64,000 nucleotides of DNA from NCBI GenBank assembly GCA_016184105.1, contig JACPDI010000040.1, forward strand, positions 124,001 to 188,000. The letters run 5' to 3'. Below, one piece after another: positions 1 through 64,000 of the stretch (positions within the stretch are counted from its first letter, which is position 1; each line of letters opens with the position of its first letter). Under the pieces are notes generated by a model that made no database searches, was not told the origin of the DNA, and saw only the letters and a program-made list of their open reading frames with translations. This stretch comes from Acidobacteriota bacterium (GTDB lineage Bacteria > Acidobacteriota > Vicinamibacteria > Vicinamibacterales > 2-12-FULL-66-21). Made by a program: the position numbers and the translations under genes.

Positions 1-1
1 G

Positions 2-478
2 AAGACGAAGAGCGGGCGGACATCCCCGGATCGCGAGGCGCCACTCCGGATCGAGCTGAAGAGCGAGAGCCGCAGGGAGCGCACCACGTCGCTGCCGATG
101 GGCGGCGACCTCGCCCGCGGCGGGATCAATCCCGGCATGAGCGAGAACGATCAGCTCAGCGTGGTCGGCGCGCAGGTCGTCGGCGTGCACAGCATGCTGC
201 TGCATGGACAGACGATCGGCCAGTTCGAAAACACCGTGATTGTGCCGGGACTCACCTACGGGTGGGCCCCCGAGGGCACGAGGCTGATCGCGTACGCGGC
301 GCAGAAGACCGGCCACCTCACCGTGATGGACGCAACGGGAGGCCGCAAGGAAGTGCCCGGATCGGGTCATGCGGTCCTGCCCGCGTGGTCGCAGGATCTC
401 GGCCACATCGCGTGGCTGCAGAGGGAAGGGCGCAGCAGGTACTCGCTGCGCGTGAGCCGGGTGCGATTGGTGAATTAG
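2..478 (+). CDS. C-terminal part of a beta-propeller-like protein (partial)
   Basis: The reading frame is open from the first bases of the window to a TAG at 476-478, so the gene begins upstream and only its last ~158 residues are seen. The visible part holds two motifs typical of TolB/PD40-type propeller blades: TYGWAPEGTRLIAY (about residues 80-95 of the fragment) and LPAWSQDLGHIAWL near the end. These suggest a WD40-like propeller, perhaps in a periplasmic or secreted protein. No catalytic domain is visible, so the function cannot be given. The next gene on the same strand starts about 36 bases downstream, with a repetitive GGTGAATT stretch between them. Confidence in coding is good because the codon use is like that of the neighbours; the family call is weak. 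Confidence 0.6.
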   Translation, partial: KTKSGRTSPDREAPLRIELKSESRRERTTSLPMGGDLARGGINPGMSENDQLSVVGAQVVGVHSMLLHGQTIGQFENTVIVPGLTYGWAPEGTRLIAYAAQKTGHLTVMDATGGRKEVPGSGHAVLPAWSQDLGHIAWLQREGRSRYSLRVSRVRLVN

Positions 479-528
479 TGGGCTGGTGGATTGGTGAATT
501 GGGATCGTGAATTGGTGAAGTGGAGAAT
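470..528 (+). repeat. Degenerate GGTGAATT word repeat at a gene boundary
   Basis: Variants of TTGGTGAATT recur five times over this stretch, covering the stop codon of the first gene and the possible start codons of the next. The same word family recurs at 55801-55847. It makes the start of the following gene hard to place. Confidence 0.6.
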
Positions 529-2614
529 TGGCGGCCCGGCCATGTGCGTGTTGGCCGTGGCGGGCGTGCTCTCGGCGCAGACCGCTCCGCAACAACCGCA
601 GCAGCCTCTCTTTCGATCCGGCGTCCAAGTCGTCGAAGTCGACGTCCGCGTGTTCGACCGCGACGGCAGGTTCGTCCACGATCTCACCAAAGACGATTTC
701 GAGCTGGTCGAGGGGGGTTCCGCGCAGCAGATCCAGACGGTGTTCCTCGTCGACGAGGGTGGCGCCACGCTGCTGCCCGCCACACCGGCTCCCGCCGACG
801 AGCCGGCCACGCCGCCCGCGCGTGCCGCCGTTCCCGGCGCGCGCCACACCTGGATCTTCTTCTTCGATCTCAACCACCTCACTCCCGGCGGCGGCTTCGA
901 TCGGGCGCGCCAGGCGGTCCACGACTTTATCCGCGATCGATTCAAGCAGGGAGACCTCGGCGGCGTCGTCGACGGCACGCGAATGGTCAACAACAGGCTC
1001 ACGAGCGTTCGCGAAGAGTTGGTGGCCGCCGCCTCGAGCGTGAAGCCGCTGAATGAGAGGCGCCGCCTCTACATGGAGATGTCGCGCGAGTGGCCTCCAC
1101 TGCTGGATGAATACGAGGTCTGGCAGATCAGCCGGAACGATCGCGACGCCCTCCAGCGCGCCGTTATCCGCGCGTGCTCGGAAGACCCGAACGCCTGCGG
1201 GCGGGTCGATCCGGAGCCGCAGATTCGCGCGAAGGCGCAGCGGGTACACAGCGAGCTGCAGCGCAGCTCGATGCAGACGCTCAACGCCGTGCACGGGCTC
1301 GCCGCGGGGCTGGCGAAGATGCCCGGACCGAAGACCGTCGTGTTTCTCACCGACGGTTTCATCACGCAGGAGGTCGAGACGACGCTGCGAAGCGTCGTGG
1401 GCCAGGCGGCCAGGGCGGGCGCGCGCTTCTACGCCATCGACGTGCGCGGCCTGAACCGCGGCGCGAACCCGGAGATTCTCAATCAGCGCGCCGTGGAGGA
1501 CCCGGCCGGTCCCCCGCCGATTCAGCTCGACTGGGCCGAGGACGCGCCGAACAGCCTTTCGGTGGACACGGGCGGGATGATGATCCGCAACGAGAACGAC
1601 ATCGGCCGCGCGCTCGAGCGGATCGCGCAGGACGCGGGGCGCTATTACGTGCTCGCGTACCAGCCCGCCAACACGAACTTCGACGGGAAGTACAGGGCAA
1701 TCGAGGTTCGTGTCAGGCGCCCCGGCGTGCGCGTCCGAGCGCGACGCGGGTACCTGGCGCTCGAGCCGGCAAGGATGCTCATCCCGAGGCCGATCGCCGC
1801 TCCCTCAGAAGGCGGCGCAGGCAACGCTGCCGGCGGCGGCGCGGCGGCGGCACCTGAGTCCACCGCGGTGCGGGCCTCCTCGCCTGCGCCGACAACGCCG
1901 GGCGCGGTCGTCGCCGGAAAGGGCGCACCGTCAGGCGCCGCGCGCCTTCGGCCGGATGCGGCAGGAAACGTCGCTGCCCTTTCCGCGGGGAACACCACGG
2001 ATGCCGGCGCGCTGGCCGGCAAGGGATGGGACGCGTATCAACGAGGGGACGTGGAAGCGGCGCTGGGGCCGCTCTCGGAGGCCGCGGCCGCTCCCGATGC
2101 AAGGCCCTGGGTGCTGTACGCGCTGGGCCTGTCGCAGGCTGCCCTCGGAAAGCCCGCGGATGCCGCGCTCTCGTGGGAGCGCGTCCGACAGGCGGCACCC
2201 GATTTCCAGCCGGTGTACATCGATCTCGCGGACACCTACGTGCAGCTCTCGAACACCACCAGCGCGCTCACCGTGCTTCGCGATGCCGAGAAGCGCTGGC
2301 CGGATAGCGACGACGTGCACAATGCCATCGGCGTCATTCACGTGTCGCGCGGCGCGCTGGACGACGCGATCGCGTCGTTTCAGAAAGCCGTCGCCTCCGC
2401 GCGGGCCGAGGCGCTCGGCTATCTGAACCTCGGTCGCGCCTACGAGTTGCGCTACACGCGGGGGCGCCGGTGGGTGCAGAGCCAGCGCCGCTGGGTGGCA
2501 CCGACCGGCGACCGTCGGCGCGCAGTGGAGGCCTACGAGCGATGCGTGAAGCTCGGAGGCCCGTACGCGGCTCAGGCCTCCGAGGCCCTCAGCAGGCTCG
2601 ATTGGAGCAGGTAA
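515..2614 (+). CDS. VWFA-related domain protein with C-terminal TPR repeats
   Basis: A secreted or periplasmic protein of about 699 residues. A GTG at 515 gives a good signal peptide (MKWRIGGPAMCVLAVAGVLS then A-Q); TTG 491, GTG 494 and ATG 542 are alternatives. Residues ~30-80 carry VEVDVRVFDRDGRFVHDLTK, the entry segment of the acidobacterial VWFA-related family. The von Willebrand A fold follows (~105-410), with FFFDLNHL in the MIDAS place and VVFLTDGF as the central strand; the usual DxSxS metal motif is not intact, so metal binding is doubtful. A Pro/Ala-rich linker (~430-490) leads to at least three TPR units (~495-650) such as WVLYALGLSQAALGKPADAA, suggesting a protein-interaction role. 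Paralogues are abundant in Acidobacteria but have no settled function. Confidence 0.85.
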   Translation: MKWRIGGPAMCVLAVAGVLSAQTAPQQPQQPLFRSGVQVVEVDVRVFDRDGRFVHDLTKDDFELVEGGSAQQIQTVFLVDEGGATLLPATPAPADEPATPPARAAVPGARHTWIFFFDLNHLTPGGGFDRARQAVHDFIRDRFKQGDLGGVVDGTRMVNNRLTSVREELVAAASSVKPLNERRRLYMEMSREWPPLLDEYEVWQISRNDRDALQRAVIRACSEDPNACGRVDPEPQIRAKAQRVHSELQRSSMQTLNAVHGLAAGLAKMPGPKTVVFLTDGFITQEVETTLRSVVGQAARAGARFYAIDVRGLNRGANPEILNQRAVEDPAGPPPIQLDWAEDAPNSLSVDTGGMMIRNENDIGRALERIAQDAGRYYVLAYQPANTNFDGKYRAIEVRVRRPGVRVRARRGYLALEPARMLIPRPIAAPSEGGAGNAAGGGAAAAPESTAVRASSPAPTTPGAVVAGKGAPSGAARLRPDAAGNVAALSAGNTTDAGALAGKGWDAYQRGDVEAALGPLSEAAAAPDARPWVLYALGLSQAALGKPADAALSWERVRQAAPDFQPVYIDLADTYVQLSNTTSALTVLRDAEKRWPDSDDVHNAIGVIHVSRGALDDAIASFQKAVASARAEALGYLNLGRAYELRYTRGRRWVQSQRRWVAPTGDRRRAVEAYERCVKLGGPYAAQASEALSRLDWSR

Positions 2615-2711
2615 AGCCGACAACATCCAGTCGCGATTGCACGAATGGTCGCTTGCGGTGATTCGATTGTGTCGAACGCTTCCGAACACAGACGAGGCCC
2701 GACTTCATCAA

Positions 2712-3653
2712 TTACTTGAGTGACTCCAGGATCTTCTTCGCCGTGGCCAGCTCCGGCGCGTCGGGCGGCGCGATCGAAACGAATTTCTCCAGGTCTTCCT
2801 TCGCGCCGGCGGCGTTTCCGAGCGCCACCCTCGAGATGCCGCGGTAGTAGTAAGCATCGGGGTGGTCCGGGAAGCGTGCGATCGCCCTGTCGAACCACGT
2901 CACCGCCTGCGCCTGTTTCCCGTTGTTGATCATCTCGATCCCGGCGTTCACGTAAAAGGTCGGATCCGTCACCTTGCTCTCGTCGATCGACTCCAGAATC
3001 TTCCGTCCCTCTTCGGCCTGCCCGGTTTCCACCATGGTGTTCCCGAGCAGCAGGCGCACCTCGATGTTTTCAGGATCGGACTCCGCCGCGGCCCGCAGGA
3101 ACTCGATCGCCTTTTCCTTGTTCCCCTCGCCGTAGTACGCCCGCGCGATGAGCGGCTGAAATTGCTTCACCTCGGGGTACTTCGCCGACAGCCCCTCGTA
3201 GATCGCCCGCGCCTCGGCGAACTTCTTCTCGTTGAGCAGCCCGGCCGCCTTCGTGAGCTGTTCCTTGATCTCGACGTTGGGATCGACCACGACCGCCGCT
3301 TTCTTCATGACGATTTCCATCGGCGGAATGCGCGACACCTCGCTCACCGAGATCGAGATGCTCTTCGTCTCGTAGCCCTCCTTGACGAAATCGAGCGCCC
3401 AGCTGCCGCGCGCGATCCCACCGAACGCCCACTCCCCTTTCCTGTTCGTCTTCCCCTCGGACGGCCCCGCGTTGCCAGCGGCCGGAAGCGCCGCCTTCAC
3501 GACGACGCCCTCGATCGGCTTCCCGCTCTCGTCCACGACCTTGCCGGCGACACGGCCCATCCCGCGCCACGCCTGCGCCTCGGCGGCGGAGGCCGCCGCG
3601 AAGACGAGCGCGAGCACGAGCGCCGTCGTTGCTGCAAGCTTGCTTTGGATCAT
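2712..3653 (-). CDS. Secreted carboxypeptidase-regulatory-like / TPR protein
   Basis: About 313 residues. The start at 3653 (MIQSKLAATT) is chosen because a GGGAG lies 9 bases upstream and a signal peptide ending AEAQA follows; the open frame extends further but without signal. Residues ~33-115 form a carboxypeptidase-regulatory-like beta-sandwich (GKVVDESGKPIEGVVV, TNRKGEWAFGGIARG). The rest (~130-300) holds TPR-like helices (AEARAIYEGLSAKYPEV, ALGNAAGAKEDLEKFVSIAP). It follows the TonB receptor on the same strand, from which it is separated by a terminator hairpin at 3674-3710. Likely periplasmic; partner and substrate are unknown. Confidence 0.8.
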   Translation of the reverse strand: MIQSKLAATTALVLALVFAAASAAEAQAWRGMGRVAGKVVDESGKPIEGVVVKAALPAAGNAGPSEGKTNRKGEWAFGGIARGSWALDFVKEGYETKSISISVSEVSRIPPMEIVMKKAAVVVDPNVEIKEQLTKAAGLLNEKKFAEARAIYEGLSAKYPEVKQFQPLIARAYYGEGNKEKAIEFLRAAAESDPENIEVRLLLGNTMVETGQAEEGRKILESIDESKVTDPTFYVNAGIEMINNGKQAQAVTWFDRAIARFPDHPDAYYYRGISRVALGNAAGAKEDLEKFVSIAPPDAPELATAKKILESLK

Positions 3654-3673
3654 GAGGATGGCTCCCGTACGTG

Positions 3674-3710
3674 AAAAAACCCCGGAGGCCGCCGCAGCAG
3701 CCCCCGGGGT
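3674..3710 (-). terminator. Rho-independent terminator after the TonB receptor gene
   Basis: Read on the minus strand, ACCCCGG pairs with CCGGGGT around a GC-rich loop, followed directly by six T. It lies ~45 bases past the stop codon at 3757 and just before the Shine-Dalgarno of the next gene. Confidence 0.75.
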
Positions 3711-3756
3711 CATGATACTCAAAGACGCCGCCTCGTTCAGGCCGGCGCCCTTCCGG

Positions 3757-6594
3757 CTAGAAATTGAACCGGAGCCCCAGACGCAGGACACGCGGGTTCA
3801 TGATCTCGCGCACCTGGTTCGCCGTGGTGAGGCGGAGGTTGTACTCGCGGCCCAGCACCGTATTCGAGTTCATCACGTTGAACACGTCGAGGTCCACGTT
3901 GATCCGCGCGCGGTTGATGGCGATCTCCTTACCGACGCGGGCGTCGAGGGAAGCCACCGTCGGCAGGCGCAGGTCGCCGACGTCGTCGACCAGGAGCACG
4001 GTCTTTCTCGGCGCGATCGGGTCGGCGGTCGGTACCAGGTTACGGAAGTACGGCGTCGAGAAGCCCTGCCGTGTGACCATGTTCGCCGCCAGGTTGATGC
4101 CCCAGGGCGCCTGGTACAGGCCGGTGGCGACGAACTGATACTTCGGCAGCACCTGGTAGATGCCGCTCTTGCCGCTGCCGGTGCTCTGCCGGATCACCAG
4201 GCCGCCGTCCTTGTTCGGATTGGTTGGCGTCGGCGTCGGGTCGGTCATCGCCCCGGCGGTGTCGAAGTACTCCCGGTGGTCGTTCGTGGAGAAGCCCAGA
4301 CGGGCCATCCACCGGTTCGAGAGCCGCTTGGTGGCGGCGACCTCGAATCCCAGGTAGCGCTGGCTGTACCCGTCGCGGTCTCTGTAGATCGTGGCGGCGC
4401 GATTCTCCGGCAGGCGCGTCGGGCCGTAAATCGGCGCGTCGTACGACCCAATCGGCTCCGCGCTGCCCGTCAGCGTAGCAATCTGCACGTAGTCGACGCC
4501 GGTGAGACCGTTGTTCCGCCAGTTGAAGTTGGTGAACCGGCGCCACGAGAACGTGCCGCTCACGCCGAAGTTCGGCATCAGCTCCCGGTCCACGCCGAAC
4601 TGCACTTCGTGGGTGATCGGCGTGCTGTAGTCTCCCACCCGGTGGATTGGCGTCAACGCCGACGGCTTGGCCGGGTCGAGCCCGTACCAGTCGACGGGGC
4701 CTCCGGCCAGATCCAGCTCGCCCGGATCAACGAAGCGGTTGCCGTTCGTGTCCGTTGCGTAGAAGTACACGCCCCTGTACTGCACCGCCGAGAGGAAATT
4801 CCCGGCCGTGGCATTGAGCTGCGACGCGAAGGCGCCGTAGCTGGCGCGGAGCAGGGTCCGCCGGCTCTCGTCGACCGCGTACGAAAGGCCGATGCGCGGG
4901 GTCACCGAGTTCCAGACGACAACGTCGTCGGCCGCCGCGCCGGTGAGGTCCGGCAGCAGCGTCGGCAGCGCGGGATTGCCCGGCTGCGTGAACTCGTTCA
5001 CCGAGGACGCCTGGCGATCCCACCGGACACCGACGTTCAGCGTGAGGCGGTTCCACGTGAGCGTGTCACCCACGTACGCGTGCGTGTACACGCCCTTCGC
5101 AGAAGTCGAGTGATTCCACGCCGTGACCTCGGCGTACATCTGGGGATAGCCGATGTGGTACGAGATGATCCCGTTGCCGGGCACGATCGTGCTCGAGTCC
5201 ACGTCGGCCCGGCGCCAGCCGAAGCCGAACCTGATCTCGTGGTTCCCTCGGAAGAAGTTGCCCTCCGCCGCGGTCGCCCACTGGGGCCGCGTCGTCTCGT
5301 AGTGGTAGTACGAGCCGCGGCTGATGCCGCCGTCGTCGACGTACCAGTTGGTGCCGAGGCCGCCCTGCGGCGTGAGCTGGAATCCGCCGCCAACGTACGA
5401 GTAGCGGCCCGTCAGGAACAGGTCGTTCCCAAGCACGAAGTTACCCTCGCCCTTGTGCACCGGGCTCGGACCGCTCTGGTTCCACGTCGTCTCGGGAGGA
5501 CGCGTCGGGCCCGCGTTGCGGCCGAACTTCACCTTGTCGCCGCGGAAGTACGTGTATGACCCGCGGACGGCGCTGGTCGCCTGCCCCGTGAACTTCAGCG
5601 AGCGGTTGTCCAGGATCGTCTGGTCGGGCGTATTGGCGAGCGTGAGCAGCGTCACGTCCGTCTTGCCGTACGCGCCCCAGCCCCAGAGGCGATCGCGGAG
5701 GATCGGGCCGCCGATTTCGAAGCCGTAGTCCGTGTACTCGTCGATGCGGTTGCCCTTCCCCGTCTTGCCGCCAATCGTCTTCGCGAGGTCGGACGGCATG
5801 TTGTTCGACTGCATGTCCTCGTTCTCGTAGTACACGCGGGCCGAACCGTGCGGCGTGTTGCCGCCGCCCTTCAACACGAAGTTCAGCGCCACGCCCGGCG
5901 TCGCGTTCGTGAGATCCGCGCCGCCCGTCGTGACCTGCATTTCCTGGAACATGTCGAAGTCGTAGTACGTCGGCGAGGAACCGAGCGCGGCCATGTCCGT
6001 GATGGGAACGCCGTCCATGTTCCACGTGTTGTCGGCGCTCGCGGCGCCCTTCGCCTGGTAGTTCGACTGCTGTCCGGACTCGGCGCCGCCCACGTTCACG
6101 CGGTCCACCACGACGCCGGGGACGGTCTGGAGAACGACCCAAGGATCGCGCGCCGAGGGAACCTGCTGGAGCTCTTCGTACGTCACGTTGGTGGAGGTCG
6201 TCAGTTTCTTCGGATCGATGACCGGCGATTCCGCCGTGACTTCGACCTCCTGCGTGACGCCACTGATCGCCAACACGGCCCTCAGCGGCACGGAGACGCC
6301 GGCGCTGACCGGGACGTGCGGGTTGTTGTAGCCACTGAAGCCCGCCAGAGCGGCTCGCACCGCGTAGGTGCCGGGCGCGAGGTTGAGGAACACCGCAGTC
6401 CCTTTCGCATCCGTCTCGGTCGAGCGATTCTGGGGACCGTTGACGTCCACTGTGGCGCCGGGAAGCACCGCGCCGGTCGTGTCTGTCACCGTGACCTCGA
6501 TGCGTCCGGTGAAAACCTGCGCGGCGGCGGGGGCGTTGAACATGGCCAGCATGGCCAGGCACACGGCCCCCCGTACAGTCGTTCTCAATCTCAT
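3757..6594 (-). CDS. Oar-like TonB-dependent receptor
   Basis: Outer-membrane receptor of ~945 residues. The ATG at 6594 is favoured because GGAGG stands 9 bases before it; the in-frame ATG at 6603 abuts that GGAGG. The signal peptide ends PAAAQ. Residues ~27-110 are a carboxypeptidase-regulatory domain (GRIEVTVTDTTGAVLPGATV), residues ~120-230 a plug (VTAESPVIDP, QVPSARDPWVVLQTVPGV), and the remainder a beta barrel rich in aromatic strands ending LRLGLRFNF, the usual barrel terminus. This architecture matches Oar-type receptors that are very numerous in Acidobacteria and are thought to import large substrates with TonB energy. No substrate can be named from the sequence. A second receptor (8781-11708) lies upstream on the same strand. 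Confidence 0.92.
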   Translation of the reverse strand: MRLRTTVRGAVCLAMLAMFNAPAAAQVFTGRIEVTVTDTTGAVLPGATVDVNGPQNRSTETDAKGTAVFLNLAPGTYAVRAALAGFSGYNNPHVPVSAGVSVPLRAVLAISGVTQEVEVTAESPVIDPKKLTTSTNVTYEELQQVPSARDPWVVLQTVPGVVVDRVNVGGAESGQQSNYQAKGAASADNTWNMDGVPITDMAALGSSPTYYDFDMFQEMQVTTGGADLTNATPGVALNFVLKGGGNTPHGSARVYYENEDMQSNNMPSDLAKTIGGKTGKGNRIDEYTDYGFEIGGPILRDRLWGWGAYGKTDVTLLTLANTPDQTILDNRSLKFTGQATSAVRGSYTYFRGDKVKFGRNAGPTRPPETTWNQSGPSPVHKGEGNFVLGNDLFLTGRYSYVGGGFQLTPQGGLGTNWYVDDGGISRGSYYHYETTRPQWATAAEGNFFRGNHEIRFGFGWRRADVDSSTIVPGNGIISYHIGYPQMYAEVTAWNHSTSAKGVYTHAYVGDTLTWNRLTLNVGVRWDRQASSVNEFTQPGNPALPTLLPDLTGAAADDVVVWNSVTPRIGLSYAVDESRRTLLRASYGAFASQLNATAGNFLSAVQYRGVYFYATDTNGNRFVDPGELDLAGGPVDWYGLDPAKPSALTPIHRVGDYSTPITHEVQFGVDRELMPNFGVSGTFSWRRFTNFNWRNNGLTGVDYVQIATLTGSAEPIGSYDAPIYGPTRLPENRAATIYRDRDGYSQRYLGFEVAATKRLSNRWMARLGFSTNDHREYFDTAGAMTDPTPTPTNPNKDGGLVIRQSTGSGKSGIYQVLPKYQFVATGLYQAPWGINLAANMVTRQGFSTPYFRNLVPTADPIAPRKTVLLVDDVGDLRLPTVASLDARVGKEIAINRARINVDLDVFNVMNSNTVLGREYNLRLTTANQVREIMNPRVLRLGLRFNF

Positions 6595-6603
6595 CTTCTC
6601 CAT

Positions 6604-6921
6604 CCTCCATGGACTAGACAGAGCGGAATGACGGCCGGGGACGAGTCACAGGAATTGAGGGCCTGGGAGCCTCCCTTCTCAAATCCGAACGCTGAACGGC
6701 AGCGAACACTGTGCCCGAATGTCAGCGTGCCGTCAACACCTTGTTTTCAGCAATTTACGGCCATATTGTGCAGTCTGATCTCCAAGTTTACGTATTCGGA
6801 CATTCGAGGGATTCAAGGGGTTGAACTGAAAGAAGCAGGCCGGGCGCCCGGACTGTCAGCCCTTCGGGCTTCGACGCGCGTTAGGAACGAACGCGCAGCG
6901 TTCGCGAAAGGTGCGGGCTGG
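6604..6921. other. 318-bp intergenic region upstream of the TonB receptor
   Basis: It holds the 5' side of the receptor gene and the 3' side of the lipoprotein gene. A perfect 7-bp stem with a GCA loop lies at 6888-6904, just after the lipoprotein stop. On the minus strand a TTGACG at about 6735-6730 is a weak -35 candidate. No small gene is apparent. Confidence 0.5.
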
Positions 6922-8727
6922 CTAGGGGACCAGGCGGCTCTCGAGGCGCATGCGACCCTCGGTGGCCGCGAGGAAGAACGGCTCCCACGCCGTGCGGATG
7001 CGGTCGAGCTTCGCGACCTGCGCGGTGTCGGGGGCCGCGGTCGTGATGACGTAGGTGAACGCCTGGCGATGCACGCGCGCAGACTCGCCGGGCCCGGGGC
7101 TCCGCGCGCCCATCGCGGCAACGACATCCTGAATCAACACGTCACGGCGCGTGCCGGTGAACGTCTCGCCGGACCGCGGCGCGCTGTCCGGCTCGCGGAC
7201 CGTGCCCGATGGCGACTCCACGTAGAAGAACGGGGGGACGTCGCTCTCGCGGACGAGCCCCATGGCGTACTGATCGAGCCGGCTGAAGCGGCGCCCGGCG
7301 GGCCCGGTGCGGAACGATCCACCGCCAAGATCCTCGATGTCGTTCCCCTCCATCACGGACCCGTCCGAATCCATGAAGAAGCTCCAGTGCGCCTCGTCGC
7401 GCCCCAGCAGCGCGTTCGATCGTGTCCCGCCGGGCGGCCGGAACTGAAGGAACGCGAGCCAGCGGTGGCCGGACTCCTGGCCGAGCAGGCTGAGCGTGTT
7501 GTTCTCGCCCAGAAACCGCTGCGCGGGGTCATCCGGATACTTCGAGAGCGCATCCATCACGACCACGCTGCGCAGCGTGCCCGCGCTGCCGAACTCGCGC
7601 GCGACGTCGAAGACGTCGAGGCCGATGCCGCGCACCTCGTTCTTGACCGTGGACTCGAAGGCGAACGACCTCGTCAGCAGGCGCGTGTCGGTCCACATGA
7701 CGAGTTGATCGAACGTGTCAGGATGCGTCTGGAAGAACCGGCGGGCGGCGGCGACGGTGTCCAACTGGCCCGTCTCGGAGAACCGCTCCCCTACCGCGCC
7801 GTTCCCGCCCGCCGTCGGGCCATCGGCGCTCAGATCGACGGGCGTGAATACGCCGGTGCGGCCGGGAGACACCGCCACGATCGCGTCGCTCAGCGTCGTC
7901 GCCCCGGCAATCTTCACGTCGACGGTGCCGTCGGGCAGCATCGTGGCCTGCACGGTCGCCACACGGCTGGACTCGAACCCGCGGACGGCACACCACGTCA
8001 CGGTGAACTCCGTCGCGGTGGCGTTGAGCCATACCGATCCGCCGGCGCTCGGGTCGAGATCCGCGAAGAACGCCGCCACGCGTGGCGCTCCCGTGAGCAC
8101 GCGCGATACGCTGCGCTCGCTGCTCGCGTTGTCCCCTTCGCCGAACGTCACGTTGCCGTCGGAGTTGACGAACGCCGAGGTCTGCGACTGTCCGAAGAAC
8201 GGGAAGGCAAAGGGTACGGTTGCCGCGCGACTGTCATCGTCGGACAGCGTCAGCCTCGAGCCGAGCGGCGCGCGGAACGGTGCCTCCGTCCTGCGCACGT
8301 CGTAGCCGCCGCTGCCGTTTTGCGTGAACCTGAGACCGACGTCGGACAGGTCGAGCCGGTTGGCGCGGAGCACCAGGTCACCCTGGTCCTGCAGCACCGC
8401 GATGTGGCCCACGTCGGCGCCGGCCGGCGAGGGGGACACGAGCGTCTGCCCGCGCAGCCGCGCCGCGCGATGCGCGTAAAGATCGTCCAGCACTCTCCAG
8501 CGATGGGAGCCGTCGATGCGGGATTTCGCTTCCGTGCGCTCGCCCTCTTCGACGCGCGATTCGAGGAATGCGTCCTCGACGGCGACGGCGGCGCAGGGAT
8601 TTTGTGTCGTGGGTCCCGGCGAGGGCGATGGGGCGGGCGGCGATCCGCCGTCGCCTGAACCGCCACCGCACGCAGACAGGGCGGCGAACAGCAGCGCCGC
8701 GGCAGACCGGCCGGGGGTGCGACGCAG
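6922..8727 (-). CDS. Lipoprotein of a putative metallopeptidase-like family, CTG start
   Basis: About 601 residues. No ATG, GTG or TTG precedes the lipobox in this frame, but a CTG at 8727 with GGAGG five bases before it gives a short n-region (MRRTPGRSA), a hydrophobic core and the lipobox LSAC followed by GGGSGDGG. A later GTG at 8493 would lose the lipoprotein signal. After a Pro/Ser linker comes VPFAFPFFGQSQTSAFVNSD (~155-175), a beta-sandwich-like segment. The second half has LLGQESGHRWLAFLQF and RFSRLDQYAMGL. Related bacterial proteins carry HE-x-x-H in that place; here the first His is Gln, so activity may be lost. Sits between two TonB receptor genes on the same strand. The function is inferred only from these motifs. 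Confidence 0.65.
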   Translation of the reverse strand: MRRTPGRSAAALLFAALSACGGGSGDGGSPPAPSPSPGPTTQNPCAAVAVEDAFLESRVEEGERTEAKSRIDGSHRWRVLDDLYAHRAARLRGQTLVSPSPAGADVGHIAVLQDQGDLVLRANRLDLSDVGLRFTQNGSGGYDVRRTEAPFRAPLGSRLTLSDDDSRAATVPFAFPFFGQSQTSAFVNSDGNVTFGEGDNASSERSVSRVLTGAPRVAAFFADLDPSAGGSVWLNATATEFTVTWCAVRGFESSRVATVQATMLPDGTVDVKIAGATTLSDAIVAVSPGRTGVFTPVDLSADGPTAGGNGAVGERFSETGQLDTVAAARRFFQTHPDTFDQLVMWTDTRLLTRSFAFESTVKNEVRGIGLDVFDVAREFGSAGTLRSVVVMDALSKYPDDPAQRFLGENNTLSLLGQESGHRWLAFLQFRPPGGTRSNALLGRDEAHWSFFMDSDGSVMEGNDIEDLGGGSFRTGPAGRRFSRLDQYAMGLVRESDVPPFFYVESPSGTVREPDSAPRSGETFTGTRRDVLIQDVVAAMGARSPGPGESARVHRQAFTYVITTAAPDTAQVAKLDRIRTAWEPFFLAATEGRMRLESRLVP

Positions 8728-8732
8728 GGATA

Positions 8733-8737
8733 CCTCC
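8733..8737 (-). promoter_or_regulatory. Shine-Dalgarno GGAGG deciding a CTG start
   Basis: On the minus strand GGAGG is followed by TATCC and then CTG at 8727-8725. It is the only strong ribosome-binding site upstream of the lipobox. Confidence 0.6.
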
Positions 8738-8741
8738 GAGT

Positions 8742-8768
8742 CGCGAAGGGGGCCGGACCCCCTCCGCG
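8742..8768 (-). terminator. Strong intercistronic hairpin without T-run
   Basis: CGCG-AA-GGGGG pairs with CCCCC-TC-CGCG around CCGGA (one mismatch). It starts ~12 bases after the stop of the TonB receptor at 8781 and ends a few bases before the Shine-Dalgarno of the lipoprotein. It could end transcription partially or stabilise the upstream message. Confidence 0.45.
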
Positions 8769-8780
8769 ACCCTTACGGTA

Positions 8781-11708
8781 TCAGAAAGAGAACCTCGCCC
8801 CGAACTTGAAGATCCGCGGCGAGATCACAACGGTCGGATACAGGAAGCGCGGCACCTGCGAACTGGCGCCGGCCACGGTGACCGTGCGAAGCCCCGTGAT
8901 GCTGTCCTGCGTCTGGAACGCGTTCGAGTTGTTGATGTTGTACGCGTCGAAGAAGAGGCCGAGCCGCTTCGAGCCGGGCAGCTGGACCAGTTTCTCGAAC
9001 CGCGTATCGAAGATCGTCACGTTCGTCTCGCGGTACGTCCCCGAGGGCTCGACCAGCACGTTGAACGTCCCGCCGTTGGTCGTGACGCTGACACGGCGCG
9101 GGAGCGGGTCACCCGACTGGTGGCGCAGCACGGGCGAGATGTTCACCCCCCACGGCCCCTGGTAGGTGCCGAAGAGCTTGAACGTCCAGATCGTGTCGTC
9201 CGTGAAGTTATTCAGCGCCTCGTTGGGGTTCTGCGGCGATCCGTTCCAACTCTCGTTTCTCCAGGTGAAGAGATACGACGCGACGACCGACCACCGGTTC
9301 GACATCCGCTTGCTGAGCGTCAGGTCGACGTTCTTGTAGCTCTGGTCGTAGTCGTCGCGCGCCTGCCACTCGAAGCGGCTGGTGGTCACCTGCGCCAGAT
9401 CGTAGGCGGTGACCTGCCCGTCGTCGCTCGTACCTCTCTGGCCGTCCACGCCGGGATCCGTGGCCGCACGGGTCACGCTCCAGAGCTCGAACGGGCGCGC
9501 GACGTCGATCAGGTCCCACTGGTTGTTCTGCTTCTTCCAGACATAGCCGACGCGGAGCCCGAGATTCGGAATAATCTGGCGCTCGAAGAACACATTCGCT
9601 TCGTCGGTGTACGCGCTCTTGATGCCTTGTTCCACCGTGTTCCGCGCGCCACCCGCAAGGCTGACGAAGGGGCCCAGTTCGCCGAGCTCAAACTTCCGGT
9701 CCCTGTTCCGGTCGGCCCAGCCGAAAGTGGCGGTCGTCAGCTGAAGCGGATTCACGTCATCGCTGAAGCTCACGCCAGGATTGAAGTAGAACCTGCCCCA
9801 GTTCACCTTGACGACGGTCTTGCCGTCGCCGCGCACGTCCCACGACAGGCCGACGCGCGGCGCGACGTTCTTCAGGACGATGATGTCCTTGCGCTCGGGC
9901 ACCATCCAGGCGCCGGCGAAGGGAGAGGCCGGTATCGAGTAGGCGCCCGCCGAGGTCTGCAGCGGCTGGCCGCCGTAGAAGAAGTCGCGCCACGGCCCCT
10001 CGCGGACGTCCTGCTCCGGCTCGTACGCGTTGTAGTAATCCCACCGGGCGCCCACGTTCAGCGTCAGGCGCGATCCGATCGACACCTGGTCCTGGAGGAA
10101 GGCGCCGTGGTGCCACAGCGAGTCGTCGGCGGTCGTCGGCCCGTTCTGCAGCGTGACGCGGAACGGCGTCGTGAAGTCCACGCCGCTCGTACTCCTGAAG
10201 ATCAACTCCAGGCTGTCGCGCGCGCCGAACCGTTCGAATTCGATCGCCTCCCACTCGCTCGTCCATCCAAACTTCAGCGAGTGATTCGCGCCCAGCAGCC
10301 CATCCCGGTACCAATTGCCCACGGCCTCGTACTGGTAGCGACGGCGATCGCGACGATCGCCCGCAAAACCACCAGCCACGTTGCCGGTGATCTGGTCGCT
10401 CCAGCGGTAGTTGAGCTCTCCTTTGCTCTTGGCCACGCTTCCATTCGGCGCGTACGGCAGGTTCGGCCAGTTGTACCCGAAGGTGCCGACACGCACGTCG
10501 AAGAACAGCGTCGGGTTCACGATGTGGTTCCACTCGACCTTGCCGGCCCACGAGAAGCTGTCCTGCGAGTACACGGCGTCCACCGATCGCGTCGCTTCAG
10601 CATCGCGGTACGGCTGGTACTTCCGCCCCCACTGCAGGAAGTGGGTGAGCTTGTTGTTCTGGTTGAGCTGGTACGTCAGCTTGTACGTGATGTTCTGCAG
10701 CCGCGTCAGGAAGTCCGGCGCGCTCGACGGGTCGCCGTCGAACGGCCATCCCGTGGTTGAGGTCGCGATCTCCTGGTTGCGGAAGGACGTGAAGTACCAC
10801 AGCTTGTCCTTGCGGATCGGCCCGCCAAGGTTGAGGTTCGGATCGTAGTATTTCCTGATCCGCGTGCCCTCGCCGACCCCGAGCGACTTGAGGTCCTTCG
10901 TGTTGTCTCCCTGCAGGCTCTCGTTCTCGTAGTCGACGTACACGTCGCCGTGCACCTCGTTGCCGCCCGACTTCAGGACCGTGTTGATCATCACGCCCGG
11001 CGTGGGCATCTGCGCGTCGGAGGCGTTCGAGGCGCCGAACGAGATCTCTTCGAACGCGCCGTAGTCGAAGTAGAACCCGGCCGCGTCGGTGCCTTCCGTG
11101 GTGTTCGCGCCGTCAATCTGCACGCGGTTCTGCCCACCGGTGCCGTACGACGTGTAGCCGGTCTGCGTGCCGGCCGTCGATCCGCCGACGTCGAAGCGGC
11201 TCACGGTCATGCCCGGCGCTTCCGCCATCAGCGACCAGATGTCGCGCGCGTTCGGGATCGATTTCAACATCTCGGAGTTGAAATTGTTCTGAACGGTGGT
11301 GTTCTGCGTGTCCACCACGGGCGACTCGCCGGAAACGGTGACGCTTTCCTGGAGAGTGCCGATGGCGAGCTGCACGTTGATCGTGGCGGTGAACCCGAGC
11401 GGCACCTGGACGCTGTCGCGCACGACCGACGAGAACCCGGTGAGCTCGTACGTCAGCTTGTACACACCCGGGGGTACGGCAGGAAATCGATAAAGGCCGT
11501 GCTCATTGGTGACCGCGGTCTGCGCTCCAAGGAGTGCGGGGCTGGTCGCGGTAACGGTCACTCCGGGCAGAATCGCGCCGGTGTTATCCGTGACCGTCCC
11601 GTTGATGCTGCCCGATGTGGGGCCCTGTGCCGATGCCGGCGCGATCGCGAGCAGGACTGCCGCGATCGCCGACACAAGTACAGTGCCCGCCTTGGTGTGG
11701 TGGCCCAT
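8781..11708 (-). CDS. Oar-like TonB-dependent receptor (second copy)
   Basis: About 975 residues, ATG at 11708 preceded by AGGAGG at a suitable distance. The signal peptide ends APASAQ. Residues ~30-115 form the carboxypeptidase-regulatory domain (GSINGTVTDNTGAILPGVTV), ~115-235 the plug (VTVSGESPVVDTQNT, IPNARDIWSLMAEAPGM) and the rest the barrel, ending FKFGARFSF. It resembles the receptor at 3757-6594 in layout but differs in sequence throughout, so the two are old paralogues with probably different substrates. The downstream hairpin at 8742-8768 and the lipoprotein gene 53 bases later suggest partial co-transcription. Divergent from the TetR gene. Confidence 0.92.
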   Translation of the reverse strand: MGHHTKAGTVLVSAIAAVLLAIAPASAQGPTSGSINGTVTDNTGAILPGVTVTATSPALLGAQTAVTNEHGLYRFPAVPPGVYKLTYELTGFSSVVRDSVQVPLGFTATINVQLAIGTLQESVTVSGESPVVDTQNTTVQNNFNSEMLKSIPNARDIWSLMAEAPGMTVSRFDVGGSTAGTQTGYTSYGTGGQNRVQIDGANTTEGTDAAGFYFDYGAFEEISFGASNASDAQMPTPGVMINTVLKSGGNEVHGDVYVDYENESLQGDNTKDLKSLGVGEGTRIRKYYDPNLNLGGPIRKDKLWYFTSFRNQEIATSTTGWPFDGDPSSAPDFLTRLQNITYKLTYQLNQNNKLTHFLQWGRKYQPYRDAEATRSVDAVYSQDSFSWAGKVEWNHIVNPTLFFDVRVGTFGYNWPNLPYAPNGSVAKSKGELNYRWSDQITGNVAGGFAGDRRDRRRYQYEAVGNWYRDGLLGANHSLKFGWTSEWEAIEFERFGARDSLELIFRSTSGVDFTTPFRVTLQNGPTTADDSLWHHGAFLQDQVSIGSRLTLNVGARWDYYNAYEPEQDVREGPWRDFFYGGQPLQTSAGAYSIPASPFAGAWMVPERKDIIVLKNVAPRVGLSWDVRGDGKTVVKVNWGRFYFNPGVSFSDDVNPLQLTTATFGWADRNRDRKFELGELGPFVSLAGGARNTVEQGIKSAYTDEANVFFERQIIPNLGLRVGYVWKKQNNQWDLIDVARPFELWSVTRAATDPGVDGQRGTSDDGQVTAYDLAQVTTSRFEWQARDDYDQSYKNVDLTLSKRMSNRWSVVASYLFTWRNESWNGSPQNPNEALNNFTDDTIWTFKLFGTYQGPWGVNISPVLRHQSGDPLPRRVSVTTNGGTFNVLVEPSGTYRETNVTIFDTRFEKLVQLPGSKRLGLFFDAYNINNSNAFQTQDSITGLRTVTVAGASSQVPRFLYPTVVISPRIFKFGARFSF

Positions 11709-11829
11709 GCCTCTTCTCCTCCTAAATGAGTACAGCCCTGGCGGGTGACGGGATAAAGAAACTGATTTTAGGGAGGCGCGCGGGCGGGCGCAAGGCCCAT
11801 CCGCGTCCTAACGGTGACATAAGGGGATC

Positions 11830-11858
11830 TTGACAGGGCCGTGCGAAATGAATGAACA
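11830..11858 (+). promoter_or_regulatory. Promoter of the fatty-acid operon
   Basis: TTGACA at 11830-11835 with a weak -10 (TGAACA, 11853-11858) after 17 bases. The -10 lies inside the operator palindrome, as expected for repression by the TetR protein encoded just downstream. Confidence 0.5.
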
Positions 11859-11866
11859 TTCATTCA
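11849..11866 (+). promoter_or_regulatory. FadR-type operator palindrome
   Basis: TGAATGAA-CA-TTCATTCA is a perfect palindrome of two 8-bp half-sites. It differs at one position from the well known Bacillus FadR consensus (TGAATGAMTANTCATTCA). Its position over the promoter and 8 bases before the TetR start codon supports autoregulation. Confidence 0.75.
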
Positions 11867-11873
11867 GTCCGCC

Positions 11874-12500
11874 ATGCCCCGCGCCGAAGCCTCCCGCGTC
11901 GACGAACCGGTTGCCTCCGGCAAACGCGAGCTCATCCTGCGCGCCGCTATCGCCGTCTTCGCCCGCCGCGGATTCTTCAATTCGCAAGTGGCTGACGTCG
12001 CACGACAGGCCGGCGTCGCCGCCGGCACTGTCTACCTGTACTTCCGCAGCAAGGATGAGCTGCTCGTCTCGATTTTCGAGCGCACGATGAAGGAGGCCCG
12101 CGCCGAAGCGCGCGCGGCGCTCGACGGTCTGGAGGATCCCGTCGAACGCCTCGAGGCGCTCGCGCGGGTGCACCTCGGCCGGCTCGGCCGCGACCGGGAC
12201 CTCGCGGTCGTCTTCCAGGTGGAGCTGCGCCAGTCGACCAAGTTCATGGAGCGGCTTTCGACGACGTACCTGCGCGAGTACCTCGGACTGATGCGCGACA
12301 CGATCGCCGGCGCGCAGGCGCGCGGGGCGTTCCGCAAGGAACTCAACCCGACGGTTGCCGCGAAGGTCTTCTTCGGCGCGCTCGACGAGATGGCCACCAA
12401 CTGGATCCTTTCCAAGCGGCGCTACTCGCTCGTGAACGACGCGAACGGCGTCCTCGACATCCTCCTGAACGGCTTCACCACGAAGGGCGCCAAGTCATGA
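11874..12500 (+). CDS. fadR: TetR-family regulator of fatty-acid degradation
   Basis: 208 residues. The N-terminal helix-turn-helix is clear (ILRAAIAVFARRGFFNSQVA and VAAGTVYLYFRSKDELLVSI, residues ~20-65). The C-terminal ligand domain (FQVELRQSTKFMERLS, KVFFGALDEMATNWIL) resembles acyl-CoA-binding TetR regulators. It begins 8 bases after a FadR-like palindrome and its stop codon overlaps the fadN start by four bases (ATGA), so it is the first gene of the beta-oxidation operon. Known FadR proteins of this type repress the operon until long-chain acyl-CoA binds; that mechanism is inferred here. The symbol follows the operator match and the gene context rather than sequence identity, which I could not measure. 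Confidence 0.85.
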   Translation: MPRAEASRVDEPVASGKRELILRAAIAVFARRGFFNSQVADVARQAGVAAGTVYLYFRSKDELLVSIFERTMKEARAEARAALDGLEDPVERLEALARVHLGRLGRDRDLAVVFQVELRQSTKFMERLSTTYLREYLGLMRDTIAGAQARGAFRKELNPTVAAKVFFGALDEMATNWILSKRRYSLVNDANGVLDILLNGFTTKGAKS

Positions 12501-14788
12501 ACAACGTCAGCCACGTGACCGTCCTCGGCGCCGGCGTCATGGGCGCGCAGATCGGCGCGCATTTCGCCAACGCGGGAGTCCCCGTCCTCCTCCTCGACGT
12601 GACCGCGCAGGCCGCGGCCGAAGGGCTGGCGCGCGCGCGAAAGCTCCGCCCCGATCCGTTTTTCACGGCGGACGCGCACGAGCTGATCGCGACCGGCTCG
12701 TTTGACGAGGGTCTCCCATCGGCCGCCAGATCCGACTGGATCCTGGAAGCGGTCGTCGAGCGGCTCGACATCAAACAGGGACTGTTCGAACGGCTCGAAC
12801 ACATCCGCCGCGCCGACGCCGTCGTCTCCTCGAATACCTCCGGCATCCCGCTGCGCATGCTCGCCCAGGGGCGTTCGGAGGGCTTCCGGCGGCACTTCCT
12901 CGGTACGCATTTCTTCAATCCGCCGCGCTATCTGCGCCTGCTGGAAGTGATCCCGACCGCCGACACCGACGCGCAGGTCGCTGCCGCCATCTCGCGGTTT
13001 GCCGACCACCGGCTGGGCAAGGGGGTCGTCGTCGCGAAGGACACCCCGAACTTCATCGGCAACCACATCGTGATGCACGGCGTGCTGCGCATCTTCGAAC
13101 TGCTCGCGGCCGGTGGATTCACCGTCGAGGAGATCGACGCGGTGACGGGCCCGGCGATCGGCCGCGCGAAGAGCGCGACGTTCCGCACGATCGACATCGC
13201 GGGACTCGACGTCCTCGCGCACGTCGCGCGCAACCTGGCGGAAAGTGGGACAGTCACACTTTCCTCAGGCGGCCGTCAGGAAAGTGTGACTGTCCCACTT
13301 TCCGCGCCCCTTCCCCGCTTCGTCGAGCAGATGCTCGCGAAGGGCTGGGTGGGCGAGAAGGCCGGGCAGGGTTTCTACAAGAGATCGAAGGCGGCCGACG
13401 GCTCGAACGAGATCCTCGCGCTTGACGTCCGGACGCTCGAGTACCGCCCGCAGCAGAAGCCCAGGCTGCCGTCGATTGAAGCGGCGAAGGCGATCGAGGA
13501 CACGGGCGGGCGGATCAGGACGCTGTTTCTCGGCAAGGACCGCGTCGGCGAGTTCCTTCGCGCCACGCTCGGCGACTCGCTCCTCTACACGGCTCGTGTC
13601 GCGCCGGACATCGCGCACTCGCTCGAGGACGTGGACCGCGCGATGCGCTGGGGATTCGCCTGGGACCTCGGCCCGTTCGAGACATGGAACGCGATCGGCG
13701 TGCGCGAGGTGCTGCAGGCCGTCGGCGTTGCCGAGGCCGACGCGCCGCCGCTCGTGCGCGACCTCCTCGCCCTCGGGGAGAGCCAGTTCGCGCTTCGACA
13801 CGCGCCGACGGCGCTCCGCCGCGGCAGGGTGGTGAAGAAGAACGCCGGCGCCAGCCTCGTGGACCTCGGCGACGGCGTGCTCGCCATCGAGTTCCACTCG
13901 AAGATGAACGCGATTGGCGGCGACACGGTCGCGATGATCGACGCCGGCGTCAAGGAAGCTGCCGCGAACTTCGCCGCGATCGTCGTCGGCAACGACGCGC
14001 CGAACTTCTCGGCCGGCGCCAACCTGATGCTGCTGCTCCTCGAGGCGCAGGAGGGGAACTGGGACGAAGTGGACCTCATGATCCGCGCCTTCCAGCGCGC
14101 CACCATGGCGCTCCGCCTCTCGCCGGTGCCCGTGGTCGTTGCGCCTGCCGGCCTCACGCTCGGCGGCGGCTGCGAAATGGTGCTGCACGCCGACCGCGTG
14201 CAGGCGGCGGCTGAAAGCTACATCGGGCTCGTCGAAGTGGGGGTCGGGCTGATCCCTGCCGGCGGCGGCACGAAGGAGATGCTGGCGCGCGCCGTCGAGC
14301 GCGCGGGCGACACCACGAACCTGCTCGCCGCCGTGCAGCCCGTTTTCGAGACCATTGGCTTCGGCAAGGTCTCCACGAGCGGGCCGGAGGCGCGTCGCTA
14401 CCGCTACCTGAGCGAGGCGGACGCGATCACGATGAACCGCGATCGCCTGCTGGACGACGCGAAAGCGCTCGCGCTCTCCCGGGTCGAGGGATACGTTCCC
14501 CGGTGCGTGCGGCCGGCGATTCGCGTCGGCGGCGCCGGCGTGCTGGCCGCGCTGAAGCTCGGCGTACACCTCGCCTGGCGTGCGGGCCGGTTGAGCGACC
14601 ACGACAAGACCATCGGCGGCAAGCTGGCGTGGGTGCTCGCCGGCGGCAACGCGACGCACGAGACGACGATCAGCGAGCAGCAGGTGCTCGATCTGGAACG
14701 CGAAGCGTTCCTCAGCCTGTGCGGCGAGCGCAAGACGCAGGAGCGCATCGCTCACACGCTCAAGACCGGCAAGCCGCTGCGGAACTGA
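12497..14788 (+). CDS. fadN: 3-hydroxyacyl-CoA dehydrogenase / enoyl-CoA hydratase
   Basis: A bifunctional beta-oxidation enzyme of 763 residues in the FadN order, dehydrogenase first. The NAD-binding motif GAGVMG is at residues 11-16; HFFNPPRYLRLLEVIP (~140) and KDTPNFIGNHI (~183) follow. The C-terminal dehydrogenase domain ends with WVGEKAGQGFYKR (~290). The hydratase part has the oxyanion-hole segments NFSAGANLMLLL (~505) and LTLGGGCEMVLHADR (~555). Together it hydrates enoyl-CoA and oxidises 3-hydroxyacyl-CoA. Residues 249-269 are not enzyme sequence: they are encoded by an inserted 64-bp palindromic repeat that keeps the frame and lies in the dehydrogenase region just before the conserved LPRFVEQML. 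Start overlaps the TetR stop (ATGA); fadA and fadE follow after two hydrolase genes. Confidence 0.92.
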   Translation: MNNVSHVTVLGAGVMGAQIGAHFANAGVPVLLLDVTAQAAAEGLARARKLRPDPFFTADAHELIATGSFDEGLPSAARSDWILEAVVERLDIKQGLFERLEHIRRADAVVSSNTSGIPLRMLAQGRSEGFRRHFLGTHFFNPPRYLRLLEVIPTADTDAQVAAAISRFADHRLGKGVVVAKDTPNFIGNHIVMHGVLRIFELLAAGGFTVEEIDAVTGPAIGRAKSATFRTIDIAGLDVLAHVARNLAESGTVTLSSGGRQESVTVPLSAPLPRFVEQMLAKGWVGEKAGQGFYKRSKAADGSNEILALDVRTLEYRPQQKPRLPSIEAAKAIEDTGGRIRTLFLGKDRVGEFLRATLGDSLLYTARVAPDIAHSLEDVDRAMRWGFAWDLGPFETWNAIGVREVLQAVGVAEADAPPLVRDLLALGESQFALRHAPTALRRGRVVKKNAGASLVDLGDGVLAIEFHSKMNAIGGDTVAMIDAGVKEAAANFAAIVVGNDAPNFSAGANLMLLLLEAQEGNWDEVDLMIRAFQRATMALRLSPVPVVVAPAGLTLGGGCEMVLHADRVQAAAESYIGLVEVGVGLIPAGGGTKEMLARAVERAGDTTNLLAAVQPVFETIGFGKVSTSGPEARRYRYLSEADAITMNRDRLLDDAKALALSRVEGYVPRCVRPAIRVGGAGVLAALKLGVHLAWRAGRLSDHDKTIGGKLAWVLAGGNATHETTISEQQVLDLEREAFLSLCGERKTQERIAHTLKTGKPLRN
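13240..13303 (+). repeat. In-frame palindromic element in fadN
   Basis: A perfect 25-bp inverted repeat: left arm 13240-13264, loop of 14 bases, right arm 13279-13303. Each arm is itself nearly palindromic (GTGGGAC-A-GTCACAC). It is read in frame as ESGTVTLS, five loop residues, then ESVTVPLS. The same arms occur in fadA at 16753-16813. Confidence 0.9.
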
Positions 14789-14789
14789 T

Positions 14790-15560
14790 GTGATCGACCG
14801 TGGATCGGGCCCCGTCGTCGTCCTGATTCCTGGTGTCCAGGGGCGGTGGGAATGGATGGCGCCCACCGTGGAGGCGCTCGCGCGCCGGTGCCGCGTGCTG
14901 ACGTTTTCGCTCGCGGCGGACCCGGCGGAGGCGCTGGCGCAGGTCGACGCGGCCCTCGATCACGCGGGTGTGAACGCCGCAGCGATCTGCGGCGTCTCGC
15001 TGGGCGGGATGATCGCGCTTCACTATGCGGCGTCGCGCCCCGCGCGCGTGTCGGCGCTGGTGCTCGCCTCGACGCCGGGACCAGCGTGGGAGCCGGATCG
15101 GATCCAGGCGTTCTGCGCCCGGTACGGATCCGTCACGGCTCCGGTCTTCGTCGGCGCGGCGATGGTGCGCATGTGGCCCGAGCTGTTGCGCGCGCGAGGT
15201 GGGTGGCTGCGCGCGCTGCCCGCCATCGGCCGGCAAGGGCTTCGCGTGCTCGCGCACCCGGCGTCGCCCGGAGGTATGCGCCGCCGGCTTGCATGGTGGC
15301 TTGCGATCGATCGCGCGGCCGACGCGCGCCGCGTGCAGGCGCCGGCGCTGGTCCTGGCCGGCGACGACGCGCTCGACCGCGTCGTCCCGGCGAGCGGCAC
15401 GCGCGAGTACGCATCGTACATCCGCGGTGCGCGGTTCATGACGATCGAGAACACCGGGCACGTGGGCGTGATCACGCGGCCGGATCGTTTCGCGGAGATC
15501 GTGTCGGAGTTCGTCAAGGAGAAAAGGGGGACAGTCCCCCTTCCTGATGCTGCACCTTAA
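14790..15560 (+). CDS. Alpha/beta hydrolase in the fatty-acid operon
   Basis: 256 residues, GTG start two bases after the fadN stop. It has the hydrolase fold motifs in order: PGVQGRWEWMAP (oxyanion region, ~15), nucleophile elbow GVSLGG with the Ser at about residue 71, the acid in LAGDDALDRVVP (~195) and the His in NTGHVGVI (~225). The substrate is unknown; the place between fadN and fadA suggests an esterase or thioesterase acting on acyl chains. Its last residues ([12 protein letters not shown]) are encoded by a palindromic repeat at 15524-15542, so the natural C-terminus has probably been rewritten. It overlaps the next gene by 14 bases. Confidence 0.85.
   Translation: MIDRGSGPVVVLIPGVQGRWEWMAPTVEALARRCRVLTFSLAADPAEALAQVDAALDHAGVNAAAICGVSLGGMIALHYAASRPARVSALVLASTPGPAWEPDRIQAFCARYGSVTAPVFVGAAMVRMWPELLRARGGWLRALPAIGRQGLRVLAHPASPGGMRRRLAWWLAIDRAADARRVQAPALVLAGDDALDRVVPASGTREYASYIRGARFMTIENTGHVGVITRPDRFAEIVSEFVKEKRGTVPLPDAAP
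15524..15542 (+). repeat. Palindrome AAGGGGGAC-A-GTCCCCCTT at a gene end
   Basis: A perfect 9-bp-arm palindrome around one central base. It shares the GGGACAGTC core with the longer elements in fadN and fadA, encodes the end of the upstream hydrolase and stands 5 bases before the next start codon. Confidence 0.75.
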
Positions 15561-16176
15561 AGGACCCGCGGGCGCGCTCGAAGCGCTGCTGGACATGCCA
15601 CCCGGAGGGCGGGCGCCGCGGGCTGCCGCGGTGTTCGCGCATCCGCTGCCCATCGAGGGCGGGACGATGCACACAAAGGCGGTGTACCAGGGCGTCAAAG
15701 GGCTCGCGCGGGTTGGCGTCGCCGTGCTGCGGTTCAATTTCCGCGGGGTCGGCAGGAGCGAAGGCGCCTGGGACGAAGGGCGCGGCGAGTCAGCGGACTT
15801 CGTCGCGGCGCTCGATTACATGGCCGCGCGCTATCCGTCGCTGCCCCTCTGGTCGGCCGGGTTCTCCTTCGGCAGCTGGGTCGCGCTCGAGCAGGGGGCC
15901 GCCGACGATCGCGTGAAGGTGCTCATCGGGATCGCGCCGCCGGTGGAAGGGCGCGGGTACACGTTTCCGGCCACGCTGGAAAGCGGGAAGCCCAAGTTTC
16001 TGATCCAGGGAGAAGAAGACGAGATTTGCCCGCTCCCCGCGCTGCGGCGATTTTACGCGCAGCTCAGGGAGCCGAAGGAACTCGTCGTCATTCCCGACGC
16101 GGATCATTTGTTCGAAGGCAGGACGCAGGAAGTCGGTGAAGCCATCGAGGACCTGCTGGGGGACTTCAATGCCTGA
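15547..16176 (+). CDS. Alpha/beta hydrolase, dienelactone-hydrolase-like
   Basis: 209 residues. Motifs: [20 protein letters not shown] (~30-50), [16 protein letters not shown] (~65-80), the nucleophile elbow GFSFGS (~102), an acidic segment [11 protein letters not shown] (~150) and the His in DADHLFEG (~185). This pattern fits small serine hydrolases of the type often annotated as alpha/beta hydrolases acting on short esters. Its stop overlaps the fadA start (ATGCCTGA), so the two are translationally coupled. Presence in the operon suggests a role on acyl esters or thioesters, which is inference. The start codon ATG at 15547 lies inside the end of the preceding gene. Confidence 0.82.
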
Positions 16177-17365
16177 CGCCGTCATCGTTTCCGCCGTTCG
16201 CACCCCCGTAGGCAAGGCGCCGCGCGGCGCGCTGAGCGCGACACGCCCCGACGACATGGGCGCGACGGTCATCGCCGAAGCCCTTCGCCGCGCGCCGGGC
16301 CTCGACCCACGGGAGGTGGACGACGTCATCCTCGGGTGCGCGATGCCCGAAGCCGAACAGGGGCTCAACGTCGCGCGCATCGCGAGCTTGCGCGCCGGTA
16401 TTCCTGTGGATGCGTCGGCGGTGACCATCAACCGCTTCTGCTCGTCTGGGCTGCAGGCGATCGCGTTCGGCGCCGAGCGCATCATGGCGGGCTTCGGGCA
16501 CACGATCGTCGCCGGCGGCACCGAGTCGATGAGTCTTGTGCCGATGGGCGGGCACAAGGTGGCGCCCAATCCGACGCTGGTGGACACCTACCCGGACGCG
16601 TATCTCAGCACCGGACTCGTGGCGGAGAACCACGCGCGGGAGTCGAGCATCTCGCGCGAGGCGCAGGACGCCTGGGCGCTGCGGAGCCATCAGCGCGCGG
16701 TGGCGGCAATCGACGCAGGGCGGTTCGCCGAGGAGATTGTGCCGGTGGAGAGGGAAAGTGGGACAGTCACACTTTCCGGGCGACGAGAGGAAAGTGTGAC
16801 TGTCCCACTTTCCCCTTTTGCCACCGACGAAGGCCCGCGGCGCGACACGTCGCTTGCGGCGCTGTCCGCGCTGAAGCCGGCGTTCCACGTCAAGGGCACC
16901 GTGACGGCGGGCAATTCATCCCAGATGAGCGACGGCGCCGCCGCCGCGGTCGTGATGAGCGCGACGCGCGCGAAGGAGCTGGGGCTCGCGCCGATGGCGC
17001 GCTTCGTCGCCTTCGCAACGGCTGGCGTGGAGCCGGAGCGCTTCGGCATCGGCCCGGTGCCCGCGGTGCGCAAGGCGCTGAAGCTCGCGGGGCTGAAGCT
17101 CGAGGACATCGACCTGGTGGAGCTGAACGAGGCGTTCGCCTCGCAGGTGCTCGCGTGCCTGAAGGAGCTGCCGTTCGATCCGGAGCGGGTCAACGTCAAC
17201 GGCGGCGCCATCGCGCTGGGCCATCCGCTTGGCTGCACGGGCGCGAAACTGACGGCGACGCTGCTCTACGAAATGCGGCGCCGCCGATCGCGCTACGGCC
17301 TGGTCACGATGTGCGTCGGCGGCGGCATGGGCGCCGCCGGAATATTTGAGAATTTGAGTATTTGA
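16169..17365 (+). CDS. fadA: Acetyl-CoA acyltransferase (thiolase)
   Basis: 398 residues, the usual thiolase length apart from an insertion. The start [15 protein letters not shown] at 16169 aligns with the family start. Catalytic residues are visible: Cys91 in NRFCSSGLQ, His352 in GHPLGC and Cys382 in MCVGGGMGA. It cleaves 3-ketoacyl-CoA to acetyl-CoA and a shortened acyl-CoA, the last step of the cycle. Residues 196-215 come from an in-frame palindromic repeat in the variable loop before [20 protein letters not shown]. The last residues (IFENLSI) are encoded by the start of a TTTGAG repeat. It overlaps the upstream hydrolase; fadE follows 27 bases later. Confidence 0.93.
16752..16814 (+). 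repeat. In-frame palindromic element in fadA
   Basis: Arms 16753-16777 and 16789-16813 are identical to those in fadN, with an extra G-C pair outside and an 11-base loop instead of 14. It is read in the same frame as in fadN (ESGTVTLS, four loop residues, ESVTVPLS). The three-base difference in loop length preserves both reading frames. Confidence 0.9.
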
Positions 17366-17384
17366 GGATCTAGAGGATTTGAGG
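17341..17384 (+). repeat. TTTGAG word repeat at the end of fadA
   Basis: ATTTGAGA/ATTTGAGT/ATTTGAGG/ATTTGAGG variants spaced by a few bases. It covers the stop codon of fadA and the spacer up to the Shine-Dalgarno (GGTGGAG) of fadE. Confidence 0.65.
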
Positions 17385-17392
17385 GTGGAGCG

Positions 17393-19144
17393 ATGACAGT
17401 GAGTACTGCGGCGGCAGAGGCGAGAGGCGGCGCGTGGTTGCTCGAAGACACGGCGCCGGAGAGCGTGTTCACGCCGGAACGCATGACCGACGAGCACCGG
17501 ATGATCATGCAGACGGCGGACGAATTCATCGTCAACGAAGTGCTCCCCGCGCTCGACAAGCTCGAGCAGAAGGACTGGGCGCTCGCGCGCCAGCTCGTGA
17601 AACGGTGTGGCGAGGTGGGGCTGCTCGGCACCGACGTGCCGGAGGACTACGGCGGCGTCGGGCTGGACAAGATCTCCTCGATCCTCGTCGGCGAACGCGT
17701 GGGGCGCTCGGCGTCGTTCGCCGCGACGTTCGGCGCGCAGACGGGTCTCGCGATCACCCCGCTTCTCTGCTTCGGCACCGACGCGCAGAAGCGGAAGTAC
17801 CTGCCCGGCATCGTCGGCGGCGAAACCGTCGGAGCCTATTGCCTGAGCGAGTCCGGCAGCGGGTCTGACGCACTCGGCGCGAAGGCGCGCGCCACGCGCC
17901 AGCCCGACGGCAGCTTCGTGCTCTCGGGCGAAAAGATGTGGATCACCAACGGCGGCTTCGCGGACCTCTTCATCGTCTTTGCGAAGGTGGACGGCGAACA
18001 GTTCACCGCGTTCATCGTCGAGCGGGCGTTCCAGGGCGTGAGCAGCGGGAAGGAAGAGCACAAGCTCGGGCTGCACGGATCGTCGACAACGCCGGTGCTG
18101 CTGCAGGACGTGAGGGTGCCCGCGGAGAACCTGCTGGGCGAGGTAGGCAAGGGACACAAGGTCGCGTTCAACGTCCTCAACTACGGGCGCCTGAAGCTCG
18201 GCGCCATGTGCGCCGGCGGCGCGAAGATGGCCATCGGCGAGTCGGCGAAGTACGCGGCGAACCGCAAGCAGTTCGGGCAGCCGATCGCGAGCTTCGGCGC
18301 GATCCGGTACAAGCTCGCCGAGATGACCGTCCGGTCGTTCGCGGTCGAGAGCATGCTGTACCGCACCGGCGGCCTGATCGACGGGATGCTCGGCGGCTCG
18401 CACGATCCGGCCCGGGTGCTTGCCGCGCTCGAGGAGTTCGCGATCGAAGCCTCGATTCTCAAGGTGGCCGGCAGCGAAGTGCTCGACTACGTGCTCGACG
18501 AGAACGTCCAGATTCACGGCGGCAACGGCTTCGTCAGGGACTATCCCGCCGAGCGGCACTACCGCGACGCACGGGTCAACCGCATCTTCGAGGGGACGAA
18601 CGAGATCAACCGGCTGCTGATCCCGGGCATGCTCATGCGGAGAGCGCTCAAGGGCGGGCTGCCGCTGATCCCCGCCGCGATGAAGCTGCAGCAGGAACTC
18701 CTCGCACCCGGCTCGCTCGAGATGCCGGGCGACGGGCTGCTGGAAGAGCAGGTGCGCGCGGTTGCCGCGATGAAGAAAGTCGTGCTGATGGTGCTCGGCT
18801 CGGCGATGCAGAAATACGGCGAGAAGATCACCGACGAGCAGGAGCTGCTCTCCTGGACGGCCGACATCGCCATCGACACGTACGCGGCGGAGAGCTGCGT
18901 CACGCGCGCGCTGCAGACGACGGCACCCCTCGTGGCCGATGCGGCGACGGTGTTCGTCAACGACGCGGCCGGGCGCGTCGAGATCGCGGCGCGCCAGGCG
19001 CTCGCGGCCGTCGCCGAGGGGGACACGCTGCGCACGCTGCTCGCCGCGCTGCGCCGGGTGCTGAAAGTGACTCCGGTCAACACGATCGTCCTCCGGCGGC
19101 GGATCTCGGACGCAGTGGTCGCGAAAGGCGGATATCCGTTCTAA
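17393..19144 (+). CDS. fadE: Acyl-CoA dehydrogenase
   Basis: 583 residues, larger than short-chain dehydrogenases and like the FadE/VLCAD group with an extra C-terminal domain. ATG at 17393 follows GGTGGAG. Motifs: VPEDYGGVGLDKISSILVGE (~80), LSESGSGSDALGAKA (FAD-binding region, ~155), KMWITNGGFADLFIVFAK (~180), ANRKQFGQPIASF (~285) and IHGGNGFVRDYPAERHYRDA to RIFEGTNEINR (~365-405), the conserved FAD-contacting end. Residues 420-583 form the extra helical domain. It catalyses the first oxidation of acyl-CoA, passing electrons to ETF. Last gene of the fadR-fadN-fadA-fadE operon. Confidence 0.93.
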   Translation: MTVSTAAAEARGGAWLLEDTAPESVFTPERMTDEHRMIMQTADEFIVNEVLPALDKLEQKDWALARQLVKRCGEVGLLGTDVPEDYGGVGLDKISSILVGERVGRSASFAATFGAQTGLAITPLLCFGTDAQKRKYLPGIVGGETVGAYCLSESGSGSDALGAKARATRQPDGSFVLSGEKMWITNGGFADLFIVFAKVDGEQFTAFIVERAFQGVSSGKEEHKLGLHGSSTTPVLLQDVRVPAENLLGEVGKGHKVAFNVLNYGRLKLGAMCAGGAKMAIGESAKYAANRKQFGQPIASFGAIRYKLAEMTVRSFAVESMLYRTGGLIDGMLGGSHDPARVLAALEEFAIEASILKVAGSEVLDYVLDENVQIHGGNGFVRDYPAERHYRDARVNRIFEGTNEINRLLIPGMLMRRALKGGLPLIPAAMKLQQELLAPGSLEMPGDGLLEEQVRAVAAMKKVVLMVLGSAMQKYGEKITDEQELLSWTADIAIDTYAAESCVTRALQTTAPLVADAATVFVNDAAGRVEIAARQALAAVAEGDTLRTLLAALRRVLKVTPVNTIVLRRRISDAVVAKGGYPF

Positions 19145-19178
19145 TCTTAGGCGGTTCGGGGGGACTGCGGGGCTGCGC

Positions 19179-19184
19179 TACTAT
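19179..19184 (+). promoter_or_regulatory. TACTAT box 9 bases before a GTG start
   Basis: A TANNNT -10-like hexamer ending 9 bases before GTG 19194, with no Shine-Dalgarno between. Fits a leaderless or nearly leaderless transcript. Confidence 0.4.
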
Positions 19185-19193
19185 TGGGATAGC

Positions 19194-19796
19194 GTGCTTC
19201 TTCGCAGTCCCCTGATCGTCCTGGTGTTCACGCTCGCCGCCTGCTCGGCGCCGCCGCCAAGCTACGAGGAGTCGATCGCGCGCGCCCGCGAGGCGAAGGA
19301 CGCGATGTTCCGCGAGAGCGCCGAATCGCCGATCCCGCCCGGCAAGCGCGCGTCGTGGCCGCCGCTGCAGTACTTCCCCGTGGACGCGAGCTATCGGGTG
19401 CCCGCAGCGCTGAAGCCGCCCGCCGGCAGGGCGGAGGCGATCGTGATGCCGACCTCCACCGGCCAGCAACGGCAGATGCGCCGGGCCGGGACGCTGGAGT
19501 TCTCCGTGCACGGCCAGCCGCTGCGCCTCTCCGCGTTTTCCGACATCGACTCACCCGTGGCCCAACGCCTCTTCGTTCCATTCGGCGATCTCACGAATGG
19601 AGAAGAGACCTATCCCGGCGGCCGGTATCTCGACCTCGACCCAACGCCGACCGGGCTCTACGAGATCGATTTCAACCGGGCTTACAGTCCCTACTGCGCC
19701 TACAACCCGCAGTACGACTGCCCCTTCCCGCCGCCGGAGAACCGCCTCAAGGCGCACATCCGCGCCGGTGAGAAGCACAAGAACCCCAAGCCCTGA
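19194..19796 (+). CDS. DUF1684 lipoprotein
   Basis: 200 residues. A GTG start gives a signal peptide with lipobox LAAC (MLLRSPLIVLVFTLAAC). The rest carries the DUF1684 hallmarks: YFPVDASYRVPA (~60), LEFSVHGQPLRLSAF (~100), RYLDLDPTPTGLYEIDFNRA (~140-160), YSPYCAYNPQYDCPFPPPEN (~162-181) and a final RLKAHIRAGEK. DUF1684 proteins are widespread and of unknown biochemical function. Likely membrane-anchored and facing the periplasm. The stop lies in a CCCTGAACCCTG word that recurs in similar form elsewhere in the window. Confidence 0.88.
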   Translation: MLLRSPLIVLVFTLAACSAPPPSYEESIARAREAKDAMFRESAESPIPPGKRASWPPLQYFPVDASYRVPAALKPPAGRAEAIVMPTSTGQQRQMRRAGTLEFSVHGQPLRLSAFSDIDSPVAQRLFVPFGDLTNGEETYPGGRYLDLDPTPTGLYEIDFNRAYSPYCAYNPQYDCPFPPPENRLKAHIRAGEKHKNPKP

Positions 19797-19804
19797 ACCC
19801 TGCG

Positions 19805-20509
19805 ATGGTCTGCCTCCCCCGCCACCAGCCGCCTGCCGGTCCCCAGGGCATCGTCTTCGACTTCGACGGCGTGATCGTCAACAGCGAGCCGGTGCACCTG
19901 CGCTCGACCCAGGACGCGCTCGCGCGGCGCGGCGTCACGCTGTCGCCCGACGAGTACTACGGTCGCTATGTCGGCTATGACGATGTCGGGATGTTCCGGG
20001 CGCTCGCCAGCGACCGCGGGCTCGACTGGTGCAGCGATGATCTGCAGGAACTACTCGTGGCCAAAGCGCTCCGGTTCGAGGCGCTCGAGGCCAGCGACGC
20101 CCTGCTCGTGCCCGGCGCGGCCGCATGCGTGCGGCGCATGGCGGCTGTGGCGCCGCTCGCGATCGCGTCCGGGGCGCGGCGCCCTGAAATCGAGCGCCTC
20201 CTCAAGCGTCTCGGCCTCGACTCGTTCTTCCCGGTCATCGTCGCATCGGGCGAGACGGAATTCAGCAAGCCGGCGCCGGACCCATACACCGCGGCCGCCG
20301 CGGCGCTCCGCGCGCGGCCGCAGGACACCGTGGCGATCGAAGATACCGCCGCGGGTCTCGCGTCTGCCAAAGCCGCGGGCCTCCGCTGCATCGGAGTGAC
20401 GACGACGTTCCCGGCGGCGAAGCTGCAGATCGCGGACACGATCGTCGGCACGCTCGATGAGATCACGGAGGATCTTGTCCGCTCGCTGGTCGCGCGCGGG
20501 CGGACCTGA
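19805..20509 (+). CDS. HAD hydrolase, beta-phosphoglucomutase-like
   Basis: 234 residues. HAD motif I is DFDGVIVNSE with Asp19 (nucleophile) and Asp21; motif II is the Ser/Gly of IASGARRPEIE (~120); motif III Lys is in EFSKPAPDPY (~155); motif IV is IEDTAAGLASAKAAG (~180). The helical cap between motifs I and II is of the C1 type seen in sugar-phosphate phosphatases and phosphomutases. It probably removes or moves a phosphate on a small sugar phosphate in the cytoplasm. Eight bases after the DUF1684 gene, so likely co-transcribed. The exact substrate cannot be told. Confidence 0.87.
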   Translation: MVCLPRHQPPAGPQGIVFDFDGVIVNSEPVHLRSTQDALARRGVTLSPDEYYGRYVGYDDVGMFRALASDRGLDWCSDDLQELLVAKALRFEALEASDALLVPGAAACVRRMAAVAPLAIASGARRPEIERLLKRLGLDSFFPVIVASGETEFSKPAPDPYTAAAAALRARPQDTVAIEDTAAGLASAKAAGLRCIGVTTTFPAAKLQIADTIVGTLDEITEDLVRSLVARGRT

Positions 20510-20535
20510 AAGGTCCGCCTCTGCGGGTACGAGGC

Positions 20536-20541
20536 TAGAAT
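20536..20541 (+). promoter_or_regulatory. TAGAAT box 7 bases before a GTG start
   Basis: TAGAAT-N7-GTG (20549). The overlapping ATG at 20540 would put the start codon inside the box. Consistent with leaderless initiation at 20549. Confidence 0.45.
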
Positions 20542-20548
20542 GGTCCGC

Positions 20549-21448
20549 GTGAGCCGCTTTGAGCTCGATGCGATCGCCGCGGACCTCGAACGCGCGCTCA
20601 GCGCGCCTGGCGACCGCATCGCACCGGCGGCACTTGCCATCGCACGAATCGAACATCCGCACCTCGATCCGCGTCCCCATCTGGAGCAGCTTGACGAATT
20701 CGGCCTCCAGGCCGCGCGGCGTCTCGACGGCATCGAGGGGGAACGCGCCCGCGTGAGGGCGCTCAACCGCTACATCTTCGGCGCCCTTGGCTTCGCGGCA
20801 AACCGCGAGCAGTACCTCGATCCCCGCAACAGCTTTCTGAACGTCGTGCTCGAGCGCCGCGTCGGCATCCCGATCACGTTGTCCGTCGTTTACATTGAGA
20901 TCGGCCGGCGCGCCGGACTGCCGCTCGAAGGGGTGGGGTTTTCCGGGCGCTTCCTGGTGCACCCGGTGGGCGGCGGGCCGGTGGGCGAGACGCTGATCAT
21001 CGATCCCTTCGCCGGCGGGAAGCTGCGGTCGCAGGCTGACTGCTTCGCCTTGCTGCGCGAGCAGGCCGGGGAGGACGCGCGATGGCACCCGTCGCTGCTG
21101 GCACCCGCGGACCGCCGCACGATGGCGCTCCGGATGCTGACGAACCTGAAGCGCGCCTACGTCGCGCTTCGCTCGTTTGCGCACGCGCGCCGGGCGGCCG
21201 ACCTGCTCGTGGCGCTCGACCCGTCAGCCATTTCCGAGCTGCGGGATCGCGGCCTGTTCTCCTACCACCTCGAGGACTTCTCCGCCGCGCTGCGCGATCT
21301 CGAGAAATATCTTGCGCTCATCCCCAAGGCGGAGTCCTCCCTGGATGATGATGATGAGTCGGGGCGCGACGAGGGAGCGCGGGAAGAGGGCAAGGCCATC
21401 TGGGAGCACGTCAAGAACCTCAGGCGGCGCGTCGCGAGCTTCAATTAG
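20549..21448 (+). CDS. SirB1-like transglutaminase-fold/TPR protein
   Basis: About 299 residues. The start is taken at GTG 20549 (MSRFELDAIAADLE) because of a TAGAAT box 7 bases upstream; ATG 20540 adds three residues. Residues ~35-190 match the SirB1 transglutaminase-like core: NRYIFGALGFAANREQYLDP, NSFLNVVLERRVGIPITLSV, VYIEIGRRAGLPLEGVGFSG, FLVHPVGG. The C-terminal ~90 residues hold TPR helices (NLKRAYVALRSFAHARRAAD, DFSAALRDLEKYLALIP). SirB1-family proteins are common but their biochemical role is uncertain; the usual transglutaminase Cys is not evident. Cytoplasmic. Single gene. Confidence 0.87.
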   Translation: MSRFELDAIAADLERALSAPGDRIAPAALAIARIEHPHLDPRPHLEQLDEFGLQAARRLDGIEGERARVRALNRYIFGALGFAANREQYLDPRNSFLNVVLERRVGIPITLSVVYIEIGRRAGLPLEGVGFSGRFLVHPVGGGPVGETLIIDPFAGGKLRSQADCFALLREQAGEDARWHPSLLAPADRRTMALRMLTNLKRAYVALRSFAHARRAADLLVALDPSAISELRDRGLFSYHLEDFSAALRDLEKYLALIPKAESSLDDDDESGRDEGAREEGKAIWEHVKNLRRRVASFN

Positions 21449-21762
21449 GCCCGATCCAGACGCGCGGCGCCATGACTCCAACAGCCTGGATCAATGACGT
21501 CGGGTTCAAGGTGGGGGGGCCCCATCAGAAAGGGGCGCCTCTGGTAACCTCGGCGTATCGACTCGGGTGTCGTGTGGAACGACATCTCGCCGCCGTGTGG
21601 ACCCGAACGCCGGCTCGTCGCCGGCCAACGCAGACCTGATCAGCGGCGTCATCGCGCCGCGCGTCATCCGGTTTGGTGTGAGGGTGAGCTGGTAGGCTGC
21701 TGACAGGCACGGGGCACTTTGCCCTGTGCCTTGTGCCTGCTGCCTCGTGCCTGCTCTGTCCC
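21449..21762. other. 314-bp region between convergent genes
   Basis: No convincing gene. A weak GC hairpin lies near 21516-21540. The right end is a CTCGTGCC/GTGCCT word repeat (21700-21765) that folds into the hairpin annotated separately. Confidence 0.55.
21705..21731. terminator. Hairpin made of GGCACGGGGCA repeat between convergent genes
   Basis: AGGCACGGGGCA-CTT-TGCCCTGTGCCT forms a 12-bp stem with one G-T pair. It could serve both the SirB1-like gene and the gene at 21763-22224 as a terminator. Confidence 0.5.
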
Positions 21763-22224
21763 CTACCGGTGCCGCCCGCCTGCCCGGTAGTTGTGCACCA
21801 CGATCGCGGACATGGCCACGTTGCTGGCTGCGAGTAGCCAGAACGCCGCCCTGCGGTTCCGCCTGGCGAGCGTGTCGGCGGACTTCAGCGCAATCCACGT
21901 GGAGACGCCCTTGAGCGCCAGCAGCCAGGGAGTGGAGGTCGCGAAGGGTTTCATCGCGAAGTTGGTCTCCCGGACCCCGCCCGAGGCAATCCCCGTCACC
22001 GTGGAGTGCACGTCCAGCGCCTGGATCCCAACCAGCGACCACCGCAGTCGTTGATAGTCGCGGTCCGAGGACACCGTCGCGCGGTGCGCCTCCCCAGTTT
22101 CAAAGATGGTCAGGGCGGGGACGACCGGTGCCCGCAGCGGGTCGGCCGCGGAGTGAGACGGGTACAGGGCGCCGGACGAAACGAGCACGAGCACAACGAC
22201 GGGCCGAGAGAAACACGCCCGCAT
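21763..22224 (-). CDS. Small membrane protein, DUF5658-like
   Basis: 153 residues with a signal peptide (MRACFSRPVVVLVLVSSGAL) and three hydrophobic segments. The core IQALDVHSTVTGIASGGVRE, then ATSTPWLLALKGVSTW, resembles the DUF5658 pattern (Asp-x-x-Ser/Thr, Gly-Gly-x-x-Glu). AGGTG stands before the ATG. It is a diverged paralogue of the next gene upstream (22389-22862); both end with a short basic tail (VVHNYRAGG here, AARNYKVAG there). The function is unknown. The stop codon is flanked by the GTGCC repeat. Confidence 0.7.
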   Translation of the reverse strand: MRACFSRPVVVLVLVSSGALYPSHSAADPLRAPVVPALTIFETGEAHRATVSSDRDYQRLRWSLVGIQALDVHSTVTGIASGGVRETNFAMKPFATSTPWLLALKGVSTWIALKSADTLARRNRRAAFWLLAASNVAMSAIVVHNYRAGGRHR

Positions 22225-22388
22225 GTCGCACCTGGTTCCTTCGGGGAGGCACTGCCAGCGTCTTCAATGGATGTGCCTGCGCAACACCGTGAAGCAACGC
22301 GCATCTCTTGGCGCGGTACAGCGCTCGAGTGTCGTGCTCCGGTCCGCCGATCACGATTCTTGCGGGGAGGCCGAACGTTCGGCGCGCC

Positions 22389-22862
22389 TCAGCGCCCCGG
22401 TTCACCGGCGACCTTGTAGTTGCGCGCCGCAATGACGGCGAGGGCGGCGTTCGCGGCCGTCAGCACCCAGAACGCAGCCTTGGGATTCCGCTTCGCGATC
22501 CTGTCTGCCGAGCGGAGCATCATCCACGTCGACGCCCCCTTCAACGCGATGAACAGCGGCGCCGATGACGTGAACGGCCGCATCAGAGGGTTGGCTTCCC
22601 GCGCGCCGCCGCGCGTGGCGAGGAGCGTCGAGTGCGTATCGAGCACCTGGACGGCGACGAACGACCAGCGCATCGCGCGGAACGCATCGACGGGCCGCGA
22701 GGTCGCCGCGACGGTTGGCGTGACTGGCGCGCGCAGGCCGATCAGCGGCTGCTCCATGAGCGGCCGTGACGGCAATAGTTCGCCGGACACGCTCGCCGGG
22801 CACAGCGCGATCGCCGTTGAGATGAGAGCCGCGGGTATGAAGCCGGTTGAACGCAGTGACAT
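22389..22862 (-). CDS. Small membrane protein, paralogue of the neighbouring gene
   Basis: 157 residues; ATG at 22862 preceded by AGGAG at 7 bases. It has a signal-like N-terminus and the same core as its neighbour: VQVLDTHSTLLATRGGAREA, NPLMRPFTSSAPLFIALKGA, RSADRIAKRNPKAAFWVLTA. Here the motif is the more canonical EANPLMRP. The pair probably arose by tandem duplication followed by strong divergence. No function is known; both are likely inner-membrane proteins. Confidence 0.7.
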   Translation of the reverse strand: MSLRSTGFIPAALISTAIALCPASVSGELLPSRPLMEQPLIGLRAPVTPTVAATSRPVDAFRAMRWSFVAVQVLDTHSTLLATRGGAREANPLMRPFTSSAPLFIALKGASTWMMLRSADRIAKRNPKAAFWVLTAANAALAVIAARNYKVAGEPGR

Positions 22863-23040
22863 TCCGTACTCCTGTGAAGTGCGTCACGACGGCTGAGTTC
22901 AACGGCCGTACCCGCCGGGAATGGCGTTTTTCTTGGGATTTCGCGCGATCCGATCGCGCGTGTGCGTGCTGTCTGCGCGGGCGCCGCACACCACGCGCCG
23001 CTGGCAGCCGAAATGCACGCCTGTGGAACGGGAGGAGTGG

Positions 23041-23649
23041 GTGACGACATTGCAGAGACGGACCAAGCTCGGCCTGCTGGCGCTCGCGTTTACGATGGCG
23101 CTCGTCTTCGCGCCGTCGGAGAAGCGGTCGGTGTACGCGGACGTGATCGGTGCCGGCGGCGATGAAGACATCACGGTGACGGGCTGCCTCGTCGCTGGCA
23201 ACGGTGACGGCAAGGGGTTCTTGTTGACGAACGTGTTGCCTGCGTCCATCGACATGTCGACGCGAGCGGCGCAGGGACAGCAGACCTCCGGCACCTCCGG
23301 CACGCTGCCGGGTGCGTCAACGGTGATCTACTGGCTGGACGATCTGGAAGATGACGACAGCCTGGCCGATTACGCCGGGCGCCGGGTGGAAGTGCGCGGA
23401 GAGGTCGAGGGGGACATCGACCGTGGCGGGATGGAAATCGAGCGCGACGGTGACTGGGTGGAGATCGAGATCACGTCGGATGGCCGGAAGGTGGAAACGC
23501 GCCTGCCATGGGCGTCGGTGATGCCAAACGACGGCAAGGCCGTCGGCACGTCAGGCACGCTCAAGGAGGGTCAGGAGATCGAGCTGAACATCAACGTCCG
23601 CAAGATCGATGTGAAGGACGTGCGGGTCGTGGCGGGCAGCTGCCGGTGA
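23041..23649 (+). CDS. Secreted hypothetical protein with OB-like domain
   Basis: About 202 residues. GTG at 23041 is chosen because GGGAGGAG stands 4-6 bases upstream and a signal peptide follows (MTTLQRRTKLGLLALAFTMA); the frame is open further upstream without signals. Mature sequence: DITVTGCLVAGNGDGKGFLL (~45-65), then an acidic part DDLEDDDSLADYAGRRVEVR and GEVEGDIDRGGMEIERDGDW, alternating strands typical of a small OB-like fold. The TVTGCL start is a pattern seen in other acidobacterial secreted proteins. The role is unknown. Confidence 0.7.
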   Translation: MTTLQRRTKLGLLALAFTMALVFAPSEKRSVYADVIGAGGDEDITVTGCLVAGNGDGKGFLLTNVLPASIDMSTRAAQGQQTSGTSGTLPGASTVIYWLDDLEDDDSLADYAGRRVEVRGEVEGDIDRGGMEIERDGDWVEIEITSDGRKVETRLPWASVMPNDGKAVGTSGTLKEGQEIELNINVRKIDVKDVRVVAGSCR

Positions 23650-23671
23650 TCGCGTACGCGGACCACGAGGG

Positions 23672-24397
23672 CTAGGCGCGCCAGCCAACCATGCGCGCGA
23701 GCTTTCCGAGCAGCGTCGGCTGGTCTCGCACCTCGGTCGCCTCTTCGAGGATATCGAGGCAGCTGCCGATCGATGGGGCGATGCCGATGCCGAGGCGGCG
23801 TGCGCTGGCTTCGATCCGCTCGTCCGATTCGCGGAGGATGAGCAGGGCCCGCGCTTTCGAGTCGGAGATCACGTCGACGCAGTTCTTCGGGCTGTCGTCC
23901 ACCAGGTAATCGAGGTGAAGGGCGGCGGCGGCTTTTCCCCGCGAGCCGGGCATCACGAGGACGCTCGGCCAGTCGAACCCCTGCTCCACGAGCCACGCCT
24001 GGGTCTGTCGCTGCACGGCCTCTCCGGCGGTCTTCGGCCGCTGCGTGATGAAGAACACCTCCCAGCCGTGCCGCACGGTCATGTCGCGGATACGCCGGAC
24101 GGCATGCGGGTCGATCGGGTGGAGCGTGGACCAGAAGTTCGGCGTCGCCTCGATGGCGGCCCACACGCGGTCGAGCTTGCGGCGCGACGGCGCGACGCCG
24201 CCGGTCTTATCGTCCGCGGGCTGATCGCTCGCGCGCCGCTGTGGTATTTCGGCGCGCTCCTGCTCGGAGGCGCGCGTCTCTGGCTGATCGGGTGGCGGAG
24301 GCGTGTCGTCGCCGAACAGGCGGACTTCGACGTCGCGGAACGCGGCATCGAAGTCCGCGAGCGTGCCGTCCATGTCGAAGGCGATACGCAGGGGCAT
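23672..24397 (-). CDS. HAD protein of the 5'(3')-deoxyribonucleotidase type
   Basis: 241 residues. Motif I is FDMDGTLADFDAAF (nucleophile Asp near residue 8); motif II is FFITQRPKTAGEA (~115); motif III/IV region includes SRGKAAAALHLDYLVDDSPK (~155-175). The order and the short cap match NT5C-like deoxyribonucleotidases. A hydrophilic segment (~30-70, rich in Pro, Gln, Glu) is inserted in the cap and is not part of the family core. It would dephosphorylate nucleotides or a related substrate in the cytoplasm. A TAAACT box 6 bases before the ATG suggests a leaderless message. Confidence 0.75.
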   Translation of the reverse strand: MPLRIAFDMDGTLADFDAAFRDVEVRLFGDDTPPPPDQPETRASEQERAEIPQRRASDQPADDKTGGVAPSRRKLDRVWAAIEATPNFWSTLHPIDPHAVRRIRDMTVRHGWEVFFITQRPKTAGEAVQRQTQAWLVEQGFDWPSVLVMPGSRGKAAAALHLDYLVDDSPKNCVDVISDSKARALLILRESDERIEASARRLGIGIAPSIGSCLDILEEATEVRDQPTLLGKLARMVGWRA

Positions 24398-24403
24398 GGT
24401 GAG

Positions 24404-24409
24404 AGTTTA
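24404..24409 (-). promoter_or_regulatory. TAAACT box 6 bases before an ATG
   Basis: On the minus strand TAAACT-N6-ATG (24397), with no Shine-Dalgarno in the spacer. Leaderless-type signal. Confidence 0.45.
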
Positions 24410-24420
24410 CCGTTTCCTTG

Positions 24421-25551
24421 TCAGAACCCAACGGCAGATCCCTTTGTCAGAACCCGTCGTGGGAACTCCCTTTCAAGCACGTCGACGATGCGAGTGGCCG
24501 CGTGCCCGTCCCAGCCTTCCGGGATCGGCGCGGCGCCGTCGCGATCCCTCATCGCCTCGCGGACGTACCTGACGGCAAGGTGTGGATCCTCGCCGGCGAG
24601 GCGGTTGCCGCCGTGCTGCAACGTGATCGGCCGCTCCGTGTTCTTGCGCAGCGTCACGCATGGTACGCCGAGCACGAACGCTTCTTCCTGCACGCCGCCG
24701 GAATCGGTGAGCAACGCCGCGGCCTCGTCTATCAGGCCGAGGAACTCGAGGTACCCGAGCGGCCTCATCACGCGAAGCCGGCCGCCGCGATCCATGTCGT
24801 CCCAGAGGCCGCCGTCCTTCAGGCGCTGCACGGTCCGCGGGTGCGCCGGGAAGACGACCTCGGTATGATCCGCGAGGCTCTGGAGCGCGTACACGATCGA
24901 GCGTAGCTGCTCCGCGCTGTCGACGTTCGACGGCCGGTGCAGCGCGACGACCACGTATTCCCGGGAGTGGAGGCCGAGCGCCTCGGGCACGCACAGCGCG
25001 CGGGCCGCGCGGCGATGCTTCACGAGGCTGTCGATCATCGTGTTGCCCACGAAGTGGATCTTCTGATGCGGGACGCCCTCCTTGCGGAGGTTCTGCTCGG
25101 CGTCCCGCTCCGTCACGAAGAGCACCTCGGCGAGCGCGTCGGTCAGCAGGCGGTTGGTCTCCTCCGGCATGTCGCGGTCGTAACTGCGAAGCCCGGCCTC
25201 GACGTGCGCGACCGGAATCCGAAGCTGCGTGGCGACGAGCGCCGCTGCGAGCGTGGAGTTCACGTCGCCGAAGACGACCACCAGGTCGGGCCGCTCGCGC
25301 CGGAATTGCGCTTCGAGCGCAATCATGATGCTCGTCGTCTGGTAGGTGTGCGTGCCCGATCCGACGCCCAGGTTCACGTCTGGCGCCGGCATGCCGAGCT
25401 GCTCGAAGAACACCTCGGAGAGCTTCTCGTCGTAGTGCTGGCCGGTGTGGACCAGGCGCACCGTCCAGTCCGGCCGCCGCGCGCGAAGCTGCTCCACGAC
25501 CGGCGCGGCCTTCGTGAAATTGGGAGCGCCGACGATCAGGTCGATGTTCAT
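24421..25551 (-). CDS. wecB: UDP-N-acetylglucosamine 2-epimerase (non-hydrolysing)
   Basis: 376 residues, family length. Start MNIDLIVGAPNFTKAAP at 25551, two bases after the stop of the aminotransferase gene. Conserved segments: HTGQHYDEKLSEVFFEQL (~40-58), VFGDVNSTLAAALVA (~95), HVEAGLRS (~115), EETNRLLTD (~130), HRPSNVD (~205) and LLTDSGGVQEEA (~290), the UDP/GlcNAc-binding core. It interconverts UDP-GlcNAc and UDP-ManNAc for surface polysaccharide. Last gene of the exopolysaccharide operon running leftwards from 32528. Confidence 0.93.
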   Translation of the reverse strand: MNIDLIVGAPNFTKAAPVVEQLRARRPDWTVRLVHTGQHYDEKLSEVFFEQLGMPAPDVNLGVGSGTHTYQTTSIMIALEAQFRRERPDLVVVFGDVNSTLAAALVATQLRIPVAHVEAGLRSYDRDMPEETNRLLTDALAEVLFVTERDAEQNLRKEGVPHQKIHFVGNTMIDSLVKHRRAARALCVPEALGLHSREYVVVALHRPSNVDSAEQLRSIVYALQSLADHTEVVFPAHPRTVQRLKDGGLWDDMDRGGRLRVMRPLGYLEFLGLIDEAAALLTDSGGVQEEAFVLGVPCVTLRKNTERPITLQHGGNRLAGEDPHLAVRYVREAMRDRDGAAPIPEGWDGHAATRIVDVLEREFPRRVLTKGSAVGF

Positions 25552-25553
25552 CG

Positions 25554-26768
25554 TCAAGGAATTCGATGAAGGCGATCGAACGCCACCTCGAGCCTGGCGA
25601 CATCCGCGACGCCGTAGGAGAGTCGTATGTGTCCTTCGCCGGCTTCCCCGAAGATCCTGCCCGGCAGCATCAGCACGTGCGCGCGTTCCAGCAGCCGGGA
25701 CGCAAACGCGATGCTGTCCTTCATGCCGTCGATGCGGATGAACGTGAAGAAGCCTCCCGCTGCCGGCACGGCCGACCAGCCGGGCATGCTCGCGAGGCGC
25801 TCCTGCACGTAGTCGCGGCGCCTGCGCAGGTCGCGGAGATACGCGGGCGTGACGCCGCGCCGCGCCTCCAGCGCCGCATGCACCGCCACCTGGCTGATGG
25901 CCGGTGCGCAGATGATGGTCGTGTCCTGCGCCTTGAGGGCCTCTCTGATCAACGTGGGCGGGCCCGCGAGATAGCCGACGCGCCAGCCGGTCATCGAGAA
26001 GACTTTCGAGAAGCTGCCGACAAGGACGACGTTCTCCGGCAGCCGTCCACGTGCGACGTGCGACGGTGCGACGTGCGACGTGCCGTCGAATTCGAACCCT
26101 GCGTAGGTGCGGTCGAGGATCAGGAACATGCCGCGACTTGCGCACTGTTTCGCGATGCGGTCTATCTCCTGCCGCGGCACGACGGCGCCGGTGGGGTTGC
26201 TGGGCGTGGTGATGATGACGGCTTTCAGCGTCTTGCGCCTCGCGGCGCGGCCAGTGTCCCCCTTGAACAGCCGGCGCGATGTAATCACCCATCCCTCGTC
26301 GGCGGTCGTGGGCACTTCGATCGGTACGGCGTCGACGAGGCGCACGGCCATTTCGTGATTCATGAAGTACGGCGTGGGCAGCAGAACGCGATCGCCGGCG
26401 TCGGTGCAGCACTGCAGCGCCAGCATCAGTGCCTGGTTCGCGCCGGCGGTGATGATCAGCTGCCTGTCGGGATCGATGCGGACCCCGTCGTGGCGCGCGA
26501 TCCAGGCGGCGGTGGCGTGCCGCAGCTCGGCGATGCCGGCGTCCGGCGTGTAGACATTCACGTCCGGGCGGCGGAGCGCGCGTCTGGCGGCCGCGAGAGC
26601 CTGCCGCGGCGCCGCGTCCCCGGGAATTGCCTGGCCCAGGTTGACGATGTTGGCTCCGCGCGCGGTGAGCACGCGGGCGCGACGCGCGAGCGTGTCGATC
26701 AAGGGCTCCGAGATGCGGAGGATGCGTTCAGCGAGCACGGGCCACCGGCTGATGAAGTGCCGCGGCAA
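25554..26768 (-). CDS. PLP-dependent aminotransferase, class I/II
   Basis: 404 residues. Motifs: TAGANQALMLALQCCTDAGD (~110-130), TPSNPTGAVVPRQEID (~190), and the PLP lysine in GSFSKVFSMTGWRVGYLAG (~255). The fold-type I large domain is complete and the C-terminus has GGFFTFIRIDGM and GEGHIRLSYGV. The donor and acceptor are unknown. The first ~14 codons overlap the end of the O-antigen ligase gene; a GTG near 26740 is an alternative start. Residues ~230-241 (GTSHVAPSHVARGR) are encoded by a GTGCGAC repeat and look like an insertion in a surface loop. It ends two bases before wecB. Confidence 0.88.
   Translation of the reverse strand: MPRHFISRWPVLAERILRISEPLIDTLARRARVLTARGANIVNLGQAIPGDAAPRQALAAARRALRRPDVNVYTPDAGIAELRHATAAWIARHDGVRIDPDRQLIITAGANQALMLALQCCTDAGDRVLLPTPYFMNHEMAVRLVDAVPIEVPTTADEGWVITSRRLFKGDTGRAARRKTLKAVIITTPSNPTGAVVPRQEIDRIAKQCASRGMFLILDRTYAGFEFDGTSHVAPSHVARGRLPENVVLVGSFSKVFSMTGWRVGYLAGPPTLIREALKAQDTTIICAPAISQVAVHAALEARRGVTPAYLRDLRRRRDYVQERLASMPGWSAVPAAGGFFTFIRIDGMKDSIAFASRLLERAHVLMLPGRIFGEAGEGHIRLSYGVADVARLEVAFDRLHRIP
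26050..26085 (-). repeat. GTGCGAC heptamer repeat inside the aminotransferase gene
   Basis: On the plus strand two GTGCGAC units, a G, two more units and a partial fifth. The frame is maintained; it adds a short Ser/His/Val/Ala segment to the protein between EFDGT and LPENVVLV. Confidence 0.75.
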
Positions 26769-28149
26769 GAACGACCGTGAACAACACGGCGTTGCCCGGC
26801 ATCTGCAAGGAAAAATCGACCGCCTCCTGGAGCGCGATCGCCAGGAGACCTGTCACGGCGCCGATTCGCACCCAGGCGGTCATGGTATCGTCGCCCGCCT
26901 CGAGAAAGCGCCGCCTGACGGCGCGCACGATCGCCACCACCGCGAGCGCGGCCGGCACGAGGAGCAGCAGTCCTCCCTCAGCCGCGACCTGCAGGTAATC
27001 GTTGTGCGCCTCGGCGTAGTGTACTTCGAGGCTCCGCTTCTGGAAGAACAGCGTCGCCACCCCGTACGTGTTCAGACCGCTGCCGAACGGCATGAAGGCC
27101 CGCGCGATGTCCAGCGCGTCCAGCCAGGGTTCTGCGCGCTTCAGGGCATATCCGTCCGCCGCCTGCTGAAAGCGGCTCGCCACGGCCTCGGCGCCGGCCC
27201 ATCCAATGGCCAGCAGCAGCACGAGGGCGAGGTAAGCGGAGAGCACCGCCTTGCGCGCACCGCGTTCGCGGCGGGCGACGAACCAGGCGGTCAGCGTGAC
27301 CGCTCCGGCACAGCACGCGATGCCGGAGCGCGACATCGTCAGCACCAGCGCAAGCGCCATGACGAACACAGCCGATCCGAGCATGACGATCTGGCTCGCG
27401 TCACGCGAGCCGAACCACACGATCCGTTCCCGCAGGCCGCGACGGAGGTGGCGCGTGTCCTGGGCGACACGGCCGCAGAGGTACCCGAGTGACAGACACA
27501 GGGCCATGATCATCCAGCCCGCGTAGTGATTGCGGTTGACGAACGGCCCGAACGGGCTCCCGCCAAGTTCCGGCTCCCAAAAACCGTAGATCCGACCGTC
27601 ATAAAAGGGCTTCTGGACGATGCCAACAATCGCGACGGACGTGCCCAGGATCACCACTCCCGTGGCAAAGGATCGAACACCCACCAGCGACATCATCCGC
27701 GCCACCCCGAACAGCAGGAGTGCCAGCGCGGCGAAAAGCGCGACGGCGAGCCAGGTTGACTCCGGCCGGAGCGAGAGGGGATGGGACGTCAGCAGCCCTG
27801 ACGCGTATTCAACGCTGTACACGCGCAACGTTCGATCGGTCTCAGGGCTCCACCGCGCCAGCGTTGCCTGCGAAAGCGGTACGAGCTGCAGCAGTGGAGC
27901 CGCAAGCGCCAGCAGGATGCCGGCCGCCACCGGCATCGGGATCGTCGGCCCGTGGCGGCGAGTGCCGTGCACCGGCAAGAGGCCAAGGCCTCCGACCACG
28001 GCGGCACCACCAATCAGGGGCCAGTACGCCCAGGAGTACACGGCGCCGAACGCCAGGACACCCCAGGCGGCCAGGCCGAGGACAGCCCACACGAACACTC
28101 GCGCCGTTCTCCTGCCGCCCTGAAACACCGCAGCGCCAACGTGGCTCAT
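26728..28149 (-). CDS. O-antigen ligase / polymerase family membrane protein
   Basis: 473 residues with about ten to twelve hydrophobic segments. The Wzy_C/WaaL-type signature region is near the middle and end: GPFVNRNHYAGWMIMALCLS (~200-220), TMSRSGIACCAGAV (~270), and AEAHNDYLQVAAEGG (~380), the conserved His-Asn-Asp-x-x-Leu of this family. It joins or polymerises oligosaccharide units at the periplasmic face of the inner membrane. Its ATG overlaps the stop of the tyrosine-kinase gene by four bases, and its 3' end overlaps the aminotransferase by 41 bases. In this operon a polymerase role for the exopolysaccharide is more likely than LPS ligase; that is inference. Confidence 0.88.
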   Translation of the reverse strand: MSHVGAAVFQGGRRTARVFVWAVLGLAAWGVLAFGAVYSWAYWPLIGGAAVVGGLGLLPVHGTRRHGPTIPMPVAAGILLALAAPLLQLVPLSQATLARWSPETDRTLRVYSVEYASGLLTSHPLSLRPESTWLAVALFAALALLLFGVARMMSLVGVRSFATGVVILGTSVAIVGIVQKPFYDGRIYGFWEPELGGSPFGPFVNRNHYAGWMIMALCLSLGYLCGRVAQDTRHLRRGLRERIVWFGSRDASQIVMLGSAVFVMALALVLTMSRSGIACCAGAVTLTAWFVARRERGARKAVLSAYLALVLLLAIGWAGAEAVASRFQQAADGYALKRAEPWLDALDIARAFMPFGSGLNTYGVATLFFQKRSLEVHYAEAHNDYLQVAAEGGLLLLVPAALAVVAIVRAVRRRFLEAGDDTMTAWVRIGAVTGLLAIALQEAVDFSLQMPGNAVLFTVVLAAALHQPVARAR

Positions 28150-30404
28150 GCCCGCTTCGCGTAGTATCGCGAGTATTCCTTCCGGTAGTGGTTGGAGTAG
28201 TAGTACGCCTGGCGGTGCAGGTCGACGCGGTTCAGGACCGTGCCCATGACGCGCACGTTGCCCAGGCGTTCCACGGCGGTGGAGACCGCGCGATGGCTGA
28301 CCATGTCAGCTCCGACCACAAACAGGACCCCGGAACATCCATGCGCCGCTACCGTCGCATCCGTCACGGCGAGAACCGGTGGGGTGTCGATAAAGACCCA
28401 GTCGAAGTGCTCGCGGAGGGTCACCAGAAACTGCTTGAACGGGCGGGAGCCCAGAAGTTCTGTCGGATTCGGTGGCAGTTTTCCAGCGGGCAGCACCCAC
28501 AGCGGGAGATCACCAATCTTGCGGATGGTGTGAGCCGGCTTGTGACTCCCGACGAGAATGTTTGAGAGGCCCGGTTCGAGTGGCAGCGAGAAACGCCCGT
28601 GAACCTGGGCCCGGCGCATGTCCGCGTCGATGAGCAGCACGCGGTGGCCCGCTTGAGCGAACGCGGTCGCGAGGTTGGCAGCGACCAGGGTCTTCCCCTC
28701 GCTCGGATCCGTGCTCGTCACGACGACTGAACGGGAACCCTCGTCCGCCGAGGCGAAGATGACGTTGGTCCGCAGCGTGCGCAGCGCCTCGAGAAATAAC
28801 GGTGCCACACCGCGCGCCAGCACCGACCGCGCGTCGGCGGGGTTCGAGTCCACGAGGGGCACGAGGCCGAGAACCGGCATGCCCAGGTGCCGCTTGATGT
28901 CCTCAGGACGGCGGATCCGGTCGTCCAGGCGCTCGAACGCGAAAGCTACTGCGATTGCCAGCACGAGACCCACGGCCGCGCTTCGGGTCAGGCTTTTCCA
29001 GGCATTGGGAGTGATGGGCGCCTGGGGCACTTCCGCCGGATCGATGATCCTGATACTGCTGGTCCGCAGCTCACTGGAGACACCCATCTCCTTGGCTCGC
29101 TGCAGCAGGCTGTCGTAGATCTGCCGCGCGCTTTCGGCTTCGCGCTTCAGCACACCGAACTCGATCGCCTTGTGGTTCATCTCCAGCGCCTCACGCTTGT
29201 GGGCCTCGAGGGCGCCGGCGAGGCTCCGTTCCTGCGCCTGCGCCGAAAGAAAGTCGTTGTGCACGGATTGGACGACCTTCGCCATCTCGACCTGAAGGCG
29301 CGCCTGCGCCGATCGGACCGCCGAACGGATGCGCTCCATCTCCGGATGGCGGTCCCCCAGCTTCTGGGCGAGCTGGGCTTCCTGCCGCTGAAGATTGGAC
29401 AGCTCGAGCCTCTGCTGCTGGAGAAACGTGTTTCCGAGAATCGCGGGAAGGGAATCGAGCGCGGGGGGGTTCCCGCGGGCCGCCGCGAATTGCCTGTAGA
29501 CCGCTTCCTTCTCGATGCGGTCCGTCTTCGCGCGCGTCAGCGCGACGCTGATGTCCGTCACGCGCTGCACGATGATGTTGTCCCGGTCCTCGAGGGAAAT
29601 CGCGTCGTTGCGCTCCCGGTAGCGCTGCAGCGCGTTTTCGGCTGCCTCGACCTGGCTGCGGCTCTCGGCCAGGCGGGCGGCCAGCCAGTCGGTCGCTTCC
29701 TTCGACGTATGGAACCGGAACTCCATCGTCTGTTCGATGTAGGCCTTGGCGTGGCGGTTGACGATCTCGGCGGCCAGCGCCGGGTCGGGCGACCGGAACG
29801 TCACGTCCACCATGCGGCTGTTGCGAATGGGCAAAACGCTGAGCGAACCGAGCAGGGCATCGATGGCGCGGGACTGCCCGCTGGTTTCGCCCGGCAGTGG
29901 CGACGCCTGGGCCCGTGGCGCCCGAAACACTTCGCCAATGGAGCTCGCCGCGGACATAAGCGTCGCCTCCACGCGGTGGAGCAGCCTGGCGGAAGCCGGA
30001 CGGGAGTCTCCTCCGAACGGCGCACGGGACCACAAGTTCAGGTCGCCCAACGTGCGACGCGCAAGCGTGCGACTCTTGAGCAGCGTGTACTGCGTCTCGT
30101 AATAGTCGGTTCGCAACTGGCCTTCCTCGACAGCGCCGCGGAAATTGACGAAGTTCGGCGTCCCGGGATCGATGAGCAGTCGGACCCGCGCCTCGTAGAT
30201 GGACGTCTGGGTGAAGGTGACGGCCACGACGAGCAGCTGCACGAGCAGGAAGACCGCGGCGGCGACCCATCGCCGCCTGTGCAGCACCATGAGCTGTTCG
30301 GTCAGCTGCGGCTGTTCCGAGCGAAAGGGGCCGCGAATCATCGCGCCCGGGAAAGCATCGCGAGCCGGTATCGAGGCGTTGGCGGCGGTTGTGTCGTTGA
30401 ACAT
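28146..30404 (-). CDS. Wzc-like polysaccharide co-polymerase / tyrosine autokinase
   Basis: 752 residues. The N-terminal Wzz domain has a first membrane helix (VAAAVFLLVQLLVVAVTFTQ, ~50-70), a long periplasmic coiled part (~200-440) and a second helix after VPQAPITPNAWKSLTRSAAV (~470-500). The C-terminal BY-kinase has Walker A in TDPSEGKTLVAANLATA (~565), Walker A' LLIDADMRRAQVHG (~590) and Walker B VFIDTPPVLAVTDA (~670). The end is a tyrosine cluster (YYYSNHYRKEYSRYYAKRA) for autophosphorylation. Such proteins set chain length and couple polymerase to export. AGGTC precedes the ATG. Single-polypeptide form (not split GumC/CpsD). Confidence 0.93.
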   Translation of the reverse strand: MFNDTTAANASIPARDAFPGAMIRGPFRSEQPQLTEQLMVLHRRRWVAAAVFLLVQLLVVAVTFTQTSIYEARVRLLIDPGTPNFVNFRGAVEEGQLRTDYYETQYTLLKSRTLARRTLGDLNLWSRAPFGGDSRPASARLLHRVEATLMSAASSIGEVFRAPRAQASPLPGETSGQSRAIDALLGSLSVLPIRNSRMVDVTFRSPDPALAAEIVNRHAKAYIEQTMEFRFHTSKEATDWLAARLAESRSQVEAAENALQRYRERNDAISLEDRDNIIVQRVTDISVALTRAKTDRIEKEAVYRQFAAARGNPPALDSLPAILGNTFLQQQRLELSNLQRQEAQLAQKLGDRHPEMERIRSAVRSAQARLQVEMAKVVQSVHNDFLSAQAQERSLAGALEAHKREALEMNHKAIEFGVLKREAESARQIYDSLLQRAKEMGVSSELRTSSIRIIDPAEVPQAPITPNAWKSLTRSAAVGLVLAIAVAFAFERLDDRIRRPEDIKRHLGMPVLGLVPLVDSNPADARSVLARGVAPLFLEALRTLRTNVIFASADEGSRSVVVTSTDPSEGKTLVAANLATAFAQAGHRVLLIDADMRRAQVHGRFSLPLEPGLSNILVGSHKPAHTIRKIGDLPLWVLPAGKLPPNPTELLGSRPFKQFLVTLREHFDWVFIDTPPVLAVTDATVAAHGCSGVLFVVGADMVSHRAVSTAVERLGNVRVMGTVLNRVDLHRQAYYYSNHYRKEYSRYYAKRA

Positions 30405-30430
30405 GTCGTGACCTGAACGTGTGGCTCGCG

Positions 30431-31294
30431 TCAGAAGAAGCGCTCGGGCACCGTGAGCGTGTCCCCCGCTCGCACGATGTCGCTGAGCTTCACCTTGATC
30501 TCCCGACGCTTGCCGTCGACGAAGCGGATGACTTTGATGCGGTTCAGCGCGGCGAACTGCGTCGCACCGCCCGCAAGCGACAGCGCCTGCAGAACCGTTG
30601 TGTTCGGCTTGATGCCGTACGAGCCCGGGTTCTTGACCTCGCCGAAGACGTAGATCGTCTCTGCCTGCGGTACGAAGATCGTGTCGCCGTCGCGAAGCTC
30701 GATGTTGTGCGACAGCGCACCACTCTGCAATTCGCGAAGGTCGATCGTGATGACCTCGGTGCCGTCTGCCGTCTGCGCGGCCTGGGGCAGCGTCGGCCCC
30801 GTCACACGGCGCGGATCGCGTGCTCGAACGACCAGCGCCTCTCCGGACGCGCTGGGCAGGGCCGAGCCGGCGCGCGCCAGCGCCTCGATGAACCTCATGT
30901 CGCCGGTCAGCGGATACGTGCCCGGGGATCGGACCTCTCCCAGGATGAAGATGCGCTGGCTTCGGAACTGCTCCACCCCGACAGTCACCTGGGGATTCCG
31001 GAGGAACCCGTCCGCGAGACGCCGCTTCAGTTCCTCCTCGAATTCCCGCAGCCTCATGCCCGCGGCTTTCAGGCGGCCGACCAGCGGAAAGTTGATCGTC
31101 CCGTCGGCTTCCACAGTGAACCGGCCCGTGAGGTCCGATTGCTCGAACACCGTGATCTGCAGGATGTCGGGCGGACCAATGATGTACGAGCCGGCGGGCT
31201 GAGCCGAGGCTGCGACGCCGTGCAGCATCAGGACAACGAGCGGCAACTGCATCTGGATGCAGAAGCGAGCGAAGGAGGCTGGAACTGCTGCCAT
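30431..31294 (-). CDS. Polysaccharide export protein, Wza-like
   Basis: 287 residues, start at 31294 (MAAVPASFARFCIQMQL) one base after the stop of the barrel gene. The signal peptide ends AASAQ with no lipobox. The poly-export domain starts YIIGPPDILQITVFEQSDLT (~35-55); two SLBB domains follow: IFILGEVRSPGTYPLTGD (~125) and IYVFGEVKNPGSYGIKPN (~225). It forms or lines the outer-membrane exit path for exopolysaccharide. It lacks the Wza lipid anchor and the long C-terminal helix, so the neighbouring 410-residue barrel may supply the outer-membrane pore; that pairing is inference. The autokinase gene follows 26 bases later. Confidence 0.9.
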   Translation of the reverse strand: MAAVPASFARFCIQMQLPLVVLMLHGVAASAQPAGSYIIGPPDILQITVFEQSDLTGRFTVEADGTINFPLVGRLKAAGMRLREFEEELKRRLADGFLRNPQVTVGVEQFRSQRIFILGEVRSPGTYPLTGDMRFIEALARAGSALPSASGEALVVRARDPRRVTGPTLPQAAQTADGTEVITIDLRELQSGALSHNIELRDGDTIFVPQAETIYVFGEVKNPGSYGIKPNTTVLQALSLAGGATQFAALNRIKVIRFVDGKRREIKVKLSDIVRAGDTLTVPERFF

Positions 31295-31295
31295 G

Positions 31296-32528
31296 TCAGA
31301 AACGCTGGACCACGAACATGCCAACCCGTGTCGAGTTGTACGCGAGTGTCCGCTTCGTGCTTGACTGCCGGTCAACGTACGAGGCGGCGACGCCCACCTG
31401 CCTGCCACGCGGTGAACCATGAGAGATGGAGGCGGTGTAATTCCACGTCAGGTCGACGCGCCCGGGCTTCAGCGCCGCGTCCTCGACGGCCGGAGGAGCT
31501 TGGTCGAACGGGCGGTACGCGTACCAGTTCCGCAGCGCTCCCAGTGAGGCGGCGAAGGACGAGCCAAGGTGTCGCCGCACGACGAGTCCCCACATCTTGA
31601 CGACGTAATAGGGTTCGCGCACCTGATATGAATAGCCGACGTCGCGTTTGGCCGTCAGTTCCAACGAGGTCGAACTCACGATCCTGTATGCGAGCGTCGC
31701 CTGGGCGAACAGCCCCTCATCGTCGGGCAGCTTGCGGCTGAGCGTCCGGAAACGATGCACGCCAACATGGGCCGACCCGGAAACCAGCGCCCGCGGCCGC
31801 ATGTCGACACCTGCGGTGACCCGCGCCGTGTCGGCATTTCTTTCCGGGGCCCACGGGAAGCGATCCGCTTCCGCCTCGACACGCAGCCCAAAGCTGGTCA
31901 ACGGCGTGGCGCGCCACCTGGCGGCGAGACGCCCCGTTCGAGTGTCGCGTCCCAGCGTGTCGCGCAGCTGCACACCGTCGTACATCGCTGTGGCGTCGAA
32001 GCGGGCCTCTGAGACGGCAACGGACGGTTCCAGGTAAAGCTTGCGAAACACGCGCACGGAGACACCCGCCGACCCCGAGCGATGCTCGCGCCGGAGCCTC
32101 GCGTCGATCTCGAAGTTCGGCCGCTGGCGCGTGCTCTCCTCGCCTGCCTCCAGGAAGATCGTCATGCGGTTCAGATAGTGCTCGAGCCTGGCGACGAGGT
32201 TGCCGCTGACCGCGCGCTCCCTGCTGAATCTCCAGTAATAGTCGACGGTCACCGCGCCTGTCGTGGTCAGCAGCGCTTTCCGACCGAACGGAACCGCGGC
32301 GTCGAGATTCTGTCGGAGCGAGAAGGTGAAGTCGGACTCGGGTGCTTCCGCCGAGTTGAACACGTTGTTGTCGACGCCCAGGTTGGTAATGGAGATGGTC
32401 GGCGTCAGGTATAACGGTCCGACGTGAAAGCGTGCATCAGCCCGCGGGTCCGGTTCTGCCTGGCCGGAGGCCGGACGCGAGCAGGTCACGCAGGCGGCCA
32501 CAAGAACGGCAACGCGCAGGAGTCTCAT
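31296..32528 (-). CDS. Outer-membrane beta-barrel protein of the exopolysaccharide operon
   Basis: 410 residues. The signal peptide ends RPASG. The mature part alternates polar and hydrophobic residues as in a barrel: GPLYLTPTISITNLGVDNNV (~38-58), TTTGAVTVDYYWRFSRERAV (~88-107), and it ends RVGMFVVQRF with a C-terminal Phe, the signal used by the barrel assembly machinery. It matches the type of large outer-membrane barrel (BBP2-like) that is often found with Wza-like proteins lacking a lipid anchor. First gene of the operon to Wza, Wzc, polymerase, aminotransferase and wecB. Likely an export pore, by context. Confidence 0.82.
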   Translation of the reverse strand: MRLLRVAVLVAACVTCSRPASGQAEPDPRADARFHVGPLYLTPTISITNLGVDNNVFNSAEAPESDFTFSLRQNLDAAVPFGRKALLTTTGAVTVDYYWRFSRERAVSGNLVARLEHYLNRMTIFLEAGEESTRQRPNFEIDARLRREHRSGSAGVSVRVFRKLYLEPSVAVSEARFDATAMYDGVQLRDTLGRDTRTGRLAARWRATPLTSFGLRVEAEADRFPWAPERNADTARVTAGVDMRPRALVSGSAHVGVHRFRTLSRKLPDDEGLFAQATLAYRIVSSTSLELTAKRDVGYSYQVREPYYVVKMWGLVVRRHLGSSFAASLGALRNWYAYRPFDQAPPAVEDAALKPGRVDLTWNYTASISHGSPRGRQVGVAASYVDRQSSTKRTLAYNSTRVGMFVVQRF

Positions 32529-32642
32529 CTCTTCATAACCGGCCCCGCTGCGGGAACACCCCGCACCGGGGCGCGAGAGCCGCGTCCGACGCGCGAGCGG
32601 TTTGTCGAAGTGTCTCCGGCCGCAGCCCGCCTGGAACCGTAC

Positions 32643-33143
32643 CTACCGCGACGGGCTCGCGTTGTTCGTGGTCGCAACCACTCCCGCGGTCAGCCCCACC
32701 GCGACGCCGCCGATGATGGCCGCGCTGGCCGCCGAGCCGAGGCCGAATATCCCGAAGCCGGCGCCGCCGGCGGCCGCGAGGGCACCTGCCGCGCTGGCGG
32801 TCACCGCCACTGTCGCCATCGTGCCGGCCGCCACGCTGATCGGAACAGTGGTGCCGACGATCTGGCCGGCGGCGTTCACCATTTCCACCACGTAGTTCCC
32901 CGGATTGAGGCCGGTGAACGTGAACTGCCCAGAGGCGTTGGTCGTGCCGGTGCCGGCGAGCTGCCCCGTCTGCACGTTGCGGATCTGCACGGTGTGGTTC
33001 GCGAGGGTCTGCTGCTGGGCGTTCCGGGCGACGCCCTGCACCCCTCCCGTCTGATCCTGGCGCGGCACGACGCGCGCCGCGCCGACGGGAATGGCCGAAA
33101 CCGCAACCGCGAGACACGTCAACGCCGAGAGAATCTTTCGCAT
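32643..33143 (-). CDS. Secreted carboxypeptidase-regulatory-like protein
   Basis: 166 residues. AGAGG precedes the ATG and the signal peptide ends PVGAARV. Residues ~35-100 form a regulatory-like beta-sandwich (GVQGVARNAQQQTLANHTVQ, GQFTFTGLNPGNYVVEMVNA). The last ~60 residues are almost only Ala, Gly, Val (LAAAGGAGFGIFGLGSAASA), a probable membrane-spanning or glycine-zipper segment. Between the exopolysaccharide operon and the NtrC-like gene on the same strand. The role is unknown; small proteins with this layout are common near acidobacterial polysaccharide loci as far as I recall. Confidence 0.75.
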   Translation of the reverse strand: MRKILSALTCLAVAVSAIPVGAARVVPRQDQTGGVQGVARNAQQQTLANHTVQIRNVQTGQLAGTGTTNASGQFTFTGLNPGNYVVEMVNAAGQIVGTTVPISVAAGTMATVAVTASAAGALAAAGGAGFGIFGLGSAASAAIIGGVAVGLTAGVVATTNNASPSR

Positions 33144-33259
33144 GGAGCCTCTGTGCGTTTCGCGCTGCAGAGTCTGGTTTATCTCTGCGGTTGGGTCAAT
33201 AGAACGAAAGCCGATCTGTATCGAAACTGCAACGTGATGTTGTAGGGAGACGCGCGCCG

Positions 33260-34552
33260 CTAAGCCCTTCCCTCGCCTTTAATTATGGACAGCTGCTTCA
33301 TCTTTCTATACAGGTTGGTCCGCTCGATCCCGAGCTCGGAGGCCGCCGCTTCCATCCGCCAGCCATGGCGCTGGAGGGCGGAGGCGATGAATTCGCGCTC
33401 GAACTGATGCCGGGCCTCCCGGAGGGTCCCGACGGTGCCCCCCCGGGCGCTGGCACCGTCGAACCGCACGTGCTGAAGGACGTCCTCCTGAAGGACGACG
33501 CCACGCGGGACCATGACGGCGAGGCGCTCGACCAGGCCGCGCAGCTCCGCGGCGTTGCCCCGCCAGGGGAGGGACGAGAGCAGCGCGAGCGCGCTGCGCG
33601 AGAAGCTCTTGGCGGCCATGTCGTGGCGCGCGCAGGCCTCTTTCATGAAGAGCAGGGCGAGCAGCGGGATGTCCTGCGACCGCTCGCGAAGCGTGGGCAG
33701 CTCGAGCCGGACGACGGAGAGCGCCTCGAAGAGGGTGCGGCGGAAGGTGCGGCGATCGGTAAAGCCGTCAATGCGCGGCTGCGCTCCAGCAACCGTGCGC
33801 ACGGTGGGATGGCCGTTGTCCAGCACGGGCGCGTCCTGCGCACCGCGCAGCCATCTCTCGAGCCGCGCCTGCGCCGGCTCTGGCAGCAGGCTGACGTCTT
33901 CGATGTAGAGGGTGCCTCCCCGGTGGTGCTCGATCGCACGGGCGAGCTCCCGCGTGCAGTCGGCGCCCGCGACGACTTTGACGAACTCGCCGTCACGCTG
34001 CGGCCCGTAACGGTGGATGGCGCGCGCCACCGTCTCGCGGCCGGTCCCCCGCTCCCCGACGAGGAGGATCGGGCAGCGGCTCGCCGCCACGCGGCGCGCG
34101 ATCTCGTACACATCGCGCATGCGTGGGGACAGCGTGAACAGGCCGTCGATCGCGGCCTCGGCAACCGGCTGCGGCTTGCGTCCGGCCAGTCCGGCGAACT
34201 CGCGGACGTTGGCAAGCGCCGACAGCATGTCGGCTTCCCGCACCGGCCGGGTGATGATGTCCACGACGCCCAGACGGAGCGCCTCGGCGGTGCTGCCGGC
34301 GTCGCGGCGGTCGGCGATCGCGATGGTCCAGGCGCTGTGGTTGTTCGTCACGAGGGCGCGCAGGAACTTCAGCGATTCCTGGCGCAGGGCGAGATCGACG
34401 AGGGCGAACGCCGGACCTTCCGGGAGCGCGTCCGTCGCCTTGGCGGCGGTGCCCACGGTGATGACGCTGTAGCCGCGCGCGCCCAGCCATTCGGCGATGC
34501 GCGCGGGGTCCGCGGAGTCCGCGGAGTCCGCGGAGAGAATGATGACTTTCAT
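33260..34552 (-). CDS. Degenerate NtrC-like regulator (receiver, AAA+, Fis-type HTH)
   Basis: 430 residues. A receiver-like domain (1-120) keeps an Asp in FALVDLAL but the conserved Lys is Arg (IITRPV). The AAA+ domain has Walker A GERGTGRE, with Arg instead of Lys, and GGTLYIEDVSLLPEPAQ in the Walker B place. The segment between them is short and contains no GAFTGA loop, which sigma-54 contact requires. LRERSQDIPLLALLF and PWRGNAAELRGLVERL are intact, and the end is a clear Fis HTH (AASELGIERTNLYRKMKQL). So it probably binds DNA but cannot act as a usual sigma-54 activator. Residues 8-16 (SADSADSAD) come from a 9-bp tandem repeat. Likely regulator of the adjacent polysaccharide genes, by position only. 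Confidence 0.85.
   Translation of the reverse strand: MKVIILSADSADSADPARIAEWLGARGYSVITVGTAAKATDALPEGPAFALVDLALRQESLKFLRALVTNNHSAWTIAIADRRDAGSTAEALRLGVVDIITRPVREADMLSALANVREFAGLAGRKPQPVAEAAIDGLFTLSPRMRDVYEIARRVAASRCPILLVGERGTGRETVARAIHRYGPQRDGEFVKVVAGADCTRELARAIEHHRGGTLYIEDVSLLPEPAQARLERWLRGAQDAPVLDNGHPTVRTVAGAQPRIDGFTDRRTFRRTLFEALSVVRLELPTLRERSQDIPLLALLFMKEACARHDMAAKSFSRSALALLSSLPWRGNAAELRGLVERLAVMVPRGVVLQEDVLQHVRFDGASARGGTVGTLREARHQFEREFIASALQRHGWRMEAAASELGIERTNLYRKMKQLSIIKGEGRA
34509..34535 (-). repeat. Three tandem copies of TCCGCGGAG in a receiver domain
   Basis: Exact 9-bp units, read as Ser-Ala-Asp three times near the N-terminus of the NtrC-like protein. A related fragment (AGTCCGCGGA) stands upstream of the gene at 34571-34580. 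Confidence 0.85.
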
Positions 34553-34590
34553 TGCGAAGATTCACCGCAGAGTCCGCGGAAATCGCTGCG

Positions 34591-35223
34591 TCATCGCGTC
34601 GGAGTAATCCGTTTCGTGTACTTGCCGGCCGCGTCCGGATCGGTTTCAATCAGCTTCAATGCGCCGGCGGCGTACGTGAGCCGCCGGTCCGGCTTCGCAT
34701 CGTTGTTCTCGTCGAACGCGACGGTCTCCAGCGCGCCGGCGGCGTAGGTCTCCCACTTGTCCGCCTTGCCGTCGCCGTTGGTGTCCTCCTCGGCACGCGC
34801 GAGCGCGTCGGCCACGTACCACTCCCAGCGATCGACCGCGCCGTCGCGCTTCGTCGAGACCTCGACGCGATCGATCTTGCCGTCCGCACGCTGGAACGCC
34901 CAGGCGTCCGCCTTGCCGTCGTCCGCGCGCGAGAAGCCGATCTTCTCGAGCGTGTTGCCGGTGCCGTGGATCTCCCAGCGATCGATCTTCCCGTCCTCGT
35001 TGGTGTCGACTTCCGCACGGAGGATACGGGTGCCCTCCATATAGGTCCACGTGTCGATCGTGCCGTTCTTGTTGCTGTCGTAGGTCAGACGCTGGAGGCG
35101 GCCGGTCTGCGGGTCGTAGGTGGCTCTGGTGGTCGCCTCGAGCCGCTCCTTTTCGGGGTCGGGGGCACAGGCGGACATCGCCGCGCCAACGAGCACCAAC
35201 GCTGCGGCTGAGTAGCGGGACAC
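34591..35223 (-). CDS. Lipoprotein with DxNxDG calcium-loop repeats
   Basis: About 210 residues. GTG at 35223 gives a signal peptide with lipobox MSAC (MSRYSAAALVLVGAAMSAC); AGGA lies ~12 bases upstream. The mature protein is a run of repeats, each with an EF-hand-like loop: DSNKNGTIDTW, DTNEDGKIDRW, DTNGDGKADKW, DENNDAKPDRR, spaced ~20-45 residues and separated by Y/W-rich strands. Such loops bind calcium in thrombospondin-type-3 and dockerin-like proteins. Likely an outer-membrane-anchored calcium-binding protein. It stands between the regulator and the GDP-fucose synthase, so a link with polysaccharide at the cell surface is possible but unproven. Confidence 0.8.
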   Translation of the reverse strand: MSRYSAAALVLVGAAMSACAPDPEKERLEATTRATYDPQTGRLQRLTYDSNKNGTIDTWTYMEGTRILRAEVDTNEDGKIDRWEIHGTGNTLEKIGFSRADDGKADAWAFQRADGKIDRVEVSTKRDGAVDRWEWYVADALARAEEDTNGDGKADKWETYAAGALETVAFDENNDAKPDRRLTYAAGALKLIETDPDAAGKYTKRITPTR

Positions 35224-35327
35224 GGACCATTTCCTACGCCGGCAGCAAAAATGCCCAAGCGTCCAGCCAGCACCGGCGCCGGCCCTGGCGCGAGCGGACT
35301 GGAACGTCACGAGTCGAGGGAGTGCTT

Positions 35328-36287
35328 TCATGCGTGCACGGCGTCCGTGTCCCTGAACGCGCGCTGATGTTCGAGGAACCACCTGTAAGTTGACGCGATG
35401 CCCCTGCGGAGCGGCGTCCGGTGGCGCCAGCCAAGCGCGTGCAGCTTGGAGACGTCCAGGAGCTTGCGTGGAGCGCCATCCGGTTTCGTCGTGTCGTACA
35501 CGATCTTCGCGTCCGGATACACCGCGTCGCGCACCATCCCCGCCAGATCCGCGATGGTCACGTCCTCGCCCGTGCCGACGTTCACGTGCGCGCTCTCGTC
35601 GTACCGCTCCATCAGGAAGGCGCAGGCGTCCGCGAGATCGTCCACGTGCAGAAACTCGCGTCGAGGCGCGCCGGTGCCCCAGATCGTCACCTCGCGCGCG
35701 CCGGCCTCCTTCGCGTCGTGGAACTTGCGGATGAGCGCCGGCAGCACGTGCGAGCTGGCAAGAGCGAAGTTGTCGTTCGGGCCGTACAGATTCGTCGGCA
35801 TCGCCGAGATGAAGTTCGACCCGTACTGCGCGCGATACGCCTGGCACAACTTGATGCCCGCGATCTTCGCGATGGCGTACGACTCGTTGGTGGGCTCGAG
35901 CGGGCCGCTCAGCAGCGCGTCTTCCGTCATCGGCTGCGGCGCGAGCCGCGGATAAATGCAGGAGCTGCCGAGATACAGCAGCTTCTTCACGCCGAACAGG
36001 TGCGCCGCGTGCACCACCGTCGCGTGAATGAGCATGTTGTCGTAGATGAACTCGGCGGGGCGCGTGGAGTTGGCGAGGATGCCGCCAACGGTGCCCGCCA
36101 CCAGGAAGACGTACTCGGGCCGGTTCGCCTTGAACCAGTAGTTCACCGCCGCCTGATCGCGCAGGTCGAGCTGCTCGCGCGTGGCAAGGAGCAGGTCCCG
36201 GTGGCCGTCCGCCTCGAGCTTACGAACCAGCGCCGAGCCCACCAGGCCCCTGTGCCCGGCGACGTAAACGCGGGAATGCGAGTCCAT
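35328..36287 (-). CDS. fcl: GDP-L-fucose synthase
   Basis: 319 residues, family length. NADP-binding motif [12 protein letters not shown] (~8-19); active-site Ser/Tyr/Lys in GSSCIYP (~107) and [10 protein letters not shown] (~135, YxxxK); [20 protein letters not shown] (~166-185) and [13 protein letters not shown] (~210) are typical of this epimerase-reductase. It makes GDP-L-fucose from GDP-4-keto-6-deoxymannose. The matching GDP-mannose dehydratase (gmd) is not in the window. It lies near the exopolysaccharide genes, so fucose is a probable component of the polymer. Confidence 0.94.
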
Positions 36288-36418
36288 ACTGACTCAAGGC
36301 CAAAGGCGCCGCGAGCCCAAGGCCAAGGATGCCTGCTTAAAGGTCGAGGTAGATGGGAATAATCTCATCCGTTGGTGGAAGAGTCAAGACAGATGTTGCA
36401 TGTTTGATACTGAACGCA

Positions 36419-37789
36419 CTACCCCAGCTTCGAGATCTCCTCATACAGATAAGCCGCCGAGATCACGCCGTTGTGGAAGTTGGAAAGATCCAGCTTCTCG
36501 TTCGGCGCGTGGGAGTTCTCGTCCGGCAGGCCCACGCCGAACAGCACCGAGGGCAGCCCCAGCACTTCCTGGAACGTGGAGACGACGGGAATCGAGCCCC
36601 CTTCGCGGTTGAACACCGGCTTCTTCCCAAAGCCCTGCTCGATGGCGCGGCCGGCAGCCTGGACGAACGTGTTGTCGAAGGCGGCCATCCACGGCTTCCC
36701 TCCGTGCATCCGCGTGATCTTCAACTCCACCGTCTTGGGCGCGACCTTCTTCAGGTAGTCCTCGAACAGCGTCGCAATCTTGTCGGGATCCTGGTTCGGC
36801 ACGAGGCGCATGCTCACCTTCGCCATCGCGACCGCCGGGATGACCGTCTTCGCCCCCTCGCCCGTGAACCCGCTGAGGATCCCGTTCACCTCGAAGGTGG
36901 GACGCGCCCACACGCGCTCGAGCGTGGTGTAGCCCGTCTCCCCGAACAGCCGCGGCGCGCCGAGGTCCTTCTTGTATTTCGTCTCGTTGAACGGCAGGCG
37001 CTTCCACTCGTTGCGTTCCTCCTCCGTCAGCTGCACCACCTCGTCGTAGAAACCGGGGATCTTGATGCGGCCGCCGCGGTCCTTCATCTGCGCGAGGATC
37101 TGCGCGAGCACGAACGCGGGGTTCGCGACCGCGCCGCCGAACGAGCCCGAGTGCAGGTCGCTCCTGGTGCCGCGCAGGTCGATCTGGAAGTAGATGAGGC
37201 CGCGCAGGCCGTAGCAGATCGACGGGATGCCGCGCTCGAACATCGGCGAGTCGCTGATGACAACGACGTCGGCGGAGAGGAGATCCTTGTTGTCGCGCAC
37301 GAAGGTATCGAGGTTGGCGGAGCCGACCTCCTCCTCTCCCTCGAGGATGATCTTCATGTTCATGGGCAGGCGGCCGTTCTGCTTCACGTGCGCTTCGATC
37401 GCCTTGAAGTGCATGAAGATCTGTCCCTTGTCGTCGACGGCGCCGCGCGCGTACAACTCCCCCTCGCGCACCGTCGCCTCGAAGGGAGGCGACTCCCAGA
37501 GTTCCAGCGGATCGACCGGCTGCACGTCGTAGTGGCCGTAGAAGAGCATCGTCGGCGCGCCGGCGGCCTGCAGCCAGTCGGCGTACACCACCGGGTTGCC
37601 CGGGGTTTCGATCAGGCGGACGTTCTCGAGGCCGATGCGCTTCAGCTCCTCGGCGGTGTATTCGGCGCAGCGCCGCAGATCGCCCTGGTGCTGCGGCAGC
37701 GCGGAGATGCTGGGGATGGCAAGGTACTGCTTCAGCTCGTCGATGTAGCGGTCGCGGTTCGTGTTGATGAAGTCAATCACGCGATTCAT
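36419..37789 (-). CDS. M20-family dipeptidase
   Basis: 456 residues, with no signal peptide, so cytoplasmic. Zinc ligands are visible in order: His in FYGHYDVQPVDP (~88), Asp in YARGAVDDKGQ (~120), Glu in ILEGEEEVGS (~155, catalytic Glu and ligand), Asp in VISDSPMFERGIPS (~180) and His in PDENSHAPNEKLDL (~425). The dimerisation domain lies at ~200-380. It removes N-terminal residues from short peptides. AGAGGG lies ~10 bases before the ATG. The spacer to the downstream-facing fcl gene carries a CAAGGCCAA word repeat. Confidence 0.92.
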   Translation of the reverse strand: MNRVIDFINTNRDRYIDELKQYLAIPSISALPQHQGDLRRCAEYTAEELKRIGLENVRLIETPGNPVVYADWLQAAGAPTMLFYGHYDVQPVDPLELWESPPFEATVREGELYARGAVDDKGQIFMHFKAIEAHVKQNGRLPMNMKIILEGEEEVGSANLDTFVRDNKDLLSADVVVISDSPMFERGIPSICYGLRGLIYFQIDLRGTRSDLHSGSFGGAVANPAFVLAQILAQMKDRGGRIKIPGFYDEVVQLTEEERNEWKRLPFNETKYKKDLGAPRLFGETGYTTLERVWARPTFEVNGILSGFTGEGAKTVIPAVAMAKVSMRLVPNQDPDKIATLFEDYLKKVAPKTVELKITRMHGGKPWMAAFDNTFVQAAGRAIEQGFGKKPVFNREGGSIPVVSTFQEVLGLPSVLFGVGLPDENSHAPNEKLDLSNFHNGVISAAYLYEEISKLG

Positions 37790-37802
37790 TGCGTTTTCCC
37801 TC

Positions 37803-38654
37803 TTACCTTTGCCCTTTTACCTGTTCGACCGGCAGCTCTTCCCGATTCCCCCACTCGGCCCACGATGCGACATAGTTGCGGACGCGAGGGTAGCCGAGCA
37901 GCCGCAGCGCGAGGTATCCGTGCGCGGCGCGGTAGCCTCCCTGGCAGTAGGAAATCACGTCGCGATCGGGCGTGATGCCTTTCGCTTCGTACAGCCTCCG
38001 CAGGTCGGCGGCGGACTTGAAGCGGCCGGTCGCGTCGAGGTTGTCCCTCCACTCGACGTGAATGGCGTTCGGTATCGCGCCCGCGCGACTGGCGCGCTTC
38101 AGGGTGCCGCGATACTCCTGCTCGGACCTGGTGTCGAGTATCGCAAGGTCGTGCCGATGCCCCGGCGCGCCCGCACCCGCGAACACATCGCGCCAGCCGG
38201 CGAGCGTGTCCTCCCGCCGCCCGGTGCTCCCATCGTCGGGCCACGTGCCTTTCGGCGCCGTCTTCGCTTCACCGGTTTCAATCGGCAGGCCGGCGCCCTT
38301 CCACGCCTGGAAGCCGCCATCGAGGACGCGCACGTCCGGGTGGCCGAAGTACTCGAGGAACCAGAAGGCGCGTGCCGCGCGGATGCCGGTCTCGCTGTCT
38401 TCATAGACCGCGACGGGAGGCTTGGGATCGATGCCGCGCGTGGTCAGGTAGTGGCTGATGGTCCAGAGGAATGCCCGCATCGGCGCGGGGTCGGTGTCGT
38501 TGAGGCTGAGACCCCACAGCTCGAGGTGAATGGCGCCTGGAATGCGGCCGGCGGCAAACCGCTCAGCCGGGCGCGTGTCGATCACCTGGACGCGGTCGAG
38601 CTTCTGCAGCTCGGCGGGGCCGATGAGCAGGCGTGCGTTCGGATGGTCGGTCAC
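37803..38654 (-). CDS. Sulfurtransferase with two rhodanese domains
   Basis: About 283 residues from GTG 38654 (MTDHPNARLLIGPAEL); TACGAT lies 9 bases before it. The N-terminal rhodanese (~10-135) has no active Cys (VYEDSETGIRAARAFW). The C-terminal one has the loop YCQGGYRAAHGYLALRLLG with the catalytic Cys near residue 240. This is the layout of thiosulfate/3-mercaptopyruvate sulfurtransferases; the CQGGYR loop differs from the CGSGVT of 3-mercaptopyruvate enzymes and fits thiosulfate better. The last residues (EQVKGQR) come from a TTACC/CTTTTACC word at 37801-37822. Confidence 0.88.
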   Translation of the reverse strand: MTDHPNARLLIGPAELQKLDRVQVIDTRPAERFAAGRIPGAIHLELWGLSLNDTDPAPMRAFLWTISHYLTTRGIDPKPPVAVYEDSETGIRAARAFWFLEYFGHPDVRVLDGGFQAWKGAGLPIETGEAKTAPKGTWPDDGSTGRREDTLAGWRDVFAGAGAPGHRHDLAILDTRSEQEYRGTLKRASRAGAIPNAIHVEWRDNLDATGRFKSAADLRRLYEAKGITPDRDVISYCQGGYRAAHGYLALRLLGYPRVRNYVASWAEWGNREELPVEQVKGQR

Positions 38655-38663
38655 AGAAGAGCG

Positions 38664-38669
38664 ATCGTA
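38664..38669 (-). promoter_or_regulatory. TACGAT box 9 bases before a GTG start
   Basis: On the minus strand TACGAT-N9-GTG (38654), with no Shine-Dalgarno seen. Confidence 0.4.
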
Positions 38670-38778
38670 CACCAGGAGCGGCGCGGCCGGGTGCGGTGCC
38701 GCCCACCGCTCCGCGGGTTGCCGACCAGGGCGGCGGGCCCTTGAGGCACAGCGAGAGCGGGGGTGTTGACGCTGAGAC

Positions 38779-38795
38779 ACTTTACAGTGCAAAGT
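38779..38795 (+). promoter_or_regulatory. Operator-like palindrome before the membrane/wHTH gene pair
   Basis: ACTTTACAGTGCAAAGT: 17 bp, with seven of eight positions pairing around one central base. It lies 7 bases before the first start codon; TTGACG at 38766-38771 is a -35 candidate. The winged-helix protein encoded second in the pair is the natural binder. Confidence 0.55.
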
Positions 38796-38802
38796 ACAAG
38801 CG

Positions 38803-39402
38803 ATGAACGTCGGCCGCGCGCTCGACCAGATCGCCGAGATCCACCAGCACCTCGCCAAGGGGGAGGTGTATCGCGGGTACCGGCCTCTGCCGATGGCATG
38901 CTCGGGCGTGGCCGGAATTGCCGCGGCGGCAATGCAGCCGCCCGCACTCGGATGGCACGACCCGATCGGCTTCGTCCTCTACTGGTCGGGCGTCGCCATC
39001 GTCTGCGGCCTGATCGCGAGCAGCGAGATCGTCCACAACTACCTCGTGCACGAGGGCACGACCGAACGGCGCCGCACGCGCCGGGTCGTCGGGCAGTTCC
39101 TTCCCGCGATGGTGGCAGGGGCGCTCGTCACCCTCACGTTTCTGCGCGTGAGCCCCGCGCTCGTGGCGACCCTCCCGGGCGTCTGGTCGCTCTTTTTCGG
39201 CCTGGGAATCTTTGCCTCGCGACCCTACCTGCCTCGTGCGAGCGGCTGGGTGGCGCTCTTCTATTTTGCCGCGGGCGTCGGACTGCTCTGGCTCTCGCCA
39301 ACCCCCGTCGCGCGATCGCCGTGGTCGGTCGGAGGGACGTTCGGAGGCGGGCAGCTGCTGGCCGCGCTGGTTCTCTACTGGAATGTCGAACGCCATGACT
39401 AA
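38803..39402 (+). CDS. Integral membrane protein paired with a winged-helix regulator
   Basis: 199 residues with about five hydrophobic segments, for example PIGFVLYWSGVAIVCGLIAS (~58), AMVAGALVTLTFLRVSPALV (~103) and GWVALFYFAAGVGLLWLS (~148). The N-terminal ~35 residues (GRALDQIAEIHQHLAKGEVY) are soluble and helical. No domain is recognised. It shares an eight-base overlap with the following regulator gene and starts just after an ACTTT-N7-AAAGT palindrome. Membrane protein plus small winged-helix protein is a recurrent bacterial pair whose job is mostly unknown. Confidence 0.8.
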   Translation: MNVGRALDQIAEIHQHLAKGEVYRGYRPLPMACSGVAGIAAAAMQPPALGWHDPIGFVLYWSGVAIVCGLIASSEIVHNYLVHEGTTERRRTRRVVGQFLPAMVAGALVTLTFLRVSPALVATLPGVWSLFFGLGIFASRPYLPRASGWVALFYFAAGVGLLWLSPTPVARSPWSVGGTFGGGQLLAALVLYWNVERHD

Positions 39403-39793
39403 GAAGCGAAGCGACCACGAGCCTGGCAGGTTTGCCTACGACGGCATCGATCGAGTGATGCACGAGCGGGCGCGGCTCAGCATCATGACCTCGCTGGTTA
39501 CGCGCACCGAGGGGCTCCTGTTCGGCGAGTTGAAACACCTGTGCGGCCTGACCGACGGCAATCTGAGCCGTCATCTCGACGTGCTTCGCGACGCCGGCCT
39601 GGTCGAGATCTGGAAAGGGTTCGAGGGACGGCGCCCCCAGACGCTCTGCCGGCTCACGCCCGAAGGGCGCCGGCGATTCGTCGAGTACCTGGAAGAGCTG
39701 GAGAAGGTGGTCAAGGACGCGTTGCCGCGAGCGACCAGGCGACCCGAACGGCTCCCATCGCTCCCGCCGGGCTGGATGCCGGCTGAGTCGTAA
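39395..39793 (+). CDS. Winged-helix transcriptional regulator
   Basis: About 132 residues from ATG 39395 (MTKKRSDHEPGRF); ATG 39383 is an alternative. The core is a DNA-binding winged helix of the ArsR/PadR-like type: ERARLSIMTSLVTRTEGLLF, ELKHLCGLTDGNLSRHLDVL (recognition helix), RDAGLVEIWKGFEGRRPQT (wing), RLTPEGRRRFVEYLEELEKV (dimer helix). No metal-binding Cys motif. It overlaps the membrane-protein gene and probably represses the pair through the palindrome at 38779-38795. Directly after its stop come two copies of a GTGTGACAGTCACAC palindrome. Confidence 0.87.
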   Translation: MTKKRSDHEPGRFAYDGIDRVMHERARLSIMTSLVTRTEGLLFGELKHLCGLTDGNLSRHLDVLRDAGLVEIWKGFEGRRPQTLCRLTPEGRRRFVEYLEELEKVVKDALPRATRRPERLPSLPPGWMPAES

Positions 39794-39802
39794 GGTCGTA
39801 AG

Positions 39803-39845
39803 TAAGTGTGACAGTCACACTTAATAAGTGTGACAGTCACACTTT
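39803..39845. repeat. Two tandem copies of TAAGTGTGACAGTCACACTTA
   Basis: Copies at 39803-39823 and 39825-39845, each a palindrome around one central base (the second ends TTT). The core is the same as in the elements inside fadN and fadA. They lie 10 bases after a stop codon in an intergenic position. Confidence 0.85.
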
Positions 39846-39894
39846 CCGGTTTGTAGGACAAACACCGACAAACTAAACGATCCGGCCCCGCCGA

Positions 39895-39900
39895 TAGTCT
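39895..39900 (+). promoter_or_regulatory. TAGTCT box 8 bases before an ATG
   Basis: TAGTCT-N8-ATG (39909), with no Shine-Dalgarno in the spacer. Confidence 0.35.
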
Positions 39901-39908
39901 TTACCGGC

Positions 39909-40166
39909 ATGCGCCGTTCGCCCGAACGGCGCAGCAAACCAGCGCCTCCAGTCAGGACCGTGATGCGGATCCTCAAAGCCTTGGGCAGCGACGCACAGCC
40001 CTGCGGCTGCCTCATCGGTATCTACGAGACGTACGGCGGGCACGTCGTGCGTCTCGTGGACTCGACAGGCGAGTCGTGCGCTCGCCATCGCCTGGATCAA
40101 CAAATCGAGCCGGGCGAGATGGCAATCCACACCCCGGAGCTTTCGCGGGCGCGTTCCTCCGACTGA
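39909..40166 (+). CDS. Small hypothetical protein
   Basis: 85 residues. The core QPCGCLIGIYETYGGHVVRL then VDSTGESCARH looks like a small folded domain with three Cys, a pattern I have seen in other acidobacterial small proteins but cannot name. N-terminal part basic. It converges on, and overlaps by ~70 bases, the MBL hydrolase gene on the other strand, which lowers certainty about its C-terminus. A TAGTCT box precedes the ATG. Possibly a regulatory or metal-binding small protein; the function is unknown. Confidence 0.5.
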   Translation: MRRSPERRSKPAPPVRTVMRILKALGSDAQPCGCLIGIYETYGGHVVRLVDSTGESCARHRLDQQIEPGEMAIHTPELSRARSSD

Positions 40167-40909
40167 AGCTTCTCCAGGTGCGCGACGACGCTGCCGCGGG
40201 CCGCATCGTTCAGCTTGGGGTGGAGCGTGGGATAGAGGTGCGCCACGAGGTCGTCAACGCTGCGCGCCCGCGCGGCCAGCGCCTCGACAATCTGCTGCTC
40301 CCGCTCAATCCGGTGCGCGATGTACTGCCGCAGCAGCCCCTCGACGTCGCGGATTACCGGCCCGTGCGACGGAAGCAGCACGGACGGCTTCATGGCCATG
40401 ACGCGCTCGAGCGACCGAAGGTACTCGGCGACGCTGCCGCCTCGTCCCCCCGGAATCACCACGCTCATCCCGCGCACGGCGAGGTCGCCGGAAAACAGCG
40501 AGCGCGTGCCCTCGTGCCACAGGCAGACATGGTCCGGCGCGTGGCCGGGCGTGTGCACCACGGTCAACACGGCACCCCCCGCGCGCAATTGATCTCCATC
40601 GCGGAGCGGCGTCCACGGCACGGGATACTTCACGTCGCGGTCCGGCCATGGCACCTTCAGGAATTCCGCCGACGGCCACCGGGCCGCGAGCGCCTGCGCG
40701 CCGGAAGCGTGATCGGAATGCGCGTGCGTGACAATCACGCGGGCGAGCGCCGCGCCGGCAAGCTGCTCCTCGATGGCAGCGACGTGCGCCGCGTTGCCCA
40801 CACCAGCGTCGATGAGCGCCGGTTCTGCGCCGGGCAGCAGATACGTGTTGTTCCCGGTGCGGCCGGTATAGATGCTGGGGTTGTTGGCTGGGAGAGGAGT
40901 GAAGTGCAC
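40097..40909 (-). CDS. MBL-fold metallo-hydrolase, LACTB2-like
   Basis: 270 residues. The zinc motif HxHxDH is THAHSDHASG (~60), with further ligands His in VVHTPGHAPDHVCLW (~118), Asp in LFSGDLAVRG (~140) and His in LLPSHGPVI (~180). The C-terminal winged helix (~200-260, HRIEREQQIVEALAARARSV) places it near LACTB2/glyoxalase-II-like RNA or thioester hydrolases. Probably cytoplasmic. A GTG start at 40909 lies next to a GGTTCAGGGTTCAGG word repeat. Confidence 0.88.
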   Translation of the reverse strand: MHFTPLPANNPSIYTGRTGNNTYLLPGAEPALIDAGVGNAAHVAAIEEQLAGAALARVIVTHAHSDHASGAQALAARWPSAEFLKVPWPDRDVKYPVPWTPLRDGDQLRAGGAVLTVVHTPGHAPDHVCLWHEGTRSLFSGDLAVRGMSVVIPGGRGGSVAEYLRSLERVMAMKPSVLLPSHGPVIRDVEGLLRQYIAHRIEREQQIVEALAARARSVDDLVAHLYPTLHPKLNDAARGSVVAHLEKLQSEERARESSGVWIAISPGSIC

Positions 40910-40935
40910 TGTCTGGGTTCAGGGTTCAGGAAAAG

Positions 40936-42107
40936 TCAGAAGTGTACTCGCAGGCGCGCGTAGAGGAAATCGCGGTCGGCGAAACGCCCGATTGCGTCGG
41001 CGCTCCTGCCGATGAACCATCCCACCGACCCTTCAATCGCGACATCTTCCACAAGCTCCATCGACGTGATGTTCCGGGCAAACGCCGACCGATCCGTCAT
41101 GTTGTATACCGCGAAGGTTCGCCGGCGGCCGATTCGCGATGGACGAGCAACGTGCCGCTCACGTGGAACCGACCGGCCCGCCGGTCGACACCGGCGCCCA
41201 CGTCCACCCGATCGACGTCGCTGTGAATCGCGGCGACCTCGCCGCGCAGCGCCCAGTTCTCCCGCGCGGTCTCGAAGTCGCCGCCGACCATCGTCAAACG
41301 CGGGAAGGTCCGCGCCGCCTGCATCAGCGGCGCGAGCGCCAGCGGGTCGGGCGGCTGCACCTTGAAGGTCCCGAACGCGTCGAACCCTCGGTACGCGGCC
41401 ACTGACCAGTCCCACCGCCCCGCCGTCGCGGAGACGCGGGCGCCTCCCTGCACGTTTCGCAGGGACGTTGGCGGCTCGAGCACCGCGGGGTCGAGCGGCC
41501 GGCACACGCCGATGCCCAGGCAGACGATGCGGTCTGCTTCCAGGTTGAAGGGTGACGCGCGCTCGTCGAGCAGATCGAATGATCCGCGCGTAAAGGTCGG
41601 CACGAGCACGGCATCCATCGTCGCGCGCTCGCCGAAAAAGAGGCGTCCTCGGACGAGGGGTACGGCGAGCCGCGCCTCCGATCGGCCTTCCAGGAAGAAC
41701 CGCGCCAGGTCCAGGGGATTCACGATATCGGTCGGCTGAATCTCGTCGAGGCGGCCCCATACCACGCGCGTGTAGCCGGCGCGCAGGTCCGCCCGAGCCC
41801 CGGCCACCTCGACGTACGCCTCCTGCGGCCGCGCGGTGACGTCGCGCGCCGTCTGGCCGCGGCCCCTGTCGGCCACGAGTCCCTCCACGAAGCCGGCCAG
41901 ATGGATTGTGAGGCGGCCGAGGCCGAACTTCTCCTCGGCGAAGAGCCGCGCCCGCAGCTCGGTGACGGGGACCGGCGCGTTCGGCAGACGATCCACAGCC
42001 AGCCAGACATAGCCGCTGGGGCGCGTCTGCGCGGTCAGCTCACCGCAAGACGCGCAGAACACGCTGAAGACGACGACAGGCAGGACGACGCGCACGTTGG
42101 TGTTCAT
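40936..42107 (-). pseudogene. Outer-membrane barrel of an RND operon, broken by one frameshift
   Basis: It starts at ATG 42107 (MNTNVRVVLPVVVFSV), overlapping the stop of the RND gene by four bases. The frame runs as a barrel protein (GYVWLAVDRLPNAPVP, IQPTDIVNPLDLARFFLEGR) to about 41123, where it meets a premature stop at 41097-41099. From about that point a second frame continues the protein (FAVYNMTDRSAFARNITSME, GSVGWFIGRSADAIGRFADR, ending YARLRVHF). One missing base near 41120-41130 would restore 390 residues with a proper C-terminal Phe. It resembles DUF1302-type barrels found with MMPL-type transporters. It may be a real mutation or a sequencing error. Confidence 0.8.
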
Positions 42108-44524
42108 GCTCCCGCGGCTTCCGCGCGTTCCGCGGTGAGTGCCCGCTCCCCCTGGAACCACGGCACAAGTTTGATAATCGCCGGCAGCACGAACACCTCC
42201 GCCAGGAACGCGGTGGCCATCGTCAGACCGAGCAGGCCGCCGAACCACGCGGTAGGACGGTATTCAGACGCCAGCAGCACGCCGAATCCCGCGCTGTTGA
42301 TGATCGCCGTGGTGAGCGCCGCGCGGCCTTCGAAAACTGTCGCCGCCTCGATCGCGCGGTCTACCGTCGCGCCGTGCGCGCGGTCCCTGCGGAACCGGTT
42401 GATGAAATGGATCGTGTCGTCGTCCACGACGCCCAGCGCAACGCTCGAGACCATGATGGTCGCCACGTTCATCGAGATGTCGAGCCATCCCATCATGCCC
42501 AGCACGGCCAGCACCGGAAAGAGGTTCGGGAAGATCGCGAGCACGCCGAAACGCGCCGACCGGAAGACCAGGAAGATCACGCCGAACACGGTGACGAAGG
42601 CCGTCGCGAAGCTGCTCAGCTGCGAGGTCACCAGGTAATGGTCGAGCGTGGAAAAGAGCCGGCCGGACCCCGTGACGGTCGGCGTGATGGTCGTGCCGGC
42701 AAACGCGTCGGCCGCGATCTGCTCCGCCTTTTCAATCTGCGCGAAGACGAGGTCCGAACTCATCGACGCGAGCTTCACGGACATCTGCGCGCGCGAGTAA
42801 TCGCTCGCCACGATCCGTTCCAGCTCGCCGCGACCGCGGTCCGACAGGCCGAAGACAAACAGCTCCTGGGCAATGGCCGGCGCGTCGGCCGGCAGGACCG
42901 CGGATTCCGGCCGGCCATCGTGCAGCTCGCGGTTGATGCGTTTCACGTAGTCGGCGACCGACGTCGCCTTCTTCACGTACGGCAGCCGCAGCAGCTCCGC
43001 CGACACGCGCTCCATCCGGCGCATCGCGTCCGGCGACTTCAGGGAATCCGGCGGACCTTCCAGCAGGATGTTGAAGCTGTAGATGCCGGACAGCTCCTCG
43101 TCGATGACGGCCGCCGACGTGCTCAGCGGGTGACGCTTGCTGAAGAAATTGATGTGATTGGTGTCCACGTACAGCCGGCTCGTGCCGGCAATCGTGACGG
43201 CGCCGATCGCGGCGGCGATCGACAGCACGAGCCTCGGTCGGCCGGCGGAGAGCCTCGCGACGCGCCGAAGCGGCTCGACCAGATACGTCTCGTGAGGCGC
43301 CGCCGATGCAGTGTCGCGGCGGACCCACGCGAGCAGCGAGGGCACGAGCACGAGGGAGATGACGAAGTCGATCATGATGCCGGCGGCCGACCCGATCCCG
43401 AACTGCCGGACCGCGACAACGTCGCTCGTGGCGAGCGAGAGCATGCCGAGCGCCGTGGTGACGCTCGCGCCGAGCAGCGGCGCGAACAAGTGGCTGACCG
43501 TGGCCTTGAACGCGGCTTCCGCGTCCCGGTGGCGCCGCTCGTGCTCAAAGTGCTGCATGATGTGCACGTCGTCGGCGATCGCGAGGACGATGATGAGCGG
43601 CACGAGCATGCTCGTGAGCACGTTGTAGGTGAAGCCGATCACCGTGTAGAGGCCGAGGGTCCAGAACACGCTGACGAGCACCGCGAACATCGCCAGCGCG
43701 GTGCGCCGCCACGACCGGAACATCAGGTAGATGGCGGCCAGCGTGAGGAGAAGGATCGGGGGGGTGAACTTCGCCGTGTTGTCGAGGGTGATCCGGTTAT
43801 AGGTTTCGCTGATCTCCAGGCTGCCGTTGAAGTGCGCGGTCAGGCCGGCCGGCAGCCGCGAGGTCACCGCGCGGTGCACCGCGTCGACCACCTGCGCCCG
43901 CACCTCGTCCACCCGGTCCTCGTCGAAGCCCACGACGATCGCGACGACCCGCTCGTCGTCCGATACGAGGTCGCCGCGAATGAAGTCGTCCCGCATCGCG
44001 AGCCGCCGGACGGCAGCGATGCCCTGCTCGCGGAAGACGTCGGACAGCGGCCGCACGAGCAGCGTGGCGTCGTCGTCGGAACTTCGGTCGGAGGGGCGAG
44101 CATTTTCGCCGGCGGCCGAAACTGACGGTGTACGATCACGGCCGCCTGCGAAAACGCCCGTCCCTCCGACCTGGCTGGCACCCGAGACGATGTTCGTCGT
44201 GGCGAGGCTGTCGGCGCGCTGCACGAGCCGGATGCGCTGGATGTCCGCCGTGGCGCGTTCCAGGAACTGGAAGCGCTCGGCGGTGAATACGGTCCCTTCT
44301 TCCGCCTTCAGCGCGACGATCAGGGTGCGCGTGCCGCCGAATTCCTTCCTGAAGCGTTCGTACTGCTGAAAGACCGGATCGTCGCGGGAGAACCACGCGG
44401 TGATGTCGTTGTCGATCCTGGTGATGACGCCGAGCGACGGCAGAGACAGGACGGCGCCCAGCACGATCAGCGCCGACAGCGGTTTCCGCCAGCGATAGAG
44501 GAAGACGGCGAGACGATCGCTCAT
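42104..44524 (-). CDS. RND/MMPL-family transporter
   Basis: 806 residues with two repeats of the RND layout: an N-terminal helix (LSALIVLGAVLSLPSLGVIT), a periplasmic loop, then five-helix bundles at ~250-400 (PPILLLTLAAIYLMFRSW, TYNVLTSMLVPLIIVLAIAD) and ~640-790. Conserved Asp pair in LAIADDVHIMQHFEHE and GVVDDDTIHFINRFRRDRAH, the proton-relay segments of MMPL proteins. Residues ~118-147 (VGGTGVFAGGRDRTPSVSAA and beyond) are encoded by an in-frame 86-bp inverted repeat and are not family sequence. It is co-transcribed with a LolA-like protein (upstream) and a barrel protein (downstream), a trio thought to move lipids or hydrophobic compounds to the outer membrane. Confidence 0.9.
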   Translation of the reverse strand: MSDRLAVFLYRWRKPLSALIVLGAVLSLPSLGVITRIDNDITAWFSRDDPVFQQYERFRKEFGGTRTLIVALKAEEGTVFTAERFQFLERATADIQRIRLVQRADSLATTNIVSGASQVGGTGVFAGGRDRTPSVSAAGENARPSDRSSDDDATLLVRPLSDVFREQGIAAVRRLAMRDDFIRGDLVSDDERVVAIVVGFDEDRVDEVRAQVVDAVHRAVTSRLPAGLTAHFNGSLEISETYNRITLDNTAKFTPPILLLTLAAIYLMFRSWRRTALAMFAVLVSVFWTLGLYTVIGFTYNVLTSMLVPLIIVLAIADDVHIMQHFEHERRHRDAEAAFKATVSHLFAPLLGASVTTALGMLSLATSDVVAVRQFGIGSAAGIMIDFVISLVLVPSLLAWVRRDTASAAPHETYLVEPLRRVARLSAGRPRLVLSIAAAIGAVTIAGTSRLYVDTNHINFFSKRHPLSTSAAVIDEELSGIYSFNILLEGPPDSLKSPDAMRRMERVSAELLRLPYVKKATSVADYVKRINRELHDGRPESAVLPADAPAIAQELFVFGLSDRGRGELERIVASDYSRAQMSVKLASMSSDLVFAQIEKAEQIAADAFAGTTITPTVTGSGRLFSTLDHYLVTSQLSSFATAFVTVFGVIFLVFRSARFGVLAIFPNLFPVLAVLGMMGWLDISMNVATIMVSSVALGVVDDDTIHFINRFRRDRAHGATVDRAIEAATVFEGRAALTTAIINSAGFGVLLASEYRPTAWFGGLLGLTMATAFLAEVFVLPAIIKLVPWFQGERALTAERAEAAGA
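44086..44171. repeat. 33-bp inverted repeat inside the RND gene
   Basis: Arms 44086-44118 and 44139-44171 pair at 29 of 33 positions around a 20-base loop. The arms begin GGTCGGAGGG and contain TTTTCGC and GGCGGCCG. The frame is kept through the element. It is unrelated to the GTGTGACAGTCACAC family. Confidence 0.88.
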
Positions 44525-45357
44525 CGGCCTGCGCCGCGCTCCAACTCGCGGCGCGAGAACTGCGCGTCGGAGAGCCCGGCGTTGTACTCGATGCGCTCGA
44601 CCCGCAGGCGCGTCCGCGTCCGATCGAGCAGGTTGGACATCCCGGCCTCGAGGACGGTCCAGATGCCCTGGATCTTGTCGAGCCGTGTGACCGCGTACAC
44701 CTTTTCGCCCTCGTCGCGGCGATTGAACACTTCGGCGCCTACGACCACGAAATCTGTTGTGACAACCGATACCACTCGCGGATACTTCGCGCTCGCGTCC
44801 TTGCGCTTCGACTCAAGGCGATAGGCGGGCTGCGTGGTACCGTCGGGGGCGCGCCACGTCGCGTTGTCCGCCGGGCTGCCGAGCAAGGCGTAGGTATAGT
44901 CGTCGAATTCGCGCCCGCCGATGTCCTCGTAGCTGAAGTCGGTGCCGACGAAGCTCTCCTGCGCTTCCGATCCGGCGATCCGTCGCACCCGGCCGAGCGA
45001 GGGCAGGTACAGAAACCGTTCGTCTTCCGCCGCCGGATGCTCCCAGACGAGGAAGCTGGTGCCCCTGATGTCCTCCGGGCGCGTGAAGCGCGTCAGGACC
45101 TTGTCCCCTTCCCGTCCGGCGCCTCGCTTGGACAGCAGGGTGAGCGTGCGCTCGCGCGCGCGGCCGTGGCGATCGTAGAGCGTCAGGTGGAGCGTGCCGC
45201 GGGAATCGCGTCCGGTATCGCGATCCTGGATCTGGCGCGCCACCCACTCGCCGGTCACCTTGCCCTGCGCGTGCAGGGGATCCGTGTCGGCCCCACCTCC
45301 AGGCAGGAAGCAGACAACCAGAGCCGCTCCGAGCGATCGCATCGCCTTGAGGGGCAC
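44521..45357 (-). CDS. LolA-like outer-membrane lipoprotein-sorting protein
   Basis: About 278 residues from GTG 45357. The signal peptide runs to about residue 31 (ALVVCFLPGGGADTDPLHAQ). The fold segments GTLHLTLYDRHGRARERTLT (~52), LTRFTRPEDIRGTSFLVWEH (~85-105), DERFLYLPSLGRVRRIAGSE (~110-130), FVGTDFSYEDIGGREFDDYT (~137-155) are diagnostic of this LolA-like family. Such periplasmic proteins bind a hydrophobic ligand and usually stand next to MMPL transporters, as here. It ends four bases into the RND gene. A TACGAT box lies 7 bases before the GTG. Confidence 0.88.
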   Translation of the reverse strand: MPLKAMRSLGAALVVCFLPGGGADTDPLHAQGKVTGEWVARQIQDRDTGRDSRGTLHLTLYDRHGRARERTLTLLSKRGAGREGDKVLTRFTRPEDIRGTSFLVWEHPAAEDERFLYLPSLGRVRRIAGSEAQESFVGTDFSYEDIGGREFDDYTYALLGSPADNATWRAPDGTTQPAYRLESKRKDASAKYPRVVSVVTTDFVVVGAEVFNRRDEGEKVYAVTRLDKIQGIWTVLEAGMSNLLDRTRTRLRVERIEYNAGLSDAQFSRRELERGAGR

Positions 45358-45364
45358 GGCATCG

Positions 45365-45370
45365 ATCGTA
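45365..45370 (-). promoter_or_regulatory. TACGAT box 7 bases before a GTG start
   Basis: On the minus strand TACGAT-N7-GTG (45357). Leaderless-type signal for the LolA-like/RND/barrel operon. Confidence 0.45.
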
Positions 45371-45436
45371 TCTCAGACCGTGGGGATCCCGCGATGCGCC
45401 GCCCGCGGAGCGCTGTTTCCGGGCGCCAGCTCGCGC

Positions 45437-45442
45437 TATCAT
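45437..45442 (+). promoter_or_regulatory. TATCAT box 6 bases before an ATG
   Basis: TATCAT-N6-ATG (45449), with no Shine-Dalgarno in the spacer. It faces away from the TACGAT box of the divergent operon. Confidence 0.45.
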
Positions 45443-45448
45443 TCCCGC

Positions 45449-45658
45449 ATGGTGTTGATCTTCGGCAAGGACGGCTGCCCGTACACCGAGGCCGCGCGGC
45501 AGGACCACGAGCGGCGCAAGGTCCCGTTCGAGTACTTGAACGTCAAGAAGGACAAGGCCGCGCTCACGCGCATGCTCGAGTTCTCGCACGGCGAGCGCCG
45601 CGTGCCCGTCATCGTCGAGGGCACGAGCGTCACGATCGGTTTCGACGGCGGAACTTGA
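45449..45658 (+). CDS. UXX-star family protein, cysteine form
   Basis: 69 residues with a glutaredoxin-like fold: beta strand MVLIFGKDG, then CPYTEAARQDHERRKVPFEY, NVKKDKAALTRMLEFSHGER, RVPVIVEGTSVTIGFDGGT. The GKDGCPYT motif corresponds to the UXX-star (seleno)protein family, in which many members have selenocysteine at the position that is Cys (TGC, residue 10) here. It is likely a small thiol redox protein. Short gene with its own promoter-like box. The family recognition rests on the motif and the VTIGFxGG end. Confidence 0.75.
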   Translation: MVLIFGKDGCPYTEAARQDHERRKVPFEYLNVKKDKAALTRMLEFSHGERRVPVIVEGTSVTIGFDGGT

Positions 45659-45700
45659 GGTGTGTGACGGCCGCCGTGCGCGGCACCAGCAAGACACCTG

Positions 45701-46114
45701 TCAGACGAGCTTCTTGTTGAGCAGCTCCCGCCACCGCTCGGGCACCGGCACCGGCGTGTTCTTCGCGTAGTCGTAGACGACCTGGACGGTCTTCGCGTTC
45801 GCGATGAGCCGGCCGTCCTCGCCGCTCACGATTTCGTATTCGTACTGGAAGCTCGTGCGCCCGATCGCGGCGACGGAGAGCCGCACCTCGATGGCCTCGC
45901 CGAGTCGCGCGGGCGACTTGTAGTCGCACTCGGCACGGGCGAGGATCACGCCGGGATCCGGAAAGCGATCCTCGGCGTAGTTCCAGAGCGCGCGCCAGTG
46001 CTTGAAGCGCGCCTGCTCCATGTAAGTGAGATAGACGGCGTTGTTGACGTGCCCCATCGCGTCGCAGTCGCGGAAGCGGACGTCGAGGCGATGGGTGAAG
46101 ACGTGATTTGCCAC
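45701..46114 (-). CDS. Acyl-CoA thioesterase, hot-dog fold
   Basis: About 137 residues, GTG at 46114 (MANHVFTHRLDVRF). It has the 4-hydroxybenzoyl-CoA thioesterase pattern: RFRDCDAMGHVNNAVYLTYM (~12-32, catalytic Asp in DAMGHVNN), EQARFKHW, then RAECDYKSPARLGEAIEVR (~70) and a final FQYEYEIVSGEDGRLIANAK (~95-115). It hydrolyses acyl-CoA esters in the cytoplasm. Divergent from the ThyX-like gene with only 25 bases between start codons, so the two promoters overlap the opposite genes. Confidence 0.9.
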   Translation of the reverse strand: MANHVFTHRLDVRFRDCDAMGHVNNAVYLTYMEQARFKHWRALWNYAEDRFPDPGVILARAECDYKSPARLGEAIEVRLSVAAIGRTSFQYEYEIVSGEDGRLIANAKTVQVVYDYAKNTPVPVPERWRELLNKKLV

Positions 46115-46125
46115 CTTCTTACCAC

Positions 46126-46131
46126 TATAAT
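46126..46131 (+). promoter_or_regulatory. TATAAT box 8 bases before a TTG start
   Basis: TATAAT-N8-TTG (46140). It is a perfect -10 hexamer with no room for a leader. Confidence 0.5.
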
Positions 46132-46139
46132 CCGAACGC

Positions 46140-47723
46140 TTGTTTACGCCCGACGAACGCCGCGCGCTCGAACCGTACTTCACGAATCTCGACGGCCCCG
46201 TCTTCGCGCTGGTCAACCTGCCGGAAACCGTGAAGGGGGCGCTGTTCGCGCGCTACTCGCGGTCGCCGAAGTCGCTCCGGCGGCTTTTCCTGGACGAGTT
46301 CCTGGAAGGGGACGCGCTGAAGGCCGCGGCCCCTGGATCGGTCGGATCGGCGCGCGCCGACCAGCTGTACGCGAAAGTCTTCAATGACTACGGCGACGAT
46401 TCCGTCGCGCAGCTTGGCGGCGTGCACCTCGCCTGCGAGGACGTCTCCAACATCCTGACGAAGGTGCTCGAGTGGGGGCGCCTGATGGCGTATCTCGAGC
46501 AGTCCACCCGGTATATCCCCTACACGCAGAAGCGCGACGGACACTGGCGCTACCACGTCCCTGCTGAAATCGAACAGCGTCCCGCGTTGCGCCAGATGTT
46601 TGTGTCGACGCTCGACGGCGCGTTCGAACGATACGCGCGGTGGATCGACCCCATGCAGGAGCACTTCCGGGCGCGCTACCCGAAGGCGCAGGCAGACTCG
46701 GACGCCGTCTATCGCGCCGCGATCCGCGCCAAGGCGCTGGACACGCTGCGCGGAATGCTGCCCGCCGCCACCCGGTCGAACGTCGGCATCTATGCGACGG
46801 GCCAGGCCTACGAGGCGCTGCTGCTCCGGATGCGCGCGCATCCTCTGGAAGAGGTGCGCGTCCATGCCGGCCTCATGCTCGCCGAACTTCGCAAGGTGAT
46901 CCCGGCGTTTCTCACCCGCGTGGACCAGCCGGATCGCGGCGGGCGCTGGAGCGAATTCCTGGCGTGCGCGCGCGAGGCGGCCGCGGGGGCGGCACGCGAC
47001 GCGCTGGCCGATGCGGTGGCCGAAGAGCGCGCGGAGGTCACCCTCTCGGAGTTCGACCCCGACGGCGAGACGAAGGTCGTCGCCTCGGCGCTGTACGCCG
47101 CGTCGCATCTGCCGGACGATCAGCTCCTGGCGATCGCGCGCGACATGCCGGCAGAGAATCGCGCCGAGATCCTGCGCGCGTACATCGGCCACCGCGCGAA
47201 CCGCCGCCATAAGCCGGGGCGCGCGTTCGAGCGGACGCGGTACCGCTTCGACGTGCTCGCCGACTACGGCGCCTTCCGCGACCTGCAGCGCCACCGCATG
47301 CTCACGCTGGAATGGCAGCCCCTCAGCACGCGCCACGGGTACGTCGAGCCCGACGCGATCCGCACCGCTGGCGCGCTCGAGGACTGGCAGTGGGTGATGG
47401 ACCAGTCGGCATCGCTGTATGACGCGATCGTGGCCGAGGGGCTCCAGCCCGTCGCCGCCTACGCCGTCGCCATGGCGTACCGCGTGCGCTTCTACATGGA
47501 CATGAACGCGCGCGAAGCGATGCACGTCATCGAGCTGCGCACGGCGCCGCAGGGACACCCTTCGTACCGCCGCATCTGCCAGGCGATGCATCGCCTGATC
47601 GCGGACCAGGCCGGCCACCACGCGATTGCCGCCGCCATGAAGTTCGCCGACCATTCCGCGGTCGAACTCGAGAGGTTGAACGCAGAGAGAGAGCTGGAAC
47701 GGAAGCGCCGCGGCCCGTCGTGA
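46140..47723 (+). CDS. ThyX-like (FAD-dependent thymidylate synthase-related) two-domain protein
   Basis: 527 residues, twice the size of canonical ThyX. The C-terminal half has the ThyX-like signature with changes: LQRHRMLTLEWQPLSTRHGY (~380), and QAGHHAIAAAMKFADHSAVE near the end. The N-terminal half is a related domain with EYGDD-like NDYGDDSVAQLGGVHLACED (~80-100) and EQSTRYIPYTQKRDG (~120) but no RHR motif. TTG start at 46140, supported by a TATAAT box 8 bases upstream. Members of this long form are annotated as FAD-dependent thymidylate synthases, but the altered spacing of the RHR motif leaves dTMP synthesis unproven. Confidence 0.78.
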   Translation: MFTPDERRALEPYFTNLDGPVFALVNLPETVKGALFARYSRSPKSLRRLFLDEFLEGDALKAAAPGSVGSARADQLYAKVFNDYGDDSVAQLGGVHLACEDVSNILTKVLEWGRLMAYLEQSTRYIPYTQKRDGHWRYHVPAEIEQRPALRQMFVSTLDGAFERYARWIDPMQEHFRARYPKAQADSDAVYRAAIRAKALDTLRGMLPAATRSNVGIYATGQAYEALLLRMRAHPLEEVRVHAGLMLAELRKVIPAFLTRVDQPDRGGRWSEFLACAREAAAGAARDALADAVAEERAEVTLSEFDPDGETKVVASALYAASHLPDDQLLAIARDMPAENRAEILRAYIGHRANRRHKPGRAFERTRYRFDVLADYGAFRDLQRHRMLTLEWQPLSTRHGYVEPDAIRTAGALEDWQWVMDQSASLYDAIVAEGLQPVAAYAVAMAYRVRFYMDMNAREAMHVIELRTAPQGHPSYRRICQAMHRLIADQAGHHAIAAAMKFADHSAVELERLNAERELERKRRGPS

Positions 47724-47747
47724 GAAGCCGCGCGGTTGGAGGATCCC

Positions 47748-49067
47748 ATGGCAGGACCAGAAGGGACGCGACAACCACTTTCGGGGCGGCGATTGGAGTG
47801 GCTGCGGGGCGAGCTCGCGGCCTGGCGTGCCACCGGGCTGATCAACGGCGAACAGGCGCAACGGATCGCCGATCGGTACGAGCCGACCTGGTTCGCCCGC
47901 CACGCCACGCAGTTCGCGCTGTGGGCGCTGGCGATCCTGATGGGCGCTGTCGGCGTGCTGCTCGTCATCGGATACAACTGGGACGACATGCCGCGCGCCG
48001 TGAAGGCGGCGCTGATCATCGCGGCGGTCGTCGCCTCGTTCGGAGGCTCCGCGCTCGCGTACTCGCGCCGGCACCCCCTGGCCGGCGAGCTGCTCGGGTT
48101 CATGGGCGTGCTGCTGTACGGCAACGCAATCTGGCTCCTCGCGCAGGTGTTCCACATGAGCGGCCATTACCCCGATGCCGCGATGTGGTGGATGCTCGGC
48201 GCGCTCCTCACCGCCCATCTGCTGGACAGCCCGCTGACACTGGCGCTCAGCCTCGTGCTCCTCGCCATGTGGGTAGGCATGGAGGGCATCTCCTTCAGCG
48301 GCGACACGGGGGTGGTGTTCCCGCTTTTTGCCGCCGGGGCGCTGCGACTCACATACCGCTTCGCGGTGCCGACGCTGCTGGCGGTGTGGGGCGCCGTGGT
48401 CCTGTTCTGGTTCTTCGTGCAAAGCCTGATCGCGTCCCACGCGTGGCCGCTTGCGGCGGTCGGCCTGGTGTACGTCGCCGGCGGTGCGGCGTTCGCGACC
48501 GGGCTGCTGCACGGCGAGCGCTCACGGCTCCGGCCGACGTGGCTCCGCATGGGAGCCATCTACATGGCGGTCGGAATTCTGCCGCTGATGATCAAGGAGG
48601 TGCTGGGTATCCCGCCCTCCGACGGCGGCCCGCGCCGGCCACTGCTGGTCCTCGGCGCTCTGCTCCTCGCTTACGCGTGGCTGGCCGCAGCACGACGGCG
48701 AGTCGTGCGTGAGGCGCTGCCCGTGCTGCTTGCGGCCGCGATCGTTCCGGCGGTGCTCGCCGTGGTGGCCGTCCGCTCGCCGGATGGCCTGCCGGCATCC
48801 CAGCGGCTCGTATTCGCGATTGCGTTCAGCGCGCTGGCGATCGCGATGTCAGTCGTCCTGCTGCGGGCCGGCATCCGGATCGACGATCTGCGGCTGTTCG
48901 CGGTGGGCGTCGGCATGGCGCTGTCGTTCCTCGTGGTCCGCTGGATCGACCTCGTCGGGAACATGCTGTGGTCGGCGCTCTTGCTGTTCGCCACGGCGGC
49001 TGGACTGATCGCGCTCGCGCGCATGTGGCGTCATCGCCAGCCGGTTTCTCCAGGCGGGGGTGCGTGA
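47748..49067 (+). CDS. DUF2157 membrane protein
   Basis: About 439 residues from ATG 47748, preceded by GGAGG at 6 bases. The N-terminus is the DUF2157 soluble helix pair (RRLEWLRGELAAWRATGLIN, EQAQRIADRYEP), followed by about twelve hydrophobic segments (FALWALAILMGAVGVLLVIG, SFGGSALAYSRRHPLAG, and so on). The stop overlaps the start of the GDYXXLXY gene (TGATG). DUF2157 and GDYXXLXY proteins form a common bacterial pair; their biochemical role is not known. It lies 24 bases after the ThyX-like gene. Confidence 0.88.
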   Translation: MAGPEGTRQPLSGRRLEWLRGELAAWRATGLINGEQAQRIADRYEPTWFARHATQFALWALAILMGAVGVLLVIGYNWDDMPRAVKAALIIAAVVASFGGSALAYSRRHPLAGELLGFMGVLLYGNAIWLLAQVFHMSGHYPDAAMWWMLGALLTAHLLDSPLTLALSLVLLAMWVGMEGISFSGDTGVVFPLFAAGALRLTYRFAVPTLLAVWGAVVLFWFFVQSLIASHAWPLAAVGLVYVAGGAAFATGLLHGERSRLRPTWLRMGAIYMAVGILPLMIKEVLGIPPSDGGPRRPLLVLGALLLAYAWLAAARRRVVREALPVLLAAAIVPAVLAVVAVRSPDGLPASQRLVFAIAFSALAIAMSVVLLRAGIRIDDLRLFAVGVGMALSFLVVRWIDLVGNMLWSALLLFATAAGLIALARMWRHRQPVSPGGGA

Positions 49068-49681
49068 TGGTGGCAGACAAGGTGAAAGCGGCAATGGCCG
49101 CGGGCGTGTTCTGCATCGGCGTGCTCGCGGCGATGCTGGTCGGGCACGCCTGGCCGCTCTGGACCGGCGAAACGGTGTACCTCCGCGTGGTGCCGGTCGA
49201 TCCGCGAGACCTGTTTCGCGGCGATTACGTGACCCTTCGATATCCGATCAATTCACTGCAGGCCGGGCGCGTTGCCGCCGCGCCGACATCCACCATCGTC
49301 GCGTTCGAAGGCCACTGGCAGGCGGGTCGTCCCTATGTTGCGGGTCAGACCGTCTATGTCGTCCTCGAACCGCGGCGGCAGGGCGGGGGAGCCGGCGTGG
49401 AGCACGTGGCCGTGCGCGTGAGCACTCGAAAGCCCGCCCGGGGATTGTTCCTGCGCGGCCGCGCGAGCTGGTCCTCCCGGAACGGTGAGCCGCCCGAGTT
49501 CCTGTCGGTCGAATACGGCATCGACGCGTTTTTCGTCGAGCAGGGGCGCGGCAAGGAGATCGAGGAACGGATACGCTCGGGAACGCCGGTATTCGCGGAA
49601 GTGGCGGTCTCGTCCGCCGGACGGGCGCGCCTGCGCACGCTCATCGTCGACGGACGACGGTATCGGCAGGACGAAGACTGA
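49067..49681 (+). CDS. GDYXXLXY-family protein
   Basis: 204 residues: a membrane anchor (VKAAMAAGVFCIGVLAAMLV) and a periplasmic domain with the name-giving motif FRGDYVTLRYPINS (~50-63). Other conserved segments: ETVYLRVVPVDPRD (~37) and the acidic-basic end. A GGCGGGGG sequence precedes the ATG, which overlaps the DUF2157 stop by one base. The pair is always adjacent in many genomes; the function is unknown. Confidence 0.9.
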   Translation: MVADKVKAAMAAGVFCIGVLAAMLVGHAWPLWTGETVYLRVVPVDPRDLFRGDYVTLRYPINSLQAGRVAAAPTSTIVAFEGHWQAGRPYVAGQTVYVVLEPRRQGGGAGVEHVAVRVSTRKPARGLFLRGRASWSSRNGEPPEFLSVEYGIDAFFVEQGRGKEIEERIRSGTPVFAEVAVSSAGRARLRTLIVDGRRYRQDED

Positions 49682-49701
49682 GCCTGAACCCCGGCGCCCC
49701 C

Positions 49702-50241
49702 CTATTCGGGCGTGACGTGCTCCCGCGACCAGTAGCGCTCGAACTCCTCGAGGAAGGCGATCGTCTCGAACGACGTCATGCGATCGAGGAACAGCACGCC
49801 GTGCAGGTGGTCGGTCTCGTGCTGGATGACGCGCGCAACGTAGTTGCGCGCCTTCATCTCGGTTTTCTTCGCGTGTCGATCGTAGGCCGTGACCTTGATT
49901 TCCCGCGCTCGCGGGACGCGCCCCCGGATGTCGGGGATGCTGAGGCAGCCCTCCCAGTCTTCCACCACCTCCTCGTCCACGATGGTGATCTCGGGATTGA
50001 TCAGGGCGATCCGCGGGAAGCCCTGGTCCCCCTCCTCGCTGTCGTGCCCCGCCACAAACAACTGCACTCCCTCGTGCACCTGCGGCGCCGCCAGGCCGAT
50101 GCCCTCGTACTCGGCCATCGTCTCGAACAGGTCGTCGATCAGGCGCTGGATGGCGGCGGACCTGATGTCCGACGGTGAGAGGGCACGGGCTTTCTCCCGG
50201 AGCACGGGGTGGCCCATGCGGGCCACCTTCAGAATGGACAT
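49702..50241 (-). CDS. def: Peptide deformylase
   Basis: 179 residues, start MSILKVARMGHPVLREKA at 50241. Motif 1 GIGLAAPQV (~46), motif 2 EGCLSIP (~98; Cys is a metal ligand) and motif 3 QHETDHLHG (~140; His, Glu, His) are all intact. It removes the formyl group from the first methionine of new proteins. TATAAT lies 6 bases before the ATG; the spacer CAAGGG could double as a weak Shine-Dalgarno. Upstream bases are a TTCTGCG word repeat shared with the start region of the Nudix gene on the other strand. Confidence 0.95.
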   Translation of the reverse strand: MSILKVARMGHPVLREKARALSPSDIRSAAIQRLIDDLFETMAEYEGIGLAAPQVHEGVQLFVAGHDSEEGDQGFPRIALINPEITIVDEEVVEDWEGCLSIPDIRGRVPRAREIKVTAYDRHAKKTEMKARNYVARVIQHETDHLHGVLFLDRMTSFETIAFLEEFERYWSREHVTPE

Positions 50242-50247
50242 CCCTTG

Positions 50248-50253
50248 ATTATA
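50248..50253 (-). promoter_or_regulatory. TATAAT box 6 bases before the def start
   Basis: On the minus strand TATAAT-CAAGGG-ATG (50241). The box lies next to the TTCTGCG repeat at 50256-50282. Confidence 0.5.
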
Positions 50254-50281
50254 TGATTCTGCGCGTTCTGCGAGTTCTGCG

Positions 50282-50803
50282 GTGAATGAATCCGCGTACC
50301 GTTTCTGCCCGATGTGCGCCGCCCCGCTCGAGCGCCGGCTGCTGAAGAACGGCGAGCCCGAGCGCCCGGTCTGCACGGCATGTGGTCACGTCATCTACCT
50401 CGATCCGAAGGTCGCGGTCGGAACGATCATCGCGGACGAATCGGGGCGGATCGCGATGGTTCGAAGAGCAATCGAGCCGGGCTTCGGCCTCTGGGTTTTT
50501 CCGGGGGGCTACGTCGATCGCGGCGAGACCCCGCAGGCGGCCGCGGTCCGCGAGGCGCGCGAGGAATGCGGCCTCGACGTCCGTCTCGACGCGCTCGTCA
50601 ACGTCTACGCCTACACCGGCCGCGTCCCAATCATCATCGTCTACGCCGCGACGAGGCGTGGCGGCACGCTTTGCGTGGACGAGGAATGCTCGGAGGCAGG
50701 ATTCTTCACGCCGGACGACATTCCCTGGCAGAAGCTGGCGTTCCAGAGCACGCACGAGGCCCTGCGCGACTACCTGGACGGGGTCCGTCATCCGAAGCTG
50801 TGA
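50282..50803 (+). CDS. Nudix hydrolase with N-terminal zinc ribbon
   Basis: 173 residues, GTG start. The N-terminus has a four-Cys zinc ribbon (CPMCAAPL at ~8 and CTACGHVIY at ~32). The Nudix box is GGYVDRGETPQAAAVREARE then ECGLDV (~75-100), matching GX5EX7REUXEEXGU. The ribbon plus Nudix layout is like NudC/ADP-ribose pyrophosphatase-type enzymes. The substrate is not determined. The stop at 50801-50803 is immediately followed by the transposase remnant. Confidence 0.92.
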   Translation: MNESAYRFCPMCAAPLERRLLKNGEPERPVCTACGHVIYLDPKVAVGTIIADESGRIAMVRRAIEPGFGLWVFPGGYVDRGETPQAAAVREAREECGLDVRLDALVNVYAYTGRVPIIIVYAATRRGGTLCVDEECSEAGFFTPDDIPWQKLAFQSTHEALRDYLDGVRHPKL

Positions 50804-50804
50804 A

Positions 50805-51040
50805 TGCGAGCTCTGGCTGCTCACCAACTGCAAGAACGGAATCAGTAGCCACACGAACTCGCGCGCGCCCTCGGCGTCACTCAGAAGACCGCGTGGTTCA
50901 TGCTGGCGCGACTGCGGATGGCCCTGCAAGGCGAACACGGCGGAAAAGGTGAGCGGGGAGGTCAAAGGCGACGAAACCTACATCGGCCGTAAGGCCGTAA
51001 CATGCGCGCTGCGAAGCGCAAGCGGCTCGAAGTTGCATAA
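50805..51040 (+). pseudogene. Remnant of an IS1595-family transposase
   Basis: Three frames must be joined: CELWLLTNCKNGISSH, then ELARALGVTQKTAWFMLARL and RMALQGEHGGK, then GEVKGDETYIGRKA, then NMRAAKRKRLEV before a stop. These match the helix and DDE-motif start (VDETYIGGKA-like) of IS1595 transposases. No terminal inverted repeat was found and the N- and C-terminal parts are missing, so the element is dead. It marks the left edge of a lower-GC stretch. Confidence 0.8.
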
Positions 51041-51246
51041 TCGGCAAGCGACTCATATGCGTGGCGCTCACCGCAGCGGAGATGAAAACGTGCTGAGAAA
51101 GCGTTCCCGCAACTCCCCCGAGGCCGTCCCCGACGTGCACGCCGATGATTCCGGAAGATCCATGGAGCGTTCACACAGGGGCTCCGGCGCGTACTCTCTG
51201 TCCGCAAAGACAGAAAGCGAAGATAAAGCAAAGAAGAATTGCGGAC

Positions 51247-51275
51247 TTGACAGGAACCCGAAATGTCCATCTAGA
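51247..51275 (+). promoter_or_regulatory. TTGACA-N17-TCTAGA promoter with ATGTCC motif
   Basis: A close match to the vegetative consensus. ATGTCC lies at 51263-51268, inside the spacer, and again at 51281-51286. The same motif stands upstream of the DUF5343 gene on the other strand. Confidence 0.6.
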
Positions 51276-51291
51276 CAAAAATGTCCTGTGC

Positions 51292-51297
51292 TAGACT
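51292..51297 (+). promoter_or_regulatory. TAGACT box 6 bases before an ATG
   Basis: TAGACT-N6-ATG (51304). A second possible transcription start for the gene at 51304. Confidence 0.35.
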
Positions 51298-51303
51298 GCA
51301 GTC

Positions 51304-51618
51304 ATGAGTCCTGCGGCACTCTTGCAACTTGAAGAAAAGACACAGGATCTCGTTCCGGTTCAGCTGATCCAGGACTTGGTAGACGCCATCTTTGCGTTGG
51401 ATGTGTCCGATTGGAACGATGGCGACTTCGAAGTCCTTGAGCGAGTCATTGACAAAGTGATCAGCATCTTGAGTGCGGATCCGAATCGTCAGAATCGACG
51501 TTTGATTGAGCGACTGCTCGTTGCTCGTGAGGGTGTCGAGCAGGGAATGGCCCCCGATCCCGACAGGCGGCCAAGCGTCGAGGAACTGGTCGATTTCGTC
51601 GCGGCTCGCATAGCCTAG
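51304..51618 (+). CDS. Hypothetical helical protein of the island
   Basis: 104 residues, acidic and predicted helical: MSPAALLQLEEKTQDLVPVQ, LIQDLVDAIFALDVSDWNDG, VLERVIDKVISILSADPNRQ. No known domain. Codon use is less GC-rich than in the neighbours. It has its own promoter and ends tail to tail with the next gene, overlapping by a few bases. It could be part of a mobile or defence module together with the two genes to its right, but nothing in the sequence proves it. Confidence 0.6.
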   Translation: MSPAALLQLEEKTQDLVPVQLIQDLVDAIFALDVSDWNDGDFEVLERVIDKVISILSADPNRQNRRLIERLLVAREGVEQGMAPDPDRRPSVEELVDFVAARIA

Positions 51619-51896
51619 TCGCGTTCGTTCACTACTCCCCAGTACCTTAGTAGGCGTTTGAGCGCGGTTCTGTCGTCGATCTCGAAGGCGGTCGCCAGCG
51701 CCGCTATGGCGAAGCGTCGCTTTTTCTGATCAGTCTTCGAAATGTAGGCGCGAACACCGCTGCGAAACACTTCTTCTTCGTCAGTTGAGCCGAGCATCTT
51801 CATAGCGAGCTGGCCCAGCGCATCGGGACGTGATGCTAAGCGTTCGACGGCCTCTCTTGAGACAATCTCGTCGTATCGAGGTTCTTCGTCTGCCAT
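51615..51896 (-). CDS. Hypothetical small protein of the island
   Basis: 93 residues: MADEEPRYDEIVSREAVERL, ASRPDALGQLAMKMLGSTDE, RAYISKTDQKKRRFAIAALA, FEIDDRTALKRLLRYWGVVN. Acidic N-terminus, basic C-terminus, all helical. No family is recognised. It is convergent with the gene at 51304 and stands upstream-facing from the DUF5343 gene. Lower GC than the surroundings. Confidence 0.55.
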   Translation of the reverse strand: MADEEPRYDEIVSREAVERLASRPDALGQLAMKMLGSTDEEEVFRSGVRAYISKTDQKKRRFAIAALATAFEIDDRTALKRLLRYWGVVNERD

Positions 51897-52040
51897 AGCC
51901 GAACGGTCCCTATAATCTCGCAGTAACGGCGTTTTGAAGGCCCGTACCGGGCAACCTCTTCAGCCTCTCAGGACTGCGAGAGGCGGCCCTCCGTGCAATT
52001 CCCCCCTGACTGACCGGCCGCCGAGATGGGCCATACCCTC

Positions 52041-52769
52041 CTAGTCATCGCGATCTCCTCCTTGTCCCTGGTGAGTCTCTTCAAACGCCACCATCTTGTC
52101 GATGATGCCGAAGACCAAGTCGCGCTCGTCGCCCTTCAGGGCAAACAGGTTGAAACTGCCGCTCAGGGTGAGACTGCCGCCACTCGGCAGCGTGATGGTC
52201 CGCTGCATTGCCGCGACCGGTGGCCTGTCGGTATCGGTTAGGTCCTGATCGGCAGGAGCAATGTGAGGGCTGTTGGTGGCTGCCGAAGGACGCGCTCCAC
52301 GCGCACGCCGGCGCGGCGCGGCTCGTCTTAGGTGCGGCGATAGCGTAAAGCCCGCGTCTTTCGCGAGAGCCATCAGAAAAGCAGCGCACTTATCGACTGT
52401 CTCGCCGGTTGCGCCCAGGTCGGCAAATGCCTGTTTTAGTTTCGGCGTTGTGGTCGTCTGAAGATCGATCTTTCCCTTCAGTAGCGGAGTGTATGTGCTG
52501 TTGAACAACTCGCGGAGCGCGGCCTTTCGTTCTTCGCCGCGCGACTTGACGAGTTCTTCGAAGCGCTCGCGTGGGCGCCCCTCAGCGTCGATCAATCCCA
52601 TCGACTTGAGCGAGCTACGCAGTAGCGCCTGCATCCCGCCCGACATCGAGGACATCACGCCCTTGTCTATGTGCGACGGCATCACGACGTTGCCGAGGCT
52701 GTCGAGGAAGTTCACGAACGTACGGTAGGGAACGTACGGCGGCAACACGCGGTCTTCGGATTCGGCCAT
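52041..52769 (-). CDS. DUF5343 protein
   Basis: 242 residues. The N-terminal ~120 residues match the DUF5343 pattern: LPPYVPYRTFVNFLDSLGNV, MPSHIDKGVMSSMSGGMQAL, LLRSSLKSMGLIDAEGRPRE, then LRELFNSTYTPLLKGKIDLQ. The C-terminal part has a short beta segment RTITLPSGGSLTLSGSFNLF and an acidic end. DUF5343 proteins often occur in mobile or defence-related regions and their role is unknown. Start ATG 52769 is preceded by GGAAGGA. Upstream are two ATGTCC copies on this strand and two hairpins. It is the right-hand gene of the island. Confidence 0.78.
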   Translation of the reverse strand: MAESEDRVLPPYVPYRTFVNFLDSLGNVVMPSHIDKGVMSSMSGGMQALLRSSLKSMGLIDAEGRPRERFEELVKSRGEERKAALRELFNSTYTPLLKGKIDLQTTTTPKLKQAFADLGATGETVDKCAAFLMALAKDAGFTLSPHLRRAAPRRRARGARPSAATNSPHIAPADQDLTDTDRPPVAAMQRTITLPSGGSLTLSGSFNLFALKGDERDLVFGIIDKMVAFEETHQGQGGDRDD

Positions 52770-53092
52770 TGCGCTTTGTCCTTCCGCTAGGATATTTAGG
52801 ACATATTAGCAGATCAGGCATGCGGGCAACAATGCCCGCAAGGACATTTTTACCAAGACACTGTTAAGTGTCTGCTGGCCTATCCCCACGCAATCAGCGC
52901 AGAACTACCCCGAAGACATAGTTGTCGAAGCATTTGACGACATCGCGGTTCTATTGCGGTTTGTCGAGGTTCGGCGGCGTCTTGCCTACGTCACCAATGA
53001 GTCTGGGCGGAACCAGTTTCGTGGCATCCCGACCAAATTCGTAAGCTGACATACAAGTAAGTCGCCTCCCCTGAAACCGGGAATCCTGGATT
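52770..53092. other. 323-bp non-coding region with two hairpins
   Basis: A perfect 8-bp stem TGCGGGCA-ACAA-TGCCCGCA lies at 52821-52840 and a 7-bp stem AGACACT-GTTA-AGTGTCT at 52856-52873. On the minus strand ATGTCC stands at 52804-52799 and 52847-52842, upstream of the DUF5343 gene. No gene was recognised; the low GC continues to about 52950. Confidence 0.6.
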
Positions 53093-53539
53093 ATGAAGAA
53101 GATTGCTTCCCTCGCGGCAGCCGCCTGTCTGTCGATCGTGACCGCCGGCTGTATCGAGTTCACTCAAAAAACGACCGGGCCGACGACGGACCTTCGTTCG
53201 CTCGCGGGCGCGTGGTCGTCGGGCAACATCATCCCGTCGGCGGCAAGCTGCACGGACTTTCAGTGGAACGTGTCGGAGTACACCGGCACGACGGCGAAAG
53301 GATCCTTCAGCGCGACGTGCGCAGGTGACCTGAAGCTCGAGGGAACCGCGCAGGGACAGCTCGTGGGATCCGTGATCAACTGGAGCGCGGCGGGCATCGC
53401 GACGGCTCCAGGGCTGCCGTCGTGCGCGATCTCCCTGAACGGCACCGCGACGCTGAACGGGGACACGATCGAGGTGCCCTACAGCGGGAACACGTGCCTC
53501 GGGCCGGTCAGCGGGACGGAGATTCTGAAGAAGAAATAG
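53093..53539 (+). CDS. Hypothetical lipoprotein
   Basis: 148 residues. The signal peptide ends at lipobox TAGC (MKKIASLAAAACLSIVTAGC). The mature part is strand-rich: LAGAWSSGNIIPSAASCTDF, GTTAKGSFSATCAGDLKLEG, ISLNGTATLNGDTIEVPYSG, with four further Cys that may form two disulfides. No known family. It is membrane-anchored, probably in the outer membrane. Convergent with lacD, with a hairpin repeat in between. Confidence 0.72.
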   Translation: MKKIASLAAAACLSIVTAGCIEFTQKTTGPTTDLRSLAGAWSSGNIIPSAASCTDFQWNVSEYTGTTAKGSFSATCAGDLKLEGTAQGQLVGSVINWSAAGIATAPGLPSCAISLNGTATLNGDTIEVPYSGNTCLGPVSGTEILKKK

Positions 53540-53543
53540 GCAC

Positions 53544-53606
53544 AAGGCACGAGGCAGAAGGGAAAACCCGCTTCGACTTTTCCTCGTGCCTCCTGGCTCG
53601 TGCCTT
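53544..53606. terminator. Hairpin of GGCACGAGG repeat between convergent genes
   Basis: AAGGCACGAGGCAG (53544-53557) pairs with CTGGCTCGTGCCTT (53593-53606) at 13 of 14 positions around a 35-base loop. A GCACGAGG word also occurs in frame in hpnE at 56716-56752. It probably ends transcription in both directions. Confidence 0.55.
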
Positions 53607-53613
53607 CTGTCTG

Positions 53614-54591
53614 CTACCGCGCTTCCCAGGGCGTCGCGGCTTTCAGCCGCTCGTTGACGTTGTTGATGTTCTTCACGCCCTGATCCTGCAACCAGCTCCG
53701 GAAGGCGTCCGGCCCCTGCTTCGCGTAGACGGGGATGCCGTCCTTCCACGTCGCACGGCCGCAGAGCACGCCGTTGAACTTCACGCCTGATTCGGCCGCG
53801 AGCTCCAGCGATTCGGTGAACTCCGCGTTGCTCACGCCGGCCGAAAGATAAATGAACGGCCTGGTCGACACCGCCTGCGCCTTCCTGAAGTACTCCAGCG
53901 CCTCTGCCCTGGTGTAGGCCTTCTGGCCGCCGAAGGCCCTGGCGCCCTCGACGAACTTCATGTTGATCGGCACCTCGACCTTCATGACGTCCACGCCGTA
54001 ACGGTCCTTCGTGAACTCCTTCATGCTGCCGATGACGACCTCCGGCTTCTTCTTCGCGAACTCGAAGCCCTTCTCGTCCATCCCTTCCTCGTATCCCACG
54101 AACTCGAGGAAGAACGGGATGTCGTTCGCGCGGCACTCGTCACCGATGCGCTCGACCCACGCGTGCTTCACCTCGTTGATCTTCCCGGGGTCGAACGGCG
54201 TGTAGTACAGGAGGATCTTGATGCAGTCCGCGCCCGCTTCCTTCAGGCGCCGCACCGACCAGTGGTCCAGCAGGTCCGGCAGCCGCCCGGGCGTGTTGGC
54301 GTCGTAGCCGGTCTTCTCGTAGGCCATCAGCAGCCCGGCATTTTTCGCGCGGCGCTTCGACGCCGGAAGCCCCCATTCGGGGTCGAGCAGGATCGCGCTC
54401 GCGTGCGGCGTGAGCACCTCGGTCACGATCGACTTGAACTGCTCCATGTCGGCGTCGGTGATCTCGCCGCTCTTCTCCTTCGCCAGCGACTTCTTCAGGG
54501 ACCCGCGCTGGTCCATGGCCGCGGCGGCGATCACGCCGCGCTCGTTCGATACGGCCTTCATGCCCGCCAGCTTGCCCGCACTCAATTTCAT
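53614..54591 (-). CDS. lacD: Tagatose 1,6-bisphosphate aldolase
   Basis: 325 residues, start MKLSAGKLAGMKAVSNERGV at 54591, overlapping the thiI stop. Conserved LacD segments: IAAAAMDQRGSLKKSLAKEK (~20-40), AILLDPEWGLPASKRRAKNA (~65-85), IKILLYYTPFDPG (~125), and the Schiff-base lysine region VDVMKVEVPINMKFVEG (~200). It cleaves tagatose 1,6-bisphosphate (or fructose 1,6-bisphosphate) to DHAP and glyceraldehyde 3-phosphate. The last gene of the hopanoid/thiI operon; no tagatose-specific genes are near, so the physiological substrate is open. Confidence 0.88.
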   Translation of the reverse strand: MKLSAGKLAGMKAVSNERGVIAAAAMDQRGSLKKSLAKEKSGEITDADMEQFKSIVTEVLTPHASAILLDPEWGLPASKRRAKNAGLLMAYEKTGYDANTPGRLPDLLDHWSVRRLKEAGADCIKILLYYTPFDPGKINEVKHAWVERIGDECRANDIPFFLEFVGYEEGMDEKGFEFAKKKPEVVIGSMKEFTKDRYGVDVMKVEVPINMKFVEGARAFGGQKAYTRAEALEYFRKAQAVSTRPFIYLSAGVSNAEFTESLELAAESGVKFNGVLCGRATWKDGIPVYAKQGPDAFRSWLQDQGVKNINNVNERLKAATPWEAR

Positions 54592-55802
54592 GCTTCCTCC
54601 GAAACAATGGATTTTACTACCGGGAACCGGAACTCCTCCACGGACGCGTCGGCGAGCGCTTTCTCGATCAGCGCCTCGACCGGCAGCGCCGACTCGGCCG
54701 CCTCCACATCCTCCACGCGCGCCCTGGTCGCGGGATGGCGCGGCGTGAACAGCGTGCAGCAGTCCTGGTCGGGGATGATCGAGATGCGATACGTGCCAAG
54801 CTGCTCGGCCTGCGCCGTGATTTCTTCCTTGTCCATCCCGACGAGCGGGCGCAGGATCGGCAGCCGGACGGCGCTGCCGATCACCGCCATGTTCTCGAGA
54901 GTCTGCGACGCCACCTGGCCGACCACCTCCCCGGTCACGAGCGCCTTCGCCCTCACGCGCCCGGCAATCCGCGCCGCGATGCGCAGCATGATCCGGCGAT
55001 AGACGACGACGCGAAGGGGCGGCGGCACCGAGAGGAGCGCCTGCTGCTGGATGTCGCCGAACGGCACGACGAACAGTCGCGAGTGCAGCTGGTGCCGCGC
55101 GAGCACCTGCGCCAGCTCGCGCGCCTTCTCCTGCGACGCGCGCGAGAGGACCGGGTAGCTGTGAAAGTGCACCAGCGTGGCCCGGCAGCCGCGGCGCATC
55201 ATGCGCCACGCGGCCACCGGCGAGTCGATGCCCCCCGAAAGGAGGCACACGACGCGGCCGCTTGCGCCGACGGGCAGCCCGCCCGCCCCCGCCTCCCTGC
55301 CAAAGAAATAGAACGCCTCTCTCGTGAGCAACTCGACATGGATCGTCAGCGCGGGATTCGACAGGTCCACCCGCCACCCCTTCGCTTCCTTGATGCGGCC
55401 GCCGATCTCGCGTTCGATCGCCGGCGACGGCATCGGAAAGCGCTTGTCGGCGCGCTTGACGGACGCGCGGAACGTTGCGGCCTCGGTCGAACCGAGGTCG
55501 GCGAGGATCTCGCGGCTGATGAGGTCGAAGATGTCCGATGGCGCCGAGGCCGGATCGAACGCCACCCGTCCCGCCCGTGCGAAGTTGCCGACTCCGGACA
55601 CGAGCTTCAACCGATCGCGCACGGCGCTCCAGTCCGCGCCGGGACCGAGCTGAAGCTCGATGCGCCCCATCAGCGGTCGCACCGCTCTCACGTCCAGGCC
55701 GGCGGTCGCCTCCTTCAGATTGCGGACGAGCCGCGCGACGAACCAGGGACGGTTCTTCCCTTTGAGGGCGATCTCCTGGTAATGGACGACGACGGACTTC
55801 AT
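54588..55802 (-). CDS. thiI: tRNA 4-thiouridine synthase
   Basis: 404 residues, start MKSVVVHYQEIALKGKNRPW at 55802, overlapping the hpnE stop by four bases. The ferredoxin-like and THUMP parts (~1-175) precede the PP-loop VCLLSGGIDSPVAAWRMMRR (~180-200). IPDQDCCTLFTPRHPATRA (~345) is the typical ThiI end. The C-terminal rhodanese domain of enterobacterial ThiI is absent. It makes s4U at position 8 of tRNA and may supply sulfur for thiamine. Coupled to lacD downstream (ATGA overlap). The start lies directly at the edge of a GATCTGGTG word repeat. Confidence 0.9.
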   Translation of the reverse strand: MKSVVVHYQEIALKGKNRPWFVARLVRNLKEATAGLDVRAVRPLMGRIELQLGPGADWSAVRDRLKLVSGVGNFARAGRVAFDPASAPSDIFDLISREILADLGSTEAATFRASVKRADKRFPMPSPAIEREIGGRIKEAKGWRVDLSNPALTIHVELLTREAFYFFGREAGAGGLPVGASGRVVCLLSGGIDSPVAAWRMMRRGCRATLVHFHSYPVLSRASQEKARELAQVLARHQLHSRLFVVPFGDIQQQALLSVPPPLRVVVYRRIMLRIAARIAGRVRAKALVTGEVVGQVASQTLENMAVIGSAVRLPILRPLVGMDKEEITAQAEQLGTYRISIIPDQDCCTLFTPRHPATRARVEDVEAAESALPVEALIEKALADASVEEFRFPVVKSIVSEEA

Positions 55803-57166
55803 GGATCTGGTGATCTGGTGATCTGGTGAATTGGTGATTTGGTGATTACCGCCTCGGCGGCGGCGTTGCCGCTCCTCACGGCTCCCTCGATCGTACCCGG
55901 TAGGCCCGTGTCGATCCAGTCGCCCGCGAGGAAAAAGCCCGGGACCGCCGTGACCGTGGCCGGACGGCGGACGTCCCGCTGTGCGGTGGCGAACGTCGCG
56001 TGGCGCTCGCGGACCACGGTGCCGCGCACGAGCGCCGCGCGCCGGGCTCGCGTGAGACGGCTGCGGATGTCCGCCTCCGCGATCCGCAGGATTTCCTCGC
56101 TCGTGCGGTCCACCAGCTCGATCGCGCCGCTCACCGTGCACGACAGGTGCGATGCGTCGCGCCCCTTCTCGAACGCCCACTGGACCGTGCAACCCGGAAG
56201 GCCCACGAACGGCTCCTCCATCACCGGCCGGTCGAACCACAGGTTCGCCGTGACGATGGGCCGCGAGGTGATGCGCGCGGCCGTCGCCGCTGTGTCTTGC
56301 AGCGCGCGCGGGATTGAGTCGAACAGGCTTCCAAACGTGTTCCACGGAACCGAGGACACGACGCTGCGGCACGGCACCATCTCGGACCCGATCCGCACGC
56401 CGCTCACGGCCCCGTCGTCGATGACGACCTTCGCAAGCGCGTTGAGCCGGACGGTGCCACCCCGCGATTCGATGAACGCACGGGCCGGCCGGGCGTACAT
56501 CTCGTCCAGAGGTACGGCCGGCATGGCAACCGCGGCGTGGGCCGGGCCGTTGCCGAACATGAGCGACAGCACTCGGGCGAACGCGTCGGCGGACGCCAGT
56601 TCAGGTGGCTCGTTGAGCGCCGCGACCGCCAGCGGCTCCCACAGGAAGTCGCGCAGACGCCGGGTCTGCCTGAGACTTCGCAACCATTCGGCGACCGACG
56701 TCTGGCCGTCGCCCTCCTCGTCCTCGTGCCTCGTGCCCCGTGCCTCGTGCCTGGTCACGGCGCGCCATACCCGCAACGCCGCCCACCGATCGCGCCACCG
56801 CAGCGCATCCCAGTCAATCAGGCCGCCCGCCAGGTGGAAGGGGGATGGCAGGTCGGGGCAGCGCAGGCGCGTCACGCGCCCGCGCACGTCGATGAACGGA
56901 ACGTCGAGCGACGGCTGCAGGCGAACGTTCGCGGCGGCGCCGATCGTGCGGAGGAAATCGAGCGTCTCGGTGTAGCAGCCGAACATCACGTGCTGGCCGT
57001 TGTCCACCAGGGCGCCCGTCACGCGATCCGGAAACGCGGTGGCGCGCCCGCCGAGGCGCGGCCGCGCCTCCACGGCAAGCACGCGCAGACCCGCCTGCGT
57101 GAGACGGACGGCGGCGGCGAGGCCGGCAAACCCGCCGCCGACGACCACCGTGTCGATTACCGCCAC
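55799..57166 (-). CDS. hpnE: Hydroxysqualene dehydroxylase
   Basis: About 455 residues from GTG 57166 (MAVIDTVVVGGGFAGLAAAV), which overlaps the hpnD end by 10 bases. Dinucleotide-binding GGGFAGLAAA (~10) and EARPRLGGRATAF (~33) show an FAD amine-oxidase-type fold; GNGPAHAAVAMPAVPLDEMY (~220-240) and FFLAGDWIDTGLPGTIEGAV (~418-438) are typical of HpnE. It reduces hydroxysqualene to squalene with HpnC and HpnD. Residues ~137-148 (RHEARGTRHEDEE) are encoded by a GCACGAGG repeat, and the last ~14 residues (KSPIHQITRSPDP) by a GATCACCAGATC repeat, so two parts of the protein are repeat-derived. Confidence 0.9.
   Translation of the reverse strand: MAVIDTVVVGGGFAGLAAAVRLTQAGLRVLAVEARPRLGGRATAFPDRVTGALVDNGQHVMFGCYTETLDFLRTIGAAANVRLQPSLDVPFIDVRGRVTRLRCPDLPSPFHLAGGLIDWDALRWRDRWAALRVWRAVTRHEARGTRHEDEEGDGQTSVAEWLRSLRQTRRLRDFLWEPLAVAALNEPPELASADAFARVLSLMFGNGPAHAAVAMPAVPLDEMYARPARAFIESRGGTVRLNALAKVVIDDGAVSGVRIGSEMVPCRSVVSSVPWNTFGSLFDSIPRALQDTAATAARITSRPIVTANLWFDRPVMEEPFVGLPGCTVQWAFEKGRDASHLSCTVSGAIELVDRTSEEILRIAEADIRSRLTRARRAALVRGTVVRERHATFATAQRDVRRPATVTAVPGFFLAGDWIDTGLPGTIEGAVRSGNAAAEAVITKSPIHQITRSPDP
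55801..55847 (-). repeat. GATCTGGTGATCTGGTG word repeat at the hpnE/thiI junction
   Basis: Four to five GGTGATCT/GGTGATTT units. It encodes the end of HpnE and abuts the thiI start codon. Related to the repeat at 470-528. Confidence 0.75.
56716..56752 (-). repeat. GGCACGAGG repeat inside hpnE
   Basis: On the plus strand TCGTCCTCGTGCCTCGTGCC and variants in tandem, read in frame on the minus strand as RHEARGTRHEDEE. The same word makes hairpins at 21705-21731 and 53544-53606. Confidence 0.75.
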
Positions 57167-57999
57167 GCGGCCTGCGCGGCGCCCAGCATGATGCGGAACC
57201 AGGTCGCCACCGCCACCCATGCGCGGACGGGACGCGCCACCGACAGCCGCCTGGTGAACACGTCGTATTGCGCGCGTTCGATCCGCCGCAGAAGGGAAAA
57301 ATAGATGGCGCCCATGATCTCGGCTGGAATGAGCCGGCGCCTGTCCTCGCGCGGTAGCGCGGCCCGCGCGCGCGTGAAGTAATGGCGTGCGCGCGCGCCA
57401 AACGCTTCGAGCAGCGCGCGCACGCGGGGGGGCATCGCCCCCTGTGCGGCCGCACGCAGATCCGCTTCGCTGACCTCGTGCCGGCGCATGTCTTCGACCG
57501 GGATGTAAATCCGCCCGCGCGCGAGATCGGACGGGACATCCCGCAGGATGTTCGTGAGCTGGAGCGCGATGCCGAGCTCCACCGCGTAGTCGCGTGCCGA
57601 GGCACTGTGATAGCCGAAGATCTCGACCGAGAGCAGGCCCACGGCGGACGCGACCCTGAGACAGTATCGGTAGAGATCGTTGAACGTCGCGTAGCGCTTC
57701 TGCGTGAGGTCCATCGCGACGCCGTCGAGCAGATCGTCGAACGGCTGCCGCGGGAGGCGGAACTGGCGGACCACGCCCGCGAGGCGGCGCCCCACGCCGG
57801 TCTGCGGCTCTCCCTCGCCATAACAGGCCGCCACCTCGGCGCGCCACTTCGCCAGGTGCGCCGCGCCGCTCTCCTCGTCTGCCGCCAAATCCACCGCATC
57901 GTCTGCGGCGCGGCAGAAATCCCAGAGCGTGATGATGGCCTCGCGCCGCTCCCGTGGGAGGGCGAGGAACGCGTAATAGAAGGAGGTGTTTCTCGCCAC
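57157..57999 (-). CDS. hpnD: Presqualene diphosphate synthase
   Basis: 280 residues, GTG 57999 overlapping the hpnC stop (TAGTG). Trans-isoprenyl diphosphate synthase fold: the first Asp-rich motif is FCRAADDAVDLAADEE (~30), the second QLTNILRDVPSDLARGRIYI (~155-175). NTSFYYAFLALPRERREAII opens the protein as in HpnD. It condenses two farnesyl diphosphates to presqualene diphosphate. Together with hpnC and hpnE it forms the three-step squalene route that replaces squalene synthase in many bacteria; the cyclase (shc) is not in this window. Confidence 0.92.
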   Translation of the reverse strand: MARNTSFYYAFLALPRERREAIITLWDFCRAADDAVDLAADEESGAAHLAKWRAEVAACYGEGEPQTGVGRRLAGVVRQFRLPRQPFDDLLDGVAMDLTQKRYATFNDLYRYCLRVASAVGLLSVEIFGYHSASARDYAVELGIALQLTNILRDVPSDLARGRIYIPVEDMRRHEVSEADLRAAAQGAMPPRVRALLEAFGARARHYFTRARAALPREDRRRLIPAEIMGAIYFSLLRRIERAQYDVFTRRLSVARPVRAWVAVATWFRIMLGAAQAAWR

Positions 58000-58889
58000 T
58001 ACTTCATCTTTCGCACGTCGCGCCACACCATCGCCCGCCACGCCAGGACGGGGACGTCGGCCGTCGACAGCGCCGGCCGACGGGCGAACACGTCGAAGCC
58101 GCGCCGTTCGAGCCGATCGAGGATCCGCACGCCGCCGAGCCACGTGAGGCGCAGCTCCCAGCGCAGGCGGCCGCGCACCTCGCCGGCGATGCCGCGCCCG
58201 TCCTCGAACAGCGCGCGCGTCCGCGCGGCCACGGCGTGGAGCGCGGCACGCAGGGCCGGGGTCAGGCGCCGCCCGGCCACGTCCTCTTCGCTCGCGCCCG
58301 CGGCGGCGAGATCGTCACGCGGCACGTAGAGCCGTCCCTTGTCCCAGTCGCGCTCCAGGTCCTGCCAGAAGTTCGTGAGCTGCAGCGCCGTGCAGACGGC
58401 GTCCGACTGGCGGTCCAGGTGCGGGGCATCGTATCCCGCGATGCGGAGCACCAGGCGGCCGACCGGGTTCGCCGAGCGCGTGCAGTAGTCGAGCACGTCG
58501 GCCCAGGTCGCGTACCGCTTCACGCGCACGTCCTGCCTGAACGCACTGATCAGGTCGTCAAACAAGGCGATCGGCAGGTGGCAAGACTTTATCGTATGTG
58601 CCACCGCGATGAAGACCGGATCCGTGGCCGGCGAGGTCACGGCGGCGTGGAGGCGTGCCCGCCAGTCGTCGAGCAGGCGCTCGCGCTCCTCGGGCGTTCG
58701 ATCCCCCTCGTCTGCGAAATCATCAGCGGTGCGCGCGAAGGCGTAGAGCGCCGCCACGTGCGGCCGCATGTGCGCCGGCAGCAGAAGCGATGCCACGGGG
58801 AAATTCTCGTAGTGGGTGCGGGCCAGCCGTTCGCAGGCCCTGTACGCATCCGCCAGCTGTGCGGACGCCGGGGCCGGCGCCGCTACCAT
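57999..58889 (-). CDS. hpnC: Hydroxysqualene synthase
   Basis: 296 residues, ATG 58889 (MVAAPAPASAQLADAYRACE), overlapping the end of the adenosyltransferase gene by 7 bases. Motifs: THYENFPVASLLLPAHM (~27), ALYAFARTADDFADEGD (~50, first Asp motif) and QLTNFWQDLERDWDKGRLYV (~170-190, second). It converts presqualene diphosphate to hydroxysqualene. HpnC and HpnD are paralogues and lie in the usual C-D-E order. Confidence 0.92.
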   Translation of the reverse strand: MVAAPAPASAQLADAYRACERLARTHYENFPVASLLLPAHMRPHVAALYAFARTADDFADEGDRTPEERERLLDDWRARLHAAVTSPATDPVFIAVAHTIKSCHLPIALFDDLISAFRQDVRVKRYATWADVLDYCTRSANPVGRLVLRIAGYDAPHLDRQSDAVCTALQLTNFWQDLERDWDKGRLYVPRDDLAAAGASEEDVAGRRLTPALRAALHAVAARTRALFEDGRGIAGEVRGRLRWELRLTWLGGVRILDRLERRGFDVFARRPALSTADVPVLAWRAMVWRDVRKMK

Positions 58890-59425
58890 TCCATCTCCGG
58901 CGCCCCCGCGCGGTGATTGGCCGCGCGTGCCATCACGAACAGCAGGTCCGAGAGGCGATTGAGATAGACGACGACGTCCTGGACGGCGGCATCGCCGAGG
59001 CCGACGACGGCGCGCTCCGCGCGGCGGCAGACGGTGCGCGCGACGTGCAGCGCTGCGCCCGGGGGGCACCCGCCGGCGAGAATGAACCGGCGCAGCGGCG
59101 GCAACTCGGACTCCAGCTTATCGATCCACTCCTCGAGCCGCGTGACATCGCCGGATCCGATCGACGCCTTTGTGACGCGCTCGGCGATGCGGTGCGCGGG
59201 ATCGGCAAGGCGGGCACCAAGCGCGAAGAGGTCGCGCTGGATCTGGTCGATCATGCCCGCCAGCGCCGCGTCGAGCGGAGGCCTGCCCGCCCGCACCAGG
59301 CCAAGCCACGCGTTCAGCTCATCCACCTCGCCGTAAGCCGACACACGCGGGTCCGCCTTGCTGACGCGCGTGCCGTCGAAAAGTCCCGTTTCGCCGGAGT
59401 CCCCGGTTCGCGTATAAATCTTCAC
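58883..59425 (-). CDS. Cob(I)alamin adenosyltransferase, PduO type
   Basis: 180 residues, GTG 59425 (MKIYTRTGDSGETGLFDGTR). ATP-binding N-terminus TRTGDSGETGLFDGTRVSK, then RVSAYGEVDELNAWLGLVRA (~30-50), and FILAGGCPPGAALHVARTVC then RRAERAVVGL (~115-145), with the conserved Arg/Glu helices. It adds the adenosyl group to make adenosylcobalamin. First gene of the hpnCDE-thiI-lacD operon. A TATAAT box lies 7 bases before the GTG, so the message is probably leaderless. An operon with a B12 gene is suggestive because 2-methylhopanoid and other radical-SAM hopanoid enzymes use cobalamin, but none is visible here. Confidence 0.92.
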   Translation of the reverse strand: MKIYTRTGDSGETGLFDGTRVSKADPRVSAYGEVDELNAWLGLVRAGRPPLDAALAGMIDQIQRDLFALGARLADPAHRIAERVTKASIGSGDVTRLEEWIDKLESELPPLRRFILAGGCPPGAALHVARTVCRRAERAVVGLGDAAVQDVVVYLNRLSDLLFVMARAANHRAGAPEMEW

Positions 59426-59432
59426 TGCCCCA

Positions 59433-59438
59433 ATTATA
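59433..59438 (-). promoter_or_regulatory. TATAAT box 7 bases before the adenosyltransferase GTG
   Basis: On the minus strand TATAAT-TGGGGCA-GTG (59425). Probable promoter of the six-gene operon; no clear -35. Confidence 0.55.
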
Positions 59439-59441
59439 CGG

Positions 59442-60137
59442 ATGCCCCACACGAACGCTCTGCCCGCACCCCCGGTAAGGCGCAAGTTCAGGACGAAGCT
59501 GCTGGCCTGGTATCGCGCGAACGGGCGCGATCTGCCCTGGCGGCGGACGCGCGATCCCTATCGCGTGCTGGTCTCGGAGGTGATGCTCCAGCAGACCCAG
59601 GTCGATCGCGTGCTGCCGAAATACGCCGAATGGCTGGAAAAATACCCGACATTCGAGGTGCTCGCCGCCGCGGACCCGCAGGACGCGACGCGCACGTGGT
59701 ATCCGCTCGGGTACAACATCCGCCCCCGGCGGCTGCACGCGATCGCCCAGGAGGCGGTAACCCGTTACGGCGGCGCGCTGCCGTCGGACGGAGAGACGCT
59801 GCAGTCGTTCAAAGGCATTGGGGCCTACACGGCGGGCGCGGTCCTGAGCTTCGCCTTCGGGCAGCGCGCGGCGATCCTGGACACCAACGTCGCGCGCGTG
59901 CTGCACCGGATATTCGTCGCGCGCGGAGACGCCAGGGCCCACGCGGCGAGGAAGCACCTGTGGGCGCTGTCGCGAACGGTGCTGCCGTTGCGGCACGTCT
60001 ACGACTTCAACCAGGCGTTGATGGACTTCGGGGCGACGCTCTGCACGGCGCGCAAGCCCCGATGCCCCGAATGCCCTCTGCGCAGCATGTGCCGGACGTA
60101 TGCCCGACTCGATAACGGTCGTCGCCGCGGTCGTTGA
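59442..60137 (+). CDS. mutY: A/G-specific adenine glycosylase, short form
   Basis: 231 residues. The HhH-GPD domain is complete: catalytic Glu in VSEVMLQQTQVDRVLPKYAE (~47), HhH LQSFKGIGAYTAGAVLSFAF (~125-145), catalytic Asp in ILDTNVARVLHR (~150). The [4Fe-4S] cluster is CTARKPRCPECPLRSMC (~205-221). The C-terminal Nudix-like domain of standard MutY is not part of this gene; a separate Nudix gene starts 38 bases before this one ends. It removes adenine opposite 8-oxoguanine. It diverges from the adenosyltransferase gene with 16 bases between starts. Confidence 0.93.
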   Translation: MPHTNALPAPPVRRKFRTKLLAWYRANGRDLPWRRTRDPYRVLVSEVMLQQTQVDRVLPKYAEWLEKYPTFEVLAAADPQDATRTWYPLGYNIRPRRLHAIAQEAVTRYGGALPSDGETLQSFKGIGAYTAGAVLSFAFGQRAAILDTNVARVLHRIFVARGDARAHAARKHLWALSRTVLPLRHVYDFNQALMDFGATLCTARKPRCPECPLRSMCRTYARLDNGRRRGR

Positions 60138-60483
60138 GCGCGATGGCGCGTTCCTGGTGACGCGCCGGCTGGACGGAACGCACCTCGCCGGGATGTGGGA
60201 ATTTCCCGGTGGAAAGTGCGATCCGGGCGAAAGTCACGGCGCGTGCCTGGCCCGCGAGATGCGCGAGGAGCTGGCGGTGGAGATCCGCGTGCGCGAGAAG
60301 ATCCTTGGGGTCGCCTACGACTACCCCGAGCGGTCGATCGCGCTGCACTTCTACCGGTGCGATCTTGCGGGCGAGCCGGTGCCGCAACTGGGGCAGCAGA
60401 TGCAGTGGGCGCCGCGCGCCGCGCTGCGCGACCTCGACATGCCGCCTGCGGATGCGGACGTGATTGAACTGCTGTCGAGGTGA
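60100..60483 (+). CDS. mutT: MutT-like Nudix hydrolase overlapping mutY
   Basis: 127 residues, ATG 60100 inside the mutY end. The start MPDSITVVAAVVERDGAFLV and the Nudix box GGKCDPGESHGACLAREMRE then ELAVEI (~37-62) match MutT/8-oxo-dGTP pyrophosphatases. Further YRCDLAGEPVPQLGQQMQWA (~85-105). It would clean 8-oxo-dGTP or a related nucleotide. The overlap with mutY suggests that the two 8-oxoguanine functions are translated together. No Shine-Dalgarno was seen, so initiation may depend on upstream translation. Confidence 0.92.
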   Translation: MPDSITVVAAVVERDGAFLVTRRLDGTHLAGMWEFPGGKCDPGESHGACLAREMREELAVEIRVREKILGVAYDYPERSIALHFYRCDLAGEPVPQLGQQMQWAPRAALRDLDMPPADADVIELLSR

Positions 60484-60641
60484 GCGGGTGCCCGACGCGG
60501 CCGTCGACAGCCCGCGGAGCGCTGAGAGAGGACAAACCGCCCGCCTGCGCGCTTCGCGCTTCGGCGCGCGGGCCGGAGCACGCGTTCCCGCGTGCGGAAC
60601 CCGTTCGCGGCAGCCGGCAGTGCCTCCGGCCGCTCACCGCG

Positions 60642-61550
60642 TCACACGACGGCCACGCCCGCGTCGAACGTTGTGCCGGACTCCGCAAGATCGCGCGAGA
60701 CATACCCGAGCGCGACACCTTTGCGCCGTCGCGGCGACCAGGCGACCGACGTGAGCTTCCCCACCTCGCGGCCGCCTTTCGCGAGCGGCGCCTCCGCGGA
60801 GGGCAGGTCCGCCTCCGACGCGGCGTCGATTGCGAGCCGCACGAGCTTTCTGGCGACGCGGCCGTGCCCGCGATGCAGGACGCGGATGATCACTTCCTGC
60901 CCCACGTAGCAGCCCTTCGTGAAGCTGATCGCGCGCGATTCGATCCCGGCCTCGAGCGGAATCGTCGTTTCATCCATGTCCTTGCCGAACAGCGGCACGC
61001 CGGACTCGACGCGGAGCGTGTTCACGGCTCCCTCGCCGGCGTCGCGTGCGCCTGCCGCGCGCAGCGCGTCGCGCACCGCGCCGGTCGCGTCTGCCGGCGC
61101 CAGGACTTCGATCATCGGGACGTCCCACGCCGCGTCGCTGAAGACCACGAGCCCCGGCGTCGCGGCGCGAACCGGCTCGAGGATCCGCGGCGCATCGGGT
61201 CCCGCCACGGCCAGCCGGCCGTACTCCGATGAGGCGTCGCGCACCGCCACGTCTTCAGTGAAAATCGAGAGGTCGAAGCGCGCGGCGAGCGGCGCCGCCT
61301 GCTCGCGGGCGACGTCGAGCAGCACGAACGCGTCGAGCACGAGCACGTGCATGTCCGCGATCATGCGGCCTTGAGGCGTCAGGAACGCGGCGTAGCACGA
61401 CGCGCCTGGCGCCAGCGCCTCGATGTCGTTGGTCAGCACGCCCTGCAGGAACGATCGACGGTCGTTGCCGTCGAGCCGAACCACGCCGCGGCCGCTCCGG
61501 TCGATCAGACCCGCGCTCCCCCGCAACGCCTCGTACTCGGGTATTCTCAC
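60642..61550 (-). CDS. ygfZ: Folate-binding protein YgfZ/GcvT family
   Basis: 302 residues, GTG 61550 with GGAAG 8 bases upstream (MRIPEYEALRGSAGLIDRSG). The diagnostic motif is KGCYVGQEVIIRVLHRGH (~215). N-terminal FLQGVLTNDIEALAPGASCY and FLTPQGRMIADMHVLVLDAF are typical of the family. It takes part in iron-sulfur cluster assembly or repair with folate. Its start codon faces that of the hydrolase gene at 61552-61557 with at most four bases between. Confidence 0.92.
   Translation of the reverse strand: MRIPEYEALRGSAGLIDRSGRGVVRLDGNDRRSFLQGVLTNDIEALAPGASCYAAFLTPQGRMIADMHVLVLDAFVLLDVAREQAAPLAARFDLSIFTEDVAVRDASSEYGRLAVAGPDAPRILEPVRAATPGLVVFSDAAWDVPMIEVLAPADATGAVRDALRAAGARDAGEGAVNTLRVESGVPLFGKDMDETTIPLEAGIESRAISFTKGCYVGQEVIIRVLHRGHGRVARKLVRLAIDAASEADLPSAEAPLAKGGREVGKLTSVAWSPRRRKGVALGYVSRDLAESGTTFDAGVAVV
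61542..61547 (+). promoter_or_regulatory. TATTCT box 7 bases before an ATG
   Basis: TATTCT-N7-ATG (61555), overlapping the first codons of ygfZ on the other strand. Leaderless initiation would explain why the two start codons can be so close. Confidence 0.45.
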
Positions 61551-61554
61551 GATG

Positions 61555-63216
61555 ATGGCTTCCTTACAACATCTTAGCGTGCTCGCGGCCGTGCTCCTGG
61601 CCGCCGGCACCGCGTCGGGCCAGGAACGCACCGGGGACCCCGCGCCGGGGCCCGCCAACTACACGATCTTCATCAAGGGGCAGCGGGTCGGCCACGAGGA
61701 GGCGAACCTCGTGCGCACGCCCGACGGCTGGCGCATTTCGTCGTCGTCGCGGATGGCCGCCGGCCAGATGACGCTCGAGAACCGGCACTTCGAGGTCCGC
61801 TACGGGCCCGACTGGCAGCCGATCGAGCTCCGCATCGACGCGGTCATCAACGGCAAGCCGCTCGCGATCACCACGTCATTCACCATGACGACGGCGGTGA
61901 GCGAGATCACGTCGGGAGACACCACCAACACGAAGAGCGACACGATTTCGGCGAGAGCGCTCGTCGTGCCCAACAACTTTTACGCCGGCTACGAAGCGGT
62001 GGCCGCACGGCTGATGAACGTTGAAAAGGGGGCGCAACTTCCGGCCTACGTCGCCCCCACAGGCGAAGTGCCGCTGATCGTCGAGGACATCGCGGAGGAG
62101 CAGATCCAAACAGCGGGCGGCACCCTGGCCGTGCGTCGCTTCCGGCTGACGTTCCAGAACCTGGGCCTGCCGGTGGCCGCGGACGTCTGGGTGGACGGCC
62201 GGGGCCGGATGGCTCGGCTCGAGGTCCCCGCCGTATCGCTGCAGGTCGTCCGAGAAGAGCTGGCGACCGCGATGACGCGGTTCGAGGTGGCAGCGCATCC
62301 GGGCGACGAGCCGGCGACGATTCGCGCCAACGGGTTCAACCTCGCCGCGACCGTCACGCGTCCCGTCGGGCAACAGCAGAAAGTCCGGCTCCCGGCCGTG
62401 ATCCTGGTTGCCGGCGCCGGCCCGCAGGATCGCAACGAGCTGGTGTTTGGAATCCCGGTGTTCGCGCACATCGCGAACGCGCTGGCCGACGCCGGCTTTC
62501 TCGTCGTCCGGTACGACAAGCGCGGTGTGGGTCAGAGCGGTGGGCGCCCTGAGTCGGCCACGCTGAAGGATTACTCGGAAGATCTGCGCGCGGCGCTGGC
62601 GTATGCGGCGAAGCGTCGTGATGTCGATCCGCGCCGCATCGCGGTGCTCGGGCACAGCGAGGGAGCCGCCGTCGCGATGCTGGCGGCGGCAAGGAACAAG
62701 CGCGTGGCCGCGCTCGTGCTTGTCGCCGGCATGGGAACGACCGGCGCCGAGATCGTGCTCGAGCAGCAGCAGCACCTGCTCGCGCGGGCGAAGCTGACCG
62801 ACGCCGAGCGGAAACAGAAGATCGGGCTGCAGCACAGGATTCACCAGGCGGTGCTGACGGGCAGGGGGTGGGAAGAGATCCCGCCCGAGATTCGCAGTGC
62901 GGCGGATTCGCCGTGGTTCCGCAGCTTCCTGGCGTTCGATCCCGCGAAGGTCATGAAAGACGTCCGCCAGCCGATCCTGATCCTGCAGGGGACGCTCGAC
63001 ACCCAGGTGAAGCCGCACCACGCCGACAAGCTCGCGGCCATGGCCCGCGCGCGCAAGAAAGGGGGCGCCGTGCAGCTGACGACGGTGGAGGGGGTCAATC
63101 ACCTGCTGGTCCCCGCCGCGACGGGCGAGTTCGACGAGTACCCAGACATCAAGGAGAAGAAGGTCAGCGCGAAGGTGATTGAAGCGATCCGCGACTGGCT
63201 GAAACAGGCATTGTAG
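61555..63216 (+). CDS. Secreted alpha/beta hydrolase with N-terminal domain
   Basis: About 553 residues. ATG 61555 (61552 also possible) gives a signal peptide ending GTASGQ. Residues ~30-255 form a strand-rich domain (NYTIFIKGQRVGHEEANLV, MAAGQMTLENRHFEVRYGPD) that is not named. The C-terminal hydrolase has VILVAGAGPQDRNELVFG (~280), FLVVRYDKRGVGQSGGRPES (~318), nucleophile elbow LGHSEGAAVA (~365), acid LQGTLDTQVKPHHADK (~478) and His in VEGVNHLLVPA (~515). Such two-part periplasmic hydrolases are common in Acidobacteria and may act on peptides or esters. The stop TAG lies in a GTGGTCAGTGG repeat. Confidence 0.85.
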   Translation: MASLQHLSVLAAVLLAAGTASGQERTGDPAPGPANYTIFIKGQRVGHEEANLVRTPDGWRISSSSRMAAGQMTLENRHFEVRYGPDWQPIELRIDAVINGKPLAITTSFTMTTAVSEITSGDTTNTKSDTISARALVVPNNFYAGYEAVAARLMNVEKGAQLPAYVAPTGEVPLIVEDIAEEQIQTAGGTLAVRRFRLTFQNLGLPVAADVWVDGRGRMARLEVPAVSLQVVREELATAMTRFEVAAHPGDEPATIRANGFNLAATVTRPVGQQQKVRLPAVILVAGAGPQDRNELVFGIPVFAHIANALADAGFLVVRYDKRGVGQSGGRPESATLKDYSEDLRAALAYAAKRRDVDPRRIAVLGHSEGAAVAMLAAARNKRVAALVLVAGMGTTGAEIVLEQQQHLLARAKLTDAERKQKIGLQHRIHQAVLTGRGWEEIPPEIRSAADSPWFRSFLAFDPAKVMKDVRQPILILQGTLDTQVKPHHADKLAAMARARKKGGAVQLTTVEGVNHLLVPAATGEFDEYPDIKEKKVSAKVIEAIRDWLKQAL

Positions 63217-63266
63217 TGGTCAGTGGTCAGTCGTCACCGGCCACTGATCACCGGCCACTGATCACT
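63215..63266. repeat. AGTGGTCAGTGG repeat forming a hairpin between convergent genes
   Basis: AGTGGTCAGTGG (63215-63226) pairs with CCACTGATCACT (63255-63266), one mismatch, and more copies of the word lie between. The stop codons of both flanking genes are inside the arms. Confidence 0.75.
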
Positions 63267-64000
63267 ATTCGTACCTGAGCGCCTCGATCGGATCCATCCT
63301 TGCCGCGCGGATGGCGGGCAGCAGGCCGCTGACCAGGCCCACGGCGACGAGAATCGTCGCGCACACCGCGAGCAGCTCGACGCTCAGCACGAGGGTGATG
63401 TCGGTCCTGCGCGTCACGTCGTCCATGAGCTCGGCGAGGAACGGCCGCGGGCTCACCGCGGTCACGATCGCCCACGACAGCGCGATGCCGGCGGCCCCGC
63501 CGGCGAAGGTCGTCACGAGCGCCTCGAGCAGGAACTGAAAGAGGATCTCGCGGCGTTTCGCGCCGAGCGCCTTGCGGACGCCGATCTCGCGCGTGCGCTC
63601 GGTCACCGACACGAACATGATGTTCATCACGCCGACGCCGCCGATGAGCAGCGTCAGCACGCCGATGAACGTCAGAATCACCTTGAGCCCCCTGGTGATC
63701 CCGCCGATCTGCTCCATCGCCTCCACCGAATCGTTCATGATGACGGCGCGCTCGTCCGCCGGGTTGTAGCGGTGGCGCTTCGCGAGCGTTTCGCGCACGG
63801 CGCGCAGCGCGCGCGGCTGCACGGACGGATCGACGGACTGGAACACCAGCGTGTCGAGATACTCCGTGTCGGCGATCTGCGACATCGCGGTGTACGGAAT
63901 GAAGATGCACTCCTTGTCCGGCGAGAAGTAGTTCGACAGCTGGACCTTGTCGTCCATGACGCCGACCACCTCGAACGGCAGCCCCGCGACCCGGATCGCT
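63265..64000 (-). CDS. MacB-like ABC transporter permease, C-terminal part (partial)
   Basis: The frame is open to the end of the window, so only the last ~245 residues are present. A periplasmic part ([20 protein letters not shown]) leads to the FtsX domain with three or four helices: [20 protein letters not shown] then [40 protein letters not shown], and [19 protein letters not shown], ending [14 protein letters not shown]. This is the end of MacB-type permeases, which work with a periplasmic adaptor and an outer-membrane channel. The TAG stop lies inside the hairpin repeat. Confidence 0.92.

Follow-up and report, generated by a model that had tools for sequence, protein, structure and literature searches.

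TyrR is an NtrC-family regulator without a GAFTGA loop that carries ACT and PAS sensing domains and contacts RNA polymerase at the promoters it activates. The PrsR-type PEP-CTERM response regulators (TIGR02915), likewise of NtrC type, are linked to exopolysaccharide loci. In the Enterobacteriaceae, TyrR is described as regulating promoters both ways, as is proposed below for the regulator studied here; weak and strong copies of its box, TGTAAA-N6-TTTACA, pair, and a strong box over the -35 element represses (PMC4374768, in the part of the article available). VpsR of Vibrio cholerae combines a receiver-like domain with loss of GAFTGA and a changed Walker B motif, and its control of polysaccharide genes is presented in the accessible sections of PMC9303241. 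Similarly, the GAFTGA-less NtrC proteins of Caulobacter and Rhodobacter capsulatus act at sigma-70 promoters, and ATP binding (R. capsulatus) or binding plus hydrolysis (Caulobacter) has been reported as needed (PMC10274813, in the available excerpt). NtrX of Brucella (5m7n) also lacks GAFTGA in our alignment.

A gene for a degenerate NtrC-type regulator, termed REG here, lies in the window, i.e. the whole 64,000-nucleotide stretch of DNA that was analysed. The gene and its motifs are as follows.

33260..34552, minus strand: REG, degenerate NtrC-type regulator, ATG start, 430 amino acids
34388..34408, minus strand: receiver region FALVDLA, Asp53 retained (by alignment)
34244..34258, minus strand: IITRP, receiver Lys-to-Arg change (by alignment)
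34034..34060, minus strand: Walker A VGERGTGRE, Arg172 where Lys is expected (by alignment)
33917..33964, minus strand: shortened L1 stretch without GAFTGA (ADCTRELARAIEHHRG, residues 197-212)
33893..33919, minus strand: degenerate Walker B GGTLYIEDV (by alignment)
33713..33745, minus strand: arginine-finger region FRRTLFEALSV, second Arg gone (by alignment)
33290..33424, minus strand: conserved linker and Fis-type HTH (LREARHQFE...LGIERTNLYRKMKQL), HTH_8 47.4 bits

A preliminary description of this DNA had listed a receiver Lys changed to Arg, a replaced Walker A Lys, an altered Walker B acidic pair, a missing GAFTGA loop and a well-kept Fis HTH. The aligned sequence confirms each of these readings: REG reads IITRP, GERGTGRE with Arg172 and YIEDV in place of FLDE, has neither GAFTGA nor GSFTGA in an L1 region cut down to about 16 residues, and has an HTH_8 match well above the cut-off of 22 bits. 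Beyond that list, Gln has taken the place of the sensor I Asn, and Ala277 and Ala335 stand where the second arginine-finger Arg and the sensor II Arg are expected; the losses had thus, if anything, been under-counted. Alignment with a canonical paralogue revealed that, of the residues that make a response regulator phosphorylatable (acidic pair, Asp, T/S and Lys), Asp53 (ALVDL) alone is retained; the acidic pair is gone (IILSADSA), the T/S switch position is Ala, and the Pfam Response_reg match stays at 21.1 bits, below the cut-off of 30.2. Among the features of a sigma-54 activator (bacterial enhancer-binding protein, bEBP), the AAA+ core, lid and Fis HTH are present (62.1, 58.9 and 47.4 bits in Pfam, all above cut-off), and the GAFTGA loop and the Walker A Lys/Walker B DE are absent.

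An AlphaFold2 model of REG, built from a 32-row alignment, had a mean pLDDT of 87.5 and a pTM of 0.69. Foldseek with VIA-align placed NtrX, NtrC1, FlrC, FleQ and VpsR as its neighbours, and the model matches the structures 1ny6 and 6luf. The structure prediction proposed in the preliminary description thus recovers a bEBP fold; in the model REG keeps this fold, with the losses confined to chemistry and the L1 loop. The suggestion made there of a DNA-binding protein with a dead AAA+ fold is accordingly supported by the motif losses, the intact HTH and the model.

NtrX is the best match to REG both in sequence and in Foldseek; unlike REG, it has the Walker A Lys and the Walker B DE. The NtrC proteins of Caulobacter and R. 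capsulatus control the nitrogen regulon and TyrR an amino-acid regulon, whereas REG sits at polysaccharide genes and adjoins those for export. Scored against family models, REG reached 80.6 bits for TyrR (NCBIfam equivalog cut-off 576), 152.6 bits for NtrX (NCBIfam equivalog cut-off 600), 149.8 bits for the PrsR type (TIGR02915 cut-off 502.6) and 19.2 bits for the Pfam VpsR N-terminal domain (cut-off 23.7), and was assigned to none of them.

Four clear orthologues of REG (in G004, G007, G013 and G024), with 46-51% identity, were found among the 60 nearest genomes; the frame is intact in all four, one being cut by a contig end. A wider scan of genome contigs gave 71 loci, mostly from MAGs of Acidobacteria/Vicinamibacteria. 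The REG genes of L071, L082, L116, L123, L128 and others lay under antisense ORFs and were found through matched-frame reading and an all-ORF scan. In a tree that omitted the fragments L122 and L118, 46 GAFTGA-less proteins were separated from 42 canonical relatives at 100/100, and the split persisted with the lid and HTH only, motif columns removed (SH-aLRT 99). On this sequence evidence the GAFTGA-less clade has a single origin and REG is not a lone oddity. GAFTGA is absent in all 46 aligned members, and the Walker A Lys occurs in one of them (L042) versus 42 of 42 canonical rows; since the orthologue L042 retains this Lys, its loss is not universal in the clade. Because the same losses recur in 46 aligned members, those in REG are due neither to chance nor to sequencing error. 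HTH residues R, N, Y, R and K are invariant in 46/46 members. REG itself shows the marks of the clade: it is GAFTGA-less, and it has an (E/Q)R(T/P)NLYRK HTH, an exopolysaccharide export neighbourhood and a GTRTY-N6 operator, present in the window as a GCAAC variant.

Clade members come almost all from Acidobacteriota MAGs. Two, L058 and L117, derive from MAGs that bear the names Bifidobacterium breve and Acidimicrobiia, and their contigs are probably mis-binned acidobacterial DNA. Searches in the open part of PMC yielded no paper on the clade or its operator, nor on a NusG paralogue at polysaccharide loci in Acidobacteriota.

The many lost catalytic residues could be taken to indicate a decaying, functionless pseudogene. 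Such decay is scarcely credible given the intact frames, the HTH residues invariant in 46/46 members, the single clade and the conserved operon and operator described below. Another reading is that REG is a VpsR-like, c-di-GMP-responsive activator whose AAA+ pocket binds the dinucleotide and which turns on polysaccharide genes at sigma-70 promoters. VpsR is a long structural match (7v2b, Z 24.6 over 310 residues, rmsd 8.2), GAFTGA is likewise missing and Walker B altered in its aligned sequence, and it works at vps promoters with sigma-70 RNA polymerase and c-di-GMP (PMC9303241, accessible sections). Against this, both VpsR and NtrX fell outside the clade when added to the tree, VpsR as sister having an unsupported SH-aLRT of 74.6; further, the Pfam VpsR domain match of REG is below its cut-off, and VpsR retains the Walker A Lys where REG has Arg172. 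We consider this reading unlikely.

The neighbours of REG in the window are the following.

35328..36287, minus strand: NAD-dependent epimerase (GDP-fucose-synthase-like), first gene past the upstream operator in this genome
34591..35223, minus strand: LIP, conserved lipoprotein directly upstream of REG, with repeats of the DxDxDG type and an inferred GTG start
32643..33143, minus strand: CpD, small secreted CarboxypepD_reg/SpaA-like protein
31296..32528, minus strand: BBP2_2 outer-membrane beta-barrel
30431..31420, minus strand: Wza-type polysaccharide export protein (Poly_export and SLBB)
28146..30404, minus strand: Wzc-type co-polymerase/kinase (Wzz/GNVR/CbiA)
26728..28149, minus strand: Wzy_C O-antigen ligase/polymerase-like protein

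REG had earlier been tied to the neighbouring Wza/Wzc genes, with a suggested search for orthologues showing the same losses beside such genes. These orthologues exist in the same place, and the export-gene linkage is conserved across the clade, the usual gene order being LIP, REG, CpD, BBP2, Wza, Wzc. Among members with at least 3 kb of downstream sequence, Wza, Wzc or BBP2 was found within 6 kb downstream on the same strand in 34/40 GAFTGA-less versus 4/33 canonical cases, the canonical comparison set not being random because several of its proteins come from the same loci. LIP lies no more than 400 nt upstream in 16 of the 25 long clade members with room for it, versus 0/35 canonical proteins. 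Conservation of LIP upstream of REG is paralleled in REG-less loci. Its AlphaFold2 model (mean pLDDT 90.9) is a flat beta-sheet that weakly matches OspA and sheets of the YD/Rhs type, and LIP is possibly calcium-binding.

In this genome each of the four Wza genes has a nearby upstream gene of NtrC type; two of these are degenerate (C40 and C55) and two canonical (C31 and C27). The canonical enhancer-binding proteins near upstream at the C31 (L126) and C27 (L127) loci carry GAFTGA/GSFTGA. A gene of a canonical NtrC-type subclade was also seen no more than about 10 kb from the degenerate regulator in eight loci (L044, L045, L058, L062, L065, L066, L096 and L104). This recurring gene is kin of L008 from the same genome as REG, which lies near the NusG match of this genome on C12.

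A leader element, TGTRANNSANRGGGCGRAGC(TGTA), was matched 58 times, in 47 of the order's 120 genomes scanned, and its reversed pattern never. In most loci inspected (10 unassigned) it stands at the start of polysaccharide operons, whether REG is present or not. This independent element served as the anchor for scoring a candidate operator, the 16-bp dyad GTRTY-N6-GAYAC (GTATC-N6-GCAAC in the window subclade), in the 260 nt upstream of it. Of 49 regions upstream of clade members, 29 contain TTGACAC on either strand and 6 the dyad GTGTC-N6-GACAC, where shuffled sequences gave at most 2-4 for their best dyad. The geometry of the TyrR box, two arms separated by N6, equals that of TGTATC-N6-GATACA and is the closest operator match (PMC4374768, available part).

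On a first pass, the dyad was present in 31/37 loci with REG (REG+) versus 0/9 loci that were without it (REG-) or unassigned, about 2/46 being expected from shuffles. The consensus was built on L040-L125, and L133 and later loci were held out. Among the latter the dyad was found in 8/9 REG+ versus 1/17 REG- loci (Fisher p 5e-5), and over all loci in 34/41 versus 1/17 (p 4e-8); these p values are guides, because loci are not independent samples, and relatedness is only partly controlled. The final count leaves out L178, with 622 nt downstream only, and the 10 unclear leader-element loci. L167, which overlaps at its end with the start of L043, was for that reason reclassified from REG- to REG+ and counted there as lacking the symmetric operator; before the changes to L167 and L178 the held-out count stood at 8/8 versus 1/19. 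No REG turned up when the loci kept as REG- were searched in translation. The dyad is below threshold in 7/41 REG+ loci, and TTGACAC is present in one REG- locus. L165, which is outside the count, has the operator and TTGACAC on a contig that ends after 54 nt.

REG+ and REG- loci both occur inside families f2, f5 and f6, and genome G028 has TTGACAC at its REG+ locus and none at its REG- locus; therefore the site tracks the gene better than the taxon. The held-out counts cover the symmetric dyad, the GCAAC half-site of the window subclade having been found by eye. Like the motif losses, the clade and the gene linkage, the operator and its occurrence together with REG are direct results of the computation.

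TTGACAC is followed by a -10 element (at least 4/6 matches to TATAAT, 15-18 bp spacing) in 22/31 promoters versus 181/1550 shuffles, and 26/32 have an extra GTRTC 20-23 bp further upstream than the proximal site (about 2 expected). These patterns suggest that the operon promoters bearing the dyad are sigma-70-like and that the dyad is usually doubled, at a distance of about two helical turns. Outside the window subclade, the proximal dyad reaches from about -45 to about -30 and includes an exact TTGACA. Tandem copies 20-23 bp apart would be compatible with assembly through the AAA+ fold, as suggested in the preliminary description. Promoters of the receiver-less subclade (L048:9337-9430 and kin) carry additional direct repeats of AAGTC type, which follow the operator on its downstream side.

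Sigma-54 sites were not in excess at clade operons in a scan without a lineage positive control, with 2/49 upstream (0.55 expected) and 0/48 downstream (0.45 expected). This lack of an excess of sigma-54 sites, together with the alteration of all catalytic motifs and the missing L1 loop, makes it very improbable that REG is an unusual working sigma-54 activator with a replacement contact loop, even though it has the NtrC family fold and RpoN is encoded in this genome.

The predicted sites in the window are given below.

36395..36410, minus strand: predicted operator GTATC-N6-GCAAC, upstream of the operon containing REG (epimerase-LIP-REG)
36382..36387, minus strand: putative sigma-70 -35 TTGACT, with -10 GATTAT at 36359-36364 and a 17 bp spacer
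33218..33233, reading on the plus strand: predicted operator GTATC-N6-GCAAC, in the REG-CpD gap, centre near -62 of the putative export promoter
33194..33199, minus strand: putative -35 TTGACC of the export operon, with a weak -10 CAGACT at 33171-33176

A broader pattern, GTATC-N7-CAAC, has two matches in the 64 kb, where 0.14 were expected. The operator at 36395-36410 lies just upstream of TTGACT-N17-GATTAT, as the operator of the window subclade ends just before the -35, and this layout is repeated upstream of LIP in L040, L041 and L042. In G024 (L167), the operator is downstream of the leader element instead. The operator in the gap is conserved in L040, L041 (ACAAC), L042 (TCAAC) and L043 (ACAAC). 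GTATC-N6-GCAAC has seven copies in this 4.24 Mb genome, two of them at the REG locus. The C55 paralogue has the other operator type upstream, one of two copies of GTRTY-N4-TTGACAC in the genome.

Upstream, helically phased spacing is of the CRP type, seen with activators that touch RNA polymerase. The second, export-side operators lie at about -62, -84, -84 and -74 in the window subclade and at about -83, -83, -83 and -104 in another. With -35 boxes picked by a TTGA[CT] search and one value per distinct spacing and subclade (five values, from few promoters with weak -10 boxes), these positions were phased at a 10.5-bp period (R 0.93, simulated p 0.004); L043, with a nearer TTGACG at -58 and no -10, was left out.

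The preliminary description had suggested that REG is perhaps a repressor of the adjacent polysaccharide genes, and on this the operator positions point both ways: the own-promoter operator over the -35 in other subclades would fit repression, whereas the phased export-side operator upstream of the -35 suits activation. A pure local repressor, in which REG over -35 operators shuts the polysaccharide operon until a signal frees it, is doubtful. The proximal operators at -45 to -30 with a perfect TTGACA in the non-window subclades agree with it, as does repression by a strong TyrR box over the -35 of tyrP (PMC4374768, available part). However, the export-side operator is placed upstream of the -35, phased and at activator-like distances, and the operon operator of the window subclade stops just upstream of the -35. 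Because the own-promoter site covers the -35 in other subclades while the export-side site is upstream and phased, a dual regulator is favoured; we infer the sign of control at each promoter from these positions.

Taken as a dual regulator, REG probably autoregulates and activates polysaccharide export in a TyrR/VpsR-like, non-sigma-54 manner. It would bind the 16-bp dyads, of the GTATC-N6-GATAC type or, in the window subclade, GTATC-N6-GCAAC. Outside that subclade it probably limits its own synthesis from the proximal copy, because this copy overlaps the -35. At the CpD-BBP2-Wza-Wzc promoter, activation through contact with RNA polymerase, in the fashion of TyrR, is proposed because the site is upstream of the -35 in helical phase. 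Oligomerisation would be the role left to the dead AAA+ core, perhaps along with the binding of a ligand, and Asp53, a nucleotide or another ligand may bring the signal. We thus regard it as rather probable that REG is a former sigma-54 enhancer-binding protein which has lost its ATPase and contact loop and is now an operator-binding regulator of sigma-70 promoters at an exopolysaccharide export locus.

The leader element used as anchor may add a second stage of control. It is absent from the window locus and present at the C55 locus of the same genome. Examples of the element and of a divergent NusG paralogue are listed here.

L052:8106-8125, L128:7105-7124 and L048:9337-9356: leader element TGTRANNSANRGGGCGRAGC(TGTA) in other genomes
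G000:C55:8808-8827: leader element TGTRANNSANRGGGCGRAGC(TGTA) in this genome
L052:7334-7894, L128:6503-7045 and L135:3038-3676: divergent NusG paralogue, just upstream of the leader element and polysaccharide genes

The core of the element resembles the ops site GGCGGTAG of RfaH (PMC6358824, in the portion available). Comparison with Rfam gave sub-threshold matches only and no curated RNA family, both around the window and in five leader-element loci. A second, divergent NusG protein was found in 11/15 genomes searched, in several of them at the same locus as the leader element; it scores about 70 bits versus 110 for the housekeeping NusG. A broader proposal, tentative and less probable than not, is that a single loss of the motor from an enhancer-binding protein of Vicinamibacteria-type Acidobacteriota gave rise to clade-wide sigma-70 regulators that work independently of ATP, with an operator code of their own and one paralogue per exopolysaccharide locus. 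Control would then have two stages, initiation through the dead AAA+ protein and elongation through the NusG paralogue with an ops-like leader.

NtrC relatives without GAFTGA have been known so far as scattered cases, and in the present data dozens of proteins form a whole clade marked by this loss. The clade, its predicted operator and the fixed gene neighbourhood together therefore make the change from a sigma-54 ATPase to a sigma-70 regulator testable by binding assays on short DNA. They also offer a first way into the control of exopolysaccharide in a major soil phylum with hardly any cultured members.

Follow-up and report, generated by a model that had tools for sequence, protein, structure and literature searches.

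A gene for an RND/MMPL-family transporter in the window (the whole stretch of 64,000 nucleotides of Acidobacteriota DNA analyzed here) contains a long inverted repeat that is read through as protein. This raises the question of whether the repeat belongs to the transporter or came to lie in it from elsewhere, and what kind of element would carry such a structure.

The inverted repeat and its host gene

The features of the locus are collected in Table 1. The two arms of 33 nt are complementary at 29 of 33 positions (88%) across a 20-nt spacer, and no inverted repeat of the window has longer arms in a search limited to 300 bases. The coding strand of the hairpin folded at -66.5 kcal/mol vs -36.7 +/- 3.6 kcal/mol for dinucleotide shuffles (z = -8.2), and none of 200 shuffles was as good. 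A score-based scan of 464 kb of the own genome, a sample consisting of the window and 20 stretches, one of which overlaps the window, found 31 strong hairpins including that of the RND gene, whereas a 124-kb Markov-shuffled control gave none. The geometry given by a sequence-only reading of this DNA, namely 33-bp arms with 29 paired positions around a 20-base loop, was confirmed by both the inverted-repeat search and the folding, and is far beyond chance. The strongest hairpin in the surveyed sample was a perfect palindrome with 43-bp arms and a 19-nt loop elsewhere in the genome (L120:4106-4210).

Table 1. Positions in the window of the hairpin, its parts, its host gene and neighboring or comparable features
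Feature	Position	Strand	Remarks
Whole inserted hairpin element, 86 bases	44086..44171	(-)	RND coding strand is the family's "loop strand"
5' arm (coding strand), GGTCGGAGGGACGGGCGTTTTCGCAGGCGGCCG	44139..44171	(-)	
Conserved apical loop, TGATCGTACACCGTCAGTTT	44119..44138	(-)	Family signature
3' arm (coding strand), CGGCCGCCGGCGAAAATGCTCGCCCCTCCGACC	44086..44118	(-)	
Host gene, intact 806-aa RND/MMPL-family transporter	42104..44524	(-)	ORF open across hairpin; MMPL match PF03176
Upstream neighbor, LolA-like outer-membrane lipoprotein-sorting protein	44521..45357	(-)	Context
Copies of the abundant palindrome family	13238-13305, 16752-16814, 39804-39844		Also L105-L118, L123

The RND gene is likely to form one operon with the LolA-like gene. 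The insert encodes approximately residues 118-147 of the RND protein, between the strands formed by residues 111-115 and 155-159. About 20 distinct RND-related loci (55-64% identical; several were obtained twice, through two collections) align on both sides of the hairpin and lack about 26-29 residues there. The alignment with relatives that the sequence-only reading had proposed as a check therefore agrees with its description of normal MMPL sequence interrupted by about 29 added residues. When 29 codons were excised from the gene, a 20-residue linker of normal length remained, as in L060/L090. The GC contents at codon positions 1, 2 and 3 were 0.70, 0.73 and 0.57 for residues 121-150, while third-position GC was 0.83-1.0 in the other tabulated 30-residue blocks; the low third-position GC of the inserted codons fits what would be expected of foreign DNA without selection as protein. 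In an AlphaFold2 model of the protein (mean pLDDT 84.5), residues 119-152 had pLDDT values below 50, and the inserted residues are predicted to form a disordered loop instead of the added surface hairpin that had been anticipated. By the MMPL/RND fold, this region is normally periplasmic, in keeping with the periplasmic-loop site assigned earlier. Because the residues are absent from relatives, removal of 29 codons restores the linker, the codon composition is alien and the region is predicted to be disordered, we conclude that the hairpin was inserted in frame into the RND gene.

In another species, the same RND linker (L052/L083) contains an unrelated tandem insert of CGGACCTC-type octamer repeats, which codes for TSDLGPPTSDLEPRTSDLGPPTSD. 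It follows that this linker tolerates inserts.

Copies, anatomy and location of the hairpin family

Neither the 33-bp arm nor the whole element has a second full copy in the own genome (96% complete), where 13-mer matches were no commoner than those of a reversed-pattern control. The earlier proposal to trace a family by the 33-bp arm was accordingly unproductive, since the arm is single-copy and the recurring part is the loop with the inner stem. Within the 5' arm, the outer part is single-copy in the genome and the inner 7 bp (GCGGCCG) recur in other family copies. BLAST against 162 genomes of the order retrieved two hairpins that match the window element in loop and inner stem and differ from it in the outer stems, L153 in G054 and L154 in G018. 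A core pattern then led to one more copy in the own genome (G000:C4:11337-11400), lying between two genes that we take from their translations to be nuoE and nuoF, and to further copies in G018 and G054. With a covariance model, R1, we found 5 copies in G018 (C148, C170, C242, C58 and C190), 11 in G054 (C27, C12, C52, two in C45, C38, C3, C6, C4, C11 and C21), 3 in G107 and a divergent set in G049, in which the loop starts as in the family and its right half is different. The model scores the window element at 79 bits, this copy being among its building sequences. Two of the divergent G049 hairpins, with the same loop start GTGATCGTACAGCGTC, stand in tandem 125 bp apart (L215, at about 1540 and 1665).

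In a sample of 396 genomes of the phylum, R1 matches with E <1e-5 were confined to G000, G018, G054 and G107 and to two genomes (G329/G469) in which the loop motif is absent and the match was judged to be chance; G049 gave no match there. Weak R1 matches in single genomes (E 1e-5 to 1e-2) were treated as unproven. Several other candidates were rejected: partial matches at C28 and C30 of the own genome, neither of which has such a hairpin; BLAST matches in G008 and G111 (L125, L155), which were interpreted as coding-sequence coincidences with no comparable hairpin seen; and core-pattern matches in G080, G098, G110, G117, G120, G128 and G138, which have no matching hairpin and were attributed to chance. 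The viral contigs and plasmids searched held no match to the element, and Rfam gave none above the gathering score, only sub-threshold ones, mostly to microRNA-type hairpin models. No description of the family was found in the open-access literature searched, although its absence is not thereby proven. Judged by the shared loop and inner stem, the window hairpin is one copy of a low-copy dispersed hairpin family.

The elements of this family are about 80-95 bp long and have in common a loop of about 20 nt near TGATCGTACaGCGTCAGTT. Read along the loop strand from the outside inward, they begin with about 13-30 bp of outer stem, followed by a small and mostly purine mismatch, a usually short inner stem and the loop. 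Copies of the G000/G018 type have GCGGCCG/CGGCCGC as their inner stem; in the main G054 subfamily, the inner part is longer and conserved, and the outer ends, GTTGRCG, are shared. The outer stems differ strongly among copies, yet their pairing is kept, with many double compensatory changes. In alignments hand-trimmed around the structure, five G000/G018 sequences showed double changes in 11 of 12 outer-stem pairs, with 97.8% of the cells of the whole structure paired vs 33-43% in slid controls; for nine G054 copies, the corresponding values were 10 of 28 pairs and 98.8% vs 36-51%. The loop strand was predicted to be more stable than its complement in 17/17 copies, and wobble mismatches on it were more often G-U (19) than A-C (6). 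Since the copies are relatives of one another, the counts for strand and covariation are only partly independent. The comparison shows a dispersed hairpin family whose stems are constrained to pair, and the strand asymmetry suggests that selection acts on only one of the strands, whether as RNA or as single-stranded DNA. Homogenization of the arms as double-stranded DNA would be insufficient on its own, because it would not predict the asymmetry. Long near-perfect hairpin repeats in G101 (L251 and L254) share GGCGGAGATGATC with G054 copies and have a different, longer loop; they are possibly a sister family.

Locations were assigned by ORF and codon-GC gene calls, with Pfam support for several neighbors. 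For most of the intergenic copies that could be assessed, a neighboring stop codon is 0-85 bp away, and two copies occupy the space between convergent genes, leaving about 15 bp on either side. There is no clear stop codon before one G054 copy (G054_C3a), and the copy at G018_C58 is situated a short way upstream of an ankyrin-repeat gene, not inside it. With G054_C52 counted as a sense copy, about 12 of 15 copies have their loop strand in antisense orientation to the adjacent gene; this count was made by hand and is suggestive only. Only the RND copy is clearly intragenic. At the G054_C38 locus, the element is missing from the relatives G101 and G102, which have 31-37 bp with a short hairpin of their own between the same two convergent genes, so that growth or replacement of a hairpin in place is possible for intergenic copies. 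No target-site duplication was visible by eye in the flanks, and divergence at the sole comparable site is too great for its boundaries to be placed exactly.

The own genome also carries an abundant palindrome family (GGGACAGTCACACTTTCC-type, GGGACAGTC; AAGTGGGACAGTCACACTTTCC...GGAAAGTGTGACTGTCCCACTT), of which the 464-kb survey found about 20 copies. As the sequence-only reading had stated, the RND hairpin and the GGGACAGTCACACTTTCC-type palindromes have no evident sequence in common. Two window copies of the AAGTGGGACAGTCACACTTTCC...GGAAAGTGTGACTGTCCCACTT family are inside long open frames with coding-like composition. The view that at least two palindrome families have entered coding sequence in this genome is hence only partly upheld: both have copies inside open frames, but in the loop-sharing family such a copy is exceptional, nearly all others being intergenic and mostly near gene 3' ends. 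A palindrome related to the AAGTGGGACAGTCACACTTTCC...GGAAAGTGTGACTGTCCCACTT family adjoins a Y1 transposase match at G000:C18 (L226), and because of this neighborhood, the AAGTGGGACAGTCACACTTTCC...GGAAAGTGTGACTGTCCCACTT family may be the REP of this genome. A candidate REP-RAYT pair occurs in G054, where two CCCYGCCCCGAATGGCAC palindromes (L223:1366-1419 and 2034-2087) flank a Y1 transposase match. The own genome also contains a further palindrome family, AAAAAGGGGTCGGGAGCCTTTTT... (L120:14299-14367, L118:18133-18191, L114:12640-12696 and L108:18041-18106), and tandem GACTCGCGGCGCTCGCTCAGG repeats, apparently in a coding region (L047:600-700, that is, G000:C28 at about 75600-75700).

Origin and spread of the element

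The window element is probably not part of the transporter but a small mobile hairpin. We give a probability of about 0.7 to the reading that a non-autonomous copy of the dispersed hairpin was inserted whole into the RND linker and is tolerated there. A family copy would have entered the periplasmic linker, which is hypervariable and disordered, in one piece and would have lengthened the gene by about 29 codons, a multiple of three bases, with no stop codon; it may be tolerated because the linker accepts varied sequence. The spread of the family would be non-autonomous, probably by way of a single-stranded hairpin that some enzyme recognizes through the loop on one strand. A search of the 96%-complete genome for a donor copy sharing this outer stem found none, so that transposition of this exact sequence can only be presumed.

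The hairpins occupy the usual sites of 3'-end or terminator hairpins, which makes a function for the host at gene ends plausible, although unproven. Such a role is central to another explanation, in which these are lineage-specific gene-end hairpins (terminator-like or at mRNA 3' ends) that have a conserved protein-binding loop and evolve at their sites, with occasional copying that would have produced the RND copy as an accidental duplicate. We regard this as a serious possibility that falls short of even odds, and it overlaps the insertion reading for the intergenic copies. The distances from stop codons, the two copies placed exactly between convergent genes, the maintained pairing of the stems and the different short hairpin of relatives at the G054_C38 site all agree with it, but none of the sequences read showed a noticeable U-tract, the better-folding strand is mostly the wrong one for the RNA of the adjacent gene, and the RND copy is left unexplained by a gene-end role alone. 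Alternatively, the core may insert into pre-existing palindromes, so that the variable outer stem would be that of the target. REPs within target palindromes are known (PMC3733652), and the strong differences among outer stems and the hairpin of relatives at the G054_C38 site could be read in this way. We nevertheless consider it improbable, because the RND linker of relatives is too short for such a hairpin, removal of the whole hairpin restores the linker length, and the members of the G054 subfamily share their outer ends.

Movement as a RAYT-type REP/REPIN element by a Y1 (IS200/IS605-like) transposase is very improbable, even though REPs are likewise palindromic, located at gene ends and in part intragenic (PMC3733652). 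No Y1_Tnp match was detected in G018 despite its 5 copies; none of the five Y1 loci examined gave an R1 match, and the palindromes near two of them (in G000 and G054) belong to other families. The conserved part is, moreover, the loop and not a short stem tagged with GTAG or CGTC. Least credible of all is that, without any mobile element, fold-back template switching created a quasi-palindrome de novo within the RND gene. While the single-copy outer arms would suit such an event, other genomes, and C4 of the own genome, contain the loop and inner stem as well, which a purely local event would not yield; this sharing of the 20-nt loop and inner stem already largely refutes it.

Beyond the insertion reading, it is conceivable, though doubtful, that the family represents a new class, mobile or regulatory, that is recognized by its apical loop on one strand and has a long stem free to vary provided that it stays paired, the copies lying mainly at gene 3' ends in antisense orientation. 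Short palindromic repeats are usually recognized by conserved stems or ends, and a loop-recognized family with covarying stems, which here covary even among the copies of a single genome, would escape ordinary repeat finders. The covariation together with the one-strand bias provides a testable case for a hairpin that acts as single-stranded DNA or RNA.

Comparison with known palindromic repeats

The bacterial MITE-like repeats ERIC, BOX, RUP and SPRITE are short, non-autonomous, palindromic and mostly intergenic. The present family resembles them in being short, palindromic and mostly intergenic. It differs from MITEs, which are defined by conserved terminal inverted repeats, in that its outer ends are not conserved across genomes: conserved ends occur only within the G054 subfamily and are different in G000 and G018. 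SPRITE is expanded as rho-independent terminator-like element in PMC10969869.

REPs are 20-40 bp long, with a 4-base tag outside a stem of 5-13 bp, and fall into GTAG and CGTC superfamilies; CGTC REPs have the tag at one end, a stem of 8-9 bp and a loop of 4-5 nt, and no transposase is known for them (PMC3733652). As with REPs and REPINs (PMC3733652), the palindromes described here are dispersed near gene ends, and the RND copy, like some REPs, is intragenic. Unlike REPs, they have a conserved 20-nt loop and a long covarying stem. On inspection, no GTAG was noticed at the stem bases of family copies, and CGTC occurs within the 20-nt loop and not at an end, with total stems of about 20 bp or more. 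On the features examined, the family is neither a GTAG nor a CGTC REP, nor is it a classical MITE.

The RND copy itself can be compared with the palindromic elements of Rickettsia, which are about 150 bp long and often intragenic, with 44 insertions in genes of R. conorii (Ogata 2000, 2002, reviewed in PMC10969869). In both cases, a palindrome is inserted in frame into an otherwise normal gene, adds tens of residues and is absent from orthologues. By the description in that review, the present elements differ in their length of about 80-95 bp, their conserved loop and free stem, and the intergenic position of nearly all copies. Inverted repeats within protein genes are also known from the mitochondria of Nematomorpha, in which long inverted repeats lie in functional genes and both arms encode conserved protein (PMC6649704), whereas the arms in the RND gene encode an extra loop predicted to be disordered. 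The RND copy is another palindromic repeat that adds protein sequence, outside Rickettsia.
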